The translations under genes were made by a program, and so were the position numbers. Below, piece by piece: positions 1 through 64,000 of a stretch of 64,000 bases of DNA. The stretch spans positions 4,403,501 to 4,467,500 of the forward strand of contig NZ_CP108088.1 in NCBI RefSeq assembly GCF_036192275.1. Reading direction: 5' to 3'. The stretch is from Streptomyces sp. NBC_00250. Its GTDB lineage: Bacteria > Actinomycetota > Actinomycetes > Streptomycetales > Streptomycetaceae. Under the pieces are notes generated by a model. It made no database searches. It was not told the DNA's origin and saw only the letters and a list, made by a program, of their open reading frames with translations. Position 1 is the stretch's first letter. Every line of letters begins with the position of its first letter.

Positions 1-225
1 AGACCGGAATAAGGCCGACTGTCCACAGCGTCCTCGCTGTGTATGTTGCCTACCCGCCACAAGGGCCGGCAGGACTTTCAAAGGAACCTCGCCATCCGAA
101 GATGGACGGGGTATCAACTAATCTGGCGTTGATTTTTGGCACGCTGTTGAGTTCTCAAGGAACGGACGCTTCCTTTGTACTCACCCTCTCGGGCTTTCCT
201 CCGGGCTTCCCTTCGTTCTTGCGTT
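1..225 (-). ncRNA. 16S rRNA operon leader (precursor 5' region)
   Basis: Read on the minus strand, this stretch matches the leader that precedes 16S rRNA in Streptomyces as I remember it. It has the TTGAGAACTCAAC block (146-158), then the segment ending in CAGCGTGCCAAAAATCAACG, then the short stem around CCATCTTCGGATGG, and finally ACAGCGAGGACGCTGTGGAC near the window edge. Such leaders carry antitermination and RNase III processing signals. The mature 16S gene is inferred to begin a few tens of bases beyond position 1, so no rRNA is inside the window. There is no credible protein gene here. Confidence 0.85.
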
Positions 226-229
226 TCCG

Positions 230-399
230 ACTCTATCAGATCTTTCCGATCCGATTTCCTCGGTGCTTTCCGGTCCCATTCGCTTTCGCTCCGGGCCCTT
301 CCGGCGGTTCCGACTCTATCAGATCCTTTCGGCGTCTGATTCCCAGTCAGCGGGGTTTGTCTTTGCGGCTGTTGGGCCGTTCCGACGTCTCAAACTCTA
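230..399 (-). promoter_or_regulatory. Three tandem rRNA promoters
   Basis: On the minus strand three TAGAGT -10 elements lie at 394-399, 313-318 and 230-235, spaced 81 and 83 bp. The two proximal ones sit in near-identical contexts (GATCTGATAGAGTCGGAA, at 229 and 312). The distal copy, GCTAGAGTTTGAG, is more divergent. No good -35 hexamer is visible, which is usual for Streptomyces rrn promoters. Regular spacing upstream of an rRNA leader supports a tandem rrn promoter array reading left. Confidence 0.7.
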
Positions 400-438
400 G
401 CGGATTTCCCCGGCGGCTCATAATCGAGCTTTCGAAAT

Positions 439-460
439 GAATTTCGGCATGCCGAAATTC
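439..460. promoter_or_regulatory. 22-bp perfect palindrome upstream of rrn promoters
   Basis: Two arms GAATTTCGGC and GCCGAAATTC meet at an AT centre to give a perfect 22-bp palindrome. It lies 40 bp upstream of the distal rrn -10 element and about 160 bp downstream of the marR stop codon. There is no T-run on either side, so a regulator operator is as likely as a terminator. Confidence 0.5.
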
Positions 461-619
461 TTCCCGGTGGGGAGTTCGTGCTGAGTAGAGGTGCCGCTAT
501 CAGCGGCGGAGTGGCTGTCGAAGAACCGTTCCGGCTCTGTGACAACTCGGAGAACATTACGCATCCGGTGGGGGCGTGTCAACCCCCTCTCAGATGGCCT
601 CGGGTGACCCCGGAGGACC
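461..619. other. Gene-free spacer between marR and the rrn control region
   Basis: I see no supported gene. Short open frames here lack codon bias and a ribosome binding site. A possible weak stem occurs around GGGTGACCCCGGAGG near the marR stop, but no convincing terminator is visible. Confidence 0.5.
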
Positions 620-1186
620 TCAGTCGAGGTCCGTCAGGCGACCGCCGGCGTCGGGCTGGGTGAGCTCCACCCGGCGGAGGAGACGGATGAGGATCTCGCC
701 GAGTACTCCCCTCTCGTCCGACGTCAGGTCCTGGAGCAGCTCCTCCTCGAAGTCCGTGGCCATGCGCATGGCCTCCAGCCACTTCGAGCGGCCCTCGTCG
801 GTGAGCTCGACGATCACCCGGACGCGGTTGTTCTCGTCGCGGTCGCGGGTGACCAGGCCCTCTCCCGCCATGCGGTCGATGCGGTGGGTCATCGCGGCCG
901 GAGTGAGGCCCAGGCGCTTGGCGAGCTCGCCGGGGCCCAGACGGTAGGGCTCGCCGGCGAGGACAAGGGTCTTGAGGACCTCCCACTCGGCGTTGCTGAT
1001 GCCGAGGTCGGCGAGCTGGCGTCCGTACGCCACGTTCATCCGGCGGTTCAGCCGGCCGAGGGCGGAGACGACCTTCTCGACCTGGGGGTCGAGGTCGCGG
1101 AACTCGCGCTGGTAGGCGGCGATCTGCTCGTCGAGGCTCGGCTCCTGCGGAGCCTGCGGGCCGGACCGCTCGGGGTTGTCGGACAT
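620..1186 (-). CDS. MarR-family transcriptional regulator
   Basis: This 188-residue winged-helix protein has the MarR fold. An N-terminal helix (about residues 15-55) precedes the wHTH, in which LGPGELAKRLGLTPAAMTHR forms the recognition region and RDRDENNRVRVIVELTDEG the wing. C-terminal dimerisation helices follow. It is divergent from an MFS transporter gene, the usual arrangement for a MarR repressor that controls an efflux pump. The start at 1186 is supported by a promoter (TTCAAC, 17 bp, GATACT) that would place transcription at or next to the ATG, giving a leaderless mRNA; no Shine-Dalgarno sequence is present. The ligand is unknown. Confidence 0.92.
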   Translation of the reverse strand: MSDNPERSGPQAPQEPSLDEQIAAYQREFRDLDPQVEKVVSALGRLNRRMNVAYGRQLADLGISNAEWEVLKTLVLAGEPYRLGPGELAKRLGLTPAAMTHRIDRMAGEGLVTRDRDENNRVRVIVELTDEGRSKWLEAMRMATDFEEELLQDLTSDERGVLGEILIRLLRRVELTQPDAGGRLTDLD

Positions 1187-1192
1187 GCGGCG

Positions 1193-1221
1193 AGTATCCC
1201 ACGGCTCTCGTTGGCGTTGAA
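1193..1221 (-). promoter_or_regulatory. marR promoter, predicted leaderless
   Basis: On the minus strand a -35 TTCAAC (1216-1221) is separated by 17 bp from a -10 GATACT (1193-1198). Its end is 6 bp from the ATG at 1186. The -35 overlaps the TTGAAG half-site of a putative operator, consistent with autorepression. Confidence 0.5.
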
Positions 1222-1296
1222 GTCCTTCGGTGTGTACTGTTAAGGGTCTAACTTTAGTGTTGAAGTCTTCAAGGTTCAGGGCTACACCTCTGAACC
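1217..1296. promoter_or_regulatory. Putative paired MarR operators and hairpin between divergent genes
   Basis: TTGAAGTCTTCAA at 1260-1272 is a perfect 13-bp palindrome. A related degenerate site, TTGAAGTCCTTCGG, starts at 1217, 43 bp (about four helical turns) away. A further inverted repeat, GGTTCAG (1274-1280) and CTGAACC (1290-1296), lies just upstream of the transporter start. The layout fits a MarR dimer binding two sites in the shared control region. Confidence 0.55.
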
Positions 1297-1310
1297 TGCG
1301 ACCGAAGTGG

Positions 1311-2609
1311 GTGAGTGTGACCGAGGCGAGGGGCGCAGCGATGCGCCGTATTCAGGCAGGCAGCGCGCTGAGCGCGTTCGGACTCGGCTTCACCGTGCCG
1401 TACCTCTATGTGTACGTGGCGCAGGTGCGGGATCTGGGCGCGGCCACGGCGGGCATCGTCCTGGCCGTGTTCGCCATGGCCGCACTCGTGGTGCTGCCCT
1501 TCAGCGGGCGGGCCATCGACCGGCGCGGGCCCGTGCCGGTCCTGCTGGTCGCCTCGGTCGTCGCCGCCGTGGGTGCGGTGGCGATGGGCTTCGCCTCCAG
1601 CGTGCCCGCGGCCGTGGGGGCCGCGGCGCTGCTCGGTGCCGGTACGGCCGTGCTCCAGCCGGCCCTCGCCACGATGATCGTCTGGTGCTCGACGCCCGTC
1701 GGCCGCACGCGGGCCTTCGCCATGCAGTTCTTCCTGCAGAACCTGGGTCTCGGTGTCGGTGGTCTGATCGGCGGTCTACTGGTCGACACGAACCGTCCGG
1801 GCAGCTTCATCCTGCTGTTCTCGATCGAGGCGGCGATGTTCCTGGTCCTGGCGGCGATCGTGGGGACCGTGCGGATGCCGGGCTCCCCCGCGTTCCAGGG
1901 CGCCCGTCCTTCCGAGGGCGGCAAGGGCGGCGGTGTCCGCGCGCTGCTCGGGCACAAGGCGATGGTGCAGCTGTGCGTCCTCGGCTTCGTCCTCTTCTTC
2001 GCCTGCTACGGACAGTTCGAGTCGGGCCTCGCCGCCTACGGCACCGAGGCCGCCGGCATCCAGCCCTCGACGCTCGGTATCGCGCTCGCCGCCAACACCG
2101 CGGTGATCGTGGCCGCGCAGTTCCTGGTGCTGAAGTTCGTCGAGCGCCGCAAGCGGACCCGGGTGATCGCGGCCGTGGGTCTGATCTGGACCGTGGCCTG
2201 GCTCATCGCCGGGTACGCGGGCCTCGGGCACGGCAGCCAGGCCATGGCGACGGCGGCCTTCGTCTCCACGTACGCCCTCTTCGGGCTCGGTGAGGCGATG
2301 CTGTCGCCGACCGTGGCGCCGCTGGTCGCCGATCTGGCGCCGGAGTCGATGGTCGGGCAGTACAACTCGGCCTTCGCGCTGGTCAAGCAGCTGGCGCTGG
2401 CCGTGGGGCCGGCCGTCGGCGGGCCCATGGGGGCCGCGCTGCACGGTCCGTACATCGTGACGTTCGTGCTCTTCTCGCTCGGCATCACGTTCCTCGCGGT
2501 GCGGCTGGGCAAGCAGCTGACCCCGGAGCAGAACCAGCCGTCGCTTGCCGTGAAGCCGTCCCGGGTCGTGGCGCAGCACGTGCCCGAGAAGGAGACCGCG
2601 GCAGCCTGA
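1311..2609 (+). CDS. MFS transporter (drug/proton antiporter type)
   Basis: About 432 residues with twelve predicted hydrophobic segments, beginning with SALSAFGLGFTVPYLYVYVA. The cytoplasmic loop between helices 2 and 3 carries the MFS motif A variant GRAIDRRGPVPVL. A larger central loop (EGGKGGGVRALLGHK) separates the two six-helix halves. It is divergent from the MarR regulator and probably its target, exporting a small molecule. GTG 1311 and GTG 1317 are the likely starts because VTEARGAAMRR is part of the protein in homologues I recall; ATG 1341, with AGGGG eight bases upstream, is a serious alternative. The substrate cannot be inferred. Confidence 0.88.
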   Translation: MSVTEARGAAMRRIQAGSALSAFGLGFTVPYLYVYVAQVRDLGAATAGIVLAVFAMAALVVLPFSGRAIDRRGPVPVLLVASVVAAVGAVAMGFASSVPAAVGAAALLGAGTAVLQPALATMIVWCSTPVGRTRAFAMQFFLQNLGLGVGGLIGGLLVDTNRPGSFILLFSIEAAMFLVLAAIVGTVRMPGSPAFQGARPSEGGKGGGVRALLGHKAMVQLCVLGFVLFFACYGQFESGLAAYGTEAAGIQPSTLGIALAANTAVIVAAQFLVLKFVERRKRTRVIAAVGLIWTVAWLIAGYAGLGHGSQAMATAAFVSTYALFGLGEAMLSPTVAPLVADLAPESMVGQYNSAFALVKQLALAVGPAVGGPMGAALHGPYIVTFVLFSLGITFLAVRLGKQLTPEQNQPSLAVKPSRVVAQHVPEKETAAA

Positions 2610-2613
2610 TTTC

Positions 2614-4278
2614 TCAGTGGTCGGGCAGGGCGAACTCGCACCAGACCGCTTTGCCGCCGCCCGGTGTGCGGCGGCTCCCCCAGGACGAGGCGATCGTCGC
2701 GATGATCGAGATCCCGCGACCCGCCTCGTCCTCCGATTCCGCCCTGCGGCGGCGCGGCAGATGGTCGTCCCCGTCCGTCACCTCGATGATCAGGCGGCGG
2801 TCGGTACGACGCAGGCGCAGCCGCATGGGCGGGGTGCCGTGCTGGAGGGAGTTCGCCACCAGTTCGCTGGTGGCGAGGACGCCCAGGTCGCGCAGTTCGA
2901 CCGGGAAGCGCCAGGACGACAGGACCCCGGAGGCGAAGGCACGCGCGCGGGGAGCGGCCTCGACTCCACCGAGGAGTTCCAGGGCCGCGTTGTGGAAGAG
3001 CTCCGCGTCCGCTCCCTTGCGGGAGGGGTGCTGGACCACCAGGACGGCCACGTCGTCGTCGTGCTCCGCGGTGACCCCCAGGGAGCGGAGCAGACGGTCG
3101 CAGACCACCTGCGGAGTGCCGCTCGCGCCGGAGAGCGCGCGGGCCAGGGCGGCGACGCCCTCGTCGATGTCCTCGCGGCGCCGCTCGACCAGCCCGTCGG
3201 TGTAGAGGACGGCGGTCGAGCCGGGCGGCAGGGCGATGGAGCCGGAGGTGTGCAGCCAGCCGCCCGTGCCGAGCGGCGGGCCCGTCGGGTCCTCGGCGCG
3301 GCGGACGCTGCCGTCCTCGTCCCGGACGAGGATCGGGAGGTGGCCCGCCGAGGCGTAGACCAGCTTCCCCTCGTTGGGGTCGTGGATCGCGTACACACAG
3401 GTGGCGATCTGGCTGGCGTCGATCTCGGCGGCGAGGCCGTCGAGCAGCTGGAGCACCTCGTGCGGGGGCAGGTCCAGGCGCGCGTAGGCCCGGACGGCGG
3501 TGCGGAGCTGGCCCATGACGGCGGCGGCGCGCACGCCCCGGCCCATCACGTCGCCGATGACGAGCGCGGTGCGGCCGGCGCCGAGGGTGATCACGTCGTA
3601 CCAGTCGCCACCGACGGCCGCGTCGGTGCCGCCGGGCTGGTAGGTGGCGGCGATCCGCAGGTCGTCGGGCTGCTCCAGGTCCTGCGGGAGCAGGGAGCGC
3701 TGGAGGGTGACGGCGGTCTCTCGGTGGCGGCGCTCGCTGGCCCGCAGTCGCTCGGCGGCCTCGGCGTGGTCGGTGACGTCCGCCGCGTGGACGAGGACTC
3801 CGCCGCCGTCGAGGTCCGGGCTGTCCACGGGCAGGCACGTCACCGTGTACGAGCCGCCGTCCTGGGTGCGGCGGGACTTGACCGTACGCGGCTTGCCGCT
3901 GCGCAGCACCTGGTCCATGAGGGGCAGCAGGCCGAGCTCCTCCGCCTCCGGGCAGGTGTCGGCGACCGCGGCGCCCGCGGGGCGTGGGCCGAAGGCGGCG
4001 GCATAGGCGTCGTTGACGTACGCGATGCGGTGCTCCGGGCCGTACACGAGCGCGACCAGGCCGGGGAGACGGCCGAGGAGCTCTCGTACGGAGAAGTCCT
4101 CAAGGGTGGGTACGTCGCCGGTCTCGACGGCGACGCCGCCGGTGTCGGCGGTGTCGTCGGCGAGTTGCCCCAGCTGCTGCGCGTACTCACCGCGGGCGGC
4201 GGGCACGGAGCCTTCGGTCCCCCGCGCCGCGCGGCGCTGTGTGCCGGGGAGCCGGGCGCTCCAACGGGTGAAGTTCAC
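2614..4278 (-). CDS. PAS-SpoIIE-HATPase signalling phosphatase (RsbU type)
   Basis: The 554-residue protein combines a PAS sensor domain (about 65-175, GLVALVYGPEHRIAYVNDAY), a PP2C/SpoIIE phosphatase domain (about 205-400) and a C-terminal GHKL ATPase domain of the anti-sigma RsbW type (about 425-550). The phosphatase shows LQRSLLPQ, metal-binding GGDWYD and GDVMGRG, and YTDGLVERR. The ATPase shows ELVANSLQHG and the G-box GRGISI. Streptomyces encodes many such proteins, thought to act on anti-anti-sigma partners in stress and development. No partner gene is adjacent. It converges on the MFS gene with a 4-bp gap between stop codons. The GTG at 4278 has a weak ribosome binding site. Confidence 0.88.
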   Translation of the reverse strand: MNFTRWSARLPGTQRRAARGTEGSVPAARGEYAQQLGQLADDTADTGGVAVETGDVPTLEDFSVRELLGRLPGLVALVYGPEHRIAYVNDAYAAAFGPRPAGAAVADTCPEAEELGLLPLMDQVLRSGKPRTVKSRRTQDGGSYTVTCLPVDSPDLDGGGVLVHAADVTDHAEAAERLRASERRHRETAVTLQRSLLPQDLEQPDDLRIAATYQPGGTDAAVGGDWYDVITLGAGRTALVIGDVMGRGVRAAAVMGQLRTAVRAYARLDLPPHEVLQLLDGLAAEIDASQIATCVYAIHDPNEGKLVYASAGHLPILVRDEDGSVRRAEDPTGPPLGTGGWLHTSGSIALPPGSTAVLYTDGLVERRREDIDEGVAALARALSGASGTPQVVCDRLLRSLGVTAEHDDDVAVLVVQHPSRKGADAELFHNAALELLGGVEAAPRARAFASGVLSSWRFPVELRDLGVLATSELVANSLQHGTPPMRLRLRRTDRRLIIEVTDGDDHLPRRRRAESEDEAGRGISIIATIASSWGSRRTPGGGKAVWCEFALPDH

Positions 4279-4384
4279 GGATCTCTATGCCTCGTGGTGT
4301 CGGTGCCGTGCAGAGTCACGCTGTGCAGGTGTGAGCCCACCTATGGTCACACGTCCAGTGTGGACGAGTGCACTGACAGTGATG

Positions 4385-5749
4385 TCAGGACGACGGCTTG
4401 TCGCCGTGGTCGGGTGGCGGAGCGGCGGCGAGTTCGAATTCGGCGCGGGGGTGTTCCAGCGACCCGAGGGAGACGATCTCCCGTTTGAACAGGCCGGACA
4501 GGGTCCATTCGGCGAGGACCCGGGCCTTGCGGTTGAAGGTGGGCACGCGGCTGAGGTGATAGGCGCGGTGCATGAACCACGCCGGATATCCCTTCAGTTT
4601 CCGTCCGTAGACGTGGGCGACCCCCTTGTGGAGGCCGAGCGACGCGACGGAGCCCACGTACGCGTGCGCGTACTCCTTGAGCGGCTGCCCGCGCAGGGAG
4701 GCCGTGATGTTCTCGGCGAGGACCTTGGCCTGGCGGACGGCGTGCTGCGCGTTGGGCGCGCACTCCTTGCCGGGTTCGTCCGAGGTCACGTCGGGGACGG
4801 CGGCGGCGTCACCGGCCGCCCAGGCGTGGGCCACGCCCTCGACGGCGAGCTCGGCCGTGCAGCGGAGCCGGCCGCGCTCGTTCAGCGGCAGGTCGGTCGC
4901 GGCGAGGACGGGGGCGGGCTTGACGCCCGCGGTCCAGACGACGGTGCGGGTGGGCAGCCGGGTGCCGTCGCTGAGGACGGCGACCCGGTCCTCGCAGGAT
5001 TCGAGGCGGGTCTCCAGGCGTACGTCGATGTTCCGGCCGCGCAGCTCGCGGATGGCGTACTTGCCCATCTCCGCGCCCACCTCGGGCAGGATCCGGTCCG
5101 AGGCCTCGACCAGGACCCATCGCAGGTCCTCGGGCTTGACGTTGTGGTAGTACCGCGCCGTGTAGCGGGCCATGTCCTCCAGCTCGGCGAGCGCCTCCAC
5201 GCCCGCGTAGCCCCCGCCGACGAAGACGAAGGTGAGGGCGGCGTCGCGGATCGCGGGGTCACGGGTCGAGGAGGCGATGTCCATCTGCTCGATGACGTGG
5301 TTGCGCAGGCCGATGGCCTCCTCCACCGTCTTGAAGCCGATGCCGTGGTCGGCGAGGCCGGGGACCGGGAGGGTGCGGGAGACCGAGCCCGGCGCGATGA
5401 CCAGCTCGTCGTACGTGAGGTCCACGGCGCCGGCGCCCTCCTCGACGGTCGCGAGGGTGGAGAGGGTCGCGGTCCGCTTGGCGTGGTCGACGGAGAGGAC
5501 CTCGCCGATGACGATCCGGCAGCGGTCCAGGACCCGGCGGAGCGGCACGACGACATGCCTCGGGGAGATCGAGCCGGCGGCGGCCTCGGGCAGGAACGGC
5601 TGGTACGTCATGTACGGCTCGGGGGTGACCACCGTGATCTCGGCGTCGCCGGCTCTGAGCTCGGCCCTGAGCTGCCGCTGGAGGCGCAGCGCGGTGTACA
5701 TGCCGACGTAGCCACCGCCGACCACGAGAATGCGCGCAGGTTCCGTCAC
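4385..5749 (-). CDS. ndh: Type II NADH:quinone oxidoreductase (NDH-2)
   Basis: This 454-residue flavoprotein transfers electrons from NADH to the quinone pool without pumping protons. The FAD motif GGGYVGMYTALRLQRQL lies at the N-terminus. The NAD(P)-binding motif VFVGGGYAGVEALAELEDM is near residue 160. The late segment AWAAGDAAAVPD provides the second FAD contact, and the C-terminal tail could attach to the membrane. The open frame extends upstream to 5980, but homology begins with TEPARILVVGGG, so GTG 5749 is the chosen start. It is divergent from a TetR regulator, with 335 bp between the two starts. Confidence 0.9.
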   Translation of the reverse strand: MTEPARILVVGGGYVGMYTALRLQRQLRAELRAGDAEITVVTPEPYMTYQPFLPEAAAGSISPRHVVVPLRRVLDRCRIVIGEVLSVDHAKRTATLSTLATVEEGAGAVDLTYDELVIAPGSVSRTLPVPGLADHGIGFKTVEEAIGLRNHVIEQMDIASSTRDPAIRDAALTFVFVGGGYAGVEALAELEDMARYTARYYHNVKPEDLRWVLVEASDRILPEVGAEMGKYAIRELRGRNIDVRLETRLESCEDRVAVLSDGTRLPTRTVVWTAGVKPAPVLAATDLPLNERGRLRCTAELAVEGVAHAWAAGDAAAVPDVTSDEPGKECAPNAQHAVRQAKVLAENITASLRGQPLKEYAHAYVGSVASLGLHKGVAHVYGRKLKGYPAWFMHRAYHLSRVPTFNRKARVLAEWTLSGLFKREIVSLGSLEHPRAEFELAAAPPPDHGDKPSS

Positions 5750-6084
5750 TGTCCCATGACGCACCGCCGTCCGTGGTTTGTCCACAGCCCCGGCAAATTG
5801 TGTGACCGGAGGGGTACGGAGGCGCGGGGTGGCGCATGAGGGGGGTGCGGCCACAACGGTGCAGGTCAGGGGGGCCGCGCCGGGTTCGGTCGGGGGTCTG
5901 AATCGGGAGTGTTCCGGTCCTTGCTCCGATCGGGGGGCGCACCGTACGGAACTCCCCCTTCTGAATTGACCCGGACTCAACTATGTTCGTACTTCGTCGG
6001 GGTGTCGGATGGGAGCGCGTGGACCGAAGCGCTCGTCGACCGGAAGCCCCGTATCAGGGCGGGGAGTCTCCGGGGGGAGACATC
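5750..6084. other. Divergent intergenic region ndh/tetR
   Basis: No gene is supported in these 335 bases. On the plus strand TTGACC (5966-5971) followed after 18 bp by TACTTC (5990-5995) is a plausible promoter for the TetR gene, giving a leader of about 80 nt. I see no clear promoter for ndh. Confidence 0.45.
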
Positions 6085-6900
6085 ATGAGCGGGGGAACGC
6101 TTATGCAGATTCAGGATTCACGATGGCAGACGGGCGCCGGCACGGCGACCGTGGACGACGGCCCGCACGCGGGCGTCGTCGGCTCGGAGCGCAATGGCGC
6201 ACCGGTGGCCGGCGGCAGGTCCGCGCCGCTGCGGGTGGACGCCCAGCGCAATCTGGAGCACGTCCTGCGCGCCGCGCGCGAGGTGTTCGGCGAGCTCGGT
6301 TACGGGGCTCCGATGGAGGACGTGGCACGCCGCGCCCGTGTCGGGGTCGGCACCGTCTACCGGCGCTTCCCGAGCAAGGACGTGCTGGTCCGGCGCATAG
6401 CCGAGGAGGAGACCTCCCGGCTGACCGAGCAGGCGCGGGCCGCGCTGGGCCAGGAGGACGAGCCGTGGTCGGCGCTCTCCCGGTTCCTGCGGACCTCGGT
6501 GGCCTCGGGCGCGGGCCGGCTCCTTCCGCCGCAGGTGCTGCGGGTGGGCGTGGACGACGCCACGGTGCTGCCGTTCGGTGGCGAGTCCCACGACGCGGAC
6601 GACGCGGCGCGGGTGCCGTACCAGCGGGGTCTCGGCGAGCAGACCGACGCGCGCGTGGTCGCGCCGCGGGCCGTACCGGCCGAGGAGAAGGACGACTCGG
6701 GCGCCGCGGAGCTCCTTGAGGTGGTCGGCCGGCTGGTCGACCGGGCGCGTGAGGCGGGTGAGCTGCGGGCCGATGTGACCGTGGCGGACGTTCTCCTCGT
6801 CATCGCCACCGCCGCCCCGGCCCTGCCGGACGCGGTGCAGCAGGCGGCGGCCTCGACCCGGCTCCTCGACATCCTGCTTGAGGGGCTGCGCTCCCGGTAG
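6085..6900 (+). CDS. TetR-family transcriptional regulator
   Basis: The protein has about 271 residues. A disordered N-terminal tail of roughly 45 residues precedes the TetR helix-turn-helix (about 50-100): ILxxAxxxFxExGYGAPMEDVARRARVGVGTVYRRFPSK. The ligand-binding half is poorly conserved and ends in ASTRLLDILLEGLRS. A strong GGGGGGAGA four bases ahead of ATG 6085 decides that start; ATG 6103, also behind a G-rich run, is possible. Divergence from ndh suggests respiratory or redox control, but this is inference. An unusual tandem repeat begins 10 bp after the stop codon. Confidence 0.88.
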   Translation: MSGGTLMQIQDSRWQTGAGTATVDDGPHAGVVGSERNGAPVAGGRSAPLRVDAQRNLEHVLRAAREVFGELGYGAPMEDVARRARVGVGTVYRRFPSKDVLVRRIAEEETSRLTEQARAALGQEDEPWSALSRFLRTSVASGAGRLLPPQVLRVGVDDATVLPFGGESHDADDAARVPYQRGLGEQTDARVVAPRAVPAEEKDDSGAAELLEVVGRLVDRAREAGELRADVTVADVLLVIATAAPALPDAVQQAAASTRLLDILLEGLRSR

Positions 6901-6910
6901 GGAGTTCGTC

Positions 6911-6990
6911 CTTCGGCGCTTCGGCGCTTCGGCGCTTCGGCGCTTCGGTGCTTCGGTGCTTCGGCGCTTCGGCACTTCGGTACTTCGGCC
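6911..6990. repeat. Ten tandem 8-bp units (CTTCGGCG)
   Basis: Ten uninterrupted 8-bp units run from 6911 to 6990. Five match CTTCGGCG exactly and the other five differ only at the last two positions. In RNA each junction can fold as GCGC-UUCG-GCGC, an extra-stable cUUCGg tetraloop hairpin, so the array could form alternating hairpins and act as a terminator or 3' stabiliser for the tetR mRNA. Unit length is not a multiple of three and the array is outside the coding sequence, so copy number could vary freely. Confidence 0.85.
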
Positions 6991-7164
6991 CTTTTGTGGT
7001 CCGGGCGGACCAACGAGCATGACACGAACGTGTGAGCGGTTACGCCCGGATACACGAAGTCGCCCCGGACGAGTGGTAAGTGGACGCGGCGCTTCGGCGT
7101 GCCCGCGCTCTGTGGCAGGCTTGGTCGGTGTTCGGGTCTGAGCATGCGTACGGGGGCTTCCGCG

Positions 7165-9243
7165 ATGAGCGGTGACGGTCGGGACGAGCCGCTGGGAAAC
7201 GGCGGCACCGCGGAGACCGGGGGCACGCCCTCACGGCAGGTGCCCAGCCAGGGCGGGCCGGGAGGCCTCTCCGGCGCACCAGGTCCGGTAGAGCCGCTCG
7301 ACGCGAGCGTGCCGCAGCAGCGTGAGGGCAAGGCGTCCGGGTGGGGCACCGCTTCCGGGGCTGCCGCGGGGGCGGCCTCCACGACCTTCGCCGACCACGC
7401 CGGGGACGGGACGACCGGGAACGCGGCGACTGTCGAGGACGACGAGCCGCACGACACCGTGCTTCCGCCGCCCCTCGAACTGCCGCCCTCCGACGCCGAG
7501 CTCGTCCAGCTCATGCGGGAGGGCGACGACTCCGCGTACGAGGAGCTGTTCCGCCGCCACTCCGAGGCCGTGCGCCGGTACGCGAGAACCTGCTGCCGGG
7601 ACGCGCACACCGCCGACGACCTGACCGCCGAGGTCTTCGCCCGCACCCTCCAGGCGGTCCGGGGCGGCGCCGGGCCCGAACAGGCCGTACGCGCCTATCT
7701 GATGACCACCGTCCGGCGGGCCGCGGCCAACTGGGCCAGGACCCAGAAGCGGGAACACCTGGTCGAGGACTTCGCCGTGTTCGCGGCGGACGCCGCCCGT
7801 TCCTCCGAGGTCTCCGACCAGGACACGATGGACCTCGGCGCCGACGTCCGGGCCATGCACGAGGCCGAGCAGTCGCTCGCCATGCAGGCCTTCCGCTCGC
7901 TGCCCGAGCGCTGGCAGGCCGTGCTGTGGCACACCACCGTCGAGGAGGAGTCCCCGAGCGAGGTCGCGCCGCTCTTCGGCCTGACCGCCAACGCCACGGC
8001 CGTCCTCGCCAGCCGTGCCCGCGAAGGCCTCAAACAGGCCTACCTCCAGGCCCACGTCAGCCAGTCCCTGACCGCCGGCGGCGACTGCGCCCGGTACGCG
8101 GACCGGCTCGGCGCCTACGCGCGCGGTGGGCTGCGGATGCGCGCCGAGCGCGGACTGCGCAAGCACCTGGACGAGTGCGCCAAGTGCCGGCTCGCCGCCG
8201 GTGAGCTGGCCCATGTCAACGCCGGGATCCCCGCGCTGCTGCCCGTCGCCGTCATCGGCTGGTTCGCCGCCGGGTACTCGCTCAAGGCCGCCGGTGTCGT
8301 CGCCGGTGGCGCCGTCGGCGCGGGCGCGGCCGGTGCGGCCGCGGCCGCCTCCGGGACCTCCGGGGGCGCGGCCTCCGGTGGTGCCGCCGCCGAGGGTCTC
8401 GGGGCGCCGGCGAAGGCCGGTGTCGCGGCGGCCGTGGCCGTCGCCGCGGCCGCCGGGCTCGTCTGGGCCATGGCCGGGGATCCGCAGCCCGTGGCCGCGC
8501 CCCGGCCCACGCAGCCCGTGGTCACCCCCGTCGTACCGGCGGAGCCCGCACCCCCGCCGAAGCCGACGTCGAAGCCCGTACCGCCGCCTCCGCCCGTACG
8601 GTCCGAGCCGCCGGCACCCACGCCGACGCCGACCCCGACACCCACGCCGACTCCCGCGAAGCCCTCCCCGGAGCCGACTCCCGCGAAGCCGTCCCCCAAG
8701 CCGACGCCGCCGCCGAAGCCCAGCCCGACGCCGACACCCACGCCTACGCCTACGCCGAGTCCCGAGAAGCCCTCGCAGAAGCCGACGCCGCCGCCCGCGC
8801 CGCCGAGCGTCTACCAGGTCAACGAGCTGGACTACGGGATCTTCGGCGACGGCTCCAAGCCCGAGGTCGCCCTCTCGGACAGCAGCTGGATGTGGCAGCG
8901 CAACGGCCTCTCCCTCGGCGGTACGCGGTACGCGCACGGGGTGAGCGTCCACGCGCCCTCGTCCCTGCTGATCGACCTCAACCGGCAGTGCACGAGTTAC
9001 GACGCGATCGTCGGCGTCGACGACCTGAGCGCCCTGCTCGGTGTCGGCGGCGTCCGCTTCTCCGTGTACGGGGACGAGGAGCGGCTCTGGCGCTCCGACG
9101 TGGTCCGGGCCGGCGATCCGCCGATCCCGGTGCACGTCGACATCTCCGGCCGCAGCACGATCCGGCTGGTGGTGGAGGAGCACACGCCGTTCGGGCGGGC
9201 CGCGGTCGCCGACTGGGCGCAGTCCCAGATCAGCTGCTCCTGA
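7165..9243 (+). CDS. ECF sigma factor fused to zinc finger, membrane anchor and NPCBM domain
   Basis: A single protein of about 692 residues. Sigma region 2 (about 110-190, EELFRRHSEAVRRYARTCCR...DDLTAEVFART) and region 4 (about 245-305, LPERWQAVLWHTTVEE then a degenerate HTH) are followed by a zinc-finger-like HLDECAKC segment typical of anti-sigma factors. Next come hydrophobic stretches (a likely transmembrane helix is VAAAVAVAAAAGLVWAMAG), a Pro/Thr/Lys-rich linker of about 110 residues with PTPTPT repeats, and a C-terminal NPCBM-like carbohydrate-binding domain (VYQVNELDYGIF...RYAHGVSVHAPSS...GRSTIRLVVEEHT). The design suggests a membrane-tethered sigma factor sensing glycans outside. 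ATG 7165 has GGGG nine bases upstream; ATG 7144 is possible. Confidence 0.88.
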   Translation: MSGDGRDEPLGNGGTAETGGTPSRQVPSQGGPGGLSGAPGPVEPLDASVPQQREGKASGWGTASGAAAGAASTTFADHAGDGTTGNAATVEDDEPHDTVLPPPLELPPSDAELVQLMREGDDSAYEELFRRHSEAVRRYARTCCRDAHTADDLTAEVFARTLQAVRGGAGPEQAVRAYLMTTVRRAAANWARTQKREHLVEDFAVFAADAARSSEVSDQDTMDLGADVRAMHEAEQSLAMQAFRSLPERWQAVLWHTTVEEESPSEVAPLFGLTANATAVLASRAREGLKQAYLQAHVSQSLTAGGDCARYADRLGAYARGGLRMRAERGLRKHLDECAKCRLAAGELAHVNAGIPALLPVAVIGWFAAGYSLKAAGVVAGGAVGAGAAGAAAAASGTSGGAASGGAAAEGLGAPAKAGVAAAVAVAAAAGLVWAMAGDPQPVAAPRPTQPVVTPVVPAEPAPPPKPTSKPVPPPPPVRSEPPAPTPTPTPTPTPTPAKPSPEPTPAKPSPKPTPPPKPSPTPTPTPTPTPSPEKPSQKPTPPPAPPSVYQVNELDYGIFGDGSKPEVALSDSSWMWQRNGLSLGGTRYAHGVSVHAPSSLLIDLNRQCTSYDAIVGVDDLSALLGVGGVRFSVYGDEERLWRSDVVRAGDPPIPVHVDISGRSTIRLVVEEHTPFGRAAVADWAQSQISCS

Positions 9244-9253
9244 CGTACTCGTA

Positions 9254-9277
9254 CGTCTCGGTCAGCTGACCGAGACG
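9254..9277. terminator. Perfect 24-bp palindrome between convergent genes
   Basis: The arms CGTCTCGGTCAG and CTGACCGAGACG are perfectly complementary with no spacer. They lie 10 bp after the sigma-factor stop and 50 bp before the stop of the convergent AfsR-like gene. A smaller palindrome, ACGTAC-TC-GTACGT, precedes it (9243-9256). A bidirectional terminator is the simplest reading. Confidence 0.6.
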
Positions 9278-9327
9278 GTTCCGCACGCCCTTGATCAGCC
9301 GCTCCTGACGGTCTCGAACGTCCCGGG

Positions 9328-12300
9328 TCAGCCGCTCCCGACGGTCCCGCTCCCGTCTCCGTCCGGGGCGGGCCTCGCGGTGACGGTCTCCGCGAGGGCC
9401 AGTACGTCGTCGATGCCGAGGCCCTCCCCCGCCGCGCGGGCGGCGGCGAGGCCCGACGGGCCGAGCGCCGCGAGCGCGCGGTCGGTCACCGTCTCCAGGT
9501 CACGCAGGCCCGGAACCGAACGGGGCCGCTCGTCGCGCCAGCCGTCGACGGCCGCCATGATCCGTACCGCCAGAGCCGGTTCGCCCGCCGAGGACAGGAC
9601 GATCGCGAGGCCCTCCGCCAGGCCCGCGGTGATGAAGTCCGCGCACTGCGCGTCCCGCGCACCGCGCAGCGCGTCGGTGGCCGTGGCGACGGCGGAAGCC
9701 CGGCCCTCGCCCGCCTCGACGCGCGCGGACAGCCCCACGAGGGCCGCCTCGAAGTGCGGTGGGGGCGCACCGGTCGCGGCCGTGCGGCCCGCCTCCTCCA
9801 GCTGGGCGCGGGCCTCCGCGACCTCCCCGCGGTGCAGGGCGAGGACGGCACGCAGGAAGCAGACGAACACGCCGGTGTCCCGCACGAAGTAGCGCTCCGC
9901 CTCCCGCGCGGCCTCGTCGAGGCCCTTCTCGGCGGCCTCCATGTCCCCTGCCTGATAGTCGAGTTCGGCAAGGCGGGCGATGAGGAACGGCGACTCTGCA
10001 TGCGCGCCGACCTCGCGGGCCAGCCGGAGCGCCTCCTCGTACGCCTCCCCGGCCTCCTCGCTGCGGCCGCGCAGCATATGGGCCTCGCCCGTCGCGCTCG
10101 CGATCTGGGCCCCCATCCAGCGGTCGCCGACGCTCCGGGCGAGGCGGCCGAGCTCGGCCAGGTCCTCGTCGATGCCGGGCATGCCGCCGGGCATGTCGAC
10201 GACCATGTGCGTACGGAACATGAGGCTGACGCCGACCTCCCAGTCGCCGCCGTGGCGGCGACAGTTGGCGACGGCCTCGTCGAGGAGGCCGCGGACCACG
10301 GCCGGTTCCTCGGTGAGGTACGCGGTGAACGGCCAGAGCAGGCCGGGGAACCGGGCGCCCTCGGGGCCCGGTGGCTCACCGAACGCGGACCGTACGCGGC
10401 GGGCGAGCGCGATCGCCTCCGGTTCCTGGAAGTCGCCCAGCGTGCGGCTGTCGACCGCGAGGAAGAACTGCAGCATGCGCAGCCGCATGCGGGGCCAGTA
10501 GCGGAGGTCCTCGGGGTCGGCCGGGTCGTCGCCGAGCGCGACCGTGCGGTCCACCCAGGTCAGGCCTTCGGGGCGGTAGTTGCGCAGCCACCAGAACCAG
10601 CCCACGGCGAAGACCAGGCGGTGGGCGGCGGCCTCGTCGGGGGCGGTGACGACGGTGCGGTGCAGGGCGGCGCGGATGTTGTCGAGGTCGCTCTCGATGC
10701 GCGCGATCCAGGGCAGCTGTTCGCCCGAGCGGAGCTTGGGCTCGGCGGCCTCGGCGAGGGCCGTGAAATGGGCGGTGTGGGTGGCCTCGGCGGCGGCGAG
10801 GAGCGCCGGGGTCTCGCCGGCGCGCTCGACCGCGTACTCGTGGATGGTCTCCAGGAGCCGGTAGCGCATCTCGCCGCCCTCGGTGGGGGTGGCGACGACG
10901 AGGGACTTGTCGACCAGGGCGCCGAGCGAGTCCGCGGCGCGCGGGGAGAGGGCCTCCGCCGCCGCGAGGTCCCAGCCGCCGGCGAAGACCGAGACCTGCC
11001 GGAGCAGGGTTCGCTCGTCGGGGTCGAGCAGCTCCCAGGACCAGTCGACGACCGCGCGGAGGGTCTGCTGGCGGGGCAGGACCGTGCGGGAGCCGGAGGT
11101 GAGCAGCTGGAAGCGGTCGTCGAGACGGTCGGCGATCTGGCGCGGGGTGAGCAGCCGCAGCCGGGCGGCGGCCAGTTCGATGGCGAGGGGCAGGCCGTCG
11201 AGGCGGCGGCAGATCTCGTCGACGGCGGCGCCGTCCCGGGCGAGGTCGAAGGAGGGGCGCACGGCGCGGGCGCGCTCGGCGAAGAGGCGGTGCGCGGGGT
11301 CGGGCGGAAGGGGCTCGACGGGGCGGACCGCCTCGCCGGGGACGCCGAGGGGTTCGCGGCTGGTGGCGAGGACGCGGAGCTGGGGGCAGTGGGTGAGGAG
11401 GGTCTCGGCGAGGGCCGCGGCCGCGTCGATCACGTGCTCGCAGTTGTCGAGGACGAGGAGGAAGGGGCGGCGGGCGAGGTGTTCGACCAGATGGGCGGTG
11501 GGGTCGTCCTGGAGGGCGGCGCCGTCGCGGGTGATCAGGTTGATCTCGCGGAGCCGGAGCGCGGAGAGAACGGCGCCGGGGACGGCCTCGGGGTCGTCGA
11601 GCGGGGCGAGCTCGGCGATCCAGGCGGGGGTGGGGGCGTCGGTGCTCGTGACGGGGCCGGTGGCGGGGGCGTCGGTGCTCGCCACCGGGCCCGTGGCGGG
11701 GGCTACGGCCCTGAGGGCGGCCTCCTCGGCAAGGCGGGTCTTGCCCGAGCCGCCGGGGCCGGTGAGTGTGACGAGCCGGGAGCGGGCCAGATCGGCGTGG
11801 AGCGCGGCGAGTTCGGGCTCGCGGCCCACGAAGGAGGTGAGACGGGGGCGGATGTTGCCGGGGAGGACGGTGGGGGTCGCCCGGCTGGGAGATTGCGCGT
11901 GGTCCGGCGGGGATTTCGGCTGCGGGTGGGCGGTCGGCGGCCCCCACGCGGTGCCCGTACGGGCAGGGCCCGGGGCGGGGCTCGGCGCGGGGCTCGGGGG
12001 CGGGCCCGCGAGGAGTTCCCGGTGGAGGGCGGTGAGTTCGGGGCCCGGGTCGGCGCCGAGGGCGTCCGCGAGGGTACGGCGGGCCGACTCGTAGGCGGTG
12101 AGGGCGTCGGCGTGGCGGCCCTCGGCCCGCAGGGCGCGGATGAGATGGGCGCGGAAGGCCTCGTCGTACGGGTACGTGGTGGTGAGTTCGGTCAGCTCCG
12201 GTACGAGTCCGTCGGTGGCGCCCCGGCGTAGATCGGCCTCGACGCGCTGCCGCAGGGCCGCGAGCCGCTGGGCCTCGGGGCGGACGCCGGCCGGGCCGGA

Positions 12301-12717
12301 CAGATCGGCGAGGGCGGCGCCCCGGAAGAGGCCGAGGGCCAGGCGGAGGAGGGTGGCGGCCTTCTCCGGGTCGCCGGCTTCGAGGTGGGCGCCCGCGTCC
12401 TGGACGTGGCGCTCGAAGACGTACAGGTCGATGTCCTCGGGGGCGGCGACGAGCCGGTAGCCGGGGCCGGGGGTGGAGGCGACGGCGTCGCTGCCGATGA
12501 TCCGCCGGAGGCGGCCGACCAGGGCCTGGAGAGCGGCGGGGGCGTCCTGCGGCGGGGCGTCCCCGTACACGTCGTCGGCCAGCTCGGTGACGGAGGCGGC
12601 GCGTCCGCCGCGCAGCGCGAGGGCGGCGAGCAGCGCGCGCAGCCGGGCGCCGCCGAGGGGGAGGCGGGCGCCGCGGGGGTCGAGGGCCTCGGTGGTGCCG
12701 AGGATGAGATACCGCAC
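9328..12717 (-). CDS. AfsR/SARP-type regulator with BTAD, ATPase and TPR-like domains
   Basis: 1129 residues. An OmpR-type DNA-binding domain (about 1-95) leads into a bacterial transcriptional activation domain (about 97-240, FERHVQDAGAHLEAGDPEKA...AYESARRTLADALGADPGPELTALH). A Pro-rich linker precedes an NB-ARC-like ATPase with Walker A TGPGGSGKTRL (near 318) and Walker B FLLVLDNCEH. The C-terminal half is helical, TPR-like. This architecture is that of AfsR and large SARP regulators of antibiotic production and development. No biosynthetic genes are nearby, so a pleiotropic or orphan role is more likely than a pathway-specific one. It converges with the sigma-NPCBM gene. Confidence 0.9.
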   Translation of the reverse strand: MRYLILGTTEALDPRGARLPLGGARLRALLAALALRGGRAASVTELADDVYGDAPPQDAPAALQALVGRLRRIIGSDAVASTPGPGYRLVAAPEDIDLYVFERHVQDAGAHLEAGDPEKAATLLRLALGLFRGAALADLSGPAGVRPEAQRLAALRQRVEADLRRGATDGLVPELTELTTTYPYDEAFRAHLIRALRAEGRHADALTAYESARRTLADALGADPGPELTALHRELLAGPPPSPAPSPAPGPARTGTAWGPPTAHPQPKSPPDHAQSPSRATPTVLPGNIRPRLTSFVGREPELAALHADLARSRLVTLTGPGGSGKTRLAEEAALRAVAPATGPVASTDAPATGPVTSTDAPTPAWIAELAPLDDPEAVPGAVLSALRLREINLITRDGAALQDDPTAHLVEHLARRPFLLVLDNCEHVIDAAAALAETLLTHCPQLRVLATSREPLGVPGEAVRPVEPLPPDPAHRLFAERARAVRPSFDLARDGAAVDEICRRLDGLPLAIELAAARLRLLTPRQIADRLDDRFQLLTSGSRTVLPRQQTLRAVVDWSWELLDPDERTLLRQVSVFAGGWDLAAAEALSPRAADSLGALVDKSLVVATPTEGGEMRYRLLETIHEYAVERAGETPALLAAAEATHTAHFTALAEAAEPKLRSGEQLPWIARIESDLDNIRAALHRTVVTAPDEAAAHRLVFAVGWFWWLRNYRPEGLTWVDRTVALGDDPADPEDLRYWPRMRLRMLQFFLAVDSRTLGDFQEPEAIALARRVRSAFGEPPGPEGARFPGLLWPFTAYLTEEPAVVRGLLDEAVANCRRHGGDWEVGVSLMFRTHMVVDMPGGMPGIDEDLAELGRLARSVGDRWMGAQIASATGEAHMLRGRSEEAGEAYEEALRLAREVGAHAESPFLIARLAELDYQAGDMEAAEKGLDEAAREAERYFVRDTGVFVCFLRAVLALHRGEVAEARAQLEEAGRTAATGAPPPHFEAALVGLSARVEAGEGRASAVATATDALRGARDAQCADFITAGLAEGLAIVLSSAGEPALAVRIMAAVDGWRDERPRSVPGLRDLETVTDRALAALGPSGLAAARAAGEGLGIDDVLALAETVTARPAPDGDGSGTVGSG

Positions 12718-12789
12718 CGGCTCATTGTGTCCGGCGGCACGGACGTACGCCTCGGGGTTTACCCGGGGGTGACCCTCGGATCGCGGCCG

Positions 12790-13392
12790 TCAGAACGCGC
12801 CGGTGTCGAGCTCGAAACCGAGCGGATGGGGAAGGGGGACCACTGTCCCCAGCTTGTGGATGGATTTGTGACCGTAGTCGTCGCCGGAAGGACCGGAACA
12901 GATGACGGCCTCGCCGGCCTCGCGGTCGATGAGCAGGTAGAGGGGGATGCCGGCGCGCGCGTAGGCCCTGATCTTCTGGACGCGGTCGCGGCGCGCGGTG
13001 GATGAGGAGGTCACCTCGGCGACGAGAAGCACGGGGTCGGGGGCGTGCCACTCCTGCTGGTCGTCGAAGCTGCCTTTGGGGGCGATGACGAGGTCCGGGA
13101 TGACTCTTACCGCGTCGGTGGTTCCGGGCAGGGTGAGGCCGATGCCCGTGAAGTTGCGCAGCTCCCGGTCGACGCGTCGGGCGATGACCTGTTCCACCAC
13201 TTCGGTCACGATCACCTCGTGCTCTCCGTTGGCCGGAGGTACCACGTGGATCTCCCCTTCGATCAGCTCCACACGCCAGCCCTTGGGGGCCAGCGCACTG
13301 AACAGCTCGAAGGTCTCCTGGACGGTCGCACCCTCACGGTCGGGCACGCCCTCGGAGAACGCGTCCTCGGGAACCGGCAGCGGCATCGCCAT
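12790..13392 (-). CDS. Uma2-family (DUF820) restriction-endonuclease-like protein
   Basis: 200 residues. The Uma2 fold belongs to the PD-(D/E)XK superfamily: WRVELIEGEIHVVPPANGEHE supplies the early acidic residues, VIPDLVIAP the conserved Asp, and LLVAEVTSSSTARRDRVQK the E-x-(T/S)-S core. Members are abundant in Streptomyces and cyanobacteria; their biological role is unresolved. GGGAGGT seven bases before ATG 13392 sets the start. It lies downstream of no obvious operon partner; the AfsR-like gene follows 72 bp later on the same strand. Confidence 0.88.
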   Translation of the reverse strand: MAMPLPVPEDAFSEGVPDREGATVQETFELFSALAPKGWRVELIEGEIHVVPPANGEHEVIVTEVVEQVIARRVDRELRNFTGIGLTLPGTTDAVRVIPDLVIAPKGSFDDQQEWHAPDPVLLVAEVTSSSTARRDRVQKIRAYARAGIPLYLLIDREAGEAVICSGPSGDDYGHKSIHKLGTVVPLPHPLGFELDTGAF

Positions 13393-13502
13393 GCTGGACC
13401 TCCCTCGCTCGGTGCGACGCTCTCAGCTTAGGACGGGCAGGCCGACGAGGTCCGGAGCGCGTTCACTCGAACGAGCGTGCTGTGACGTTTCGTCCGGGCC
13501 CC

Positions 13503-15731
13503 TCACGCCGGGAGTGACCTCGTCGCGGGAATCAGGGGGCCCTGCACCGCGCGGTGGGCGCGTGGTTCCGTCGTGTTGGTCCAGCAGGAGCCTCGGCGGG
13601 ACATGAGGCGGCGGAGCCAGAGCTCGGTGGAGACGAGGTCGGCCAGGCCGTCCAGGGGGACGGGTTCGCCGTCGGCCGCCGCGCGGAGGGCCTCGCGGAC
13701 CACGCGGGCCTCGATCAGGCCCGCGTCGGCGAGCAGCGGGGCGTCGAAGAGGGCGATCAGGTGCGGGAGCGCCGCGCGCAGCCCCGCGCGCGTGGCGGCG
13801 GCCGGGACCGCCGGGTGGGGGGCGCCCCAGCCCGGGGGGAGGTCGTGGATGCCGGCGCCGGAGAGGACCGTGCGCAGCACGCCCGCGCGTGCGTCCGGCT
13901 GGACCCGGAGCGATTCGGGGAGCTCCCGGCAGGCCCGTACGACCTGGTTGTCGAGGAAGGGGGCGTGCAGGCGCTGGCCGCGGATCTCGGCGGCCTGTTC
14001 CAGGACGCGGTGGTCGGCCGCCGCGCGCGCGAGGGCGGCACGCGCGCGTGCTTCGCCCGGGCGCTGGACAGAGGTCGGCAGGGTCGCCGCCCGGTTCAGG
14101 CGAACCGATACTTCAGCCAGCGCCTCCCCCGTCAGCCAGCGCGCCGCCGGACCCGGGCGCGACCAGGTCAGCGCGGAGAGGGACGCCTCCAGGGGGCCGA
14201 AGCCGTCCGGAGCCGTGCGGTTCGCCTCCAGGACCCGCTGGGCCGCCGCCTCCAGGCCCGTCCGGTACGGGGTACGGGCCAGCTTCCGCGCCGCCCGGTA
14301 CACGGTCAGGGGCACCAGGAGCGAGCCCGCCGAGGGCCCCGAGGCCTTGGCGAGCGCCGTCACGGGACGCACCAGGGAGCGGCGCCTGCGGTCCATCAGG
14401 AGGTCCGCGAGGCGCGCCGGGTGCGCGTCCAGGACCTGCTTGGCGCCCATGCCGGTGAAGTGGTCGGCGCTGCCGCCCGAGAGGCGCCTGCGGTGCCGTT
14501 CGGCCGTGACGAGCGAAGGGCCCGGCTCGTCGGTGAGCGGCCCGTCGAGCGCGGCGTACGGGAGCGCCTCCTCGCCGCCCGCGACGACCACATGGTGCAG
14601 GCGCGGGTCGGCCGCGAGCTCCCCGGCCCGCTTCAGCTCGTCCTCGCGGTCCGAACCCGCGCGCGTGGCCAGGTCGTTGAAAGTGACGGCGAGCAGCCTC
14701 TCCCCCGCGCCCGTGCCGTGCCCGGTGATCGTGCCCGGCACCCCCGGGAGGCCCGCCGCGAGCAGCGCGAGCGTGCCCGAGGCGCTGCCGCCGGACAGGT
14801 CGGCGCCGATGCCGGGCGCCGGGCCCCCGCCCCGGGCCGCGCGCCGGTCGGCGGGCCCCATGCCGGGGACGGGGCCGGGGTCGGGAAGCGGGGTCTCCGG
14901 TGCGTGCCGGGGCGCGGTGAGCCGGGCGCGTACGGCTTCGATGAGGGCGTCCCTGACCCCTTCGACGGCCTGCCGGGGGTCGGCCTCGGCCGCCGCGACC
15001 GCGAGCGAGGCGACCTGCTCGTACCCGGTGATCTCCCGCGAGCCCTCCCGCAGGATCAGCGCGTGCCCCGGCGGCACCCGTCGGACCCCCTCGTACGGGG
15101 TGGAGTCGCGCAGTGCCTCCGGGGTCTCCGGGCAGGCGAGGAGTGCGGCGAGATGGCCGATGTCGAGCTGGGCCTCGACGAGGTCGGCGAGCGGCAGGGC
15201 GGCGGTGGCGAAGGCGGTGCCGCCCGCCCACGGGGTGTGGAACACGGGCCGGGCGCCCGCGAGATCACCGGTGACGGTGACGCGGCGGCCGGCTTTGACG
15301 ACCGCCGTGTAGCTGCCGGGCCAGGCCGTGAGATGCCGCAACGCGCCCCCGCGCGCGGTGAGCAGGCCGATCCGCAGTTCCTCGTCGCTCGCGGCGCAAC
15401 AGCCGAGGACGGCGAGGCGGGTGTGGTCGTCGACGGCCACCACGCGCACCTCGTCGGGGCGCCAGTCGCCGACCGCCCACAGGGGGTCGGGGTCACCCCA
15501 GAGGAGTTGCGCGCCGACCGGTTGCACCGTGCGCCCCTCGGTGGCGGCGGCCTGACCGGAGCCCGCGGAGTACGTCGCTCCGTAGCCGCCGTCCGCCGGG
15601 TATGCCGCTCCGTAGCCGGGCTGCGAGCCGCCGTGACCGCGGTCGTAGGTGGTGCTCACCGATCCCGCCCGGGCCCCGGCCGTCGTTGCGAAGCTCGCGG
15701 CGACACTGCTCCAGCCCACCAGCCATCGCAT
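13503..15731 (-). CDS. Asparagine-synthetase-like protein with degenerate catalytic sites
   Basis: About 742 residues resembling class B asparagine synthetases and lasso-peptide cyclases. The N-terminal part looks like a class II glutamine amidotransferase fold (RPVFHTPWAGGTAFATAALPLADLV) but starts MRWLVGW, so the catalytic Cys2 is missing. The synthetase part has SGGSAS (313-318) where active enzymes have SGGxDS, and TGMGAKQ where they have the acidic G-x-G-x-D/E-E loop. It may therefore be a pseudoenzyme. GGAGG before ATG 15731 favours this start over an upstream in-frame ATG. It is divergent from the ORF1590-type regulator, a pairing I recall in other Streptomyces near SCO4114. A Gly/Tyr-rich segment occupies residues 28-60. 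Confidence 0.75.
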   Translation of the reverse strand: MRWLVGWSSVAASFATTAGARAGSVSTTYDRGHGGSQPGYGAAYPADGGYGATYSAGSGQAAATEGRTVQPVGAQLLWGDPDPLWAVGDWRPDEVRVVAVDDHTRLAVLGCCAASDEELRIGLLTARGGALRHLTAWPGSYTAVVKAGRRVTVTGDLAGARPVFHTPWAGGTAFATAALPLADLVEAQLDIGHLAALLACPETPEALRDSTPYEGVRRVPPGHALILREGSREITGYEQVASLAVAAAEADPRQAVEGVRDALIEAVRARLTAPRHAPETPLPDPGPVPGMGPADRRAARGGGPAPGIGADLSGGSASGTLALLAAGLPGVPGTITGHGTGAGERLLAVTFNDLATRAGSDREDELKRAGELAADPRLHHVVVAGGEEALPYAALDGPLTDEPGPSLVTAERHRRRLSGGSADHFTGMGAKQVLDAHPARLADLLMDRRRRSLVRPVTALAKASGPSAGSLLVPLTVYRAARKLARTPYRTGLEAAAQRVLEANRTAPDGFGPLEASLSALTWSRPGPAARWLTGEALAEVSVRLNRAATLPTSVQRPGEARARAALARAAADHRVLEQAAEIRGQRLHAPFLDNQVVRACRELPESLRVQPDARAGVLRTVLSGAGIHDLPPGWGAPHPAVPAAATRAGLRAALPHLIALFDAPLLADAGLIEARVVREALRAAADGEPVPLDGLADLVSTELWLRRLMSRRGSCWTNTTEPRAHRAVQGPLIPATRSLPA

Positions 15732-16302
15732 CGGCGCCTCCACATCCGTTTCGGTGGGAGACATGCTGCCACGACAACGGCGCACGGGGCGGAGTCCGGG
15801 CGCACGCGTGCGAAAGCCGAATGCGCCCCTGGCATGGGCCAGTTGACCACCGGCGTCATTCGGCCAAATATCGACCCTCCCCGGCGGGGTCGGAACGCGT
15901 GCGGGGCATCCGCCCTCGCACACCGCTTCCCACCGGTCACCGGCAGCCCGGGAGGCGCTCCCGCCTCCCGGCGCCGTCCGCCGCCCGCGGGGAATGGGGC
16001 GGCGGTATCCCCCAGCCCACTGGTCCGGGACACTGATCCCGGCCGAGCGGGCCGACCCACGCGATATTCATGGAAGCGCTCTCCCGGCCGCCCGGAGAGA
16101 GCGCACGGCCGGGCGCACGGCCACACGGCGGGAGCACGAGCCGGGCAGCCGGGCCCGGCTGTCGGCCTTTCACACAACAATCTCGCCATACGGAACACCG
16201 CCCCTTAACGGTAGGGATGCGGCGAACTACGCTGTGTTTACGAATGCCGCACGCCTATGCCCGGCGTCGTGGCGGCCGTCTGGGTTGTCGAGGGGTGGCG
16301 TC
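15732..16302. other. 571-bp divergent intergenic region with two hairpins
   Basis: No coding sequence is supported. A hairpin CCGGGA-cactga-TCCCGG lies at 16025-16042. A larger one at 16076-16104 pairs GCGCTCTC with GAGAGCGC and continues inward with CCGG/CCGG across a one-base bulge. Both could be operators, or the end of an unannotated transcript. The promoter of the ORF1590-type gene lies at the right end. Confidence 0.5.
16205..16233 (+). promoter_or_regulatory. Promoter of the ORF1590-type regulator
   Basis: TTAACG (16205-16210), a 17-bp spacer and TACGCT (16228-16233) match the main vegetative sigma consensus reasonably well. The predicted start near 16240 would give a leader of about 60 nt before ATG 16303. 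Confidence 0.5.
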
Positions 16303-17790
16303 ATGTCCAGGGAGCAACGCGGGCCGAACGAAAAGCTCGGCACGGTTCTCGCCCTCGCGGGAATCAGCAACGCCGGGCTCGCCCGGCGCGTCAACGACCT
16401 CGGTGCGCAGCGGGGCCTGACGCTTCGTTACGACAAGACCTCGGTCGCCCGATGGGTGTCCAAGGGCATGGTGCCGCAGGGCGCCGCCCCGCATCTGATC
16501 GCCGCCGCGATCGGGCAGAAGCTCGGCCGGCCCGTGCCGCTGCACGAGATCGGCCTCGCCGACGCCGACCCGGCGCCCGAGGTGGGGCTCGCCTTCCCGC
16601 GCGACGTCGGCGAGGCCGTGCGCTCCGCCACCGACCTGTACCGGCTGGATCTCGCCGGGCGCCGGGCCGGCGGAGGCGGGATCTGGCAGTCGCTCGCCGG
16701 ATCCTTCGCGGTGAGCGCGTACGCGACTCCCGCGTCCCGCTGGCTGATAACCCCGGCCGACCCGTCCGTGGAGCGCGAGGCCCCGCGCCCCCCGGGAGCC
16801 GGCATCACGGTCGCGGGCGCGTCCTCGACGGGGACCGGGACCGCCGCCGCGGCCGCGACCCCGCCGGAGTACGTGCGCGTGGGGCACAGCGACGTCGCCA
16901 AACTCCGCGAGGCCGCCGAGGACGCCCGCCGGTGGGACTCCAAGTACGGCGGCGGGGACTGGCGTTCGTCCATGGTCCCCGAGTGCTTACGCGTGGACGC
17001 GGCCCCGCTGCTGCTCGCCTCGTACTCCGACGAGGTCGGCCGGGCCCTCTTCGGCGCGACCGCCGAGCTCACCCGGCTCGCCGGCTGGATGGCCTTCGAC
17101 ACCGGGCAGCAGGAGGCCGCCCAGCGCTACTACATCCAGGCGCTGCGGCTCGCCCGCGCCGCCGCCGACGTGCCCCTCGGCGGCTACGTCCTCGCCTCCA
17201 TGTCCCTCCAGGCCACCTACCGGGGCTTCGCCGACGAGGGCGTCGACCTCGCCCAGGCCGCGCTGGAGAGGAACCGGGGGCTCGCCACCGCCCGCACCAT
17301 GTCCTTCTTCCGGCTCGTCGAGGCACGCGCGCACGCGAAGGCCGGTGACGGGGTCGCCGCGGCGGCCGCGCTCAAGTCCGCCGAGGGCTGGCTGGAGCGC
17401 TCCCGGGAGGGCGACGGCGACCCGACCTGGCTGGGCTTCTACTCGTACGACCGGTTCTGCGCCGACGCCGCCGAGTGCTACAGCGATCTGAAGGCGCCGC
17501 GCGAGGTGCGCCGCTTCACCGAGCAGGCGCTCTCCCGGCCGACGGAGGAGTTCGTCCGCTCGCACGGACTGCGGCTCGTGGTCTCCGCCGTCGCCGAACT
17601 GGAGTCGGGCAATCTCGACGCGGCCTGCGCGGCGGGCACGCGCGCGGTGGAGGTGGCGGGACGGATCTCCTCGGCACGGACGACGGAGTACGTACGGGAT
17701 CTGCTGCACCGGCTCGAACCGTACGGGGACGAGCCCCGGGTGATGGAGCTGCGGGAACGGGCCCGGCCGCTGCTCGTCGCGCCGGTGTGA
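16303..17790 (+). CDS. Sporulation-associated regulator, S. griseus ORF1590/NsdA type
   Basis: 495 residues. The N-terminal about 75 residues form an atypical helix-turn-helix ([23 protein letters not shown]...[12 protein letters not shown]). A middle region, [16 protein letters not shown], and a C-terminal TPR-like helical repeat (about 210-490, [31 protein letters not shown]) follow. This architecture is that of the Streptomyces family including S. griseus ORF1590, implicated in sporulation, and NsdA, a negative regulator of differentiation and antibiotic production. AGGGGTGG before ATG 16303 supports the start. It is divergent from the asparagine-synthetase-like gene. Its targets are unknown. 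Confidence 0.82.
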
Positions 17791-17899
17791 GCGGGACGCG
17801 GGGCGGCTCGGGAGCGTGACCTGCGTCTCGTGATGTCGCGCGAGGTTTCACGGGATTGTCAGTGGGCCAGTGCACTATCGGGGGTGGGAGGTGGCGCTG

Positions 17900-19084
17900 G
17901 TGTTTGACTGTGACGTGCTGGTGATCGGCGGCGGGATCGTCGGTCTGTCGACGGCGTACGCCCTGACGCGCGCCGCTCCCGGCACGCGGGTCACGGTGCT
18001 GGAGAAGGAGCACGCGCTCGCGCGCCACCAGACGGGGCGCAACAGCGGGGTGATCCACAGCGGGATCTACTACCGGCCGGGATCGCTCAAGGCCCGGTTC
18101 GCGGTCGAGGGCGCGGCCGAAATGGTCAAGTTCTGCGCGGAGTGGGACATTCCGTACGAGGTGACGGGCAAGCTCGTCGTCGCCACCGCGCGCGAGGAGC
18201 TGCCCCGGCTGCACGCGCTCGTGCAGCGCGGCAGGGAGAACGGCATCCCGGTGCGGGAGCTCGGTCCGGCCCAGATCAGCGAGTACGAGCCGCGGGTGCG
18301 GGGCCTGGCCGCGATCCACGTCGGCACGACCGGCATCTGCGACTACGGCGCGGTGTCGGAGCGGCTCGCCGAATCCTCCGGAGCCCGGATCCTGTACGGG
18401 GCGGAGGTCACCGTCATCGACCGGCGCCCCTGGGGGGTCGCCGTGCGGACGGCGGACGGCCGGGTGGTGCGGGCGCGGGTCCTGGTGAACTGCGCGGGGC
18501 TGCACTGCGACCGGATCGCGCGGCTCGCGGGCGACGACCCGGGCATGCGGATCGTGCCCTTCCGGGGGGAGTACTACGAGCTGGCGGACCCCTCGCTCGT
18601 CCGGGGTCTGGTCTATCCGGTGCCGGACCCGGCGTTCCCCTTCCTCGGGGTGCATCTGACACGGGGGATCGACGGCGGCGTCCACATCGGACCGAACGCG
18701 GTACCGGCGCTCGCGCGGGAGGGGTACGGCTGGTCCGTCGTCCGGCCCCGCGAGCTGGCCGGCACGCTCGCGTGGCCCGGCTCCTGGGCGATCGCCCGGG
18801 CGCACTGGCGGTACGGGGCGGGCGAGCTGCGACGGTCGGTGTCGAAGCGGGCCTTCACGGAGGCGGTACGGCGACTGCTTCCGGTGGTGGAGGAGTCGGA
18901 CCTGCGGCGGGCGGCTGCGGGCGTCCGGGCGCAGGCGGTGCTGCGGGACGGGACGCTGGTCGACGACTTCCTGATCAGGGAGGCGGCGCGGACGGTCCAC
19001 GTCCTGAACGCGCCTTCCCCCGCGGCGACGGCGTCACTGCCGATCGGCCGAGAGGTAGCGGGCCGAGCACTGGCCCTGCTGTAG
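17900..19084 (+). CDS. lhgO: L-2-hydroxyglutarate oxidase
   Basis: 394 residues. The FAD-dependent enzyme oxidises L-2-hydroxyglutarate to 2-oxoglutarate. The dinucleotide-binding motif CDVLVIGGGIVGLSTAYAL is at the N-terminus. The family signature ARHQTGRNSGVIHSGIYY, with the flavin-contacting His, follows near residue 50. The C-terminal FAD-binding segment is GVRAQAVLRDGTLVDDF then NAPSPAATASLPIG. Three in-frame GTG codons precede the homology; GGGAGG eight bases ahead of GTG 17900 makes that the best start. It stands alone between the ORF1590-type gene and trmB. Confidence 0.9.
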   Translation: MFDCDVLVIGGGIVGLSTAYALTRAAPGTRVTVLEKEHALARHQTGRNSGVIHSGIYYRPGSLKARFAVEGAAEMVKFCAEWDIPYEVTGKLVVATAREELPRLHALVQRGRENGIPVRELGPAQISEYEPRVRGLAAIHVGTTGICDYGAVSERLAESSGARILYGAEVTVIDRRPWGVAVRTADGRVVRARVLVNCAGLHCDRIARLAGDDPGMRIVPFRGEYYELADPSLVRGLVYPVPDPAFPFLGVHLTRGIDGGVHIGPNAVPALAREGYGWSVVRPRELAGTLAWPGSWAIARAHWRYGAGELRRSVSKRAFTEAVRRLLPVVEESDLRRAAAGVRAQAVLRDGTLVDDFLIREAARTVHVLNAPSPAATASLPIGREVAGRALALL

Positions 19085-19155
19085 CCCCGGCCCCTGCGGC
19101 CCGACACCCGTCCCAGGGCGGAGGTGGGGTGGGGCGCCGTAGAATCGGGGGCATT

Positions 19156-19959
19156 GTGTCTGAGCAGCCAGAGAACAGCGCGCCGCCCGTTGCCGCGTCC
19201 GCCGAGTCCGTACAGCCCGTCACTCAGCGGGGCAGTCAGAGGTTCGCGCCCGGCGAGGGGCCCCTGCCCGATCCCGCCGGGTCCCATCACGAGCGGCGGA
19301 TCCGCAGCTTCCAGCCGCGGCGCAGCCGCGTCACCACCGGTCAGGCCGAGGCGCTGCTCAAGCGGTGGCCCGACTGGGGTCTCGACATCGACGGCAAGCG
19401 GGTCCTCGACCTCGGCGAGATGTTCGACGGGCTTCCCGTCGTCCTCGAGATCGGCTTCGGCATGGGCGAGGCGACCGCGCAGATGGCCGCCGCCGACCCC
19501 GGCACCGGCATCCTCGCCGTGGACGTCCACACCCCCGGCCAGGGCAATCTGCTCGGTCTCGCCGACCGGAACGGGCTGACCAACGTCCGGGTCGCCAACG
19601 GCGACGCGATCATCCTGCTCCGCGAGATGCTCGACAAGGACGCCCTCGACGGCTGCCGCGTCTACTTCCCGGACCCCTGGCCCAAGGCCCGCCACCACAA
19701 GCGGCGCCTCATCCAGCCCGAGTTCCTCAGCCTCCTCGCGACCCGGCTCAGGCCCGGCGGCGTGCTTCACTGCGCCACCGACTGGGAGCCGTACGCCGAG
19801 CAGATGCTGGAGGTGCTCTCCGCGCATCCGGACTTCGAGAACACCCGGCCCGACGGCGGCTTCGCGCCCCGCCCCGACTTCCGTCCCCTCACCCGCTTCG
19901 AGGGCCAGGGGCTGGACAAGGGCCACGTCGTGCACGATCTCCTCTTCCGGAGGAAGTGA
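19156..19959 (+). CDS. trmB: tRNA (guanine-N7)-methyltransferase
   Basis: 267 residues. TrmB uses S-adenosylmethionine to make m7G46 in tRNA variable loops. The SAM-binding motif is VVLEIGFGMGEATAQMAA, and the signature YFPDPWPKARHHKRRL carries the catalytic Asp. An N-terminal extension of about 45 residues (SEQPENSAPPVAA...) is disordered and typical of actinobacterial copies. GTG 19156 is chosen; a TAGAAT -10-like element ends only ten bases upstream, so the mRNA leader may be just a few nucleotides long. It is followed by the PrsW gene on the same strand, 67 bp later. Confidence 0.93.
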   Translation: MSEQPENSAPPVAASAESVQPVTQRGSQRFAPGEGPLPDPAGSHHERRIRSFQPRRSRVTTGQAEALLKRWPDWGLDIDGKRVLDLGEMFDGLPVVLEIGFGMGEATAQMAAADPGTGILAVDVHTPGQGNLLGLADRNGLTNVRVANGDAIILLREMLDKDALDGCRVYFPDPWPKARHHKRRLIQPEFLSLLATRLRPGGVLHCATDWEPYAEQMLEVLSAHPDFENTRPDGGFAPRPDFRPLTRFEGQGLDKGHVVHDLLFRRK

Positions 19960-20013
19960 CCGAAGAAAGCCACCGGGGGCGCTAATCCTTCGCCCCCTGT
20001 CGGTGGGGGTCGT

Positions 20014-20019
20014 TAGGGT
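20014..20019 (+). promoter_or_regulatory. -10 element giving a leaderless prsW mRNA
   Basis: TAGGGT is followed by exactly seven bases and then GTG 20027, the classic actinobacterial leaderless arrangement. No clear -35 is seen. Confidence 0.45.
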
Positions 20020-20026
20020 CGCTCAC

Positions 20027-21355
20027 GTGTCCTACCCCGCCCCCACCGCAGCCGGCACCGCTCCCGTCCCCCACCGGGACACCGAGGAGCCGGCCTTCCC
20101 GGCCGCCGCCGACCGGTCCCAGTGGCGCTACCGGCCCCGCCGGGCCTTCTGGCGCAGCCGGCTGGTCCGGGCCGTCACCGTCATCACCGTGCTCGCGATC
20201 TGCGCCCTGTTCATCCTCGGGCTCGTCCGCGAGCAGACCGGCACCGAGGGCTTCCTCGTCGGACTGGGCCTCGCGGTGCTCCCCGTACCGCTGCTGATGG
20301 CGGCGTTCCGCTGGCTCGACCGGGTCGAGCCGGGGCCGTGGAAGAACCTGCTGTTCGCGTTCGCCTGGGGCGCCTTCGCCGCCGCGCTCGTCGCGATCCT
20401 GGCGAACTCCTTCGCGGTCCGCTGGATCGCGACGGCCACCGCGGATCCGGCCTCGGCGGACACCCTCGGCGCGACGGTCGTCGCGCCCGTGGTGGAGGAG
20501 AGCGCGAAGGCCGCCGCGGTCCTGCTGCTCTTCCTCTTCCGCAGGAAGCACTTCGGCGGGCTCGTCGACGGCGTGGTGGTCGCCGGGTTCACCGCGACCG
20601 GCTTCGCCTTCACGGAGAACATCCTCTACCTCGGCAACGCCTTCGGCGAGGACCAGGAGTTCGGCTCCACCGGCCTCGGCTCGGTGACCGCCGCGACCTT
20701 CTTCGTCCGGGTCGTGATGTCGCCGTTCGCGCATCCGCTCTTCACCGTGCTCACCGGCATCGGCTTCGGCCTCGCCGCCCTCGCACCGCGCGGCAGGCGA
20801 CTCCGCCGGGTGCTGCTGCCGCTCGCCGGGCTGCTGCTCGCCATGACCCTGCACGCCGCGTGGAACGGCTCGGCCACCTTCGGCGGCCCGCTGGCCTTCT
20901 ACGCGGTGTACGGAGCGCTGATGGTCCCGGCCTTCGGCCTGCTGACCTGGCTCGCGGTGTGGAGCCGGCAGCGCGAGCTGCGCACGATATCCGGCGAGCT
21001 CCCGGCGTACGCGGCGGCCGGCTGGATCTCCCCCGCCGAGCCGCTCGCGCTCGCCTCGATGCGCGCCCGCCAGCTGGCCCGCTCCTTCGCCGCCCGTACG
21101 TACGGCCCGCCGGCCGCGCGGACCGTCGGCGAGTACGAGTCGTTCGCGACGACCCTCGCGTTCCTGCGGGACCGGGCCCGGCGCGGCACGGCCGGGCCCG
21201 ACTTCCCGGTCCGGGAGCAGGAGTTGCTCCACCACCTGTGGCAGCGCCGGGAGGTCGCCTCTCCCGCCCTCACGTACGCGGCACGGGCGACGGGCCAGGT
21301 GTGGGCGCCGCCGCAGTACCTGGACTACGACGGCTTCAACCCGTACCGGCGTTAG
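20027..21355 (+). CDS. PrsW-family intramembrane metalloprotease
   Basis: 442 residues with about eight transmembrane helices between residues 45 and 310 and a soluble C-terminal tail. The family's metal-binding signature is present: VVEESAKAAAVLL (EExxK), GFAFTENILYLG (FxxxExxxY-like) and later SPFAHPLFTVLTG and MTLHAAWNG with conserved His. B. subtilis PrsW cleaves the anti-sigma factor RsiW, so this protein probably cleaves a membrane protein here too. The tethered sigma factor at 7165-9243 is an attractive but unproven substrate. The GTG start is set by the -10 element seven bases upstream. It converges on the aldo/keto reductase gene. Confidence 0.87.
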   Translation: MSYPAPTAAGTAPVPHRDTEEPAFPAAADRSQWRYRPRRAFWRSRLVRAVTVITVLAICALFILGLVREQTGTEGFLVGLGLAVLPVPLLMAAFRWLDRVEPGPWKNLLFAFAWGAFAAALVAILANSFAVRWIATATADPASADTLGATVVAPVVEESAKAAAVLLLFLFRRKHFGGLVDGVVVAGFTATGFAFTENILYLGNAFGEDQEFGSTGLGSVTAATFFVRVVMSPFAHPLFTVLTGIGFGLAALAPRGRRLRRVLLPLAGLLLAMTLHAAWNGSATFGGPLAFYAVYGALMVPAFGLLTWLAVWSRQRELRTISGELPAYAAAGWISPAEPLALASMRARQLARSFAARTYGPPAARTVGEYESFATTLAFLRDRARRGTAGPDFPVREQELLHHLWQRREVASPALTYAARATGQVWAPPQYLDYDGFNPYRR

Positions 21356-21356
21356 A

Positions 21357-21401
21357 TCGTGTCCGGAAAGCAGCGGGCCGGGCGGGACTTTCCGGACACG
21401 A
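21357..21401. terminator. Bidirectional terminator, 14-bp perfect stem
   Basis: TCGTGTCCGGAAAG (21357-21370) and its exact complement CTTTCCGGACACGA (21388-21401) enclose a 17-base loop. The hairpin fills the gap between the convergent prsW and aldo/keto reductase genes. Confidence 0.85.
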
Positions 21402-21407
21402 CACCCC

Positions 21408-22355
21408 CTAGGCGGCCGACGCCTCCGTGAGGAGGGTCAGCTCCGCCTCCGTGAGCGTGAGCTCGGCCGCCGCGACGAGCGCCGGGACCTGCTCGACCGT
21501 GCGCGCCGAGGCGATCGGGGCGACCACGGTCGGGCGGGAGGCGAGCCAGGCGAGGGCGACGGAGGCGAGTTCCGCGCCGTGCGCCTCGGCGACGGTGTCG
21601 AGGGCGGAGAGCACGGCCCGGCCCCGCTCGGTGTCCAGGTGCCCGCCGGCCCCGGAGGCACGGGCGCTGTCGACGGTGGTGCCGGGGCGGTACTTGCCTG
21701 TGAGGAAGCCGGAGGCGAGGCCGTAGTACGGGACGGCGGAGAGCCCGGCCCGCTCGACGGTCTCCAGGAGGGGGCCCTCGTAGGTGTCCCGGGAGACCAG
21801 GTTGTAGTGCGGCTGGAGGGCCACGTAACGGGCGAGGCCCTCGGACTCGGCGAAGTCGAGGGAGGCGCGCAGCCGCTCCGGGGAGATGTTGGAGGCGGCG
21901 ACGGCCCGCACCTTGCCGTCCTTCACCAGCTGGTCGAGGGCGGTGACGATCTCTTCGACCGGGACGGACTCGTCGTCGAAGTGCGTGTAGTAGAGGTCTA
22001 TGTAGTCAGTGCCGAGGCGGCGCAGGGACTCCTCGGCGCCCGCCTTGATGGTGGTGGCGGACAGCCCCTTGAAGTGGGGGTGGGCGCCGACCTTGGTGGC
22101 CACGACGACGTCGGCGCGGTTGCCGCGCGAGGCGAGCCAGCGGCCGATGACGGTCTCGGACTCGCCGCCCTCGTTGCCCTCGGCCCAGGCGGAGTAGACG
22201 TCGGCGGAGTCGACGAAGTTGCCGCCTGCGGCGGTGTACGCGTCGAGGACGGCGAAGGACTGCGACTCGTCGGCGGTCCAGCCGAAGACGTTGCCGCCCA
22301 GGGCGAGCGGGAAGACGTGCAGGTCGGAGCTGCCCAGCGGGCGGAGAGTGGTCAT
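21408..22355 (-). CDS. Aldo/keto reductase
   Basis: 315 residues forming a TIM-barrel NADPH-dependent oxidoreductase. The AKR catalytic tetrad is visible: Asp and Tyr in FVDSADVYSAWAEG, Lys in VVATKVG, and His in LYYTHFDD. The cofactor region is SRDTYEGPL and later PIASARTVEQ. The subfamily resembles the YajO/Tas group. ATG 22355 begins at the homology (TTLRPLGSSDL); an upstream GTG at 22376 is possible and neither has a strong ribosome binding site. The substrate is unknown. Confidence 0.9.
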   Translation of the reverse strand: MTTLRPLGSSDLHVFPLALGGNVFGWTADESQSFAVLDAYTAAGGNFVDSADVYSAWAEGNEGGESETVIGRWLASRGNRADVVVATKVGAHPHFKGLSATTIKAGAEESLRRLGTDYIDLYYTHFDDESVPVEEIVTALDQLVKDGKVRAVAASNISPERLRASLDFAESEGLARYVALQPHYNLVSRDTYEGPLLETVERAGLSAVPYYGLASGFLTGKYRPGTTVDSARASGAGGHLDTERGRAVLSALDTVAEAHGAELASVALAWLASRPTVVAPIASARTVEQVPALVAAAELTLTEAELTLLTEASAA

Positions 22356-22418
22356 GGCCGACACAACCGTCCGCACCGCCGGGCCTATTCCGTCACGTCA
22401 CGGGGACGAGCGGCGGTG

Positions 22419-23582
22419 TCAGAGGCTGAGGCCCTTGGAGCGGAGCCACTCCGCCGGGTCGAGGCCGGAGCCGCCGGGCGTGTGGACCTCCATGTGGAGG
22501 TGGGCGCCGGTGACGTTGCCGGTGGCGCCGACGCGGCCGATCGTCTCGCCGGTGCCCACGGTCTGGCCAGCGGAGACCGTCATGGACGACATGTGGGCGT
22601 ACCAGATCTCGGTGCCGTCCTCCAGCTCCAGGACGACCCGGTAGCCGTACGAGCCGGACCAGCCGGCCGACTTGACGGTGCCGCCGTGGACCGCCTTGAG
22701 CGGGGTGCCGGTGGGGGCGGCGAAGTCGAGGCCGGTGTGGTAGCCGGAGGACCACATCGAGCCGGACTGCATGTAGGTGGCGCTGAGGCTGTACGAGGAG
22801 AGCGGCAGCGTGTAGCTCGCGGCGAGCTTGGCGAGGCGCTCGGCCTCGGCCGCCGCTTCGGCCTTCGCCTTGGCCTCGGCTTCCGCCTTCGCCTTGGCTT
22901 CCGCCTCGGCCTTGGCCTTCGCCTCGGCGGCCGCCTTCTCCGCGGCGTCGGCCTTGGCCGCGGCCTCCGCGGCCGCCTTCTCGGCCGCCGCCTCCTCCGC
23001 CGCGGCCTTGTCGGCGGCGTCGGCGGAGGCCTGCTGCTGCTCGGCCTGCTGGAGGATGCGGGCGCGCAGGGCCTCGCCGGCGTTGCCGGTCGCGGCCTTG
23101 GTGGCCTGACCGTCCCGGCTGACCAGGGATGCCTGCGTGACCTGCGTGGCCTTCGTGCCCTGTTCGTCGTCGGCGGTGGCGTACGTGGCGACGGTGAGCG
23201 GGTTCGGGTTGGCGCGGGCCGCGGTGACCGTCTCGTGGGACTCCTCGGGGAGGAGGTCACCGACACCGGGGAGGTCGTGGGCGTCCGGCAGGTGGAGGTC
23301 CGCGAGGTCGGGAAGGTCCGGGAGCGAAATGGCGACCGGGGGCTTCTCCTGCGCGGTGGCGAGGCCGCCGGCGCCGACGGCCGCGATCACACCGACACCG
23401 AGGACGGTGGAGGAACGGGCGAAGTTGGAGCGCTGCTTGACGACACGGTGCCGGCCGCCGGAGCGGCTCTCGGCGCGGAGGGAGCCCTCGGTGGGGTTCC
23501 ACTCGGTGTCCGGGGCGGCAGGACCCGCACCACCACCGAAGGCATCGAAGGGGGCTTCGGGTGCGGGAGTGTTGGACGCCAC
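22419..23582 (-). CDS. M23-family peptidoglycan endopeptidase with coiled coil
   Basis: 387 residues. A cytoplasmic Arg-rich N-terminus (RHRVVKQRSNFARSS) is followed by a signal/anchor helix (STVLGVGVIAAVGAGGLATA, about 57-77), a linker, and an Ala/Glu/Lys coiled coil (about 185-260) with repeated AKAEAEAKA units. The LytM domain has HTGLDFAAPTGTPLKAV (metal His and Asp) and GAHLHMEVH. It probably cleaves peptide cross-links or activates another hydrolase. GTG 23582 has AAAGGAGC eight bases upstream. The 5' leader contains a c-di-AMP riboswitch, as is common for Streptomyces cell-wall hydrolases. Confidence 0.93.
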   Translation of the reverse strand: MASNTPAPEAPFDAFGGGAGPAAPDTEWNPTEGSLRAESRSGGRHRVVKQRSNFARSSTVLGVGVIAAVGAGGLATAQEKPPVAISLPDLPDLADLHLPDAHDLPGVGDLLPEESHETVTAARANPNPLTVATYATADDEQGTKATQVTQASLVSRDGQATKAATGNAGEALRARILQQAEQQQASADAADKAAAEEAAAEKAAAEAAAKADAAEKAAAEAKAKAEAEAKAKAEAEAKAKAEAAAEAERLAKLAASYTLPLSSYSLSATYMQSGSMWSSGYHTGLDFAAPTGTPLKAVHGGTVKSAGWSGSYGYRVVLELEDGTEIWYAHMSSMTVSAGQTVGTGETIGRVGATGNVTGAHLHMEVHTPGGSGLDPAEWLRSKGLSL

Positions 23583-23607
23583 GGGGGCGCGCTCCTTTCC
23601 TTCCTTC

Positions 23608-23730
23608 TCGCCTACCGGGTTAGCTGACGGGTTCGGAGCAGGAAGGTCTCCTACGGGCTCGTCGCACAGGTGCGAAGGGCCCGATTCACCCCAAGTAGTG
23701 GTTCCCCGGTTCCTTTTCAGGATTCGGCGC
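23608..23730 (-). promoter_or_regulatory. c-di-AMP (ydaO/yuaA-type) riboswitch
   Basis: On the minus strand, GCCGAATCCTG (near 23721-23728), GGGGAACCAC, TTGGGGTGAATCGG (23683-23690 core) and GAACCCGTCAGCTAACC ending in CGGTAGGCG (23608-23635) appear in the order of the ydaO consensus. The element sits about 10 bp upstream of the Shine-Dalgarno sequence of the M23 peptidase gene. The family is known to switch off cell-wall hydrolase genes (for example rpfA in S. coelicolor) when c-di-AMP is high. Confidence 0.92.
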
Positions 23731-23940
23731 GTGCGCACGGTGCCGCCTCTTGCGACGGCTGGGACGACCGCGCTGCGTTATCGAACGTTAATAGACAGGG
23801 GGTGCCGATTCCAAGCTGTTCCTCTTGATCATTCATTGAATTGAGGGGGAATGGCCCGAGTTGACCCCCCTTCAGCAAGGAGTGCCGAAACCCTCGCGAT
23901 CTGACGTTATGTCAATTGTTATCGCAGTGACACCTCGCGA
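23731..23940. other. Upstream region of the riboswitch; possible terminator of the phosphatase gene
   Basis: No gene is supported. The promoter of the peptidase/riboswitch transcript should lie near 23760-23810, where an AT-rich block with CGTTATCGAACG (palindromic) occurs. GGGGG (23845-23849) and CCCCC (23865-23869) could pair as a weak terminator for the leftward SpoIIE gene. Confidence 0.4.
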
Positions 23941-25171
23941 CTACGGCCGGTGACCGGGCTCGCCCCGCGGCGCTCCCGGCCCGCCCGGCGGCACCACCGG
24001 CATCGTCCGCCGCCGCTCCGGCTGCCCCGCCGCCGGACGGCTCAGCGCGAGCAGCGCCATGTCGTCCGTCGACCCGCCGCCCGTGTGCAGCCGTACGTCG
24101 TCCACGAGGGCGTCGAGCAGTTCCTCGGGCCCCGGGAAGATCGCTCCCGCCAGCCGCCCCCCCCGGGTCGTAGAAGACGCCCGCCGGGTTCCGCGCCTCC
24201 GAGAGGCCGTCGGTGTAGAAGAGCAGCGTCGCGCCCGGCGGATACGGCCGCGCCTCGGCCCGGTCCGGCCACGACGCCAGCTCGCCCATGCCGAGCGGCA
24301 GCGCCGGCTCACCCGGCTCCAGCGTGTCGAGACGCCCGTCCGCGTACAGCATCAGCGGGGGCGGATGCCCGCGGTTGACGACCCGTACGAAACCGTCGAA
24401 GGTGCCGCCCCCGTCGCCGCGCGGGATCTCGGCCAGCACGGCCGTGGTGAACCCCTCGAAGGCGTCGAGCCCGTGCCGGCGGGTGCCCTCCCGGGCGAGG
24501 GCCCGTTCGAGGCGCTGCGCCACGCCCTCCAGGGTCCGCTCCTGCTCGGCCGCCTCCCGGAACGCCCCGATGACGATGGCGACGGCCTCGACCGCGTCCA
24601 TCCCCTTGCCCCGGACGTCGCCGACCACCAACCGCACCCCGTAAGGGGTGTCCTGGACGGCGAACAGGTCACCGCCGATGAACGCGTCCGCCTGCGCCGC
24701 CTCGTAACGGGCCGCGCACTGCAGCCCGCCGATCCGCTCGTCGGGCATCGGAAGGACCGCCTTCTGCGCGGTCTCCGCGATGACCCGCGCCGAGGCCAGC
24801 CGCTCGCCGCTGCGGCGCACGACCCGGTTGATGAGCAGCGCGAGCGCGGAGACCGTGAAAACGGTCAGGGTCTCCGTCAGGGACGGGATGTCGGAGATCG
24901 TCCTGTTGTAGAGGTGCAGCCCGACGGAGGCCAGGACGGCGGCGAGCCCGGCGAGGAGCGTGATGAGGGTGGAGAAGAAGGGCGCGGCGATCAGCGGGGC
25001 GGCGGAGAAGAGCGGCGCCGCCGTATAGGTGGCCGGTGTCAGCAGGTCGAAGAAGACACCGCCCAGGATGATCAGCGGCGGCAGGGCGCGGATGAACCTC
25101 CGGGCGCCCCCGTAAGGGCGACGGCCGTTCCCGCCCCGCCGCTCGCCGCCCACTCCTAGGGGGTGCCCCAC
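23941..25171 (-). pseudogene. SpoIIE-type membrane phosphatase broken by a +1 frameshift
   Basis: The intact reading would give about 410 residues: an Arg-rich N-terminus, four or five membrane helices (about 28-115), then a PP2C/SpoIIE phosphatase domain with QKAVLP, GGDLFAVQ, GDVRGKGMDA and FYTDGLSEARNP. At 24157-24164 a run of eight C (G on the coding strand) replaces the seven needed. Past that point the true C-terminus, GGRLAGAIFPGPEELLDALV then GGGSTDDMALLAL, is in another frame ending at 23941. The uncorrected frame ends at 23912 with low-complexity residues. GGAGAG five bases before GTG 25171 sets the start. A homopolymer sequencing error, a real mutation and slippage are all possible. 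Confidence 0.82.
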
Positions 25172-25340
25172 CTGTGCTCTCCTGCCCGGTCCGTACCCGG
25201 CCGCGGCCCGTACCGCGCCCTCCCAGGGTCGCCGCCGCCGAACGGGGCGGCGACTCCCACGGGGCCGACTGGCGTACGGAGCGGGGCCGGGCCGGATCGG
25301 GGGGCACGCGCGCGGAGGAGCGCCGGAGCGAGCAGGGGGC

Positions 25341-26558
25341 TCAGTCCGTGGCAGCCCCCTCGGACAGCCGCCCTCCCCTCGCCAGCAGCGCCATCGCGGC
25401 CGCGCACACCAGCCCCACCGCGCACAGCGCGAGCCACGGCACCGCCGACCACCCGGTCACGTCGAGCAGCGCGCCCGTCCCCAGGTTCCCGAGGGTGATC
25501 CCGATCCCGCACACCGTGTTGTAGAGCCCGTAGTGGGTGGCCACCCAGCGCCCCCGGGACAGGGCGACGACGGTGTCCATCTCGTACGGGTAGAGCACCG
25601 CGTTCGCGACGGCCAGGACCGCCGCGCACAGCAGCAGCCCCACCAGCCCCCGGCCGAGGACGGCCGGGAGCAGGAAGGCCCCGCCCATCAGGGCGAGCCC
25701 GAGGACCAGACACCGCTCCCGGCTCAGCCGCCGCTTGCACCAGGCGGTGATCCGCAGCTGCCCGGCCAGCGCGACCAGGGCGGAGACGACGAAGAGCGCC
25801 GTCGTGGGCCCCGTGCCGCCCGCGGCGAGCGGCAGCGCCAGATAGACCTGGAAGGACAGCACGTACGAGCCGGTCATCGCGAGCGAGAAGAACCAGAAGG
25901 TGCGGTGGGAGAGCACCGTACGGAACTGCCCGCGCTCCTCCTTCCCCCTGGCGGCGGCCCCCGAGGTGGGCATGTACCGGAGCTGTACGAGGGTCAGCCC
26001 GGCGAACAGCACCGCCGCCACCACACACGTCAGCCGGAACGACACCCCTGTCAGGGCCACCCCGACGAGCGGCCCGAGCAGGATGCCCGCCTGGTAGTAG
26101 ACGTTGAACAGCGCGAAGGCCTCGACCCGTCGCTCCTCCCCCGCCTCCGCCGCGAGGCAGGCCCGTACGGCGGGGTTGAACAGCGCCCCCGCGAGGCCGG
26201 TCGCCAGCGAGGCGGCGATCAGCATCGGCAGCGACTGCGCGAACGCCAGCGCCCCGAAGCCGACCGTCCGCAGCGCGCAGCCCGCCACGATGAGCGGCTT
26301 GAAGCCGAGCCGGTCGGCGAGCGCCCCGCCGACGAGGAACATGCCCTGCTGCGAGAGGTTCCGGGCGCCGAGGACGAGCCCGACCGCCCAGGCCGCCATG
26401 CCGAGCCCGTCCGCGAGGTGCGCGGCCAGGTACGGCATGAGCATGTAGAAGCCGAGGTTGATGGTGAGCTGGTTGAGGAAGAGGAGCCGTACGGCCGGTT
26501 CGAAGCTACGGCTCTGCTTCCAGACGCCTCCCTCGGGAGGCGCCGCCGTCGTGGTCAA
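25341..26558 (-). CDS. MFS transporter coupled to the cysteine-synthase-like gene
   Basis: About 405 residues with twelve hydrophobic segments (first: [26 protein letters not shown]). The loop 2-3 motif is [17 protein letters not shown]. It probably starts at TTG 26558, whose last bases overlap the TGA stop of the upstream gene (TTGA), so translation is expected to be coupled; the long open frame upstream to 27170 is only the shadow of that gene. The pairing suggests export of the amino acid made by its partner, or of a derivative, but the substrate is not known. The C-terminal tail [11 protein letters not shown] is short. Confidence 0.85.
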
Positions 26559-27595
26559 CGCGCCGACCCCGTCCGGTCGATGACCTTGCGGGTCCAGCCG
26601 CTGACCGTGTCGGCGGAGACGTACCCGGCCGGATCCTCCCGTACGGGCCCGTCGAGGAGGCCGTGGGCCGCGCAGAACTCGTCGTTGAAGACGGTGTCGA
26701 AGTACCGCTGCGGCCCGTCGGGGAAGACGGCCGCGATCCGTGTCCCGCGCGGCCGGGTGCGGGCCAGCCATCCGGCGACCAGCGCGACCGCGCCCACGCT
26801 CCAGCCGCCCGTCGCGAACTGACGCGAGGCCAGGCGGCGGGCCGCCCGTACCGCCTCCGCGGGGCCCACCCAGTGGATCTCGTCGAAGGCGCCGTGGTCC
26901 ACGTTGCCCGGGTGGATGGAGGAGCCGAGGCCGCGCATCAGCCGCTCCCCGGCCGGCAGGCCGAAGACGGTGGAGCCGATGGAGTCCACGCCGACGAGTT
27001 CGAGGGCGGGGCTGCTGGTGGCGCGCAGGGCCCGGGAGATGCCGGCCGAGTGGCCGCCGGTGCCGACGGCGCAGACGAGGACGTCGATCCGGTCGAGCTG
27101 CCCGGACAGTTCGGCGGCGAGCCCCGCGTACGCGTCGGGGTTGTCGGGGTTCCCGTACTGGTTGGGCCACCAGGCCCCGTCGAGGCTCACGAGCAGCTCG
27201 GCGACCCGGTCCATCCGGGCCTGTTGCCAGCCGCCCTCCGGGCTCGGCTCGCGTACGACATGGACCTGGGCGCCGTGGGCGACGAGCATCCGCTCGACGA
27301 TCGGCTCCAGACCGGGATCGGTGACGACGTGCACCGGATGCCCGTGGAGCACCCCGGCGAGGGCGAGTCCGAGGCCGAGGGTCCCGGAGGTCGACTCGAC
27401 GATCGGGGCGCCGGGCCGCAGCTCACCGCGGCGGCGGGCCTGTTCGACCATGTAGAGGGCGGCACGGTCCTTGATGCCGCCGAAGTTGAAGCCTTCGAGC
27501 TTGGCCCAGTAGCCGTCGTCCGTGCGGAGGACGGGAGTGTTGCCGACGGTCTGCTCGGCGACGGGCAGCAGACTGCCGGACAGCAGGTTGTTCAT
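26555..27595 (-). CDS. PLP-dependent cysteine-synthase-family enzyme
   Basis: 346 residues of fold-type II PLP enzyme. The Schiff-base lysine is in [14 protein letters not shown], the phosphate-binding loop is [13 protein letters not shown], and the second PLP loop is [13 protein letters not shown]. The reaction is probably beta-replacement on O-acetyl- or O-phosphoserine or a related amino acid; SbnA-like synthesis of an unusual diamino acid is also conceivable. ATG 27595 has AAGGA nine bases upstream, whereas ATG 27604 directly abuts it. The stop overlaps the start of the MFS gene, so the two act together. It is not the housekeeping CysK or CysM by its diverged sequence. Confidence 0.85.
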
Positions 27596-27659
27596 GGGTG
27601 GCATGTCCTTGGGGTTGGCACGCGGAAAGGGACCTGGTCACGCAAGGGCGAGACCCGGC

Positions 27660-28049
27660 TCAGTTCCGGTCCACTCCGAGGGCGATGAGCAGCCGACCCG
27701 GCTCGGGGCCGGGTCCCGCCCTGCCCCGGACACAGCGCGCGCGGGGATCGGTGCGGAGGTCGGCCGCGTACGGCAGGAGTACGGCTCCGCCCGAGTCCGG
27801 CGCGGCGAGGGGCGCGGCGGAGGCCTGCGCGGGGAGATGGGCGTCGAAGGACCACGCCTCTCCGGGCCGCTCGCAGCCGTGCGGCGGCGCGGGGGCCGAG
27901 ACGAGCGTCGCGGAGCCCGAGGGGGGCAGCACATGGCCGTGCGAGCCGTGGCAGACGCTGACGAGGAGGGTGAGGAGCGCGAACAGGACGGGCAGGACGA
28001 GGACGGCGGGCGCCCGCCGTCGCACATCACCCACACGCTTGTCACTCAT
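27660..28049 (-). CDS. Small secreted or membrane-anchored hypothetical protein
   Basis: 129 residues that I do not recognise. A basic N-terminus (DKRVGDVRRR) and one hydrophobic segment (APAVLVLPVLFALLTLLVSV) act as signal peptide or anchor. A CHGSHGH motif that could bind metal comes next, then an Ala/Pro-rich tail with two further Cys. Codon bias supports a real gene. It lies 64 bp upstream of the cysteine-synthase-like gene on the same strand and may be co-transcribed. ATG 28049 is chosen over ATG 28076. Confidence 0.6.
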   Translation of the reverse strand: MSDKRVGDVRRRAPAVLVLPVLFALLTLLVSVCHGSHGHVLPPSGSATLVSAPAPPHGCERPGEAWSFDAHLPAQASAAPLAAPDSGGAVLLPYAADLRTDPRARCVRGRAGPGPEPGRLLIALGVDRN

Positions 28050-28159
28050 GGTGCGCGTGACACTACGGTGGGGCAACGCGCACCCGCAAAGAGGCGGGCA
28101 CGGTTTTGGCCACCGTTTACTTCAGACAGCCGGGGCTTCCGACAGCCGGGCCGGAGGCG

Positions 28160-28900
28160 CTACAGGTTCCGCTCCGCGTAGATCTCCATCGCGTCCCGGA
28201 CCAGGACGGCGGTGCCCTCACCGTGCTTGTCGTAGTTCACGGTGAAGCGCGGGTCGTCGACGTACATGCGGCCGAGGCCGATCACGTACTCCTTGCTCGG
28301 GGTCGTGGTGGTGGAAAGCCACGCGACCTGGCGCCGCGCGATGGCCTGCACCTCGTCGCTGCCGGCGGCGAGGCCGTCCTTGAGCGCCCGCGCGAAGTCC
28401 CGGGCGATGCCGGCCTGCTCGTCCATGAACGCCTTCTTCTGCGCCGCGGTGAGCGAGCGCCACCAGCGGTCGCCCTTCTCGTACGCGTCGCGGCCCCAGC
28501 GCTCGGTGACCTCCTCCTCGTACACCGTGTGGTCGAAACCGTCGAACACTTCGTCGGCCATGAGCTCTTCTCCGTTCTCGGTCTTGTGGAGAGTGGTCCG
28601 CACCGAGGCGATCTGCCGTCCGATGCGCTCGCGCTCCTGCTCCAGGAGGGCGAGATGGGTGCGCAGGGCGGCGGAGGTGTCCCGCTGCCCCGCGAGGACC
28701 TCGGCGATGGCGGGCAGCGAGAGCCCCAGCTCGCGCAGCAGCAGGATCCGCTGCAGCCGCACGAGCGCCGCCTGGTCGTAGTACCGGTAACCGTTCGCGC
28801 CGATCCGGCTCGGCTCCAGCAGTCCGCGGTCTCCGTAGTGCCGGAGGGTGCGACTGGTGGTGCCGGCCTTCTTGGCGATCTCTTGGATCGACCACTCCAT
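28160..28900 (-). CDS. MerR-family regulator with TipAS-type C-terminal domain
   Basis: 246 residues. The MerR DNA-binding domain (about 1-70) reads MEWSIQEIAKKAGTTSRTLRHYGDRGLL...GYRYYDQAALVRLQRI, followed by a coiled-coil dimerisation helix (about 75-115). The C-terminal about 130 residues (VFDGFDHTVYEEEVTERWG...DPRFTVNYDKHGEGTAVLVRDAMEIYA) match the TipAS antibiotic-binding domain, which in TipAL captures thiopeptides. It is probably an autoactivating drug-responsive regulator; no target transporter is adjacent. The start is at ATG 28900, placed by the promoter immediately upstream, which would make a leaderless transcript. Confidence 0.9.
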   Translation of the reverse strand: MEWSIQEIAKKAGTTSRTLRHYGDRGLLEPSRIGANGYRYYDQAALVRLQRILLLRELGLSLPAIAEVLAGQRDTSAALRTHLALLEQERERIGRQIASVRTTLHKTENGEELMADEVFDGFDHTVYEEEVTERWGRDAYEKGDRWWRSLTAAQKKAFMDEQAGIARDFARALKDGLAAGSDEVQAIARRQVAWLSTTTTPSKEYVIGLGRMYVDDPRFTVNYDKHGEGTAVLVRDAMEIYAERNL

Positions 28901-28908
28901 GCCGAGAA

Positions 28909-28939
28909 CGCTAAATCTTGACGTTGCGTAAAGGTCAAG
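28909..28939 (-). promoter_or_regulatory. MerR-type promoter with 19-bp spacer and dyad operator
   Basis: On the minus strand TTGACC (-35) and TAGCGT (-10) are separated by 19 bp, the over-long spacer that MerR proteins correct by DNA distortion. The dyad CTTGAC-N11-GTCAAG (28917-28939) overlaps the -35 and spacer, the standard MerR operator position. The predicted transcription start falls within two or three bases of ATG 28900. Confidence 0.72.
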
Positions 28940-28960
28940 CCCGAAGGACGACAACACGAC

Positions 28961-28995
28961 GAAGGCCCGGATCCAGTGACTGGATCCGGGCCTTC
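28961..28995 (-). terminator. Terminator of tRNA-fMet
   Basis: Perfect 17-bp arms (GAAGGCCCGGATCCAGT and complement) separated by one base lie just downstream of the leftward tRNA gene. Confidence 0.85.
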
Positions 28996-29008
28996 GTTTG
29001 CTACTGAG

Positions 29009-29082
29009 TAGCGGGGACAGGATTTGAACCTGCGACCTCTGGGTTATGAGCCCAGCGAGCTACCGAGCTGCTCCACCCCGCG
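29009..29082 (-). tRNA. Initiator tRNA-fMet (CAT)
   Basis: A 74-nt cloverleaf with anticodon loop CTCATAA. Two initiator hallmarks are present: a mismatched 1-72 pair (C1 opposite T72) and three consecutive G-C pairs in the anticodon stem (GGG/CCC). The T-loop is GGTTCAAATCC. CCA is not encoded. A possible promoter, TTCGTG-N18-TAGAGT (-10 at 29095-29100), precedes it. Confidence 0.95.
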
Positions 29083-29135
29083 TCGGTAAACACGACTCTA
29101 CGGCATGACCGGGGCGATCACGAAATCGGTTTACG

Positions 29136-29630
29136 TCAGCACCCGCAGTCGTCGGAGTCGACCGGCGCCGTGAGGGGGTCCGCGGCCTTCTCCGCGGGGC
29201 CCTCCCACGTCTCGTACGCAAAGCCCTCGCGCACCCAGTACTCGAAGCCGCCGAGCATCTCCTTCACCTGGAAGCCCAGCTCGGCGAGGGCCAGCGCGGC
29301 GCGCGTGGCGCCGTTGCAGCCGGGGCCCCAGCAGTACGTGACGACCGGCACGGACCGGTCGAGCAGCTGCTCGGCCTGCTCGGGGATGAGCGCGGTCGGC
29401 AGGTGGATCGCGCCGGGGACGTGCCCCTGGTCCCAGGAGGCGGTCGACCGCGAGTCGATCACCACGAAGCCCGGGTCGGTGCCGTCGGTGGCCGCGGTGG
29501 CCAGGGTGGAGGCCACGTCGGAGACATCGGCGTGGAAGGCGAGGCTCGCGGAGAAGTACGCGGCCGCGGCGGCGGGAGAGGCCGGCGGGGTGCGGAGTAC
29601 GGGGTTGACCTGCGGCGTTGTCGTCGTCAT
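29136..29630 (-). CDS. Rhodanese-domain sulfurtransferase
   Basis: 164 residues, mostly one rhodanese domain. FVVIDSRSTASWDQGHVPGAIHLP provides the conserved Asp-Ser/Arg and GHVPGA signatures, and VVTYCWGPGCNGATRAALAL contains the active-site Cys loop. The segment LGGFEYWVREGF follows. The protein ends DDCGC, with two extra Cys that could bind metal or take part in redox chemistry. The start is ATG 29630: TAGATT lies seven bases upstream with TTCAGC 17 bp further, which implies a leaderless mRNA. It is divergent from the ECF41 sigma gene. Confidence 0.9.
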   Translation of the reverse strand: MTTTTPQVNPVLRTPPASPAAAAAYFSASLAFHADVSDVASTLATAATDGTDPGFVVIDSRSTASWDQGHVPGAIHLPTALIPEQAEQLLDRSVPVVTYCWGPGCNGATRAALALAELGFQVKEMLGGFEYWVREGFAYETWEGPAEKAADPLTAPVDSDDCGC

Positions 29631-29637
29631 GGTGATC

Positions 29638-29666
29638 AATCTACGGACGAAGATCACCGTGCTGAA
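29638..29666 (-). promoter_or_regulatory. Leaderless promoter of the rhodanese gene
   Basis: TTCAGC (29661-29666), 17-bp spacer, TAGATT (29638-29643), then seven bases to ATG 29630 on the minus strand. Confidence 0.5.
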
Positions 29667-29791
29667 GTGACGATCCACGGTGGTCGGGGGCACCGACCGG
29701 GGAATCCCGGGCGTTCGCCGGGGGACGGCGTGGATCTCACGCATCGGGACTGCGAGAGCCGCCGTCACCGCTTCCGCCACCTCCGCGCCGG

Positions 29792-29818
29792 TGTCACATC
29801 GGCGCGGTTCCATCCGTC
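29792..29818 (+). promoter_or_regulatory. ECF41-type promoter (autoregulation)
   Basis: TGTCACA (29792-29798), exactly 16 bp, then CGTC (29815-29818). These are the -35 and -10 elements published for ECF41 sigma factors, and they sit directly upstream of an ECF41 gene. Confidence 0.8.
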
Positions 29819-29856
29819 ATGAGGACATGACGGGACGCGAACGGGGAGATCGACGA

Positions 29857-30777
29857 GTGGACAAGGACCGCGAGAACCACACCGACACGGACCTGCTGGC
29901 CCGGCGCTTCGAGGCCGACCGGGGGCACCTGCGGGCGGTGGCCTACCGGATGCTGGGCTCGCTCAGCGAGGCCGAGGACGCCGTCCAGGAGGCCTGGTTC
30001 AAGCTCAGCCGCAGCGACGTCAGCGCGGTGGAGAACCTCAGCGGCTGGCTGACCACCGTCGTCGGCCGCGTCTGCCTCGACATGCTCCGCTCGCGCGGCT
30101 CGCGCCGCGAGGACCCGCTGGAGTACTACGTCCCCGACCCGATCGTCCGGGTCGCCGACACCACCGACCCGGAGCACGCAGCCGAGGTCACCGAGTCCGT
30201 CGGCCTGGCGCTCCTCGTCGTCCTGGACACCCTGGGACCGGCGGAGCGGCTCGCGTTCGTCCTGCACGACATGTTCGCCGTCTCCTTCGACGAGATCGCG
30301 CGGATCGTCGACCGCACCCCGGCCGCCACCCGCCAGCTCGCCAGCCGCGCCCGCCGCCGCGTGCAGGACGCCACCCCCGCCGCCGGGCCCGACGCGCGCC
30401 GCCAGCGGGAGATCGCCGACGCCTTCCTCGCCGCCGCCCACGGCGGCGACTTCGAGGGGCTGCTCGCCGTCCTCGACCCCGACGTGGTGCTGCGCGCGGA
30501 CGGCGGCCGGACCCTCGCGGCCGTCTCCAAGGTCGTCCGGGGCGCCGAGGCCGTCATCTCGCAGGCGCTCACCTACGCCAAGTTCCGTACGGGAGCACTG
30601 CGGATGGTCGTCAACGGCGCACCCGCGGTCCTGTCGGTCTCCAACGGACGCCCGGCCGCACTCATGTCGTTCACCATCTCCGGGGACCGGATCGTCGGGC
30701 TCCAGATCCTGGCGGATCCGGAGCGGCTCGCCGCGCTCGGCCTCTCGGAGGAGGACCTGGCCCGCGCCACGTACTGA
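29857..30777 (+). CDS. ECF41-group sigma factor (SigJ-like)
   Basis: 306 residues. Sigma region 2 (LARRFEADRGHLRAVAYRML...EDAVQEAWFKL) and region 4 (LGPAERLAFVLHDMFAVSFDEIARI) precede a SnoaL/NTF2-like C-terminal domain (about 190-300) that in ECF41 proteins replaces a separate anti-sigma factor. The inter-region WLTTVVGRVCLDMLRSR and a weakened DGGGK-like motif (DGGRT) are present. GTG 29857 is preceded by GGGGAGA at seven bases; ATG 29827 is possible. ECF41 genes normally adjoin a COE-type (carboxymuconolactone decarboxylase, oxidoreductase, epimerase) gene. None is here, and the rhodanese gene is divergent. Confidence 0.88.
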   Translation: MDKDRENHTDTDLLARRFEADRGHLRAVAYRMLGSLSEAEDAVQEAWFKLSRSDVSAVENLSGWLTTVVGRVCLDMLRSRGSRREDPLEYYVPDPIVRVADTTDPEHAAEVTESVGLALLVVLDTLGPAERLAFVLHDMFAVSFDEIARIVDRTPAATRQLASRARRRVQDATPAAGPDARRQREIADAFLAAAHGGDFEGLLAVLDPDVVLRADGGRTLAAVSKVVRGAEAVISQALTYAKFRTGALRMVVNGAPAVLSVSNGRPAALMSFTISGDRIVGLQILADPERLAALGLSEEDLARATY

Positions 30778-30808
30778 CGCGGCCGGGGCGCGTACCGCTG
30801 ACGCCCGG

Positions 30809-31408
30809 TCACTTCCCCCTGGCGGCCGCCAAGGAGGCCCCGGCCGCCAGGGAGACGGCGGCGCTCGCGATGCCGAGGACTGCGCCCGCGGCGACATCAC
30901 CCGGGTAGTGCACCCCGGTGTGGACGCGGGAGTAGCCCACGGCCATCGCAAGGATCTCCAGGGGCACGGCCGCCGGCGGCAGCACCACGCCCACGGCGGT
31001 GGCGAAGGCGACCGCCGACGCGGTGTGCCCGGAGGGGAACGAGGCCGAGTCCGGCATCGGCACATGGCGGCCCACCACGACGCGGGCCGCCTCCCGGTCC
31101 GGCCGCGGCCTGCGGACGAGACGCTTGCCCAGCAGGTTGGCCGTGGCCGAGGCGACGGCGATGGCCCCGAGGCCGGCGAGGGCCGCCCGGCGCGGCCGCC
31201 CGGGCACCAGGGCGAGCGTGGCCGCCACGGCGAACGAGATCTTGGAATGATCGGCCGCGTTCGAGAGCCTGCGGAATCCCGAGTCGAGCGTGGGTGTGGG
31301 GGTGGCGGCCACGGCGGCGTACACGGCCCCGTCGATCGCCCTGAGGTCCCTGAGGACGGCCCGGACGGGATGCGTGGTCGTGGTGGTGGTCGGCGTCGTC
31401 CCGGTCAT
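30809..31408 (-). CDS. PAP2-family membrane phosphatase
   Basis: 199 residues, a membrane lipid phosphatase. The three-part acid phosphatase signature is intact: KRLVRRPRPDR, PSGHTASAVAFA and SRVHTGVHYPGDVAAG. Four to five hydrophobic helices surround it. The substrate is likely phosphatidic acid or an isoprenoid diphosphate at the outer membrane face. The gene starts 6 bp after the stop of the diacylglycerol-kinase-like gene, so the two form an operon with opposite chemistry on lipid phosphates. Confidence 0.92.
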   Translation of the reverse strand: MTGTTPTTTTTTHPVRAVLRDLRAIDGAVYAAVAATPTPTLDSGFRRLSNAADHSKISFAVAATLALVPGRPRRAALAGLGAIAVASATANLLGKRLVRRPRPDREAARVVVGRHVPMPDSASFPSGHTASAVAFATAVGVVLPPAAVPLEILAMAVGYSRVHTGVHYPGDVAAGAVLGIASAAVSLAAGASLAAARGK

Positions 31409-31414
31409 GTGCCG

Positions 31415-32812
31415 CTAGCTCCTCGGGGAGGGTTGGAAGGCGATTTCGGTGATGCGCCGCCAGTCCATGGGCGGCCGGGGCTCGATGACGCCGGGGCGGT
31501 GGCGCGGCACGAGGACCCGCAGGGCGCGGGGGCGGAGGGTGCAGACCACGGGGGTGGGCAGGGTCAGCGCCTCACCGTCGACGGCGACGGCGATGGTCCC
31601 GTCCGAGCTCCCGGCCGGCCCCGCACCCGGCCCCGGGGCCTTCCCCGTCACCTCGACGCGCGCGGCCGTCAGGACGTTCAAGCCGGCCGACTGGGTGCCC
31701 CGTACGGCCATCTCGGCGGCCTGTGCGGCCCCGTCGACGCGGATGGCGATCACCCCGAGCTCGCCGCCGTCCAGGCGCGGTCTGCGGGCCGCGGCGGCGC
31801 CGAACGGATCGGGCGCCGCGTACGAGTTGTTGCTGACGAGGAGGGCCTGCTGCGCGGGCAGCCGGAGGCCGTCGGCGGTGGCGTCGAGACGGTCGCCCTC
31901 ACCGCCCTGGAGCAGGTCGGGCAGGACGTCGACGGCGGTGCCCGCCTTGGCGTCGCGGTACTCGGGGCGCTGGACGACATCGGCGTACACACCGAAGGAG
32001 ACGGTGTTGACGAAGGCCCGCCCGGAGACCGAGCCGAGGTCGACGCGGAGTTCCTCACCGTCGACGAGGGCGTCGAGGCAGGTGGCCGGGTCGGCGCGGT
32101 CGAGGCCCAGGTCGAGGGCGAAGTGGTTGCGGGTTCCGGCGGAGATGACGAGGAACGGCAGGTCGTGCTCGGCGGCCACGGCGGCGACGAGCGCCTGCGT
32201 GCCGTCGCCGCCGGCCACCCCGAGCAGGTCGGCGCCGTCGGCGACGGCCTGCCGGGCGAGCGCGGCGACATCGGTCTCGACGGACGGGTCGATGACGACG
32301 ACCCGGGCGCCCAGCTTCTCGGCGCGCTCGACGAGGCGGAAGCGGGCGACCTTCCCGCCCCCGGACTTCGGGTTCATGATCAGCACGGGCCGCTGCGGCC
32401 GTGGCCGCCGCTCCCCGCGTACGAGGCCGGCCCGCGCACCCCGCCCCTTGCCGTCCAGGTCGCGGAGACGCCGCAGGGCGGCCCGCGCGCAGAGCAGCGC
32501 CACGCTCCACAGCCCGACGGCGGTGAGCGCGGTCAGCCACAGCCCCCAGACGACGTACAGGACGAGGACGAGGAGGGGCGCGGCGACGGCGAGCAGCGCG
32601 CCGAGCACCCGCAACGGCCCGCGGTGGGCGAGGAACCACCAGATGCCCACGGCCGAACAGGCGAGCCCCAGGAGCGCGCTCACGAGGACGAGCAGCCCGC
32701 CGGCGCCGAGCCCCGTCAGCAGCAGCAGCACCGTCGCCGCGGCCGCACCGAGGGCCCACCGGGCCAGGGTCCGGGCCTCCCCCATCGGATCACCGGATCC
32801 GTTCACCGTCAT
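31415..32812 (-). CDS. Diacylglycerol-kinase-family lipid kinase with membrane domain
   Basis: 465 residues. An N-terminal membrane region with about four helices (residues 15-115) precedes a catalytic DAGK domain. The phosphate-binding entry is VLIMNPKSGGGKVARF, the nucleotide-binding GGDGT is in LGVAGGDGTQALV, and SAGTRNHFALDLGL follows. The C-terminal part contains the family beta-sandwich (VAVDGEALTLPTPVV). It probably phosphorylates diacylglycerol or a related lipid. GGAGG before ATG 32812 sets the start. It is the first gene of a two-gene unit with the PAP2 phosphatase. Confidence 0.9.
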   Translation of the reverse strand: MTVNGSGDPMGEARTLARWALGAAAATVLLLLTGLGAGGLLVLVSALLGLACSAVGIWWFLAHRGPLRVLGALLAVAAPLLVLVLYVVWGLWLTALTAVGLWSVALLCARAALRRLRDLDGKGRGARAGLVRGERRPRPQRPVLIMNPKSGGGKVARFRLVERAEKLGARVVVIDPSVETDVAALARQAVADGADLLGVAGGDGTQALVAAVAAEHDLPFLVISAGTRNHFALDLGLDRADPATCLDALVDGEELRVDLGSVSGRAFVNTVSFGVYADVVQRPEYRDAKAGTAVDVLPDLLQGGEGDRLDATADGLRLPAQQALLVSNNSYAAPDPFGAAAARRPRLDGGELGVIAIRVDGAAQAAEMAVRGTQSAGLNVLTAARVEVTGKAPGPGAGPAGSSDGTIAVAVDGEALTLPTPVVCTLRPRALRVLVPRHRPGVIEPRPPMDWRRITEIAFQPSPRS

Positions 32813-32885
32813 GGTCCCCACCTCCACGCTCAGCGTCCATGCTCCAGATTCCCCCACGGTCCCGCACGCCGTGCCCGGGAACGAT

Positions 32886-32923
32886 GAAGCGCCCCGACCG
32901 GTCGAAACCGGTCGGGGCGCTTC
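32886..32923 (-). terminator. Terminator of tRNA-Lys
   Basis: A 17-bp perfect stem (GAAGCGCCCCGACCGGT and complement) with a CGAA loop lies 40 bp downstream of the tRNA on the minus strand. Confidence 0.85.
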
Positions 32924-32962
32924 TCGGCGGTCGGGAGGTCGCAACCCCCCGCCCGCCACACG

Positions 32963-33035
32963 TAGGCCGTGTGGGACTCGAACCCACAACCAACGGATTA
33001 AAAGTCCGCTGCTCTGCCAATTGAGCTAACGGCCC
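32963..33035 (-). tRNA. tRNA-Lys (TTT)
   Basis: A 73-nt cloverleaf starting GGGCCGTTAGCTCAATTGG with anticodon loop CTTTTAA and T-loop GGTTCGAGTCC. The acceptor stem closes with a G-T wobble at 1-72, and CCA is not encoded. A promoter TCGGTT-N17-TATGCT (-10 at 33056-33061) is visible upstream. Confidence 0.95.
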
Positions 33036-33055
33036 GTGGACAAGCACACCCGTGC

Positions 33056-33084
33056 AGCATAGCCCGAGAGATCCCCCGAACCGA
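33056..33084 (-). promoter_or_regulatory. tRNA-Lys promoter
   Basis: On the minus strand TCGGTT (33079-33084), 17 bp and TATGCT (33056-33061). The predicted start is about 15 bp upstream of the mature tRNA. Confidence 0.55.
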
Positions 33085-33124
33085 TCGGGTATCCGACACG
33101 GCGTGGATCAGTCGCCGGAACAAC

Positions 33125-33168
33125 GAGCAGGGCCCGTACATCACCGAAGTGTCGTACGGGCCCTGCTC
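33125..33168 (-). terminator. Terminator of the DEAD-box helicase gene
   Basis: GAGCAGGGCCCGTAC and its exact complement (15 bp) flank a 14-base loop, starting 20 bp beyond the stop codon. Confidence 0.85.
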
Positions 33169-33188
33169 CGCTGTCAGGTCAGTCGACC

Positions 33189-35597
33189 TCAGCCGTTGCG
33201 CTTCCAGCGCGGCTTGTCGTCACGGCGGGCGAAGGAGCCGCCCGTCGAGCCGGCCGAGCCGGTCGAACCGGTGCCGCGGTGGTCGTCACGACGGCCGTAC
33301 GGGCGGTCGCCGCCACCGGCGCGGAAGCCACCGGCGGGGCGGTCGTCGCGACGGTCGCGGTTGAACGGACGGTCGCTGCCGCGGTGGCCGCCGGCCGGAC
33401 GGTCGTCGCGGCGCTCGAAGGAACGGCCGCCGCGGTCGTCACGGTTGAAGCCGCCGGAGGGGCGGTCGTCGCGGTTGAAGCCGCCGGAGGGGCGGTCGTC
33501 GCGACGGAAACCGCCGGACGGACGGTCGTTGTCGCGACGGAAGCCACCACGGTCGCCACCACGGTCATCGCGGTTGAAGCCACCCGACGGACGGTCGTCG
33601 CGACGGAAACCGCCGGACGGACGGTCGTTGTCGCGACGGAAGCCACCACGGTCGCCACCACGGTCATCGCGGTTGAAGCCACCCGACGGACGGTCGTCGC
33701 GACGGAAGCCACCGGACGGACGGTCGTTGTCGCGACGGAAGCCACCACGGTCGCCACCACGGTCATCGCGGTTGAAGCCACCCGACGGACGGTCGTCGCG
33801 ACGGAAACCGCCGGACGGACGGTCGTTGTCGCGACGGAAGCCACCACGGTCACCGCCACGGAAACCACCGCGGTCGCCACCACGGTCGCCACGGTCGTCG
33901 CGGTTGAAGCCGCCACGGTCACGACGCTCGTAGTTGCCCCGCTCGTCGCGGGCCGGGCGCTCCTCGCGGCGCTGCTCCTCGGCGCGGGCGGCACGCTCGG
34001 CCTCGACGGCGGCGGCCGCGATCTCGGCCTCGGCGGCCTCGGTCACCTCGGCGACAGCGGCCTCCGGGTCCTCGCCACGCTCACGGGCGGCGCGGGCCAC
34101 CAGGCGGTCGGCCTCCTCGCGGAGCTCGACGGCGCGGAGCTGCAGGCGCTCCAGCTGCTTGGTCAGGTCGACGACCTCGCGCTCGGCCTGCTTGGCCGAG
34201 TTGTTCGCCGAGTCGGCCTGGACCTCGGTCAGCGAACGGGCACCCGTGATCTCGGCGACCTCGGGGTCGAACGCGCCGGCGCCGCCGACCATGTGGCGCG
34301 AGGCGTCGACGCCCGCGTCCTCCATCAGACGGAAGATCTGACGGCGCTGGTGCGGCAGGGCCAGGGAGACCACGACACCGGAGCGGCCGGCACGGGCGGT
34401 ACGGCCCGAGCGGTGCAGGTAGTCCTTGTGGTCGCCGGCCGGGTCCACGTTGAGGACCAGGTCGATGCCGTCGACGTGGATGCCTCGGGCGGCGACGTCG
34501 GTCGCGACGAGCGCGTTGACGTAGCCCTTCTTGAAGTCCTCCAGGACGCGGGTACGGGCGCCCTGCGTCATGCCGCCGTGCAGCGCGTCGGCCTTCACAC
34601 CGGCGTCGCACAGCTGCTCCGCGATGCGGTCCGCGCCGAGCTGGGTGCGGACGAAGATGATGGTGCGGCCCTTGCGGGCGGCGATGGCGGCGGTGACCGG
34701 CGCCTTGTCCTTCGGCTTCACGACGAGGACGTGGTGGGTCATGGTGGTGACGTTGCCCTGGGCGCTGTCGACCTCGTGCGTGACGGGGTCGGTCAGGTAG
34801 CGCTTGACCAGGGTGCCGATCTCGTTCTCCATGGTGGCGGAGAAGAGCATGCGCTGGCCGCCGCCGGGGATCTGGTCGAGCAGCTCGGTGACCTCGGGCA
34901 GGAAGCCCAGGTCGGCCATCTGGTCGGCCTCGTCGAGGACCGCGATCTTCACGTTCTCCAGGGAGCAGGCGCCGCGGTTGATGATGTCGCGGAGACGGCC
35001 CGGGGTGGCGACGAGGACGTCGACGCCACGCTCCAGGGCGTAGATCTGGTTGCCCATGGAGGTACCGCCGCAGACGACCTTCATCTTGAGGCCGAGCACG
35101 TCGCCGTAGGGCTGGAGGGCGTCCGCGACCTGCATCGCGAGCTCACGGGTCGGCGTGAGGATGATGCCGCGGGGCTTCTTCTTGTCGGTGTGGCCGCCGG
35201 CCAGACCGGCCAGGAGCGGCAGACCGAAGGAGAGCGTCTTGCCGGAGCCGGTACGGCCACGGCCCAGGATGTCCTTGCCGGCCAGGGCGTCCGGGATGGT
35301 CGCCGCCTGGATCGGGAAGGGGGTGGTGACGCCGTTCTGCGCGAGCTTGCGCACGACGCCGTCCGGCAGACCGAGGTCGCCGAAGGTGATGGTGGGCTCG
35401 GCGGGCTCCTCGAAGGAGTCGTCCGAGTCGGTGTCGATGCTGTCGAGGGCGTCGACGATGTCGTCGGCGTCGATGTCGGCGTCGAGGATGTCGGCAGCGT
35501 CGAGGACGGCCGTCTCGACGATCTCGGTGGCCTCTACGGCCTCGACGATCTCGTCGTTCTCGGGCATGACGGCGTGGTCAGAACTGAAAATGGACAT
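33189..35597 (-). CDS. DEAD-box RNA helicase with long RGG tail
   Basis: 802 residues. An acidic N-terminal extension (about 1-66) precedes the helicase core: Q motif region TTPFPIQAATIP, Walker A GRTGSGKT (114-121), TPTRELA, DEAD (222-225), FSAT, DVAARGIHVDG and HRSGRTARAG. After a helical segment rich in Glu/Arg comes a tail of about 250 residues made of RGGF, RPSGGF and RDDR repeats, typical of RNA-binding tails. Its DNA contains nearly identical 99-bp tandem repeats. It probably remodels structured RNA in ribosome assembly or mRNA decay, as CsdA/RhlE types do. The upstream leader of about 200 bp may be regulatory. Confidence 0.93.
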   Translation of the reverse strand: MSIFSSDHAVMPENDEIVEAVEATEIVETAVLDAADILDADIDADDIVDALDSIDTDSDDSFEEPAEPTITFGDLGLPDGVVRKLAQNGVTTPFPIQAATIPDALAGKDILGRGRTGSGKTLSFGLPLLAGLAGGHTDKKKPRGIILTPTRELAMQVADALQPYGDVLGLKMKVVCGGTSMGNQIYALERGVDVLVATPGRLRDIINRGACSLENVKIAVLDEADQMADLGFLPEVTELLDQIPGGGQRMLFSATMENEIGTLVKRYLTDPVTHEVDSAQGNVTTMTHHVLVVKPKDKAPVTAAIAARKGRTIIFVRTQLGADRIAEQLCDAGVKADALHGGMTQGARTRVLEDFKKGYVNALVATDVAARGIHVDGIDLVLNVDPAGDHKDYLHRSGRTARAGRSGVVVSLALPHQRRQIFRLMEDAGVDASRHMVGGAGAFDPEVAEITGARSLTEVQADSANNSAKQAEREVVDLTKQLERLQLRAVELREEADRLVARAARERGEDPEAAVAEVTEAAEAEIAAAAVEAERAARAEEQRREERPARDERGNYERRDRGGFNRDDRGDRGGDRGGFRGGDRGGFRRDNDRPSGGFRRDDRPSGGFNRDDRGGDRGGFRRDNDRPSGGFRRDDRPSGGFNRDDRGGDRGGFRRDNDRPSGGFRRDDRPSGGFNRDDRGGDRGGFRRDNDRPSGGFRRDDRPSGGFNRDDRPSGGFNRDDRGGRSFERRDDRPAGGHRGSDRPFNRDRRDDRPAGGFRAGGGDRPYGRRDDHRGTGSTGSAGSTGGSFARRDDKPRWKRNG
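33500..33880 (-). repeat. 99-bp tandem repeats inside the helicase RGG tail
   Basis: A 33-residue unit containing GGDRGGFRRDNDRPSGGF and RRDDRPSGGFNRDDR recurs nearly exactly about 3.5 times. The nucleotide identity is higher than needed to keep the protein sequence, which points to recent unit duplication or gene conversion. The length is a multiple of three, so changes in copy number keep the frame. Confidence 0.85.
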
Positions 35598-35794
35598 GCG
35601 AAATGCGAAACCTTCCGGAGTCTCGGCACGCGCCCGTCAACTCCGTGATTTCGCAAACGACCGCCTCAATGCGGTCAGCCACGGCTAGGGAGAGTACGCG
35701 CCACACGGCGCTCTTCTGTGTCGGCGCCGGGCAATGGGATCAAACGATCTACCACCATACGCACTCTCCCTCACCTATGGCAAATCGGACTCCG
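35598..35794. other. Leader region of the helicase gene
   Basis: These 197 bases lie between the lipoprotein stop and the helicase ATG, both on the minus strand. A small hairpin GACCGC-attgag-GCGGTC is visible on the coding strand. I see no clear promoter and no gene. A long leader would fit cold- or structure-dependent control, but that is a guess. Confidence 0.4.
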
Positions 35795-36517
35795 TCACAC
35801 CGGTCCGACCTGCGGAGACGCCATCGGCTCCGGGGGCGCTCCCGGCCCGTCCGCCGCACGCATCGCACCCATCTGGGTGTCGGCTCCGGGCGACGGCGGA
35901 TCGGTCGGGTTGGAGGTCGGTTCCGGCGTCGGCTCGGGGGTCGGGTTCGAGGTCGGTTCCGGCGTCGGCTCGGGGGTCGGCACGGTCGGCTCCGGCGTCG
36001 GCGTGACCTCGCCGCCCGGACCGCCGGAACCGCCGCCGTTCGCCCCTCCACCGTTCCCGCCGCCCCCGCTGCCGCTTCCGTTGCCGCCGCCGTCACCGCC
36101 ACCGCTGCCGTTCCCGGCGGAGCCGCCCGCACCGCCGCCCGGGCCGCCCTGGCCGCCCGTCGGCTGCGGCTTCGACGGGGCCGCGGGGCCGCCCGGAACC
36201 TCCACCGGCAGCACCGCACCGGGGGAGGGCTTGGCCGTACCCGAGGGCGAACCGCTCGGCACCGGGGACTCCGTACCCGCGCCGGCCACGTCCGGGCCAC
36301 CCGCGTCCGGCCTGCCGTTCCACGAGCCGCCGTCGCCGCCCGGGAGTCCCGCGCCGCCGCCGCCGGACTCGGTCGCCACGCCCCGCTTCCCGCCGGACGC
36401 GCCGGGCGCCGGCTTCGCCCCCTCGTCACTCACACTCATACAGCCGCTCAGACCGGCACAGGCCGCGACGGCCAGCGCGGTGGCGGCCCATCTCACCGGG
36501 GTGGGCAAATGGCGCAC
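35795..36517 (-). CDS. Gly/Pro-rich lipoprotein
   Basis: 240 residues. The signal peptide RHLPTPVRWAATALAVAACAGLSGC ends in the lipobox LSGC with the lipidated Cys near residue 25. The rest is low complexity: Gly/Ser/Asn stretches around 110-165, then repeats of PTPEPTPEPTSNP, and an unstructured end. GGAGGT upstream of GTG 36517 sets the start. It is likely surface-exposed and extends through the wall. No enzymatic domain is visible. It lies downstream of the minimal zincin gene on the same strand. Confidence 0.72.
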   Translation of the reverse strand: MRHLPTPVRWAATALAVAACAGLSGCMSVSDEGAKPAPGASGGKRGVATESGGGGAGLPGGDGGSWNGRPDAGGPDVAGAGTESPVPSGSPSGTAKPSPGAVLPVEVPGGPAAPSKPQPTGGQGGPGGGAGGSAGNGSGGGDGGGNGSGSGGGGNGGGANGGGSGGPGGEVTPTPEPTVPTPEPTPEPTSNPTPEPTPEPTSNPTDPPSPGADTQMGAMRAADGPGAPPEPMASPQVGPV

Positions 36518-36629
36518 GGGGGCACCTCCAGGACACAACAGGCAGGAACGGAACGCGTGCACTGCCCAACTCCCTTGGCGCCACAAGGGACACGCCCCAG
36601 CCGGTCCGAGCGTCGACCCGGCGGCGGGC

Positions 36630-36980
36630 TCAGCCGTAGCCCAGCGCGTGCAGCCGCTCGTCGTCGATGCCGAAGTGGTGGGCGATCTCGTGCACCACGG
36701 TGATCTCGGTCTCCGCGACCACGTCCGCGCGCGACTCGCACATCCGCAGCGTCGGCCCCCGGTAGATCGTGATCCGGTCCGGCAGCACACCGGCGTACCA
36801 CTCACCGCGCTCGGTCAGCGGCGTCCCCTCGTACAGCCCGAGCAGCTCGGGATCGTCGGAGGGAGGCTCGTCCTCCACGAACACCGCGACGTTGTCCATC
36901 AGCCGCGTCAGCTCCGGCGGAATCCGGTCCAGGGCCTCGGCGACAAGCTCTTCGAACTCCTCGCGCGTCATCTCCAGCAC
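36630..36980 (-). CDS. Minimal zincin-type metallopeptidase-like protein
   Basis: 116 residues. TVVHEIAHHFGIDDERLHALGYG contains the HExxHxxGxxD zinc-binding motif of the PF06262 (zincin_1) family. Upstream TREEFEELVAEALDRIPPEL and VAVFVEDEP are conserved in actinobacterial members. Despite the metallopeptidase signature, activity has not been generally shown for the family. GTG 36980 (VLEMTREEF) matches homologues I recall; ATG 36971 is an alternative. Confidence 0.88.
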   Translation of the reverse strand: MLEMTREEFEELVAEALDRIPPELTRLMDNVAVFVEDEPPSDDPELLGLYEGTPLTERGEWYAGVLPDRITIYRGPTLRMCESRADVVAETEITVVHEIAHHFGIDDERLHALGYG

Positions 36981-37010
36981 GCGCCCATTGTCCCCCCGCC
37001 GGAAACCGTT

Positions 37011-37040
37011 TTGGCGATAGCGGCCGCCATCCCATATGCT
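37011..37040 (+). promoter_or_regulatory. Promoter of the tRNA Glu-Asp-Phe cluster
   Basis: TTGGCG (37011-37016), 18 bp, TATGCT (37035-37040) reads toward the tRNA genes and gives a 5' extension of about 38 nt. Confidence 0.7.
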
Positions 37041-37084
37041 TCTCACGTCCCCGACGCACTGAGAAGTGCGCAGGTGAGCCTCTA

Positions 37085-37157
37085 GCCCTCATCGTCTAGT
37101 GGCCCAGGACGCCGCCCTTTCAAGGCGGTAGCACGGGTTCGAATCCCGTTGGGGGCA
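37085..37157 (+). tRNA. tRNA-Glu (TTC)
   Basis: The cloverleaf has acceptor GCCCTCA/TGGGGGC, anticodon loop CTTTCAA and T-loop GGTTCGAATCC. CCA is not encoded. It is the first gene of a three-tRNA cluster. Confidence 0.95.
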
Positions 37158-37197
37158 CGTATTACCGTGTGCGAGACTAGTGATCGCGCACAAGCTT

Positions 37198-37271
37198 GGC
37201 TCTGTGGAGCAGTTGGTTAGCTCGCCACCCTGTCAAGGTGGAGGTCGCGGGTTCAAGTCCCGTCAGAGTCG
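37198..37271 (+). tRNA. tRNA-Asp (GTC), copy 1
   Basis: The cloverleaf has acceptor GGCTCTG/CAGAGTC (one G-T wobble at 2-71), anticodon loop CTGTCAA and discriminator G. Outside the acceptor stem it is identical to copy 2 at 43693; the two differ by compensatory changes in two base pairs. Confidence 0.95.
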
Positions 37272-37293
37272 CTGAAGCTGGAAACGGCTTCGT

Positions 37294-37367
37294 GGCTGGG
37301 TAGCTCAGTTGGTACGAGCGATCGCCTGAAAAGCGATAGGTCGCCGGTTCGACCCCGGCCCCAGCCA
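37294..37367 (+). tRNA. tRNA-Phe (GAA)
   Basis: The cloverleaf has acceptor GGCTGGG/CCCAGCC, anticodon loop CTGAAAA and T-loop GGTTCGACCCC. It is the last gene of the cluster and is followed at once by a terminator. Confidence 0.95.
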
Positions 37368-37372
37368 CAGAC

Positions 37373-37404
37373 AGAAGGCCCCGTTCGAAAGAACGGGGCC
37401 TTCT
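37373..37404 (+). terminator. Terminator of the tRNA cluster
   Basis: AGAAGGCCCCGTTC, GAAA loop, and exact complement (14 bp). It also faces the 3' end of the ccdA gene and may serve both directions. Confidence 0.85.
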
Positions 37405-37464
37405 TCGTGTGTCTGCACGCGGAGATGCGTACGGGGAGGAGGCCGGCGCCCCCTCCCCGTACCG

Positions 37465-38307
37465 TCACACCTCCTCGCGTTCCCCCGTACGGCTCCCCCG
37501 CCTCGCCCGCAGCGCGAGCACCAGCGCCACCACGGCCACCACCGCGACCAGCAGCGCCCAGTCCGGCACCGCCCGGCCGAGCGAGGCCACCCGCTGCTCC
37601 ACCGCGAACGAGTCGTCCACGGACAGCAGGCCCGGCAGCGCGGTCGTCCCGTCGAAGACCAGGAACAGCGTCCCGAGGGCCACGAAGAACAGGCCCGAGA
37701 GCAGCGACGTCGAGTGGAGCGTGAGGCGGCCCGCCCGGAGCGGCCGGCCGCGCAGCCAGGACCGCCGGCCCAGGTCGTACCGCTCCCAGAGCAGCGCCAG
37801 GACGAACAGCGGGACGGCCATGCCGAGCGCGTACACGGCGAGGAGCAGTCCCCCGTACGCCGGGCTGCCGCTCAGCGCCGCCACCGTGAGGACGCTGCCG
37901 AGGATCGGACCCGCGCAGAAGCCCGCGAGGCCGTAGACCAGGCCGAGGGCGTAGACGGAGAGCGCCGACGTCGGCCGGATCCGGCCGCTCGCCTCCGCGA
38001 TCCGCCGGGAGGCGAAGCCCAGACCGAGGATCTGGAGGACACCGAGGCCGATGATCAGCCAGCCGCCGACGGTGACGAGCAGGTCCCGGTGGCCGTAGAA
38101 GAGGCGGCCCGCGAAGGAGCCCGCCGCGCCGAGCGGGACGAGGGTGGTCGCCAGACCCGCGTAGAGGATGCCGGTCCTCGCCACCAGCTTCGCGCGCGTG
38201 TCGATCGAATACGCGAAGAAGGCGGGCAGGAGCAGGGCGCTGCACGGGCTGAGCAGGGCGAGCAGCCCGCCGAGGAAGGCCGCGAAGTAGCCGATGCCGG
38301 AGGTCAC
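37465..38307 (-). CDS. ccdA: CcdA/DsbD-type transmembrane thiol-disulfide carrier
   Basis: 280 residues with six or more membrane helices. The two conserved Cys expected in CcdA helices are present: LLALLSPCSALLLPAFFAY and VYGLAGFCAGPILGSVL. CcdA moves electrons from cytoplasmic thioredoxin to extracytoplasmic thiol proteins. The start GTG 38307 overlaps the TGA of the DsbA-like gene by four bases (GTGA), so translation is coupled and the neighbour is the probable partner. A final Arg-rich tail (RARRGSRTGEREE) faces the cytoplasm. Confidence 0.88.
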   Translation of the reverse strand: MTSGIGYFAAFLGGLLALLSPCSALLLPAFFAYSIDTRAKLVARTGILYAGLATTLVPLGAAGSFAGRLFYGHRDLLVTVGGWLIIGLGVLQILGLGFASRRIAEASGRIRPTSALSVYALGLVYGLAGFCAGPILGSVLTVAALSGSPAYGGLLLAVYALGMAVPLFVLALLWERYDLGRRSWLRGRPLRAGRLTLHSTSLLSGLFFVALGTLFLVFDGTTALPGLLSVDDSFAVEQRVASLGRAVPDWALLVAVVAVVALVLALRARRGSRTGEREEV

Positions 38308-39131
38308 TGCCCGGCGCCCGGCTTCTTGGCGTCGTCGGTCGGCGTGGTCGGCTCGGCCGCCTTGGCCGTCCTGGCCGCCGCCTCGATCGCCTCCGTGAAC
38401 GTCTCCAGGGGCTGCGCGCCCGCGATCGGCCGGCCGTTGATCAGGAAGGAGGGGGTGGAGGTGGCGCCGAGGGAGTACCCCTGCTCCTGGTCCGCGCGGA
38501 CGGCCTCGCGGGCCGCGGCCCCTTCGCTGTCCTTCGCGAACCGGGCGGCGTCGGGCACGCCCGCCTCCTTCGCGAGGGCGGCGATCCGGTCCTTCCCGAA
38601 GCCCTTCTCCTTGGCGCCCTCCGCGTAGGCCGCCCGGTGGAACTGCCAGAACCGGCCCTGCTGCCCGGCCGCCCAGGACGCGCGGGCGACGGCCTCCGAC
38701 TCCTCGCCGAAGATCGGGAAGTTCCGCCACTCGATGCGCAGGGTGCCGTTCTCGACGTACTTCTTCACCAGGACCGGCTCCGTGTCCCGGGCGAACTTCC
38801 CGCAGTAGCCGCACTTGAAGTCGGCGTACTCGATGAGCACGACGGGCGCGTCGGCCCGGCCGACGGCGAGCTTGTCGGAGGCGTCGCGCCGGGCGTACGC
38901 CTCCAGTTCGGCGTAGACGCCGGCGGTCGGGTCCGCGGAGACCTCGGCGACGGACGAGGAGCCGGCGGTGCCGGGTGAGGCGGGCCTGGTGGCGGTGTAC
39001 GAGACGACCCCGAGCAGGACGGCGGCGAGCGCCACGCCGGCGACGATGACGACCGGCTTGGACTTCGAGGCGGGCGCGGACGGGGGCTTGGACGTCGACG
39101 CCGAGAGGGACGTGGGCTTGGGCTTGGACAT
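38304..39131 (-). CDS. Membrane-anchored DsbA-like thiol-disulfide oxidoreductase
   Basis: 275 residues. A Lys/Ser/Pro-rich cytoplasmic stretch leads into one anchor helix (PVVIVAGVALAAVLLGVVSYTA, about 26-47). The extracytoplasmic thioredoxin-fold domain has LIEYADFKCGYCGKF, giving the active site CGYC, and the cis-Pro region ATSTPSFLINGRPI. It probably forms or isomerises disulfides outside the membrane, with CcdA supplying electrons. It is the second gene of an operon, with the small secreted protein upstream and ccdA downstream. Confidence 0.92.
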   Translation of the reverse strand: MSKPKPTSLSASTSKPPSAPASKSKPVVIVAGVALAAVLLGVVSYTATRPASPGTAGSSSVAEVSADPTAGVYAELEAYARRDASDKLAVGRADAPVVLIEYADFKCGYCGKFARDTEPVLVKKYVENGTLRIEWRNFPIFGEESEAVARASWAAGQQGRFWQFHRAAYAEGAKEKGFGKDRIAALAKEAGVPDAARFAKDSEGAAAREAVRADQEQGYSLGATSTPSFLINGRPIAGAQPLETFTEAIEAAARTAKAAEPTTPTDDAKKPGAGQ

Positions 39132-39188
39132 GCGGAAGTGCTCCTGAGGTACGCAGGACGGGACGGACGGCGGAGGGCGGCCGTCCGT

Positions 39189-39545
39189 CTACACCCTCAG
39201 GACCGACAGCTCCACGGGAGACAGGAGTACGCGCGCGGGTGGCTCCCGCCCGGCCGACACGCCCCGGCCGCCCGGATCCAGCACCCGGGCCCCGCACGGC
39301 GTCCGGTCGGCGGCGAGCGCCGGCAGCAGCTCGGCGAAGCCGCTCGCACGCGGCGGTACGACGGGACCCGCGGCCCCTTCCTCGACGGGGTGGCCCGGGT
39401 CGCAGCCGGGTACGGCCGCGAGCGCGACGAGCGGGGCCGTCGTCGGCACCCCGGGGGAGGACGGGCCCGTCGCTCCGCACACCAGGAGGCCGAGCACCAG
39501 AGCCGCGAGCGCGACGAACGCCGCCGCGCGGGTGGTGCAGAACAT
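39189..39545 (-). CDS. Small secreted hypothetical protein in the dsbA-ccdA operon
   Basis: 118 residues, not recognised. The N-terminus CTTRAAAFVALAALVLGLLVCGA is a signal peptide or anchor; there are four Cys in all (two in the first segment, and CDP and CGA in the mature part), which suits a substrate of the adjoining thiol-disulfide proteins. GGAGAGG before ATG 39545 sets the start. It is the first gene of the leftward operon, 57 bp ahead of the DsbA-like gene, and is divergent from hrpA. Confidence 0.6.
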   Translation of the reverse strand: MFCTTRAAAFVALAALVLGLLVCGATGPSSPGVPTTAPLVALAAVPGCDPGHPVEEGAAGPVVPPRASGFAELLPALAADRTPCGARVLDPGGRGVSAGREPPARVLLSPVELSVLRV

Positions 39546-39669
39546 GCGAAACCTCTCCGGTCCGGTCGACGTGCCCGAAATAGTACGCACCCTCGCGCGG
39601 GCCCCCTCGGGGAACCACTCGTAAATCGGTTCGCCGCTTCTCGGCCGCAGGTGCGATCCTGGATTCCGT

Positions 39670-42600
39670 ATGTCTACTTCCTTCGCCGCCCTCCAGTCCG
39701 TCCTGGCCGAGGTCTCGCTGCGGGACTCCCACCGCCTCGGCCGCCGTCTCGAAGGCGCCCGCCGCATCCGCAAGCCCGAGGCCCGCGCGGCCGTCCTGGA
39801 CGAGATCGCCGTCGAGGCGGCCAAGGCCAAGGAGCGCACCGACGGGCGCGCCTCACGCGTGCCCGCGGTCACGTATCCCGAACAGCTGCCCGTCTCGCAG
39901 AAGAAGGACGAGATCCTGGAGGCGATACGCGACCACCAGGTCGTGATCGTCGCCGGTGAGACGGGCTCCGGAAAGACCACCCAGATCCCCAAGATCTGTC
40001 TGGAGCTCGGCCGGGGCGTCCGGGGCATGATCGGGCACACCCAGCCCCGCCGGATCGCCGCCCGCACGGTCGCCGAGCGGGTCGCCGAAGAGCTGCGGAC
40101 CCCGCTGGGCGAGGCCGTCGGCTGGAAGGTCCGCTTCACCGACCAGGTGAACCCCGACGCGACCTTCGTGAAGCTGATGACGGACGGCATCCTGCTCGCC
40201 GAGATCCAGACGGACCGCGAGCTGCGCGCCTACGACACGATCATCATCGACGAGGCCCACGAGCGGTCCCTCAACATCGACTTCCTGCTCGGCTATCTGG
40301 CCCAGCTGCTCCCGAAGCGCCCCGACCTCAAGGTCGTGATCACCTCGGCGACGATCGACCCGGAGCGTTTCTCCCGCCACTTCGGCGACGCCCCGATCGT
40401 CGAGGTCTCCGGCCGTACGTACCCCGTGGAGGTCCGCTACCGGCCCCTCCTCGAAGAGGACTCGGAAGACTCGGACCGGGACCAGATCACCGCGATCTGC
40501 GAGGCCGTCGACGAGCTCCAGTCCGAGGGCCCCGGCGACGTCCTGGTCTTCCTCTCCGGCGAGCGCGAGATCCGGGACACCGCGGACGCGCTCCTCAAGC
40601 GGCAGCTCCGCAACACCGAGGTCCTCCCGCTCTACGCGCGCCTTTCGCACGCCGAGCAGCACCGGGTCTTCCAGGCGCACTCCGGCCGCCGGATCGTCCT
40701 CGCGACGAACGTCGCCGAGACCTCGCTGACCGTCCCCGGCATCAAGTACGTGATCGACCCGGGCACCGCCCGCATCTCCCGCTACTCGCACCGGACCAAG
40801 GTGCAGCGACTGCCGATCGAGCCGGTCAGCCAGGCCAGCGCCAACCAGCGCAAGGGCCGCTGCGGCCGTACGTCCGACGGCATCTGCATCCGGCTGTACT
40901 CCGAGGACGACTTCCTGACCCGCCCGGAGTTCACGGACGCCGAGATCCTCCGTACGAACCTGGCCTCCGTCATCCTCCAGATGACCGCGGCCGGTCTCGG
41001 CGACATCGAGAAGTTCCCCTTCATCGACCCGCCGGACCACCGGAACATCCGGGACGGCGTGCAGCTCCTCCAGGAGCTGGGCGCGATCGACCCGAACGAG
41101 AAGGATCCGAAGAAGAGGCTGACGCAGCAGGGCCGCAAGCTCGCCCAGCTGCCCGTCGACCCCCGGCTCGCCCGGATGGTCCTGGAGGCCGACAAGAACG
41201 GCTGCGTACGGGAAGTGATGGTGATCGCGGCCGCGCTCTCCATCCAGGACCCGCGTGAGCGGCCGGCGGAGAAGCAGGCGCAGGCCGATCAGCAGCACGC
41301 CCGGTTCAAGGACGAGACGAGCGACTTCCTCGCCTTCCTGAACATGTGGCGGTACGTCCGTGAGCAGCAGAAGGAGCGCGGCTCCAGCTCGTTCCGCCGG
41401 ATGTGCAAGCAGGAGTACCTGAACTTCCTGCGCATCCGCGAGTGGCAGGACATCTACGCGCAGCTGCGGACGGTCGCCAAGCAGCTGGGCATCCACGTCA
41501 ACGAGGAGGACGCCCCCGAGCAGTCCGTCCACGTGTCGCTGCTCGCCGGTCTCCTCAGCCACATCGGCATGAAGGACGTGAAGGAGGGCGCGAAGAACGA
41601 CTACCTGGGTGCCCGCAGCGCCAAGTTCGCGATCTTCCCCGGTTCCGCGCTCTTCAAGAAGCCCCCGCGCTTCGTCATGTCCGCCGAGCTGGTGGAGACC
41701 TCGCGCCTCTGGGCCCGGGTCAACGCGCGCGTGGAGCCCGAGTGGATCGAGCCGCTCGCCCAGCACCTGGTGAAGAAGACGTACAGCGAGCCGCACTGGG
41801 AGAAGGACCAGGCGGCCGTGATGGCCTTCGAGAAGGTGACGCTGTACGGCGTCCCGATCATCGCCGACCGCAAGGTCAACTACGGCCGGATCGACCCCGA
41901 GGTCTCCCGCGACCTGTTCATCAGGAACGCGCTCGTCGAGGGCGACTGGCGCACCCACCACAAGTTCTTCGCGGACAACCGCAAGCTCCTCACCGAGGTC
42001 GAGGAACTGGAACACCGGGCGCGGCGCCGGGACATCCTGGTCGACGACGAGACGCTCTTCGACTTCTACGACAAGCGCGTCCCCGAACACGTCGTGTCCG
42101 GAGCCCACTTCGACTCCTGGTGGAAGCACAAACGCCATGACGAGCCGGAGTTCCTGGACTTCGAGCGCGAGATGCTCATCAACGAGAAGGCCGCCGGGGT
42201 CACCAAGGACGACTACCCGGACTCCTGGCGGCAGGGTCCGCTGAAGTTCCGGGTGACGTACCAGTTCGAGCCCGGCGCGGACGCCGACGGCGTGACCGTC
42301 CACGTCCCGCTCCAGGTGCTGAACCAGGTGACGGACGACGGCTTCGAGTGGCAGATCCCGGGGCTGCGCGCGGAGGTCGTCACCGAGCTGATCCGCTCCC
42401 TCCCGAAGCCGATCCGCCGCCACTACGTGCCCGCGCCGAACTTCTCGTCCCGCTTCCTGGACGTGGTCGTGCCCGTGCAGGAGCCGCTGGCGGGGGCGCT
42501 CGCCCGCGAGCTCCAGCGGATGGTCGGCGTGCCGGTGACGGCCGACGACTTCGACTGGGCGAAGGTCCCCGAGCACCTGAAGGTCACGTTCCGGATCGTC

Positions 42601-43608
42601 GACGAGCGGCGCAGGAAGCTCGCCGAGGACAAGGACCTGGAGACGCTGCGGCTGCAGCTGCGCCCGAAGGCCCGCAAGGCCCTCTCGCAGGCCGCCGCGG
42701 CGGCCACGGGCGGCCCGGACGGCTCAGGGCCCTCCCTGGAGCGCACGGGGCTCACGGACTGGACGGTCGGCACCCTCACGAAGGTCTTCGAGACCAAGCG
42801 GGGCGGCCAGCCGGTCAAGGCGTACCCGGCGCTCGTGGACGAGGGCGCGACCGTCGCCGTACGGCTCTTCGACACGGAGGCCGAGCAGGAGCGGGCGATG
42901 TGGCGGGGCACCCGGAAGCTGATCATGCTGAACATCCCGGTGAACCCGGCGAAGTTCGCCTCGGACAAGCTGACCAACCAGCAGAAGCTGGCCCTGTCCT
43001 CGAACCCGCACGGCTCGATCCAGGCCCTCTTCGACGACTGCGCGACCGCGGCGGCCGACAAGCTGATCGCGGAGCACGGCGGTCCGGCGTGGGACGAGGA
43101 GTCGTTCCGGAAGCTGTACGACAAGGTCCGCGCGGACCTGGTGGACACGACCGTACGGACGGTGGGACAGGTCCAGCAGATCCTGGCCGCCTGGCAGGCG
43201 TGCGAGCGCCGGCTGAAGTCGACGAACAGCCTGGCGCTGATCAACAACCTGACCGACGTGCGCGCGCAGCTGGCGTGGCTGATGCCGGCCGGCTTCGTCA
43301 CCCGTACGGGTCTGAAGCGGCTCCCGGACCTGATGCGCTATCTGGTGGCGGTGGACCGGCGGCTCCAGCAGATGCCGACCGGGGTCCAGCGGGACACCAC
43401 CCGGATGGAGAAGGTCCAGGAGATGCAGGACGAGTACGCCTGGCTGCTCGAACAGCTCCCGAAGGGCCGCCCGGTGCCCTCCGAGGTCACCGACATCCGC
43501 TGGATGATCGAGGAGCTGCGGGTGAGCTACTTCGCCCACGCGCTGGGCACGGCACACCCGGTCTCGGACAAGCGGATCGTGAAGGCGATCGACGCGGCGG
43601 CCCCGTAG
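39670..43608 (+). CDS. hrpA: ATP-dependent DEAH-box RNA helicase HrpA
   Basis: 1312 residues, the full length of the HrpA family. The N-terminal about 90 residues are helical, then Walker A GETGSGKTTQIPK (near 98), TQPRRIAARTVA, the DEAH box IIIDEAHERSLN, VITSATI, and VLATNVAETSLTVPGI. A winged-helix/ratchet and OB-fold region follow, then the long C-terminal DUF3418 domain. E. coli HrpA rescues stalled ribosomes, and a similar translation-quality role is likely. It is monocistronic, with a tRNA-Asp gene 84 bp downstream. Confidence 0.95.
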   Translation: MSTSFAALQSVLAEVSLRDSHRLGRRLEGARRIRKPEARAAVLDEIAVEAAKAKERTDGRASRVPAVTYPEQLPVSQKKDEILEAIRDHQVVIVAGETGSGKTTQIPKICLELGRGVRGMIGHTQPRRIAARTVAERVAEELRTPLGEAVGWKVRFTDQVNPDATFVKLMTDGILLAEIQTDRELRAYDTIIIDEAHERSLNIDFLLGYLAQLLPKRPDLKVVITSATIDPERFSRHFGDAPIVEVSGRTYPVEVRYRPLLEEDSEDSDRDQITAICEAVDELQSEGPGDVLVFLSGEREIRDTADALLKRQLRNTEVLPLYARLSHAEQHRVFQAHSGRRIVLATNVAETSLTVPGIKYVIDPGTARISRYSHRTKVQRLPIEPVSQASANQRKGRCGRTSDGICIRLYSEDDFLTRPEFTDAEILRTNLASVILQMTAAGLGDIEKFPFIDPPDHRNIRDGVQLLQELGAIDPNEKDPKKRLTQQGRKLAQLPVDPRLARMVLEADKNGCVREVMVIAAALSIQDPRERPAEKQAQADQQHARFKDETSDFLAFLNMWRYVREQQKERGSSSFRRMCKQEYLNFLRIREWQDIYAQLRTVAKQLGIHVNEEDAPEQSVHVSLLAGLLSHIGMKDVKEGAKNDYLGARSAKFAIFPGSALFKKPPRFVMSAELVETSRLWARVNARVEPEWIEPLAQHLVKKTYSEPHWEKDQAAVMAFEKVTLYGVPIIADRKVNYGRIDPEVSRDLFIRNALVEGDWRTHHKFFADNRKLLTEVEELEHRARRRDILVDDETLFDFYDKRVPEHVVSGAHFDSWWKHKRHDEPEFLDFEREMLINEKAAGVTKDDYPDSWRQGPLKFRVTYQFEPGADADGVTVHVPLQVLNQVTDDGFEWQIPGLRAEVVTELIRSLPKPIRRHYVPAPNFSSRFLDVVVPVQEPLAGALARELQRMVGVPVTADDFDWAKVPEHLKVTFRIVDERRRKLAEDKDLETLRLQLRPKARKALSQAAAAATGGPDGSGPSLERTGLTDWTVGTLTKVFETKRGGQPVKAYPALVDEGATVAVRLFDTEAEQERAMWRGTRKLIMLNIPVNPAKFASDKLTNQQKLALSSNPHGSIQALFDDCATAAADKLIAEHGGPAWDEESFRKLYDKVRADLVDTTVRTVGQVQQILAAWQACERRLKSTNSLALINNLTDVRAQLAWLMPAGFVTRTGLKRLPDLMRYLVAVDRRLQQMPTGVQRDTTRMEKVQEMQDEYAWLLEQLPKGRPVPSEVTDIRWMIEELRVSYFAHALGTAHPVSDKRIVKAIDAAAP

Positions 43609-43627
43609 CGGGGCGCCCGTCGGTGAG

Positions 43628-43657
43628 TTCGACCGGACCGCTGACCTGCTGTACAGT
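43628..43657 (+). promoter_or_regulatory. Promoter of tRNA-Asp copy 2
   Basis: TTCGAC (43628-43633), 18 bp, TACAGT (43652-43657), reading toward the tRNA with about 29 nt of 5' extension. Confidence 0.65.
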
Positions 43658-43692
43658 GTTCCTCGCAGCCACTTACGAGGGGCTGCGAGCAA

Positions 43693-43766
43693 GGACCTGT
43701 GGAGCAGTTGGTTAGCTCGCCACCCTGTCAAGGTGGAGGTCGCGGGTTCAAGTCCCGTCAGGTTCG
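43693..43766 (+). tRNA. tRNA-Asp (GTC), copy 2
   Basis: The cloverleaf has acceptor GGACCTG/CAGGTTC, anticodon loop CTGTCAA and discriminator G. Only acceptor pairs 3-70 and 4-69 differ from copy 1 at 37198, and both pairs are preserved. CCA is not encoded. Confidence 0.95.
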
Positions 43767-43773
43767 CTTTCAG

Positions 43774-43805
43774 GAAAGGCCCGCATCGTGAGATGCGGGC
43801 CTTTC
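43774..43805 (+). terminator. Terminator of tRNA-Asp copy 2
   Basis: GAAAGGCCCGCATC, GTGA loop and exact complement (14 bp), then TTT. Confidence 0.88.
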
Positions 43806-43893
43806 TTTGTGTTCCCGTGTCTTGACGGGGCCGCGCGCCCGCCGGTACCCCGGACATCAGGGATTCGGGGGCCCACACCGGAGGTGGTCGCGC

Positions 43894-44133
43894 ATGGCCG
43901 CGGCGTCCGCAGCACGGCACGAGACGAGAGCACTGCTACGCGCCCATCTGGCGGCCGCGTCCCGGTACGGACACCTCACCCGCCACTGCGTGGTCTGCCA
44001 CCGCCTCCTGCGGCTCTCCATGGAGCTCCCGGAGCTTCCGGAGCTCCAGGACCTTCCGGAGCTCCAGGACGGCGTACCCGGGCCCACGGGGCCGACGGGC
44101 GGCACTGAGGACGAAAGTCCCACCGACCCATGA
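43894..44133 (+). CDS. DUF6274-family small protein
   Basis: 79 residues. The conserved Streptomyces block ASAARHETRALLRAHLAAA then RHCVVCHRLLRLSME contains a CxxC pair that could bind zinc. A repetitive acidic tail (ELPELPELQDLPELQDG) follows, built from 15- to 18-bp direct repeats in the DNA. GGAGGTGG six bases before ATG 43894 fixes the start. The function is unknown. It converges with bldC across a 340-bp gap. Confidence 0.78.
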   Translation: MAAASAARHETRALLRAHLAAASRYGHLTRHCVVCHRLLRLSMELPELPELQDLPELQDGVPGPTGPTGGTEDESPTDP

Positions 44134-44474
44134 CCAACGGCGGGTTGGGGGCGTTCCGCGAAGTGGCAGGCTGTTCCTTGGCAAGACTTCGCAGGTGTGA
44201 CGGGAGTCACTGAGGTAGTTTCAGAAACCGCTTCACTTACACCCTCCCTACACCGGCCCGATTTAATATGTGCAATTGCACCGCTCCTCGAAGAGTGGCG
44301 CCGGACACAAAAGAAGATCGCGCCAGACCCGGCGGAGTCCAGCGCGATCGTTGACGAAGGCCTGTTGGGGCAGGAATCCGTCGGCAGAGCTAGGTGTGGG
44401 CGACCGGATTGGGGGATCCGGACAGGCCCGGTGTTACGGGGTACTGCGGGGTACTACGGGGTGTTTGCGCGACC
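44134..44474. other. Intergenic region downstream of bldC and DUF6274
   Basis: No gene is supported in these 341 bases. The region holds a perfect 12-bp palindrome GTGCAATTGCAC (44270-44281) inside an unusually AT-rich patch, the bldC terminator (44310-44349), and a short direct repeat of ACGGGGTACT/GCGGGGTACT at about 44436-44460. Confidence 0.5.
44310..44349 (-). terminator. bldC terminator
   Basis: On the minus strand, GATCGCGC pairs with GCGCGATC (8 bp) and GAC pairs with GTC further inside, separated by CA internal loops. The hairpin is followed by TTCTTTTGT, which makes it an intrinsic terminator for bldC, about 125 bp past the stop. Confidence 0.7.
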
Positions 44475-44681
44475 TCAGGCCTCGCTGCGCTGCTGCGGAA
44501 TGCCCGCCAGCAGTGCGCGAACCTCAGCTTCGCGGTACCGGCGGTGCCCACCCAGGGTGCGGATGGACGTGAGCTTCCCGGCCTTCGCCCAACGGGTCAC
44601 CGTCTTCGGGTCCACGCGGAACATCGTGGCAACCTCGGCAGGGGTCAGCAGCGGCTCGGCATCAGGGGTGCGAGCGGTCAT
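44475..44681 (-). CDS. bldC: Developmental regulator BldC
   Basis: 68 residues, the whole of the BldC protein: a lone MerR-like winged helix-turn-helix, LLTPAEVATMFRVDPKTVTRWAKAG, followed by LTSIRTLGGHRRYREAEVRALLAG. BldC represses premature sporulation, sustains vegetative growth in S. venezuelae, and binds head-to-tail as oligomers on direct repeats. It has its own transcription unit, with a terminator downstream and a long intergenic region upstream. CGAGGAGG lies six bases ahead of the ATG, and an 8-bp hairpin sits immediately above it in the leader. Confidence 0.97.
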   Translation of the reverse strand: MTARTPDAEPLLTPAEVATMFRVDPKTVTRWAKAGKLTSIRTLGGHRRYREAEVRALLAGIPQQRSEA

Positions 44682-44697
44682 GAGCGGCCTCCTCGGG

Positions 44698-44719
44698 AGA
44701 ACCGAACCTTCTCGGTTCT
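44698..44719 (-). promoter_or_regulatory. Hairpin in the bldC leader
   Basis: AGAACCGA and TCGGTTCT form a perfect 8-bp stem with a 6-base loop, ending a few bases upstream of the bldC Shine-Dalgarno sequence. It could influence translation or be a protein-binding site. Confidence 0.5.
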
Positions 44720-45273
44720 TTCCTCTAAATTCTGCACCTTGACCCGCGTTGCCCGAAATGGCAGAAGCGGGCCGAGTCGGTTATAGGACGAACGGCTTGT
44801 CCTCGGCACTACAACTACACCATCCGTCCAGCCACGTCGGCCAAACCGATGGAATTGCCCTCGCAGGTGTTCATCAGCGGCGGAAGTCGATGGACCATGC
44901 CATAACGGACAGTCACGCCACTGTGACGATCAGTCACAGAGCGATCAGGAGTCCTCAGACCCCCCATAGAGTGCAATGCTGAGCGTTCCGCCCATAGATG
45001 GACGGAAGGAACCCTCCCCGGACTCCTTGTCCTATTTTGGCACGAGGGTGGGTGATGGGCGCAAGGGTGCGGTAAGTGCTGTCCGTCACGCTTGAGCCAA
45101 AGGCCCGGATCGGGACCAACGTCCCCGCCGTACGGGTGCCGAAAGACCCGAACCGTCGCGGACGAAGAGGAGCACCGAAATCCGGGCATGCAGATTCGGA
45201 CACCCCTGAAGATCATTTACACCGGCCGGACATGTCTTGTCGATACCGACCTGACGAAGATGCCCGAGTGATG
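44720..45273. other. Long gene-poor region upstream of bldC
   Basis: About 550 bases with low coding potential and lower GC than neighbours. They hold the bldC promoter region (TTTAGAGG and AGAATTT near 44722-44735 on the minus strand), repeats of GTCAC/GTGAC around 44910-44940, and a short possible ORF on the plus strand at 45188-45271. The leftward gene at 45274 ends here. I see no classical terminator for it. Confidence 0.45.
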
Positions 45274-46182
45274 TCAATTCGCGAAGCGCAGATCCCTGAC
45301 CGTCCGCCAGCGCTCCGCGAGTCGCCCGTACGCCTCGCTCGCCCCCTCGCCGTCGCCGGCCCGCAGCGCCGCGATCCCCTCCGCCAGCTGAGCCGCCGAC
45401 CGGTCCTCCGCCAGCCACTCCTCCGTGACCGCGTGCACCAGACCGCCGAAGTCCAGCTCCACGAGCGCCCGCGGATGGAACTCCTCCAGCCAGCGCCCCA
45501 CCTCGATCAGCCCCTCCGTCATGGGACCGTCGTCGATCGACTCCCGCAGGGCCCGCAGCGCCCGCGCCAGCCGCCGACGCGCCTGCGCCATCGTCGTCCG
45601 GTAGCGGAGCACCGGCGCCCGGCCCCGCTCCGTACCGCCCTCGCCTGCCTCGCCGGCCTCGCCGCCCGCACCGCCCCTCCCGGCCGACTCCCCCGGCTCG
45701 TACTGCCGGTCCTCGTCGCCGAAGAGGGCGAACCAGCGCAGCGGCACCTGCCAGACCGCCGTACGGATCCACGGCCGCGCGTCCGGGTTCCGCTCCAGCC
45801 AGCGCTCGTGGTCCGCCGCCACCTGGGCGCGCACCACCGGCGGCAGCATCGCGTCCAGCACCGGCTCCGGGAACTGGTCCGCCAGCTCCTGGAGGGCCAG
45901 CCACCCCCGCAGCCGGGTCCGCCACGGACAGATCACCACCACCCCGTCCAGATGCGCGACGAAGGCCTCCCCGCTCTCGTGCACCGGCACCGGCACCGGC
46001 ACCGGGGGCGTCGGAAGCAGGTCCGCGAGGGAGCGCCGCAGCTCCTCCTGCGCCCCCGGGGTGCGCGGCCGGCGGGCGTACCGGGCCCAATGGGTCCGCT
46101 CCGGCTCGGGGAACGCGGCCAGCGGCTCGTACACCCGCAGATAGGACGCGTAGGGAATGAGGACCGAGGAGGCGACCGACAT
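45274..46182 (-). CDS. Conserved Streptomyces hypothetical protein
   Basis: 302 residues. No known domain is recognised. It starts SVASSVLIPYASYLRVYEPLAAFPEPERTHW, has a middle PWRTRLRGWLALQELADQFPE, a Gly/Glu-rich linker (about 185-205), and a helical C-terminal third rich in Arg/Leu (RRRLARALRALRESI). There is no signal peptide or membrane helix. GGAAGGA seven bases before ATG 46182 supports the start. It is divergent from valine dehydrogenase and may be its regulator or simply a neighbour; I cannot say. Confidence 0.72.
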   Translation of the reverse strand: MSVASSVLIPYASYLRVYEPLAAFPEPERTHWARYARRPRTPGAQEELRRSLADLLPTPPVPVPVPVHESGEAFVAHLDGVVVICPWRTRLRGWLALQELADQFPEPVLDAMLPPVVRAQVAADHERWLERNPDARPWIRTAVWQVPLRWFALFGDEDRQYEPGESAGRGGAGGEAGEAGEGGTERGRAPVLRYRTTMAQARRRLARALRALRESIDDGPMTEGLIEVGRWLEEFHPRALVELDFGGLVHAVTEEWLAEDRSAAQLAEGIAALRAGDGEGASEAYGRLAERWRTVRDLRFAN

Positions 46183-46338
46183 GTCGCAAATCCTTCCACG
46201 GAGGTACTCCGGGAGGGGGTGATCCTGAGCACTGCCGCTGATCTACGCCCAGGTAGGACTTACTCTCTTGCCGAACTGGTCCTCCCCCACCCGTAGGGAG
46301 GGCCGCAAACCGCCGCTTCGTACTTGGGAGTCACCACC

Positions 46339-47430
46339 GTGACCGATGTGACCGGCGTTCCTGCTGACGTACTGCACACCTTGTTCCACTCGGAGCAGGG
46401 TGGCCACGAGCAAGTCGTGCTCTGCCAGGACCGCGCCACCGGCCTCAAGGCCGTCATCGCCCTCCACTCCACCGCCCTGGGCCCCGCCCTCGGCGGCACC
46501 CGCTTCTACCCGTACGCCACCGAGGCCGCGGCGATCGCCGACGCCCTCAACCTGGCCCGCGGCATGTCGTACAAGAACGCCATGGCCGGTCTCGACCACG
46601 GCGGCGGCAAGGCCGTCATCATCGGCGACCCGGAGAAGATCAAGACGGAGGAGCTCCTCCTCGCCTACGGGCGCTTCGTCGCCTCCCTCGGCGGCCGTTA
46701 CGTCACGGCCTGCGACGTCGGCACCTACGTCGCCGACATGGACGTCGTCGCCCGCGAGAACAAGTGGACCACCGGCCGCTCCCCCGAGAACGGCGGCGCC
46801 GGCGACTCCTCCGTCCTCACCGCCTTCGGCGTCTTCCAGGGCATGCGCGCCTCCGCGCAGACCGTCTGGGGCGACCCGACGCTGCGCGGCCGCAAGGTCG
46901 GCGTCGCGGGCGTCGGCAAGGTCGGCCACTACCTCGTCGAGCACCTCCTGGAGGACGGCGCCGAGGTCGTGATCACCGATGTGCGAGAGGAGTCGGTGCG
47001 CCGGATCACCGACAAGCACCCGCAGGTCACCGTCGTCGCCGACACCGACGCGCTGATCCGCGTCGAGGGTCTGGAGATCTACGCGCCCTGCGCGCTCGGC
47101 GGCGCCCTGAACGACGAGACCGTGCCGGTCCTCACCGCGAAGATCGTCTGCGGTGCGGCCAACAACCAGCTCGCCCACCCCGGCGTCGAGAAGGACCTCG
47201 CCGACCGCGGGATCCTCTACGCGCCCGACTACGTGGTCAACGCCGGTGGCGTGATCCAGGTCGCCGACGAGCTGCACGGCTTCGACTTCGACCGCTGCAA
47301 GAAGAAGGCGACGAAGATCTTCGACACCACCCTTGAGATCTTCGCACGTGCGAAGGCGGACGGGATTCCGCCGGCCGCGGCGGCCGACCGGATCGCCGAG
47401 CAGCGGATGGCGGACGCGCGCCGCGCCTGA
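46339..47430 (+). CDS. vdh: Valine (branched-chain amino acid) dehydrogenase
   Basis: 363 residues. The Glu/Leu/Phe/Val dehydrogenase family catalyses reversible NAD-dependent oxidative deamination. [22 protein letters not shown] carries the catalytic Lys, [14 protein letters not shown] follows, and [17 protein letters not shown] is the NAD-binding motif. Streptomyces Vdh supplies branched acyl precursors from valine. GTG 46339 is preceded by GGGAG at eight bases; the TTG at 46324 lacks support. It is monocistronic, with a terminator about 15 bp downstream. Confidence 0.93.
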
Positions 47431-47444
47431 GCCGTACCCGGGGT

Positions 47445-47491
47445 CCGACCCGCCGCCGGAGAGACTTCGCTCACGCCCCTCGGCGGGTCGG
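47445..47491 (+). terminator. Terminator of vdh
   Basis: CCGACCCGCCG and its exact complement CGGCGGGTCGG (11 bp) enclose a 25-base loop. Confidence 0.7.
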
Positions 47492-47710
47492 CCCTCAAGA
47501 AGAGGTTAAAATCGCGATTGACCAGCGAGGAAAGGGCACCTCGAAGGTTCTGTACCGGGGTATGTGATGCGCGCGGCGTACCGTAGACCCGCGGAAACAG
47601 GTACCGTTGAAGCCCTACGGACCGGTCTCTCTGTCGAGAGTCCGTTCCGAATCATGAACGCGTGTCAAGACTCTGGGGCCACCGAGCCCCGTCACCGAGG
47701 GGGTCGAGCC

Positions 47711-47965
47711 ATGGGGCGCGGCCGGGCAAAGGCCAAGCAGACCAAGGTCGCCCGCCAGCTGAAGTACAGCAGCGGCGGGACAGACCTGACGCGTCTGGCC
47801 AATGAGCTGGGCGCTTCGACTTCGAACCAGCCGCCGAATGGCGAGCCGTTCGAGGACGACGACGAGGAAGACGACCCGTACGCCCAGTACGCGGATCTCT
47901 ACAACGAGGACGACGAGGACGAGGACGACGAGTCCGGTCCCAGTGCGTCCCCGCGTCGCGCTTGA
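47711..47965 (+). CDS. DUF3073-family protein
   Basis: 84 residues. The conserved actinobacterial basic head MGRGRAKAKQTKVARQLKYSS is followed by TDLTRLANELG and a very acidic tail (FEDDDEEDDPYAQYADLY then EDDEDEDDE). The bipolar charge and small size suggest a nucleic-acid or ribosome-associated factor, but no function is established. ATG 47711 is the homology start. Its position next to purM is conserved in Streptomyces as I recall. Confidence 0.88.
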   Translation: MGRGRAKAKQTKVARQLKYSSGGTDLTRLANELGASTSNQPPNGEPFEDDDEEDDPYAQYADLYNEDDEDEDDESGPSASPRRA

Positions 47966-47978
47966 CCTTCTGAATCGC

Positions 47979-48023
47979 AGCACAGAAACCCGGTCCGGGA
48001 TCACCCGGCCGGGTTTCTGTGCT
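47979..48023 (+). terminator. Terminator of the DUF3073 gene
   Basis: AGCACAGAAACCCGG and its exact complement (15 bp) flank a 15-base loop just past the stop codon. Confidence 0.85.
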
Positions 48024-48056
48024 GTCCGCGTCCGAGCCCGACCGCAGACGGCACAA

Positions 48057-48093
48057 CGCGGACGGGGCGCCCCTCAGGAGCGCCCCGTCCGCG
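48057..48093 (-). terminator. Terminator of the purF-purM operon
   Basis: CGCGGACGGGGCGC pairs perfectly with GCGCCCCGTCCGCG (14 bp, 9-base loop), 13 bp past the purM stop on the minus strand. Confidence 0.85.
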
Positions 48094-48105
48094 TACTGCC
48101 CTGCT

Positions 48106-49173
48106 CTAGTTCGCGTAGTCCCCGACCAGCTCGGCGCCCGTGGTGTGCGCGCCGCGCTCGGTGATCTCGCCCGCGACCCAGGACTCGACGCCCCGGTCCG
48201 CCAGCGTCGTCAGGGCGGCGTCCACGGAGTCCGCCGGAACGACGGCCATCATGCCGACGCCCATGTTCAGGGTCTTCTCCAGCTCCAGGCGCTCCACCTG
48301 ACCGGCCTTGCCGACCAGGTCGAAGATCGCGCCCGGCGCCCAGGTCGAACGGTCGACCGTGGCGTGCAGACCGTCCGGGATCACCCGGGCCAGGTTGGCC
48401 GCGAGACCGCCGCCCGTGATGTGGCTGAACGCGTGGACGTCCGTGGTCCGGGTGAGGGCCAGGCAGTCCAGCGAGTAGATCTTCGTGGGCTCCAGGAGCT
48501 CCTCGCCGAGCGTCCGGCCGAGCTCCTCGACCCGCTGGTCGAGGGTCATGCCGGCGCGGTCGAAGACCACGTGCCGGACGAGCGAGTACCCGTTGGAGTG
48601 AAGACCCGAGGAGGCCATGGCGATGACCGCGTCCCCCGTACGGATGCGATCGGCGCCGAGCAGCCGGTCGTACTCCACGACACCCGTGCCCGCGCCGGCC
48701 ACGTCGAAGTCGTCCGGGCCGAGGAGGCCCGGGTGCTCCGCCGTCTCGCCGCCGACCAGGGCGCAGCCGGCCAGGACACAGCCCTCGGCGATGCCCTTGA
48801 CGATGGCGGCGACCCGCTCGGGGTGGACCTTGCCGACGCAGATGTAGTCGGTCATGAAGAGCGGCTCGGCGCCGCAGACGACGATGTCGTCCATGACCAT
48901 CGCGACCAGGTCGTGGCCGATGGTGTCGTACACGCCCATCTGGCGGGCGATGTCGACCTTCGTCCCGACACCGTCGGTGGCGGAGGCGAGCAGCGGCCGC
49001 TCGTAGCGCTTGAGGGCGGAGGCGTCGAAGAGGCCGGCGAAGCCGCCCAGGCCGCCGAGGACCTCGGGGCGCTGCGTCTTCTTCACCCACTCCTTCATGA
49101 GCTCGACGGCGCGGTCACCCGCCTCGATGTCGACGCCCGCGGACGCGTAGCTGGCACCAGTGGTCTCAGACAT
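48106..49173 (-). CDS. purM: Phosphoribosylformylglycinamidine cyclo-ligase
   Basis: 355 residues. AIR synthetase performs step 5 of purine synthesis, closing FGAM to AIR with ATP. Signatures: YERPLLASATDGVGTKVDIARQMG, MVMDDIVVCGAEPLFMTDY, ALVGGETAEHPG and FSHITGGGLAANLARVIP. It is the second gene of the purF-purM operon, with 57 bp between the two. The start at ATG 49173 (SETTGASYASAGVDIEAG) matches the family. The ribosome binding site is weak, so coupling to purF translation is possible. Confidence 0.97.
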   Translation of the reverse strand: MSETTGASYASAGVDIEAGDRAVELMKEWVKKTQRPEVLGGLGGFAGLFDASALKRYERPLLASATDGVGTKVDIARQMGVYDTIGHDLVAMVMDDIVVCGAEPLFMTDYICVGKVHPERVAAIVKGIAEGCVLAGCALVGGETAEHPGLLGPDDFDVAGAGTGVVEYDRLLGADRIRTGDAVIAMASSGLHSNGYSLVRHVVFDRAGMTLDQRVEELGRTLGEELLEPTKIYSLDCLALTRTTDVHAFSHITGGGLAANLARVIPDGLHATVDRSTWAPGAIFDLVGKAGQVERLELEKTLNMGVGMMAVVPADSVDAALTTLADRGVESWVAGEITERGAHTTGAELVGDYAN

Positions 49174-49230
49174 GCTGAAGAACTTTCGTGTCGTACTGCG
49201 GTTGCAGCGGGGTCTTACGGGCGACGGTGC

Positions 49231-50757
49231 TCACGGACGGCGGAGCGCGTCGGAGGCCGCCGTGGCAGCGGGACCCGCGGCCAGTTCGGTCTCCAGGAGC
49301 TGCTTGCCGAGCAGCTCGGGGTCCGGCAGCTCCATCGGGTACTCGCCGTCGAAGCAGGCACGGCAGAGGTTCGGCTTCTGGATCGTGGTCGCCTCGATCA
49401 TCCCGTCGATCGAGATGTACGAGAGCGAGTCCGCGCCCAGCGACTTGCCGATCTCCTCGATCGACATGCCGTTGGCGATCAGCTCCGCGCGGGTGGCGAA
49501 GTCGATGCCGAAGAAGCAGGGCCACTTCACCGGCGGCGAGGAGATCCGGATGTGGATCTCGGCCGCGCCGGCCTCGCGGAGCATCTTGACCAGAGCGCGC
49601 TGGGTGTTGCCGCGGACGATCGAGTCGTCGACGACCACCAGGCGCTTGCCCTTGATGACGTCCTTGAGCGGGTTCAGCTTCAGCCGGATGCCGAGCTGGC
49701 GGATGGTCTGGGAGGGCTGGATGAAGGTGCGCCCGACGTAGGCGTTCTTCACCAGACCGGCGCCGAAGGGGATGCCCGAGGCCTCGGCGTAGCCGATGGC
49801 GGCCGGGGTGCCGGACTCCGGCGTCGCTATCACCAGGTCGGCCTCGACGGGCGCCTCCTTCGCCAGGCGGCGGCCCATCTCCACGCGGGAGAGGTACACG
49901 TTCCGGCCGGCGATGTCGGTGTCCGGGCGAGCCAGGTACACGTACTCGAAGACACAGCCCTTGGGCTTCGCTTCCGCGAATCGCGAGGTACGGATGCCGT
50001 TCTCGTCGATCGCGATCATCTCGCCCGGCTCGACCTCGCGGACGTAGCTGGCGCCGCAGATGTCGAGGGCGGCGGACTCGGAGGCGACCACCCAGCCGCG
50101 CTCCAGACGGCCGAGGACCAGCGGGCGGATGCCCTGCGGGTCACGGGCCGCGTAGAGCGTGTGCTCGTCCATGAAGACGAGGGAGAAGGCGCCGCGGACA
50201 TCGGGAAGGACCTTGGCGGCACCCTCCTCGATGGTGAGCGGCTTGCCCTCGTCGTCGACCTGGGCGGCGAGGAGCGCCGTGAGCAGGTCGGTGTCGTTGG
50301 TGGCCGCGACACGGGTGCTGCGGCCTTCCTTCTTGGGCAGGTCGGCGACCATCTCGGCGAGCTGCGCCGTGTTCACCAGGTTGCCGTTGTGGCCGAGCGC
50401 GATCGAGCCGTGGGCGGTTGCCCTGAACGTCGGCTGCGCGTTCTCCCACACGGACGCCCCGGTGGTCGAGTAGCGGGCGTGACCGACCGCGATATGACCT
50501 TGGAGGGAACCGAGAGAGGTCTCGTCGAAGACCTGGGACACGAGGCCCATGTCCTTGAAGACGAGGATCTGGGAGCCGTTGCTGACCGCGATTCCCGCGG
50601 ATTCCTGGCCCCGATGCTGGAGGGCATAGAGCCCGAAGTACGTGAGCTTTGCGACCTCTTCACCCGGAGCCCAGACACCGAAGACGCCACAAGCGTCCTG
50701 GGGGCCTTTCTCTCCGGGGAGCAAGTCGTGATTGAGTCGACCGTCACCACGTGGCAC
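49231..50757 (-). CDS. purF: Amidophosphoribosyltransferase
   Basis: 508 residues. PurF makes 5-phosphoribosylamine from PRPP and glutamine, the committed step of purine synthesis. The propeptide precedes the catalytic Cys in GPQDACGVFGVWAPGEE. The glutaminase domain continues with LQHRGQESAGI and LGHNGNLVNT. The PRPP-binding loop is VVVDDSIVRGNTQ, and the C-terminal Cys cluster CFFGID...CRACFDGEYP suggests the B. subtilis-type Fe-S enzyme. GTG 50757 is chosen because a good promoter places transcription at that codon. purM follows in the operon. Confidence 0.97.
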   Translation of the reverse strand: MPRGDGRLNHDLLPGEKGPQDACGVFGVWAPGEEVAKLTYFGLYALQHRGQESAGIAVSNGSQILVFKDMGLVSQVFDETSLGSLQGHIAVGHARYSTTGASVWENAQPTFRATAHGSIALGHNGNLVNTAQLAEMVADLPKKEGRSTRVAATNDTDLLTALLAAQVDDEGKPLTIEEGAAKVLPDVRGAFSLVFMDEHTLYAARDPQGIRPLVLGRLERGWVVASESAALDICGASYVREVEPGEMIAIDENGIRTSRFAEAKPKGCVFEYVYLARPDTDIAGRNVYLSRVEMGRRLAKEAPVEADLVIATPESGTPAAIGYAEASGIPFGAGLVKNAYVGRTFIQPSQTIRQLGIRLKLNPLKDVIKGKRLVVVDDSIVRGNTQRALVKMLREAGAAEIHIRISSPPVKWPCFFGIDFATRAELIANGMSIEEIGKSLGADSLSYISIDGMIEATTIQKPNLCRACFDGEYPMELPDPELLGKQLLETELAAGPAATAASDALRRP

Positions 50758-50764
50758 GTTTCCG

Positions 50765-50794
50765 AGTGTAGACGGGCTCGACCACTGGTCCGAA
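50765..50794 (-). promoter_or_regulatory. purF promoter, predicted leaderless
   Basis: TTCGGA (50789-50794), 18 bp, TACACT (50765-50770) on the minus strand. The -10 ends seven bases before GTG 50757. A perfect TGCGATCGCA palindrome lies further upstream at 50823-50832. Confidence 0.6.
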
Positions 50795-50934
50795 TTGAGG
50801 AAATCCGGGGCCTCCGAGCTTGTGCGATCGCATGAATTGATCATCTCGGGCTTGGAGGGGGCTACGAAGCAGGCGCGGTAAGGGATTCCGGCCCCGAGGG
50901 CTTCCCGAGCGGACGCTCGTACCAGGCGGTGACC

Positions 50935-50970
50935 CTCTCCGCGATGTGACGGAGTGCACCCCGCGGAGAG
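50935..50970 (-). terminator. Terminator of the META lipoprotein gene
   Basis: CTCTCCGCG and CGCGGAGAG (9 bp) with an 18-base loop, starting five bases past the stop codon. Confidence 0.65.
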
Positions 50971-50974
50971 TCGT

Positions 50975-51874
50975 TCACCGGGACGCCGGGGGCTCTTGGC
51001 CGTCCGTTCCGCCCGTTCCTTCAGAGGTTTCGCCAGTCGTCCCGGCGGCCGCCTTCGCCCCCAGGCCCTCGCCCGCGGCGTTGGTGAGGGTCAGCGTCCG
51101 GTGGTCCAGGCGGTAGGTGAGCGGGCCGTCGAGGAGCTCGTACAGCTTCGTCTCCAGCTGCATCTGCGGGCTCGTGCACATCATCCGGGTGGTCGCCGCC
51201 GGGCCCTCGATCGTGAGCGTCTTCCCCTCGACCCGGGCGGTCGCGGCGAAGTTGTTGCAGCCCAGGTTCCCGGTGACCCGACCGTCCGCGCCGAGGACGA
51301 GACGGGCCTTGTCGCCGCTGCCCGCGGGCAGCGAGGACGCGGTGTCCCCCGAGATCAGCCCGTCGATCTTCCACGTCGTGCCACGCAGCGGGAGGTCCGC
51401 CTCGGCGGTCAGCTCCAGGCCGTTGCGGCCGTCCGGGGAGGTCAGGGTGAGGGCCTCGCCCTTCTGCTTCCCCTTGAGCGGGCCGGTGAAGGCCTTGACC
51501 AGCTCCGTCTCGAAGCGCTGCCGGTCCTCGGGGCAGCCCATCTCGGTGATCTCCTGCGGGGAGACGGTCAGGGTGTCCCCCTTCACGGCGACGGTCGCCC
51601 CGAAGGTGTTGCAGCCGCTGTTCCCGCGGGCGCGGCCGTCCGCGCCGAACTCGACGCGGGCGCCGTCCGGGGCGGCGGACCTGCGGCCGTCGACCGTGAC
51701 GGCGCCGATCGTCCAGTGGCTACCGGCGACGGGCAGGTCGGGGGAGACGGTGTCGGAACCGGATCCGGAGCCGGCTCCCGCGGTGCCTCCCTCCGTGCCG
51801 CAGGCGGCGAGGAGGAGGACCAGGGCGGCGGCGGAAGCGGCGGAGGCGAGGGTGCGCGGCGTCTGCGTCTGCAT
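50975..51874 (-). CDS. Lipoprotein with two META domains
   Basis: 299 residues. The signal peptide SAASAAALVLLLAACG ends in lipobox LAAC. Two META (HslJ-like) domains follow (about 50-150 and 160-265), each with the signature W-x-I/G...GDGR-x-x-G-x-x-GCN: GADGRARGNSGCNTFGA and GADGRVTGNLGCNNFAA. META domains occur in heat-shock and motility-linked bacterial proteins of uncertain role. The tail is Gly/Thr-rich. It is upstream of purF on the same strand, but separated by a terminator. Confidence 0.9.
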   Translation of the reverse strand: MQTQTPRTLASAASAAALVLLLAACGTEGGTAGAGSGSGSDTVSPDLPVAGSHWTIGAVTVDGRRSAAPDGARVEFGADGRARGNSGCNTFGATVAVKGDTLTVSPQEITEMGCPEDRQRFETELVKAFTGPLKGKQKGEALTLTSPDGRNGLELTAEADLPLRGTTWKIDGLISGDTASSLPAGSGDKARLVLGADGRVTGNLGCNNFAATARVEGKTLTIEGPAATTRMMCTSPQMQLETKLYELLDGPLTYRLDHRTLTLTNAAGEGLGAKAAAGTTGETSEGTGGTDGQEPPASR

Positions 51875-51935
51875 GGCGGTGGGACGGGCGGCGGCGGAAG
51901 TCGGTTCCGTCGCCGCTCCCGCCCGTACGGGAAGC

Positions 51936-52724
51936 TCAGCCCATCAGGGGCAGGAGGTCCTTGAGGTCGGCGCGCTCGCCGCTCGCGCTGACACGGGCCT
52001 CGTCCAGCTCCGTCGCCCACCGCGCCCGCCCGGTCGCGAGCCTGATCCAGGTCAGCGGGTCCGTCTCGACCACGTTGGGCGGGGTGCCCCGGGTGTGCCG
52101 GGGGCCCTCCACGCACTGCACCACCGCGTACGGCGGGATCCGCACCTCGACCGCCCCGCCCGGGGCCTTCGCGGCGAGCGCGTCGGCGAGCAGCCGGGTG
52201 CAGGCGGCGAGGGCCTGCCGGTCGAAGGGGACGCCGGCCCCGGTCGCCGCGTTCAGGTCGTCGGTGTGGACGACGAGTTCGACGGTCCGGGTGACGAGGA
52301 AGTCGGCGAGGGTCATCGCGCCGAAGCGGGTCGGGACCAGCCGCTCGTCGGAGACGCCCGCGATCGCCGCCCCGTACCGCTCCGCCGTCTCCGCGAACAG
52401 CACCGGCAGGTCGGCCGTGTCGATCGCCCGGGTGTCCTCGTCGATGCTCGCCGCCTCCGTCACCGTGGCCAGGGGCCAGTCGAGCAGGGCGAGTTCCCGG
52501 CGGGCCGGCTCGGTCTCCGCGAGCTTCCGGGTCATCGAGGCGAGCACCATCGTCAGGTGCGCCGCCAGCTCCCGTACCGTCCACTCCCCCAGCCGGGTCG
52601 GCGCGTCGAGCTGCTCGGGGGTGAGCGCGGTCACCGCCTCCCGGACGTTCCCGAACTGGGCGAGCACGGCGGCCCTGGTCCGGGCGGAGTCGTAACTGCG
52701 GGTGCGCTTCTTGGCCGGTGGCAT
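51936..52724 (-). CDS. Maleylpyruvate isomerase / sterol-carrier family protein
   Basis: 262 residues. The N-terminal DinB-like mycothiol-dependent isomerase fold shows GEWTVRELAAHLTMV (metal His) and RTVELVVHTDDL. The C-terminal about 90 residues form an SCP2-like domain (VEVRIPPYAVVQCVEG, LTWIRLATGRARW). Such proteins are often mycothiol-dependent enzymes, but the actual substrate is unknown. The upstream Lys/Arg-rich start PPAKKRTRSYDS is typical of actinobacterial members. It is divergent from the small NTF2-like gene, with 76 bp between starts. Confidence 0.85.
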   Translation of the reverse strand: MPPAKKRTRSYDSARTRAAVLAQFGNVREAVTALTPEQLDAPTRLGEWTVRELAAHLTMVLASMTRKLAETEPARRELALLDWPLATVTEAASIDEDTRAIDTADLPVLFAETAERYGAAIAGVSDERLVPTRFGAMTLADFLVTRTVELVVHTDDLNAATGAGVPFDRQALAACTRLLADALAAKAPGGAVEVRIPPYAVVQCVEGPRHTRGTPPNVVETDPLTWIRLATGRARWATELDEARVSASGERADLKDLLPLMG

Positions 52725-52800
52725 GGGGGCGAGGGTAGTCGGAGACTGAGAGGGGGAGGACCGCCCGCTCACCCACCCGTACGAGAGGGGTCGATCAGCC

Positions 52801-53205
52801 ATGGCCGAGCACCCTGACGCCGCATTGGTCCGCCGGGGCTTCGAAGCCTGGACCAAGGGAGACATGGAGACCGTCGGCACGCTGATGACGGCGGACTGTA
52901 CGCACCACTCGCCCGGCGAGAGCCAGATCTCCGGCCACTTCAAGGGCCGGGACAACGTCCTCGCCATGTACGGACAGATGTTCGAGCTCACCGGTGGCAA
53001 GATGCGCGTCGAGCTCGACAGCATCTCCGTCGACGGCCGCGGTCATGCCGTGGCGGCCAACACGTTCTACGCCGAGCGCGGTGACCGGGGCATCGAGATG
53101 AAGGGTGCGCTGGTCTTCACGATCATCGGCGGCAAGATCTCCGACATCGACGAATGCGTGGCGGACATCGCGCAGTCCGACGCCTTCTGGGGTCAGGCCG
53201 AGTAG
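52801..53205 (+). CDS. SnoaL/NTF2-like protein
   Basis: 134 residues, a single NTF2-like cone fold: ALVRRGFEAWTKGDMETVGTLM, a central GRDNVLAMYGQMFELTGG and IIGGKISDIDECVAD. Members are small-molecule-binding proteins or enzymes (for example ketosteroid isomerase-like). There is no catalytic signature that decides the substrate. Its 3' end overlaps the 3' end of the convergent M23 peptidase gene by 13 bp. The ATG at 52801 is preceded by GAGAGGGG. Confidence 0.85.
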   Translation: MAEHPDAALVRRGFEAWTKGDMETVGTLMTADCTHHSPGESQISGHFKGRDNVLAMYGQMFELTGGKMRVELDSISVDGRGHAVAANTFYAERGDRGIEMKGALVFTIIGGKISDIDECVADIAQSDAFWGQAE

Positions 53206-54023
53206 ACGGAATCGCGTGGCACTTCGAACGTCTCGCCGTTCTTCGGCACGCCGACACCGCGCCAGGTGAACGGGACGCCGCTCGCCGTGTTCAGGTCCGG
53301 GCCGTCCATCAGCTGGAAGTGCACGTGCGGCTCGGTGGAGTTGCCGGAGTTCCCGCAGCGGGCGAGTTCCTGGCCCACGTGGACGCGGTCGCCCGCCCGG
53401 ACCACGAGCGAGCCGCGCTTCAGATGCGCGTACATCGCGTACGTACCGTCGCCGAGATCGAGGACGAGGTGGTTCCCGGTGATCCGGCGGGCTCCCGCGA
53501 GGCTCCGGGCGGCGGACTCGATCAGCAGCAGATAGAGCAGGGCGGCCGGCGAGTTGCGGCTCAGGTGGTCGCGCTGCCCGTCCTCGGCGTGCACGACGGT
53601 CGCGTCGGCGACCGCGAGCAGCGGCGCGTCGAAGGCCGGGAAGTCCTCGCTCCGCCGGACCACCGGCCACAGCCACGCGAAGGCCGGGCGGGGCTGCGCC
53701 TCGTCCTCCCGGGTGACGTCGATCGCGTACGTCTGGCCCAGCTGGTGGGTGCCGTGGCTGGGCGTCCGGTCCGCCGGGCTGTTCAGCGCCGACCAGCGGC
53801 CGGTGACCGGCGGGGCCACCTCGACCGTGGCGCGGGTCGCGGCCATGGCCCGGCTTCGGGCGGTCCGGGAGAGCCCGACGCCGAGGATCATCGCGGCGAT
53901 CGCGGGCAGCCAGCCCGCCCAGTACGGGTACGGCAGCTCGACGGCGAAGGAGGCGATCACCTGGACGATGAACGCCAGCCAGAGCGCACGGTGGAGAACC
54001 GCCGGTGATGCGCTTGAGGACAT
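53193..54023 (-). CDS. Membrane-anchored M23-family peptidase
   Basis: 276 residues. Two N-terminal membrane helices (ALWLAFIVQVIASFAVELPY and WAGWLPAIAAMILGVGL) precede an extracytoplasmic region. The LytM domain has SHGTHQLGQTYAIDV, with the first metal-ligand His and Asp, then VLDLGDGTYAMYAHLKRGS and PHVHFQLMDG. It probably cuts peptidoglycan peptides. It lies 31 bp downstream of the ArsR regulator on the same strand, so the pair is likely one transcript controlled by the palindrome at 54571. The gene's end overlaps the convergent NTF2-like gene. Confidence 0.9.
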   Translation of the reverse strand: MSSSASPAVLHRALWLAFIVQVIASFAVELPYPYWAGWLPAIAAMILGVGLSRTARSRAMAATRATVEVAPPVTGRWSALNSPADRTPSHGTHQLGQTYAIDVTREDEAQPRPAFAWLWPVVRRSEDFPAFDAPLLAVADATVVHAEDGQRDHLSRNSPAALLYLLLIESAARSLAGARRITGNHLVLDLGDGTYAMYAHLKRGSLVVRAGDRVHVGQELARCGNSGNSTEPHVHFQLMDGPDLNTASGVPFTWRGVGVPKNGETFEVPRDSVYSA

Positions 54024-54054
54024 CCGGATTCCCTCCGAGGATTCGTGGTGACCG

Positions 54055-54564
54055 TTAAGGGCGGGCCGCGGTGAGGACCACCAGGAGCGGGACGACCCGG
54101 GCTCCCGGGACCTCGTAGCGCCCGCGTCCGACGGTCTTGAGCCAGCCCGCGCCGGTCAGTTGGCGCAGGTGGTGGTAGATCTGGCCGGTCGTGCCGATCC
54201 CTTCGAGCTCCGCCAGCTCGGCGGCGGTACGCCGGCCGCCGAGGATCTCCCGCAGCAGGCGGAGCCGTACGGGATGGCCGAGCGCGGCGAAGGACTCGGC
54301 GGCATCCGCCCAGTCCTCCTCGAACAGCTGCCCGGTGAAGGCGCCGAACTGCCACTCGTACCGCTCCCGGGTCGGCAGCCGGACCGATCCCGTGAAGACG
54401 ACCGCGCCGTCCTCGCCCCGCTCCCCCACGTCCGCCGCGAGCTGCGCCTTGAGTCCTTCGAGGGCCCAGAGTGCGCCGTCGGTGGCCTCGGGCGCGGGGC
54501 GCCCGGCGTCTTCCAGGGCCGCCATGCGCCGTTCCAGCTCGGCGACCCGCTCTTCCAGCTCCAT
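54055..54564 (-). CDS. ArsR-type winged-helix regulator
   Basis: 169 residues. A short N-terminal coiled coil (ELEERVAELERRMAALED) precedes the wHTH: FAALGHPVRLRLLREILGGRRTAAELAELEGIGTTGQIYHHLRQLTGAGWLKTV. The ArsR metal box (ELCVCDL) is absent, so the signal is probably not a metal. It is the first gene of a leftward pair with an M23 peptidase. A perfect 24-bp palindrome seven bases above its ATG makes autoregulation very likely. Confidence 0.9.
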   Translation of the reverse strand: MELEERVAELERRMAALEDAGRPAPEATDGALWALEGLKAQLAADVGERGEDGAVVFTGSVRLPTRERYEWQFGAFTGQLFEEDWADAAESFAALGHPVRLRLLREILGGRRTAAELAELEGIGTTGQIYHHLRQLTGAGWLKTVGRGRYEVPGARVVPLLVVLTAARP

Positions 54565-54570
54565 GATGTT

Positions 54571-54594
54571 GAGATTACGTAATTACGTAATCTC
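54571..54594 (-). promoter_or_regulatory. 24-bp perfect palindrome, operator of the ArsR/M23 operon
   Basis: Half-site GAGATTACGTAA and its complement meet with no spacer, six bases before the ATG at 54564. The sequence is also a direct repeat of ATTACGTA and is strikingly AT-rich. It probably covers the promoter -10 region. Confidence 0.85.
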
Positions 54595-54615
54595 CTGCAA
54601 GCGTCGAAACGAGAA

Positions 54616-54651
54616 AGCCCCCGTCCGGACCCGAAGGTCCGGACGGGGGCT
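54616..54651 (-). terminator. Terminator of the purS-purQ-purL operon
   Basis: AGCCCCCGTCCGGACC, CGAA loop and exact complement (16 bp), 27 bp beyond the purL stop. Confidence 0.85.
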
Positions 54652-54678
54652 CCCCCACCGCTGAGTGTCAGGCGCCGA

Positions 54679-56927
<2,249 letters not shown>

Positions 56928-56928
<1 letters not shown>

Positions 56929-57608
56929 CAGGCGTTGACCAGCTTCTTGAGGATCGAGGTGAAGAAACCGAGGCCGTCCGTCTTGCCGGTGCCGACGAGC
57001 GGCTCGACGGCGTGCTCGGGGTGCGGCATGAGGCCGACCACGTTGCCCGCGGCGTTGGTGATGCCCGCGATGTCACGCAGCGAGCCGTTGGGGTTGACGT
57101 CGAGGTAGCGGAAGGCGACCCGCCCCTCGGCCTCCAGCTCGTCGAGGACGCGCTCGTCGGCGACGTACCGGCCGTCCATGTTCTTGAGCGGGACCTCGAT
57201 CTCCTGGCCCTCGGTGTAGTCCGAGGTCCAGGCGGTCTCCGCGTTCTCCACCCGCAGCTTCTGGTCGCGGCAGATGAAGTGGAGGTGGTTGTTGCGCAGC
57301 ATCGCGCCCGGCAGCAGATGGGCCTCGGTGAGGATCTGGAAGCCGTTGCAGATACCGAGGACGGGCATGCCCGCCTTCGCCTGCTCGATGATCGTCTCCA
57401 TCACCGGCGAGAAGCGGGAGATGGCTCCGGCCCGCAGGTAGTCGCCGTAGGAGAAACCGCCGGCCAGGACCACGGCGTCGACCTGCTTGAGGTCCTTGTC
57501 GCGGTGCCAGAGCGATACGGGTTCGGCGCCCGCGAGGCGGGCGGCACGCAGCGCGTCCTGGTCGTCGAGCGTTCCGGGGAACGTGACGACGCCGATGCGT
57601 GCGGTCAC
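56928..57608 (-). CDS. purQ: Phosphoribosylformylglycinamidine synthase subunit PurQ
   Basis: 226 residues, the class I glutaminase subunit. [17 protein letters not shown], the nucleophile elbow GICNGFQIL with the catalytic Cys, and [13 protein letters not shown] with the catalytic His are present. Ammonia is channelled to PurL. Its GTG start overlaps the purS stop in GTGA, and its own stop overlaps purL. Confidence 0.97.
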
Positions 57609-57850
57609 GACTCCACCTTCACGATGAAGTCTTCGATCACAGTGTTGGCAAGGAAGGTTTCGGCCATCTCATGGATGCGGGCGAGGGCGGCGTCGTCGAC
57701 CGGTCCCTCCACCTCCAGCTCGAAACGCTTCCCCTGACGGACGTCGGCGATTCCGGCGAATCCCAGGCGGGGCAGTGCACGCTGCACCGCCTGCCCCTGA
57801 GGGTCGAGGATCTCCGGCTTGAGCATGACGTCGACTACGACGCGTGCCAC
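57605..57850 (-). CDS. purS: Phosphoribosylformylglycinamidine synthase subunit PurS
   Basis: 81 residues. PurS bridges PurQ and PurL in the FGAM synthase complex. The fold is clear: [42 protein letters not shown] and [15 protein letters not shown]. Of two in-frame GTG codons, 57850 has GGGAG five bases upstream, while 57856 abuts it, so 57850 is chosen. It is the first gene of the operon. Confidence 0.95.
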
Positions 57851-58216
57851 TGGCACTCCCGGTGGTGTGTTGCGTGGGCGGTTCCCTCAGCGTACCTGTC
57901 TCCAAATTCTACGCGGGTAGAGATCTGAAGGATCCTCCAAAAGCCAGGCCACGGAGCCGCTCCACCAGCGAACACGGCGCACGCCCCCGACGGGGCACAC
58001 CCACGCAAAATTCGAGTGAAATATTGCGAACCTCATTGCACCGGGACACGCTGAAACAATTGCCAGGGCTTCACAATGCGACGCCCACCGCTGTACAAAG
58101 GAATCGAGAAGAAATCAGCATTGTCCCGGCACAGCCGTACGGTCGGCATCGCCGCACGTCAGAGGCGTCACAAGCGCCCCCTCTGCGGCGTCGGCCGCAG
58201 GAAAGGACCGATATCC
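57851..58216. other. Divergent control region purS / Lsr2 paralogue
   Basis: 366 bases with no supported gene. For purS, TAGAAT (57906-57911, minus strand) is a likely -10. For the Lsr2-like gene, an AT-rich patch (about 58010-58062) with AAAATTCGAG, GAAATATTGCG and GAAACAATTGC lies 150-200 bp upstream. Such tracts are preferred Lsr2 binding sites, so autoregulation is plausible. Confidence 0.45.
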
Positions 58217-58558
58217 GTGGCTCAGCGTGTGGTGGTCACAATCTCCGACGACATGGACGGCGGAGAAGCGGCTGAAACGGTCGCGTTCGGCCTCGACGGG
58301 AAGATGTACGAGATCGACCTGAATGCTGCCAATGCAAAGAAACTCCGCAAGGCTCTCGCCCCGTACCTCGCCGCCGGACGCAAGCTGCCGGCCAGGGCCC
58401 TGACCGGCCGGAGCCCCTCCCTGGAGACGTACACCCACACCTCCCTGGCCCCCGACCCGGCGGCGGTCCGCGCCTGGGCGCAGTCCAACAAGATGGAGGT
58501 GCCCGCCCGCGGCCGGATCCCGAAGCGGGTCTACGAGGCCTTCCGCGCCGCGAGTTGA
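58217..58558 (+). CDS. lsrL: Lsr2-family nucleoid-associated protein (LsrL paralogue)
   Basis: 113 residues. The N-terminal oligomerisation domain is AQRVVVTISDDMDGGEAAETVAFGLDGKMYEIDL, and the C-terminal DNA-binding domain is VRAWAQSNKMEVPARGRIPKRV, with the RGR AT-hook-like motif. Lsr2 proteins coat and silence AT-rich, often foreign DNA. Streptomyces has two; the copy near purS corresponds to LsrL in S. coelicolor as I recall. GAAAGGA eight bases before GTG 58217 sets the start, and an upstream ATG (58076) lacks support. Confidence 0.93.
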   Translation: MAQRVVVTISDDMDGGEAAETVAFGLDGKMYEIDLNAANAKKLRKALAPYLAAGRKLPARALTGRSPSLETYTHTSLAPDPAAVRAWAQSNKMEVPARGRIPKRVYEAFRAAS

Positions 58559-58571
58559 GGCTGGGCGGACG

Positions 58572-58592
58572 CGGCGGGGCCCCGGCCCGCCG
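58572..58592 (+). terminator. Terminator of the Lsr2-like gene
   Basis: CGGCGGG and CCCGCCG with a 7-base loop, 13 bp past the stop. Confidence 0.55.
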
Positions 58593-58612
58593 ACGGGGCG
58601 GGGCGAGCCGAT

Positions 58613-58643
58613 TTGCATTGCACCCCCCATGATCCGCTAAAGT
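58613..58643 (+). promoter_or_regulatory. tRNA-Gly promoter
   Basis: TAAAGT (58638-58643) is a good -10 about 50 bp upstream of the tRNA. TTGCAT is 19 bp and TTGCAC 14 bp upstream, so the spacing is not ideal. Confidence 0.45.
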
Positions 58644-58692
58644 CTGGAACACGCCGAGGGGCGAGGCCGCAAAGCCCCACCTCACGCAGCGT

Positions 58693-58764
58693 GCGGGTGT
58701 AGTTCAGTAGCAGAACATCCCCCTTCCAGGGGGAAGGCGCAGTGTGCAATTCCTGTCACCCGCT
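58693..58764 (+). tRNA. tRNA-Gly (TCC)
   Basis: The cloverleaf has acceptor GCGGGTG/CACCCGC, anticodon loop CTTCCAG and an unusual T-arm TGTGCAATTCCTGT. The discriminator is T and CCA is not encoded. Confidence 0.92.
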
Positions 58765-58846
58765 CTGCATCGCAAGACCGAGCACTCCGGTGCATCAGGT
58801 AGAGTGGTGCTCGCACCGCCCAGTGAAAGCTGAGCGGCAGCAAAAT

Positions 58847-58922
58847 GCGGACGTGGCTCAGTTGGTAGAGCATCACCTTGCCAAGGTGAGGGTCGCGAGT
58901 TCGAATCTCGTCGTCCGCTCCA
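58847..58922 (+). tRNA. tRNA-Gly (GCC), copy 1, CCA encoded
   Basis: The cloverleaf has acceptor GCGGACG/CGTCCGC, anticodon loop TTGCCAA, discriminator T and an encoded CCA. It is identical over 76 nt to the copy at 62771. Confidence 0.96.
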
Positions 58923-58925
58923 GAT

Positions 58926-58959
58926 CGAAGGCCCCGGTTCTCTGGAACCGGGGCCTTCG
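58926..58959 (+). terminator. Terminator of tRNA-Gly (GCC) copy 1
   Basis: CGAAGGCCCCGGTTC, TCTG loop and exact complement (15 bp). Confidence 0.85.
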
Positions 58960-59094
58960 GCGTATCCCCATGAGTCCCATGAGTCCCATGCGCCCCGAGT
59001 GCCCCCGACTCCCGCCACCCCCATGACATTTGTCAGAAACGGGTGGTGACAGCGCGCACTGCCGGACGGGCCGCGCCGCCGAGAGCCTGGACAC

Positions 59095-60069
59095 ATGACC
59101 AACGCGACCCGTGCGACCCCCGCGATCGAGGCGGAAGGCCTCCGCCGCGGCTACTCCGGCGACTTCGAGGCCGTACGCGGCATCTCCTTCACCGTCCCCC
59201 GCGGCGAGATCTTCGCCCTCCTCGGCACCAACGGCGCCGGGAAGACCTCCACCGTCGAACTCCTCGAAGGCCTCGCCGCCCCGAGCGCCGGCGCCGCCCG
59301 CGTCCTCGGCCACGACCCGTACCGCGAACGGTCCGCCGTCCGCCCCCGGATCGGCGTGATGCTCCAGGAAGGCGGCTTCCCCTCCGATCTGACCGTGGCC
59401 GAAACCGTACGGATGTGGGCAGGGTGCACCACCCACGCCCGGCCCGCCGACGAAGCCCTCGGCGCCACCGGGCTCACCGGCCGCGAAGACGTGCGGGTCA
59501 AACAGCTGTCCGGCGGCGAACGACGCCGCCTCGACCTCGCCCTCGCACTCCTCGGCCGCCCCGAGGTCCTCTTCCTCGACGAACCCACCACCGGCCTCGA
59601 CGCCAAGGGCCGCCGCGACACCTGGGAACTCGTCCGCGCCCTCCGCGACGGCGGCACCACCGTGCTGCTCACCACCCACTACCTGGAGGAGGCCGAGACC
59701 CTGGCCGACCGGCTCGCGATCATGCACCGCGGACAGATCGTCCTCTCCGGAACACCGGCCGAGGTCACCGCCGCCCGGCCCGCCCGCATCCGCTTCACCC
59801 TGCCCCCCGAGGTCCCCGCCGCCCGGCTGCCGCTGCGCCTGCGGGCCGCCGAGGACGACGGGCGGATCGAGATCCGTACCGAATCCCTCCAGGACGACCT
59901 CGCCGTGCTCCTCGGCTGGGCCCGGGACGAGGACGTACGCCTCGAAGGGCTCGACGCGCGGTCCGCCTCGCTGGAAGAGGCCTTCCTCGACATCGCCGCG
60001 CAGACACTCCCGTCCGACGCACCCGCCGCACCGGAGGCGTCCCGAGCCGCACTGGAGGCCTCCCGATGA
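59095..60069 (+). CDS. ABC transporter ATP-binding protein
   Basis: 324 residues. Walker A LGTNGAGKTSTVELLEG, Q-loop GVMLQEGGFP, signature LSGGERRRLDLALAL, Walker B VLFLDEPTTGLD and the switch His in LLTTHYLEEAE are intact. The C-terminal about 90 residues form the DrrA-type extension. It pairs with the ABC-2 permease; its stop overlaps the permease ATG (ATGA). It is the first gene of a four-gene unit with a sensor kinase and response regulator, typical of self-regulated exporters of lipids or antimicrobials. Confidence 0.93.
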   Translation: MTNATRATPAIEAEGLRRGYSGDFEAVRGISFTVPRGEIFALLGTNGAGKTSTVELLEGLAAPSAGAARVLGHDPYRERSAVRPRIGVMLQEGGFPSDLTVAETVRMWAGCTTHARPADEALGATGLTGREDVRVKQLSGGERRRLDLALALLGRPEVLFLDEPTTGLDAKGRRDTWELVRALRDGGTTVLLTTHYLEEAETLADRLAIMHRGQIVLSGTPAEVTAARPARIRFTLPPEVPAARLPLRLRAAEDDGRIEIRTESLQDDLAVLLGWARDEDVRLEGLDARSASLEEAFLDIAAQTLPSDAPAAPEASRAALEASR

Positions 60070-60845
60070 GTGCTCTCGCCCAGATCCCCTCCCGCACGCG
60101 GCTCGTCGCCCTCGGGCGGGCCGAGCTGACGCTCCTCCTCCGCAACCGCACCGCGCTCTTCGGCGCCCTCCTCGTCCCCCTCCTCATGGTCGAAGCGGTC
60201 CGCAGCTCCCTCCGGAGCGCCGACCTCGGCAAGGCCGGCACGAGCATCGCCGAGGTCGCCGTGACCGGCGCCATCGGCATGGGACTCCTCATCGGCGTGT
60301 ACAGCAACCTCGTCGCCGCCTTCGTCGCCCGCCGCGAAACCCTCGTCCTCAAGCGGCTCCGTACGGGCGAACCGACCGACCCCGAGATCCTCACCGGGAT
60401 CGCACTGCCGGCCGCCACCCTCGCCCTCACCCAGTGCACCGTCCTGACGATCGGCGGCATCGCCGTCCTCGACCTGCCCGCACCCGCCCGTCCCGATCTG
60501 CTCCTGGCCGGCGTCGTCCTCGGCACCATCCTGCTCACCGTCCTCGCCGCGGCCACCTCGGCCATCACCCGCACACCCGAGAGCGCCCAGCTCACCGCCC
60601 TGCCGCTGGTCCTGATCTCCTCCATCGGCTCCGGGCTCTTCGTCCCCCTCTCCATGCTTCCCGAACGGCTCGCGGCCTTCTGCGAACTGCTTCCGGTGAC
60701 CGGGGTCATGACGCTCGTACGGGCCGGCTGGGCCGGCGGCGCGGAGGCGGGGGACCTGCTGGGGGCGACGGCGGTCACGGTGGCCTGGATCATGGTGTCG
60801 GTGTTCGCCGTCCAGCGGTGGTTCCGCTGGGAGCCCCGGCGCTGA
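60066..60845 (+). CDS. ABC-2 type permease
   Basis: 259 residues with six predicted membrane helices, starting RAELTLLLRNRTALFGALLVPLLM. The conserved ABC-2 core is present (LVLKRLRTGEPTDPEIL cytoplasmic loop, then ITRTPESAQLTALPLVLISSIGSGLFVPL). With the upstream ATPase it forms an exporter dimer. It starts four bases before the end of the ATPase gene and is followed 29 bp later by the kinase gene. Confidence 0.9.
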   Translation: MSALAQIPSRTRLVALGRAELTLLLRNRTALFGALLVPLLMVEAVRSSLRSADLGKAGTSIAEVAVTGAIGMGLLIGVYSNLVAAFVARRETLVLKRLRTGEPTDPEILTGIALPAATLALTQCTVLTIGGIAVLDLPAPARPDLLLAGVVLGTILLTVLAAATSAITRTPESAQLTALPLVLISSIGSGLFVPLSMLPERLAAFCELLPVTGVMTLVRAGWAGGAEAGDLLGATAVTVAWIMVSVFAVQRWFRWEPRR

Positions 60846-60874
60846 ACGAGTCATCGAGGGAGGGGCCTTCGCCC

Positions 60875-62119
60875 GTGAAGAGCTGGAGCGGCCGGAGCGG
60901 CCTGGCCAAGGTCGACCTCTACACCCGCGTCACCGCGTACATGCTGCTGTGGTCCGCCGTGGTCGTTCTCGGGCTGATGCTCCTGATCCGCCCGATCCGG
61001 CACGAGGCCCCGCTCGTCCTCGTCGTCGTCGCCCCGCTGCTGAACCTCGCCAACGGGGTGCTCTGCCACCGCTTCCTCCACCGCGCCATGGACGCGTACC
61101 TGAGGCCCGGGACCGTACTCCCGCCGCGTGAGGTGCTGCCCGCCGCGGCGGCCGGGGCCGCGACCGCCGGAGCCGTCCTCGTGGAAGCGGCCACCGCCGA
61201 CCTGACCGGGCTGCTGCCGGGGATGCTCGGGGCCGCGCTCGTCCCCTTCCTCGCCGGGCACTGCCTGATCCATCCCGGCCGGACCACCGCCCTGCACCAG
61301 GCACTCCTGGCCGGCGTGCTCCTGGCCCTCGTGCCGCTCACCGGCCGGGACATGACACAGACCCTCACGACCGTGACGAGCGTCGCCTTCATCACCGGCT
61401 GGCTCGCCGTCACCGTCCGCCTCTCGCTCTGGGTGCTCGGCGTCGTCTTCGAACTGCGCGAGGCCCGCGACGTACAGGCCCGGCTCGCGGTCGCCGAGGA
61501 ACGACTGCGCTTCGGGAGGGACCTGCACGACATCCTCGGCCGGAACCTCTCCGTGATCGCCCTCAAGAGCGAGCTGGCCGTCCAGCTCGCGCGGCGCGAA
61601 CGCCCGGAGGCCGTCGACCAGATGATCGAGGTCCAGCGCATCGCGCAGGAGTCCCAGCGAGAGGTGCGGGACGTCGTACGCGGCTACCGCGAGGCGGACC
61701 TGCGGGTGGAACTGGAGGGCGCGCGGGGCGTGCTCGGCGCGGCCGGGATCGACTGCGCCGTCGACTCCCCGGGGCCCGGGCTCGACCTGCCCGACGAGGT
61801 CCGGTCGGCGCTCGGCTGGGTGGTCCGGGAGACCACGACGAACGTACTGCGGCACGGGGACGCGCGGCGCTGCGCGATCGCCGTGCGGAAGGAGGAGGAC
61901 ACGGTGCTGCTGACGGTGGAGAACGACGGGGTGCGGACGGGTGCGGGGGACGGCGGCGGAGGGGCCGGTGGCGGCGGCCTGGGTGCCGGCACCGGGCTCA
62001 TCGGGCTGCGGGAGCGGCTCGCCGCGGTCGGCGGGACGCTTGAGGCGGGGCCGGGGGACGGCGGTACGTTCCTGGTGACGGCCCGGATCCCCGTACCCCG
62101 GACGGGGGCGGACCGATGA
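60875..62119 (+). CDS. LuxR-class (DesK/NarX-like) sensor histidine kinase
   Basis: 414 residues. Five or six membrane helices (about 17-175) are followed by a HisKA_3 dimerisation domain with the phosphoacceptor His in LRFGRDLHDILGRNLSVIALK, and a HATPase_c domain with RETTTNVLRHGDA (N-box) and GAGTGLIGLRERL (G-box). It lacks a large extracellular sensor, so it probably senses the membrane or works with the transporter. GTG 60875 has GAGGGAGGGG upstream. Its stop overlaps the response regulator start by four bases. Confidence 0.92.
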   Translation: MKSWSGRSGLAKVDLYTRVTAYMLLWSAVVVLGLMLLIRPIRHEAPLVLVVVAPLLNLANGVLCHRFLHRAMDAYLRPGTVLPPREVLPAAAAGAATAGAVLVEAATADLTGLLPGMLGAALVPFLAGHCLIHPGRTTALHQALLAGVLLALVPLTGRDMTQTLTTVTSVAFITGWLAVTVRLSLWVLGVVFELREARDVQARLAVAEERLRFGRDLHDILGRNLSVIALKSELAVQLARRERPEAVDQMIEVQRIAQESQREVRDVVRGYREADLRVELEGARGVLGAAGIDCAVDSPGPGLDLPDEVRSALGWVVRETTTNVLRHGDARRCAIAVRKEEDTVLLTVENDGVRTGAGDGGGGAGGGGLGAGTGLIGLRERLAAVGGTLEAGPGDGGTFLVTARIPVPRTGADR

Positions 62120-62748
62120 CCGCGGCCGTATCCGTACCCGTACCCGTGCGCGTCCTGCTCGCCGACGACGAGCATCTGATCCGTGGTGCGCTCGCCGCGC
62201 TGCTCGGTCTCGAGAACGACCTCGTCGTCGTCGCCGAGGCCGCCACCGGTCCCGAGGCGCTCGCCATGGCCCGCGCCCACCGACCCGATGTCGCCGTGCT
62301 CGATCTGCAGATGCCGGGCGCCGACGGTGTGAGGGTCGCCACAGTCCTGCGGGACGAACTGCCCGGCTGCCGCACCATGATCGTGACCGGCCACGGCCGC
62401 CCCGGCCACCTCAAGCGGGCCCTCTCGGCCGGCGTCCGCGGCTTCGTCCCGAAGACCGTCAGCGCCCAGCGGCTCGCCGAGATCATCCGCACCGTGCACG
62501 CCGGAAACCGTTACGTGGACCCGGAGTTGGCGGCCGACGCCATCGCCGCCGGGGACTCCCCGCTGACCGCGCGGGAGGCCGAGGTGCTCGAATTCTCCGC
62601 CGACGGGGCGCCCGTCGCGGAGATCGCCCGGCGCGCCTCGCTCTCCCCCGGAACCGTCCGGAACTACCTCTCCTCGGCCGCCGCGAAACTCGGTGCCGAG
62701 AACCGGCACACGGCAGTGCGTCTCGCACAGGCGAAAGGTTGGGTATAG
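62116..62748 (+). CDS. NarL/LuxR-family response regulator
   Basis: 210 residues. The receiver domain has acidic pocket LLADDEH, the phosphorylated Asp in VAVLDLQMPG, and Lys in GFVPKTVS. The LuxR HTH is SPLTAREAEVLEFSADGAPVAEIARRASLSPGTVRNYLSSAAAKLG. It is the cognate partner of the kinase upstream and likely controls the ABC exporter genes. Stop codon and tRNA-Gly start are only 22 bp apart. Confidence 0.94.
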   Translation: MTAAVSVPVPVRVLLADDEHLIRGALAALLGLENDLVVVAEAATGPEALAMARAHRPDVAVLDLQMPGADGVRVATVLRDELPGCRTMIVTGHGRPGHLKRALSAGVRGFVPKTVSAQRLAEIIRTVHAGNRYVDPELAADAIAAGDSPLTAREAEVLEFSADGAPVAEIARRASLSPGTVRNYLSSAAAKLGAENRHTAVRLAQAKGWV

Positions 62749-62770
62749 TTGGCTCCGCGCTACGGCGCAT

Positions 62771-62846
62771 GCGGACGTGGCTCAGTTGGTAGAGCATCAC
62801 CTTGCCAAGGTGAGGGTCGCGAGTTCGAATCTCGTCGTCCGCTCCA
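62771..62846 (+). tRNA. tRNA-Gly (GCC), copy 2, CCA encoded
   Basis: Identical 76-nt sequence to the copy at 58847, with encoded CCA. It follows the response regulator closely; a TATAGT -10-like element lies inside the end of that gene (about 62744-62749). Confidence 0.96.
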
Positions 62847-62851
62847 TGAAG

Positions 62852-62880
62852 AAGCCCCCGGTCGAATCGACCGGGGGCTT
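62852..62880 (+). terminator. Terminator of tRNA-Gly (GCC) copy 2
   Basis: AAGCCCCCGGTCGA and its exact complement (14 bp) around one unpaired base, followed by T residues. It also faces the purC 3' end. Confidence 0.8.
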
Positions 62881-62949
62881 TCTCGTTCCCTGACGCATGC
62901 CCCTCACCCCCGCCCCCGGCGCTCGCGTCGGGGCCGGGGGCCGGGGAGG

Positions 62950-63858
62950 TCAGAAGCTGTCGGACCAGGCCTTGCCGGTCAGCAGCTCGTACGCCTCCAG
63001 GTACTTGGCGCGCGTGGCGTCCACGATCTCCTGCGGGAGCGGCGGCGGGGGCTGCTCGCTCTTGCGGTCCCAGCCGGAGGCCGGGGAGGTCAGCCAGTTC
63101 CGGACGAACTGCTTGTCGTACGAGGGCTGGGCACGACCCGGCTCCCACTGGTCGGCCGGCCAGAAGCGCGAGGAGTCCGGGGTGAGGACCTCGTCGCCGA
63201 GGACGAGCGTCTCCCCGTCGAAACCGAACTCGAACTTGGTGTCCGCGAGGATGATCCCGCGCTCGCGGGCGATGTCCCGCGCCCGGCCGTACACGGCGAG
63301 GGTCGTCCGACGCAGCAGCGCGGCCGTCTCGGCGCCGACCTGGCGGGCGACCTCCTCGTACGACACGTTCTCGTCGTGGTCCCCGACCGCGGCCTTGGTG
63401 GCCGGGGTGAAGATCGGGGCGGGCAGCTCGGAACCGTCGCTGAGGCCCTCGGGGAGCGCGAGGCCGCAGACCGTGCGGGACTCGTCGTACTCCAGGAGGC
63501 CGGAGCCGGTGAGGTAGCCGCGGGCCACGCACTCGACCGGGACCATGGCCAGCGACTTGCAGATCGTGGTGCGGCCCGCCCAGTCGGCGGGGGCGCCGGC
63601 CGGCAGCTCGGTCGAGAGGACGTGGTGCGGGACCAGGTCGGAGAGCTGGTCGAACCACCACAGGGAGAGCTGGGTGAGGACCCGGCCCTTGTCGGGGATC
63701 TCGGTGGGCAGCACCCAGTCGTACGCGGACATGCGGTCGCTCGCCACCATCACGAGGTCGCCGGCCTCGTTCCGGTACAGGTCGCGCACCTTGCCCGTGT
63801 GGAGATGGGTGAGGCCCGGGACCTGGACGGGCTCGGGCTTTTCTACGAATCCGGACAC
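62950..63858 (-). CDS. purC: SAICAR synthase
   Basis: 302 residues. PurC joins aspartate to CAIR (step 8 of purine synthesis). Signatures: HTGKVRDLYRN, ASDRMSAYDWVLPTEIPDKG, VPVECVARGYLTGSG and GIILADTKFEFGFDGETLVLGDEVLTPDSSRFW-type core (ADTKFEFG and GDEVLTPDSSRFW). GGAGGAA just ahead of GTG 63858 fixes the start over an upstream frame extension to 63906. It is on the minus strand and faces the second tRNA-Gly. Confidence 0.96.
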   Translation of the reverse strand: MSGFVEKPEPVQVPGLTHLHTGKVRDLYRNEAGDLVMVASDRMSAYDWVLPTEIPDKGRVLTQLSLWWFDQLSDLVPHHVLSTELPAGAPADWAGRTTICKSLAMVPVECVARGYLTGSGLLEYDESRTVCGLALPEGLSDGSELPAPIFTPATKAAVGDHDENVSYEEVARQVGAETAALLRRTTLAVYGRARDIARERGIILADTKFEFGFDGETLVLGDEVLTPDSSRFWPADQWEPGRAQPSYDKQFVRNWLTSPASGWDRKSEQPPPPLPQEIVDATRAKYLEAYELLTGKAWSDSF

Positions 63859-63911
63859 GGTTCCTCCGCGTAGGTTGATCCAGGAGCGTGTCCGATTCTC
63901 TCGCACATCCG

Positions 63912-63927
63912 GGCGGCTCCGGCCGCC
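63912..63927. terminator. Small hairpin between the partial gene and purC
   Basis: GGCGGC-TCCG-GCCGCC. It may end the transcript of the partial gene or sit in the purC leader. Confidence 0.4.
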
Positions 63928-63946
63928 AGGCCGTGTGACCCCCCGC

Positions 63947-64000
63947 TCAGTCCCTCTTGCAGATCCGGTCGAGGAGGTTCGCGGTGGCGCGCTGGACGCG
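63947..64000 (-). CDS. 3' end of an unidentified gene (partial)
   Basis: Only the last 17 codons are inside the window, reading RVQRATANLLDRICKRD then TGA on the minus strand. Codon bias suits a real gene. The fragment is too short to name a family. Confidence 0.5.
   Translation of the reverse strand, partial: RVQRATANLLDRICKRD

Follow-up and report, generated by a model that had tools for sequence, protein, structure and literature searches.

An ECF52-type sigma factor fused to an anti-sigma zinc finger and an NPCBM head in Streptomyces sp. NBC_00250: conservation, predicted topology and relatives with other heads

Results

Gene layout and domain composition

The window analysed here is a stretch of 64,000 nucleotides from Streptomyces sp. 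NBC_00250 (contig NZ_CP108088.1). An unbroken reading frame extends in it from an ATG at 7165 to a stop at 9243 on the forward strand and encodes a product of 692 amino acids (Table 1). There is no stop anywhere in frame from 7099 to 9243 (+), and a longer GTG start at 7099, which would give a reading of 714 amino acids, is possible. When the window was aligned with 78 loci (n = 79), ATG 7165 was found to sit inside a conserved stretch, for which reason it is favoured as the start; conserved blocks are also present upstream of the gene. The opposite strand carries a frame of 650 amino acids, and GC content by codon position favours the gene on the forward strand. The gene is present as a single copy, the four other matches to its sigma part in the window genome being weak (best 1e-5).

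In a domain search of the translation, the ECF sigma model TIGR02937 matched residues 146-314 (profile positions follow the numbering of the 714-residue reading) at 70.1 bits (cut-off 42.9; 1.7e-19), and Sigma70_r2 (2.2e-12, Pfam scan), zf-HC2 (8e-5; 23.1 bits against a cut-off of 22.2) and NPCBM (4.2e-29, Pfam scan) were likewise above cut-off. The separate region 4 model Sigma70_r4_2 reached only 0.0085, under its cut-off, so that the call of region 4 depends on TIGR02937. A sequence-only reading of the window had proposed that one frame holds a sigma factor followed by a zinc finger, a transmembrane segment, a linker rich in Pro and Thr and an NPCBM domain, and this is borne out by the frame and the profile matches.

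Table 1. Coordinates of the sigma factor gene, its predicted domains and two neighbouring genes in the window.
Feature	Position	Strand	Basis and remarks
ECF52-type membrane-tethered sigma factor (tether predicted), SCO4117 ortholog	7165..9243	+	692 aa; frame, profiles, synteny
ECF sigma core, regions 2 and 4	7534..8040	+	TIGR02937; Sigma70_r2 at 7546-7752
ZAS-type anti-sigma zinc finger (zf-HC2)	8086..8190	+	8e-5; invariant ligands 47/47
Conserved hydrophobic block behind zinc finger	8224..8286	+	read as a putative anti-sigma helix, presumably non-spanning
Single predicted membrane helix	8416..8478	+	crude hydropathy and comparison of relatives
Pro-rich linker, ~110 aa	8479..8808	+	taken as extracytoplasmic; differs between relatives
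NPCBM head, CBM51 fold	8809..9240	+	divergent signature, two invariant Cys
TetR regulator, AtrA (SCO4118) ortholog by synteny	5983..6900	+	neighbour, outside the mechanism
PrsW-type protease gene	20003..21355	+	PF13367 7.7e-55; syntenic, candidate releaser

Neighbourhood and identity

The TetR gene lies directly upstream of the sigma gene, and an NDH2-type gene is divergent from it; among the Streptomyces loci (best 80 of 197) the TetR match was found in 80/80 and NDH2 in 79/80. SCO4119, like the NDH2-type gene here, encodes an NADH dehydrogenase. In S. coelicolor, SCO4117 is located downstream of atrA (SCO4118), and this synteny is reported to be kept across the Streptomyces examined, with the exception of S. 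avermitilis (PMC5826349). By synteny, we identify the gene as the ortholog of SCO4117. The latter is described as the first ECF52 sigma factor to have been characterised and as having a zinc finger, a transmembrane region, a proline-rich extension and a carbohydrate-binding domain (PMC5826349). The features of ECF52 found here are an ECF sigma domain, a zinc finger, a predicted transmembrane helix, a Pro-rich extension, a C-terminal domain of carbohydrate-binding type and a TetR neighbour. Profiles, domain order and synteny agree in placing the protein among the ECF52-like one-protein fusions of sigma factor, anti-sigma domain, membrane helix and carbohydrate-binding module, as had been suggested from the sequence.

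Other features of the window were recorded. A c-di-AMP riboswitch (RF00379, 102.9 bits, 23594-23739, reverse strand) is located on the 5' side of an M23 peptidase gene (22419-23738, reverse strand), whose product is probably a cell-wall hydrolase. A second ECF sigma factor gene (29680-30777, forward strand) has an ECF41-like layout, its C-terminal part matching a SnoaL-like domain weakly and below cut-off. Many draft contigs among the best 80 of 197 loci seem to end about 7 kb upstream of the sigma gene, and judging from these contig ends a repeat, for example an rRNA operon, may lie just before the window start.

Conservation of the fusion

The best 80 of 197 loci are all from Streptomyces. 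In 60 of these 80 the fusion is unbroken; in another 12 the gene runs off a contig end, and the remaining 8 are broken, with no single frame holding both parts (L018, L020, L027, L046, L048, L052, L055 and L060). The expectation that no stop or frameshift parts the domains thus held for the open frame of the window and for these 60 relatives. A chance fusion or a local frameshift product had been considered and was ruled out by the same count. Runs of N occur in the broken loci L055 and L048. In L018 (11077-11536) and L046 (11142-11429) the linker region appears in the assemblies as a self-inverted stretch, likely an assembly fault; L060 contains only a 52-base self-inverted stretch, and no cause was found for the breaks in L020, L027 and L052. 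For the S. clavuligerus ortholog of SCO4117, a stop that is perhaps a sequence error has been reported (PMC5826349).

Two alignments were used. The first comprised the window and 46 loci, after 33/80 loci, some of them cut or masked, had been dropped by a simple filter on pattern and length and L027 had been removed by hand for its disturbed frame; the second comprised the window and 62 loci, L027 and L060 having been removed by hand from the 64 found. In the first alignment the ZAS ligands (Cys, then HxxxCxxC) were invariant in 47/47 sequences, and at E <= 0.001 zf-HC2 matched 46/47, Sigma70_r2 47/47 and Sigma70_r4_2 13/47.

A search of the gene's own phylum found relatives at E <= 1e-20 in 12/246 genomes, 8 of them of the same genus, the window's own genome included; since only 10 candidates were scored per genome at this threshold, distant relatives are undercounted. 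The relative in genome G242 is a short sigma factor without zinc finger or helix, and the same-genus ortholog in G044 (L112 627-2534) keeps sigma factor, zinc finger, helix and linker and has no recognisable NPCBM domain.

Membrane topology

Orthologs contain a hydrophobic block just behind the zinc finger and a clearer one about 60 residues further on. With approximate hydropathy scales used as plain sums, the crude insertion score in the window protein was 4.4 for the post-ZAS block, the worse value, and 1.0 for the later helix. In five relatives with ricin or LamG heads (L105, L106, L108, L091 and L092), charged residues interrupt the first block, whose score is 7 to 11; the later helix comes to about 0 and is preceded by basic and followed by acidic residues. 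Exceptions are L094 (2.9 for both segments), L100 (2.7 for the first block) and L102 (several weak segments). In orthologs with an NPCBM head, the later helix has weakly charged flanks.

We infer that the first block is the last helix of the anti-sigma domain and the second the sole membrane span. Because in the relatives the first block is charged and the later helix has basic and acidic flanks, a single span is favoured, which would probably place the head outside the cell. A head inside the cell was rejected as unlikely, given the charged first block of the relatives and the two invariant Cys of the head. An AlphaFold2 model of the part comprising sigma factor, ZAS domain and helix was poor (mean pLDDT 54, pTM 0.28), so that cis inhibition cannot be read from it.

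The NPCBM head

The head keeps the fold and the sequence family of CBM51/NPCBM. An Asp-His pair present in 23/23 other NPCBM domains is missing from 63/63 ECF52 heads, the Asp being absent; the pair was judged on sequence, and the 23 comparison domains, 20 from the strongest Pfam matches and three from the window's own genome, lean canonical and are presumed to belong to secreted enzymes. The ECF52 heads have an invariant set of their own, W37, R39, N66, R91, W102 and R127 (63/63; numbered from window base 8785), together with two Cys (63/63). The first Cys is common to 22/23 of the other NPCBM domains; the second was seen only in L001 and L002, the fetched stretches of the others mostly ending before it. 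A limited literature search found no published mention of this altered signature.

The invariant set points to a specific partner, and the head probably has a specific ligand that differs from what other NPCBM domains usually bind. Of the earlier proposal that the head binds cell-wall glycan, the family assignment stands, but because the fold is kept and the Asp-His pair is gone, the cell-wall glycan as ligand is unproven. W37, R39, R91, W102 and R127 mark where tests of binding by the head should focus.

Relatives with other heads

Related proteins with sigma factor, zinc finger and helix were found to have ricin-type heads (L087, L091, L094, L105, L106, L108 and L111), a LamG head (L092) or Ig-like heads (L100, and L093 below cut-off), and the Pfam scan recognised no head in L088, L089, L090, L102 and L109; L101, L107 and L110 were read by eye, outside that scan. 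For L091, L092, L105, L106, L108 and L111 the sigma part was assigned by alignment to the window protein, without a Pfam report, and in several other-headed relatives the zinc finger was assigned by its motif. A relative in G267 (L103 645-1559, reverse strand) ends soon after the zinc finger, has no membrane helix and is possibly a soluble version. Two tethered relatives (L090 1-722 and L093 1-2253) are located on plasmids of Paenarthrobacter and Arthrobacter, near genes related to SpaA-type pilins.

Candidate proteases

PrsW is encoded 10.8 kb downstream of the sigma gene, and this is the only PrsW found in the window genome. It occurs in 8/8 same-genus genomes, at 9-14 kb from the sigma gene in 7/8; in G048, one contig carries the sigma part and another an NPCBM piece (a 159-aa frame), which we take to be the rest of its sigma gene, and PrsW lies about 11 kb from the NPCBM piece. 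Among the best 80 of 197 loci, 29/80 contain PrsW, alongside unrelated genes, and many loci end before its position is reached. Over the phylum, PrsW was found in 10/12 genomes with relatives. It was not found in G242 or in G090, and of these two only G090 has tethered proteins, two relatives without an NPCBM head; in G267 some 0.49 Mb separate PrsW from the nearest relative, and in G278 the distance exceeds 1 Mb. The distance of about 11 kb noted earlier is correct, but as a clue to release it is weak, and we rejected proximity as evidence: the whole Streptomyces block is conserved, unrelated genes included, whereas in G267 and G278 the tethered relatives lie far from PrsW and the search of G090 yielded none. 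M50 proteases were found in 12/12 genomes with relatives and also in 14/14 control genomes, so that their presence says little; an M50 protease is a possible, unspecific candidate for site-2 cleavage.

Discussion

The protein is a real and well-conserved member of a previously described kind, and both its architecture and a proposal of its proteolytic release are already in print. What is added here is a survey of the conservation of the fusion, its topology, the position of PrsW, the signature of the head and the alternative heads of its relatives. SCO4117 influences antibiotic production and sporulation, and this comparison narrows the search for its signal and its protease.

We give a probability of about 0.6 to a one-protein model comprising a single span, inhibition by the ZAS domain in cis, an envelope event sensed by the head and proteolytic release. 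Judging from the relatives, the sigma factor and its fused ZAS domain would lie inside the cell, the Pro-rich linker would pass through the wall and the CBM51-fold head would be outside. At rest, by analogy with the ZAS family, the sigma domains would be kept inactive in cis by the ZAS domain and the helix that follows it. When the head reads an envelope event, the stalk would become open to attack by a site-1 protease; the sigma part would then be freed by a site-2 protease, perhaps of the general M50 type, and its zinc finger would be removed or opened. The freed sigma factor would act on genes of development and secondary metabolism, as shown by the SCO4117 deletion in S. coelicolor, in which development is reported to be delayed and some antibiotics reduced or delayed (PMC5826349). 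The model is supported by the domain order, by the TetR gene immediately upstream, in the place that atrA takes at SCO4117, and by the invariant ZAS ligands (47/47). Release by proteolysis has been proposed for such fused sigma factors in a review (PMC8999054); the need for it, also raised in the sequence-only reading, agrees with the model published for the SCO4117 kind and is probable here. The developmental role is the one part demonstrated, and that in a relative; topology and release are deduced.

The alternatives concern different parts of this model. That the post-ZAS block and the later helix both span the membrane, which would leave the head in the cytoplasm, is highly improbable. The block is hydrophobic in the NPCBM-bearing orthologs, in L094 it scores like the later helix, and a review passage describes one to two transmembrane helices (PMC8999054), but the charges in several relatives, the two scores of the window protein and the extracellular traits of the protein (two invariant Cys, a Pro-rich linker, a CBM fold) argue for one span. 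Activation might also proceed without cutting, with the head or membrane tension opening the ZAS clamp and the sigma factor working while tethered or under regulation by phosphorylation. SCO4117 is reported to be phosphorylated at Ser15 and Thr231, and a sigma-only truncation, said to have a milder effect than the deletion, gave no clear gain of function (PMC5826349); that strain was still delayed and not hyperactive, which, by analogy, also speaks against a simple scheme in which cutting yields a fully active sigma factor. We consider such a switch unlikely, since the related fused sigma factor IutY is activated by proteolysis (PMC8999054) and a linker of wall length suits a cut stalk.

PrsW as the dedicated releasing protease is quite unlikely: it is the sole PrsW found in the genome and keeps its distance within the genus, the NPCBM piece of G048 included, but so does the neighbourhood as a whole, and the tethered proteins of G267, G278 and G090 have no PrsW gene found near theirs, although their heads are not NPCBM domains and they test the wider group rather than ECF52 proper. 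As for the signal, the head might be a wall anchor or strain gauge rather than a ligand sensor, the stalk being pulled by wall damage or growth. The loss of the Asp-His pair in 63/63 heads and the G044 ortholog without a head are in line with this, but the six invariant residues suggest a specific partner, and we regard an anchor as rather unlikely.

More tentatively, and at a little less than even odds, ECF52 may represent one form of a one-protein surface sensor with exchangeable heads, the CBM51-fold head having been re-specified to a new ligand in Streptomyces. If so, a fixed chassis of sigma factor, cis-acting ZAS domain, one helix and wall-spanning linker would take CBM51-fold, ricin, LamG and Ig-like heads; the Streptomyces head would have exchanged the signature of other NPCBM domains for an invariant Trp/Arg face of its own, and would read a developmental wall or surface partner outside the known range of CBM51 ligands. 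Glycosyl hydrolase or carbohydrate-binding domains have been predicted in some ECF52 and ECF53 proteins (PMC10766802), and since such variety is already in print, our list of heads is a survey and no discovery; a narrow search found no published report of a fused tethered ECF sigma factor with a ricin head in Actinobacteria.

Among known systems, the CBM51 modules of PDB entries 7jrl/7jrm, 2vmg and 8pvs come from glycoside hydrolases and a glycopeptidase, and the Asp-His that 7js4 and 8pvs show within a DHADW-type motif is missing from the ECF52 head. The ECF53 and ECF48 groups are described in a review as having a fused ZAS domain and one or two transmembrane helices (PMC8999054). IutY of Pseudomonas putida (ECF243) likewise has a membrane anti-sigma domain fused behind an ECF sigma factor; it belongs to Gram-negative iron signalling, and the passage on it mentions no wall-spanning linker or carbohydrate-binding head, but it is activated by proteolysis through Prc and RseP and is the closest shown case for release (PMC8999054). 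RS19240 of S. venezuelae, compared by its table entry (r2, r4, NPCBM; PMC11256431), is alike in its composition of sigma factor and NPCBM domain. The nearest counterpart is SCO4117 itself, for which, going by its published description (PMC5826349), the domain order and the atrA neighbour are alike and nothing essential was found to differ.
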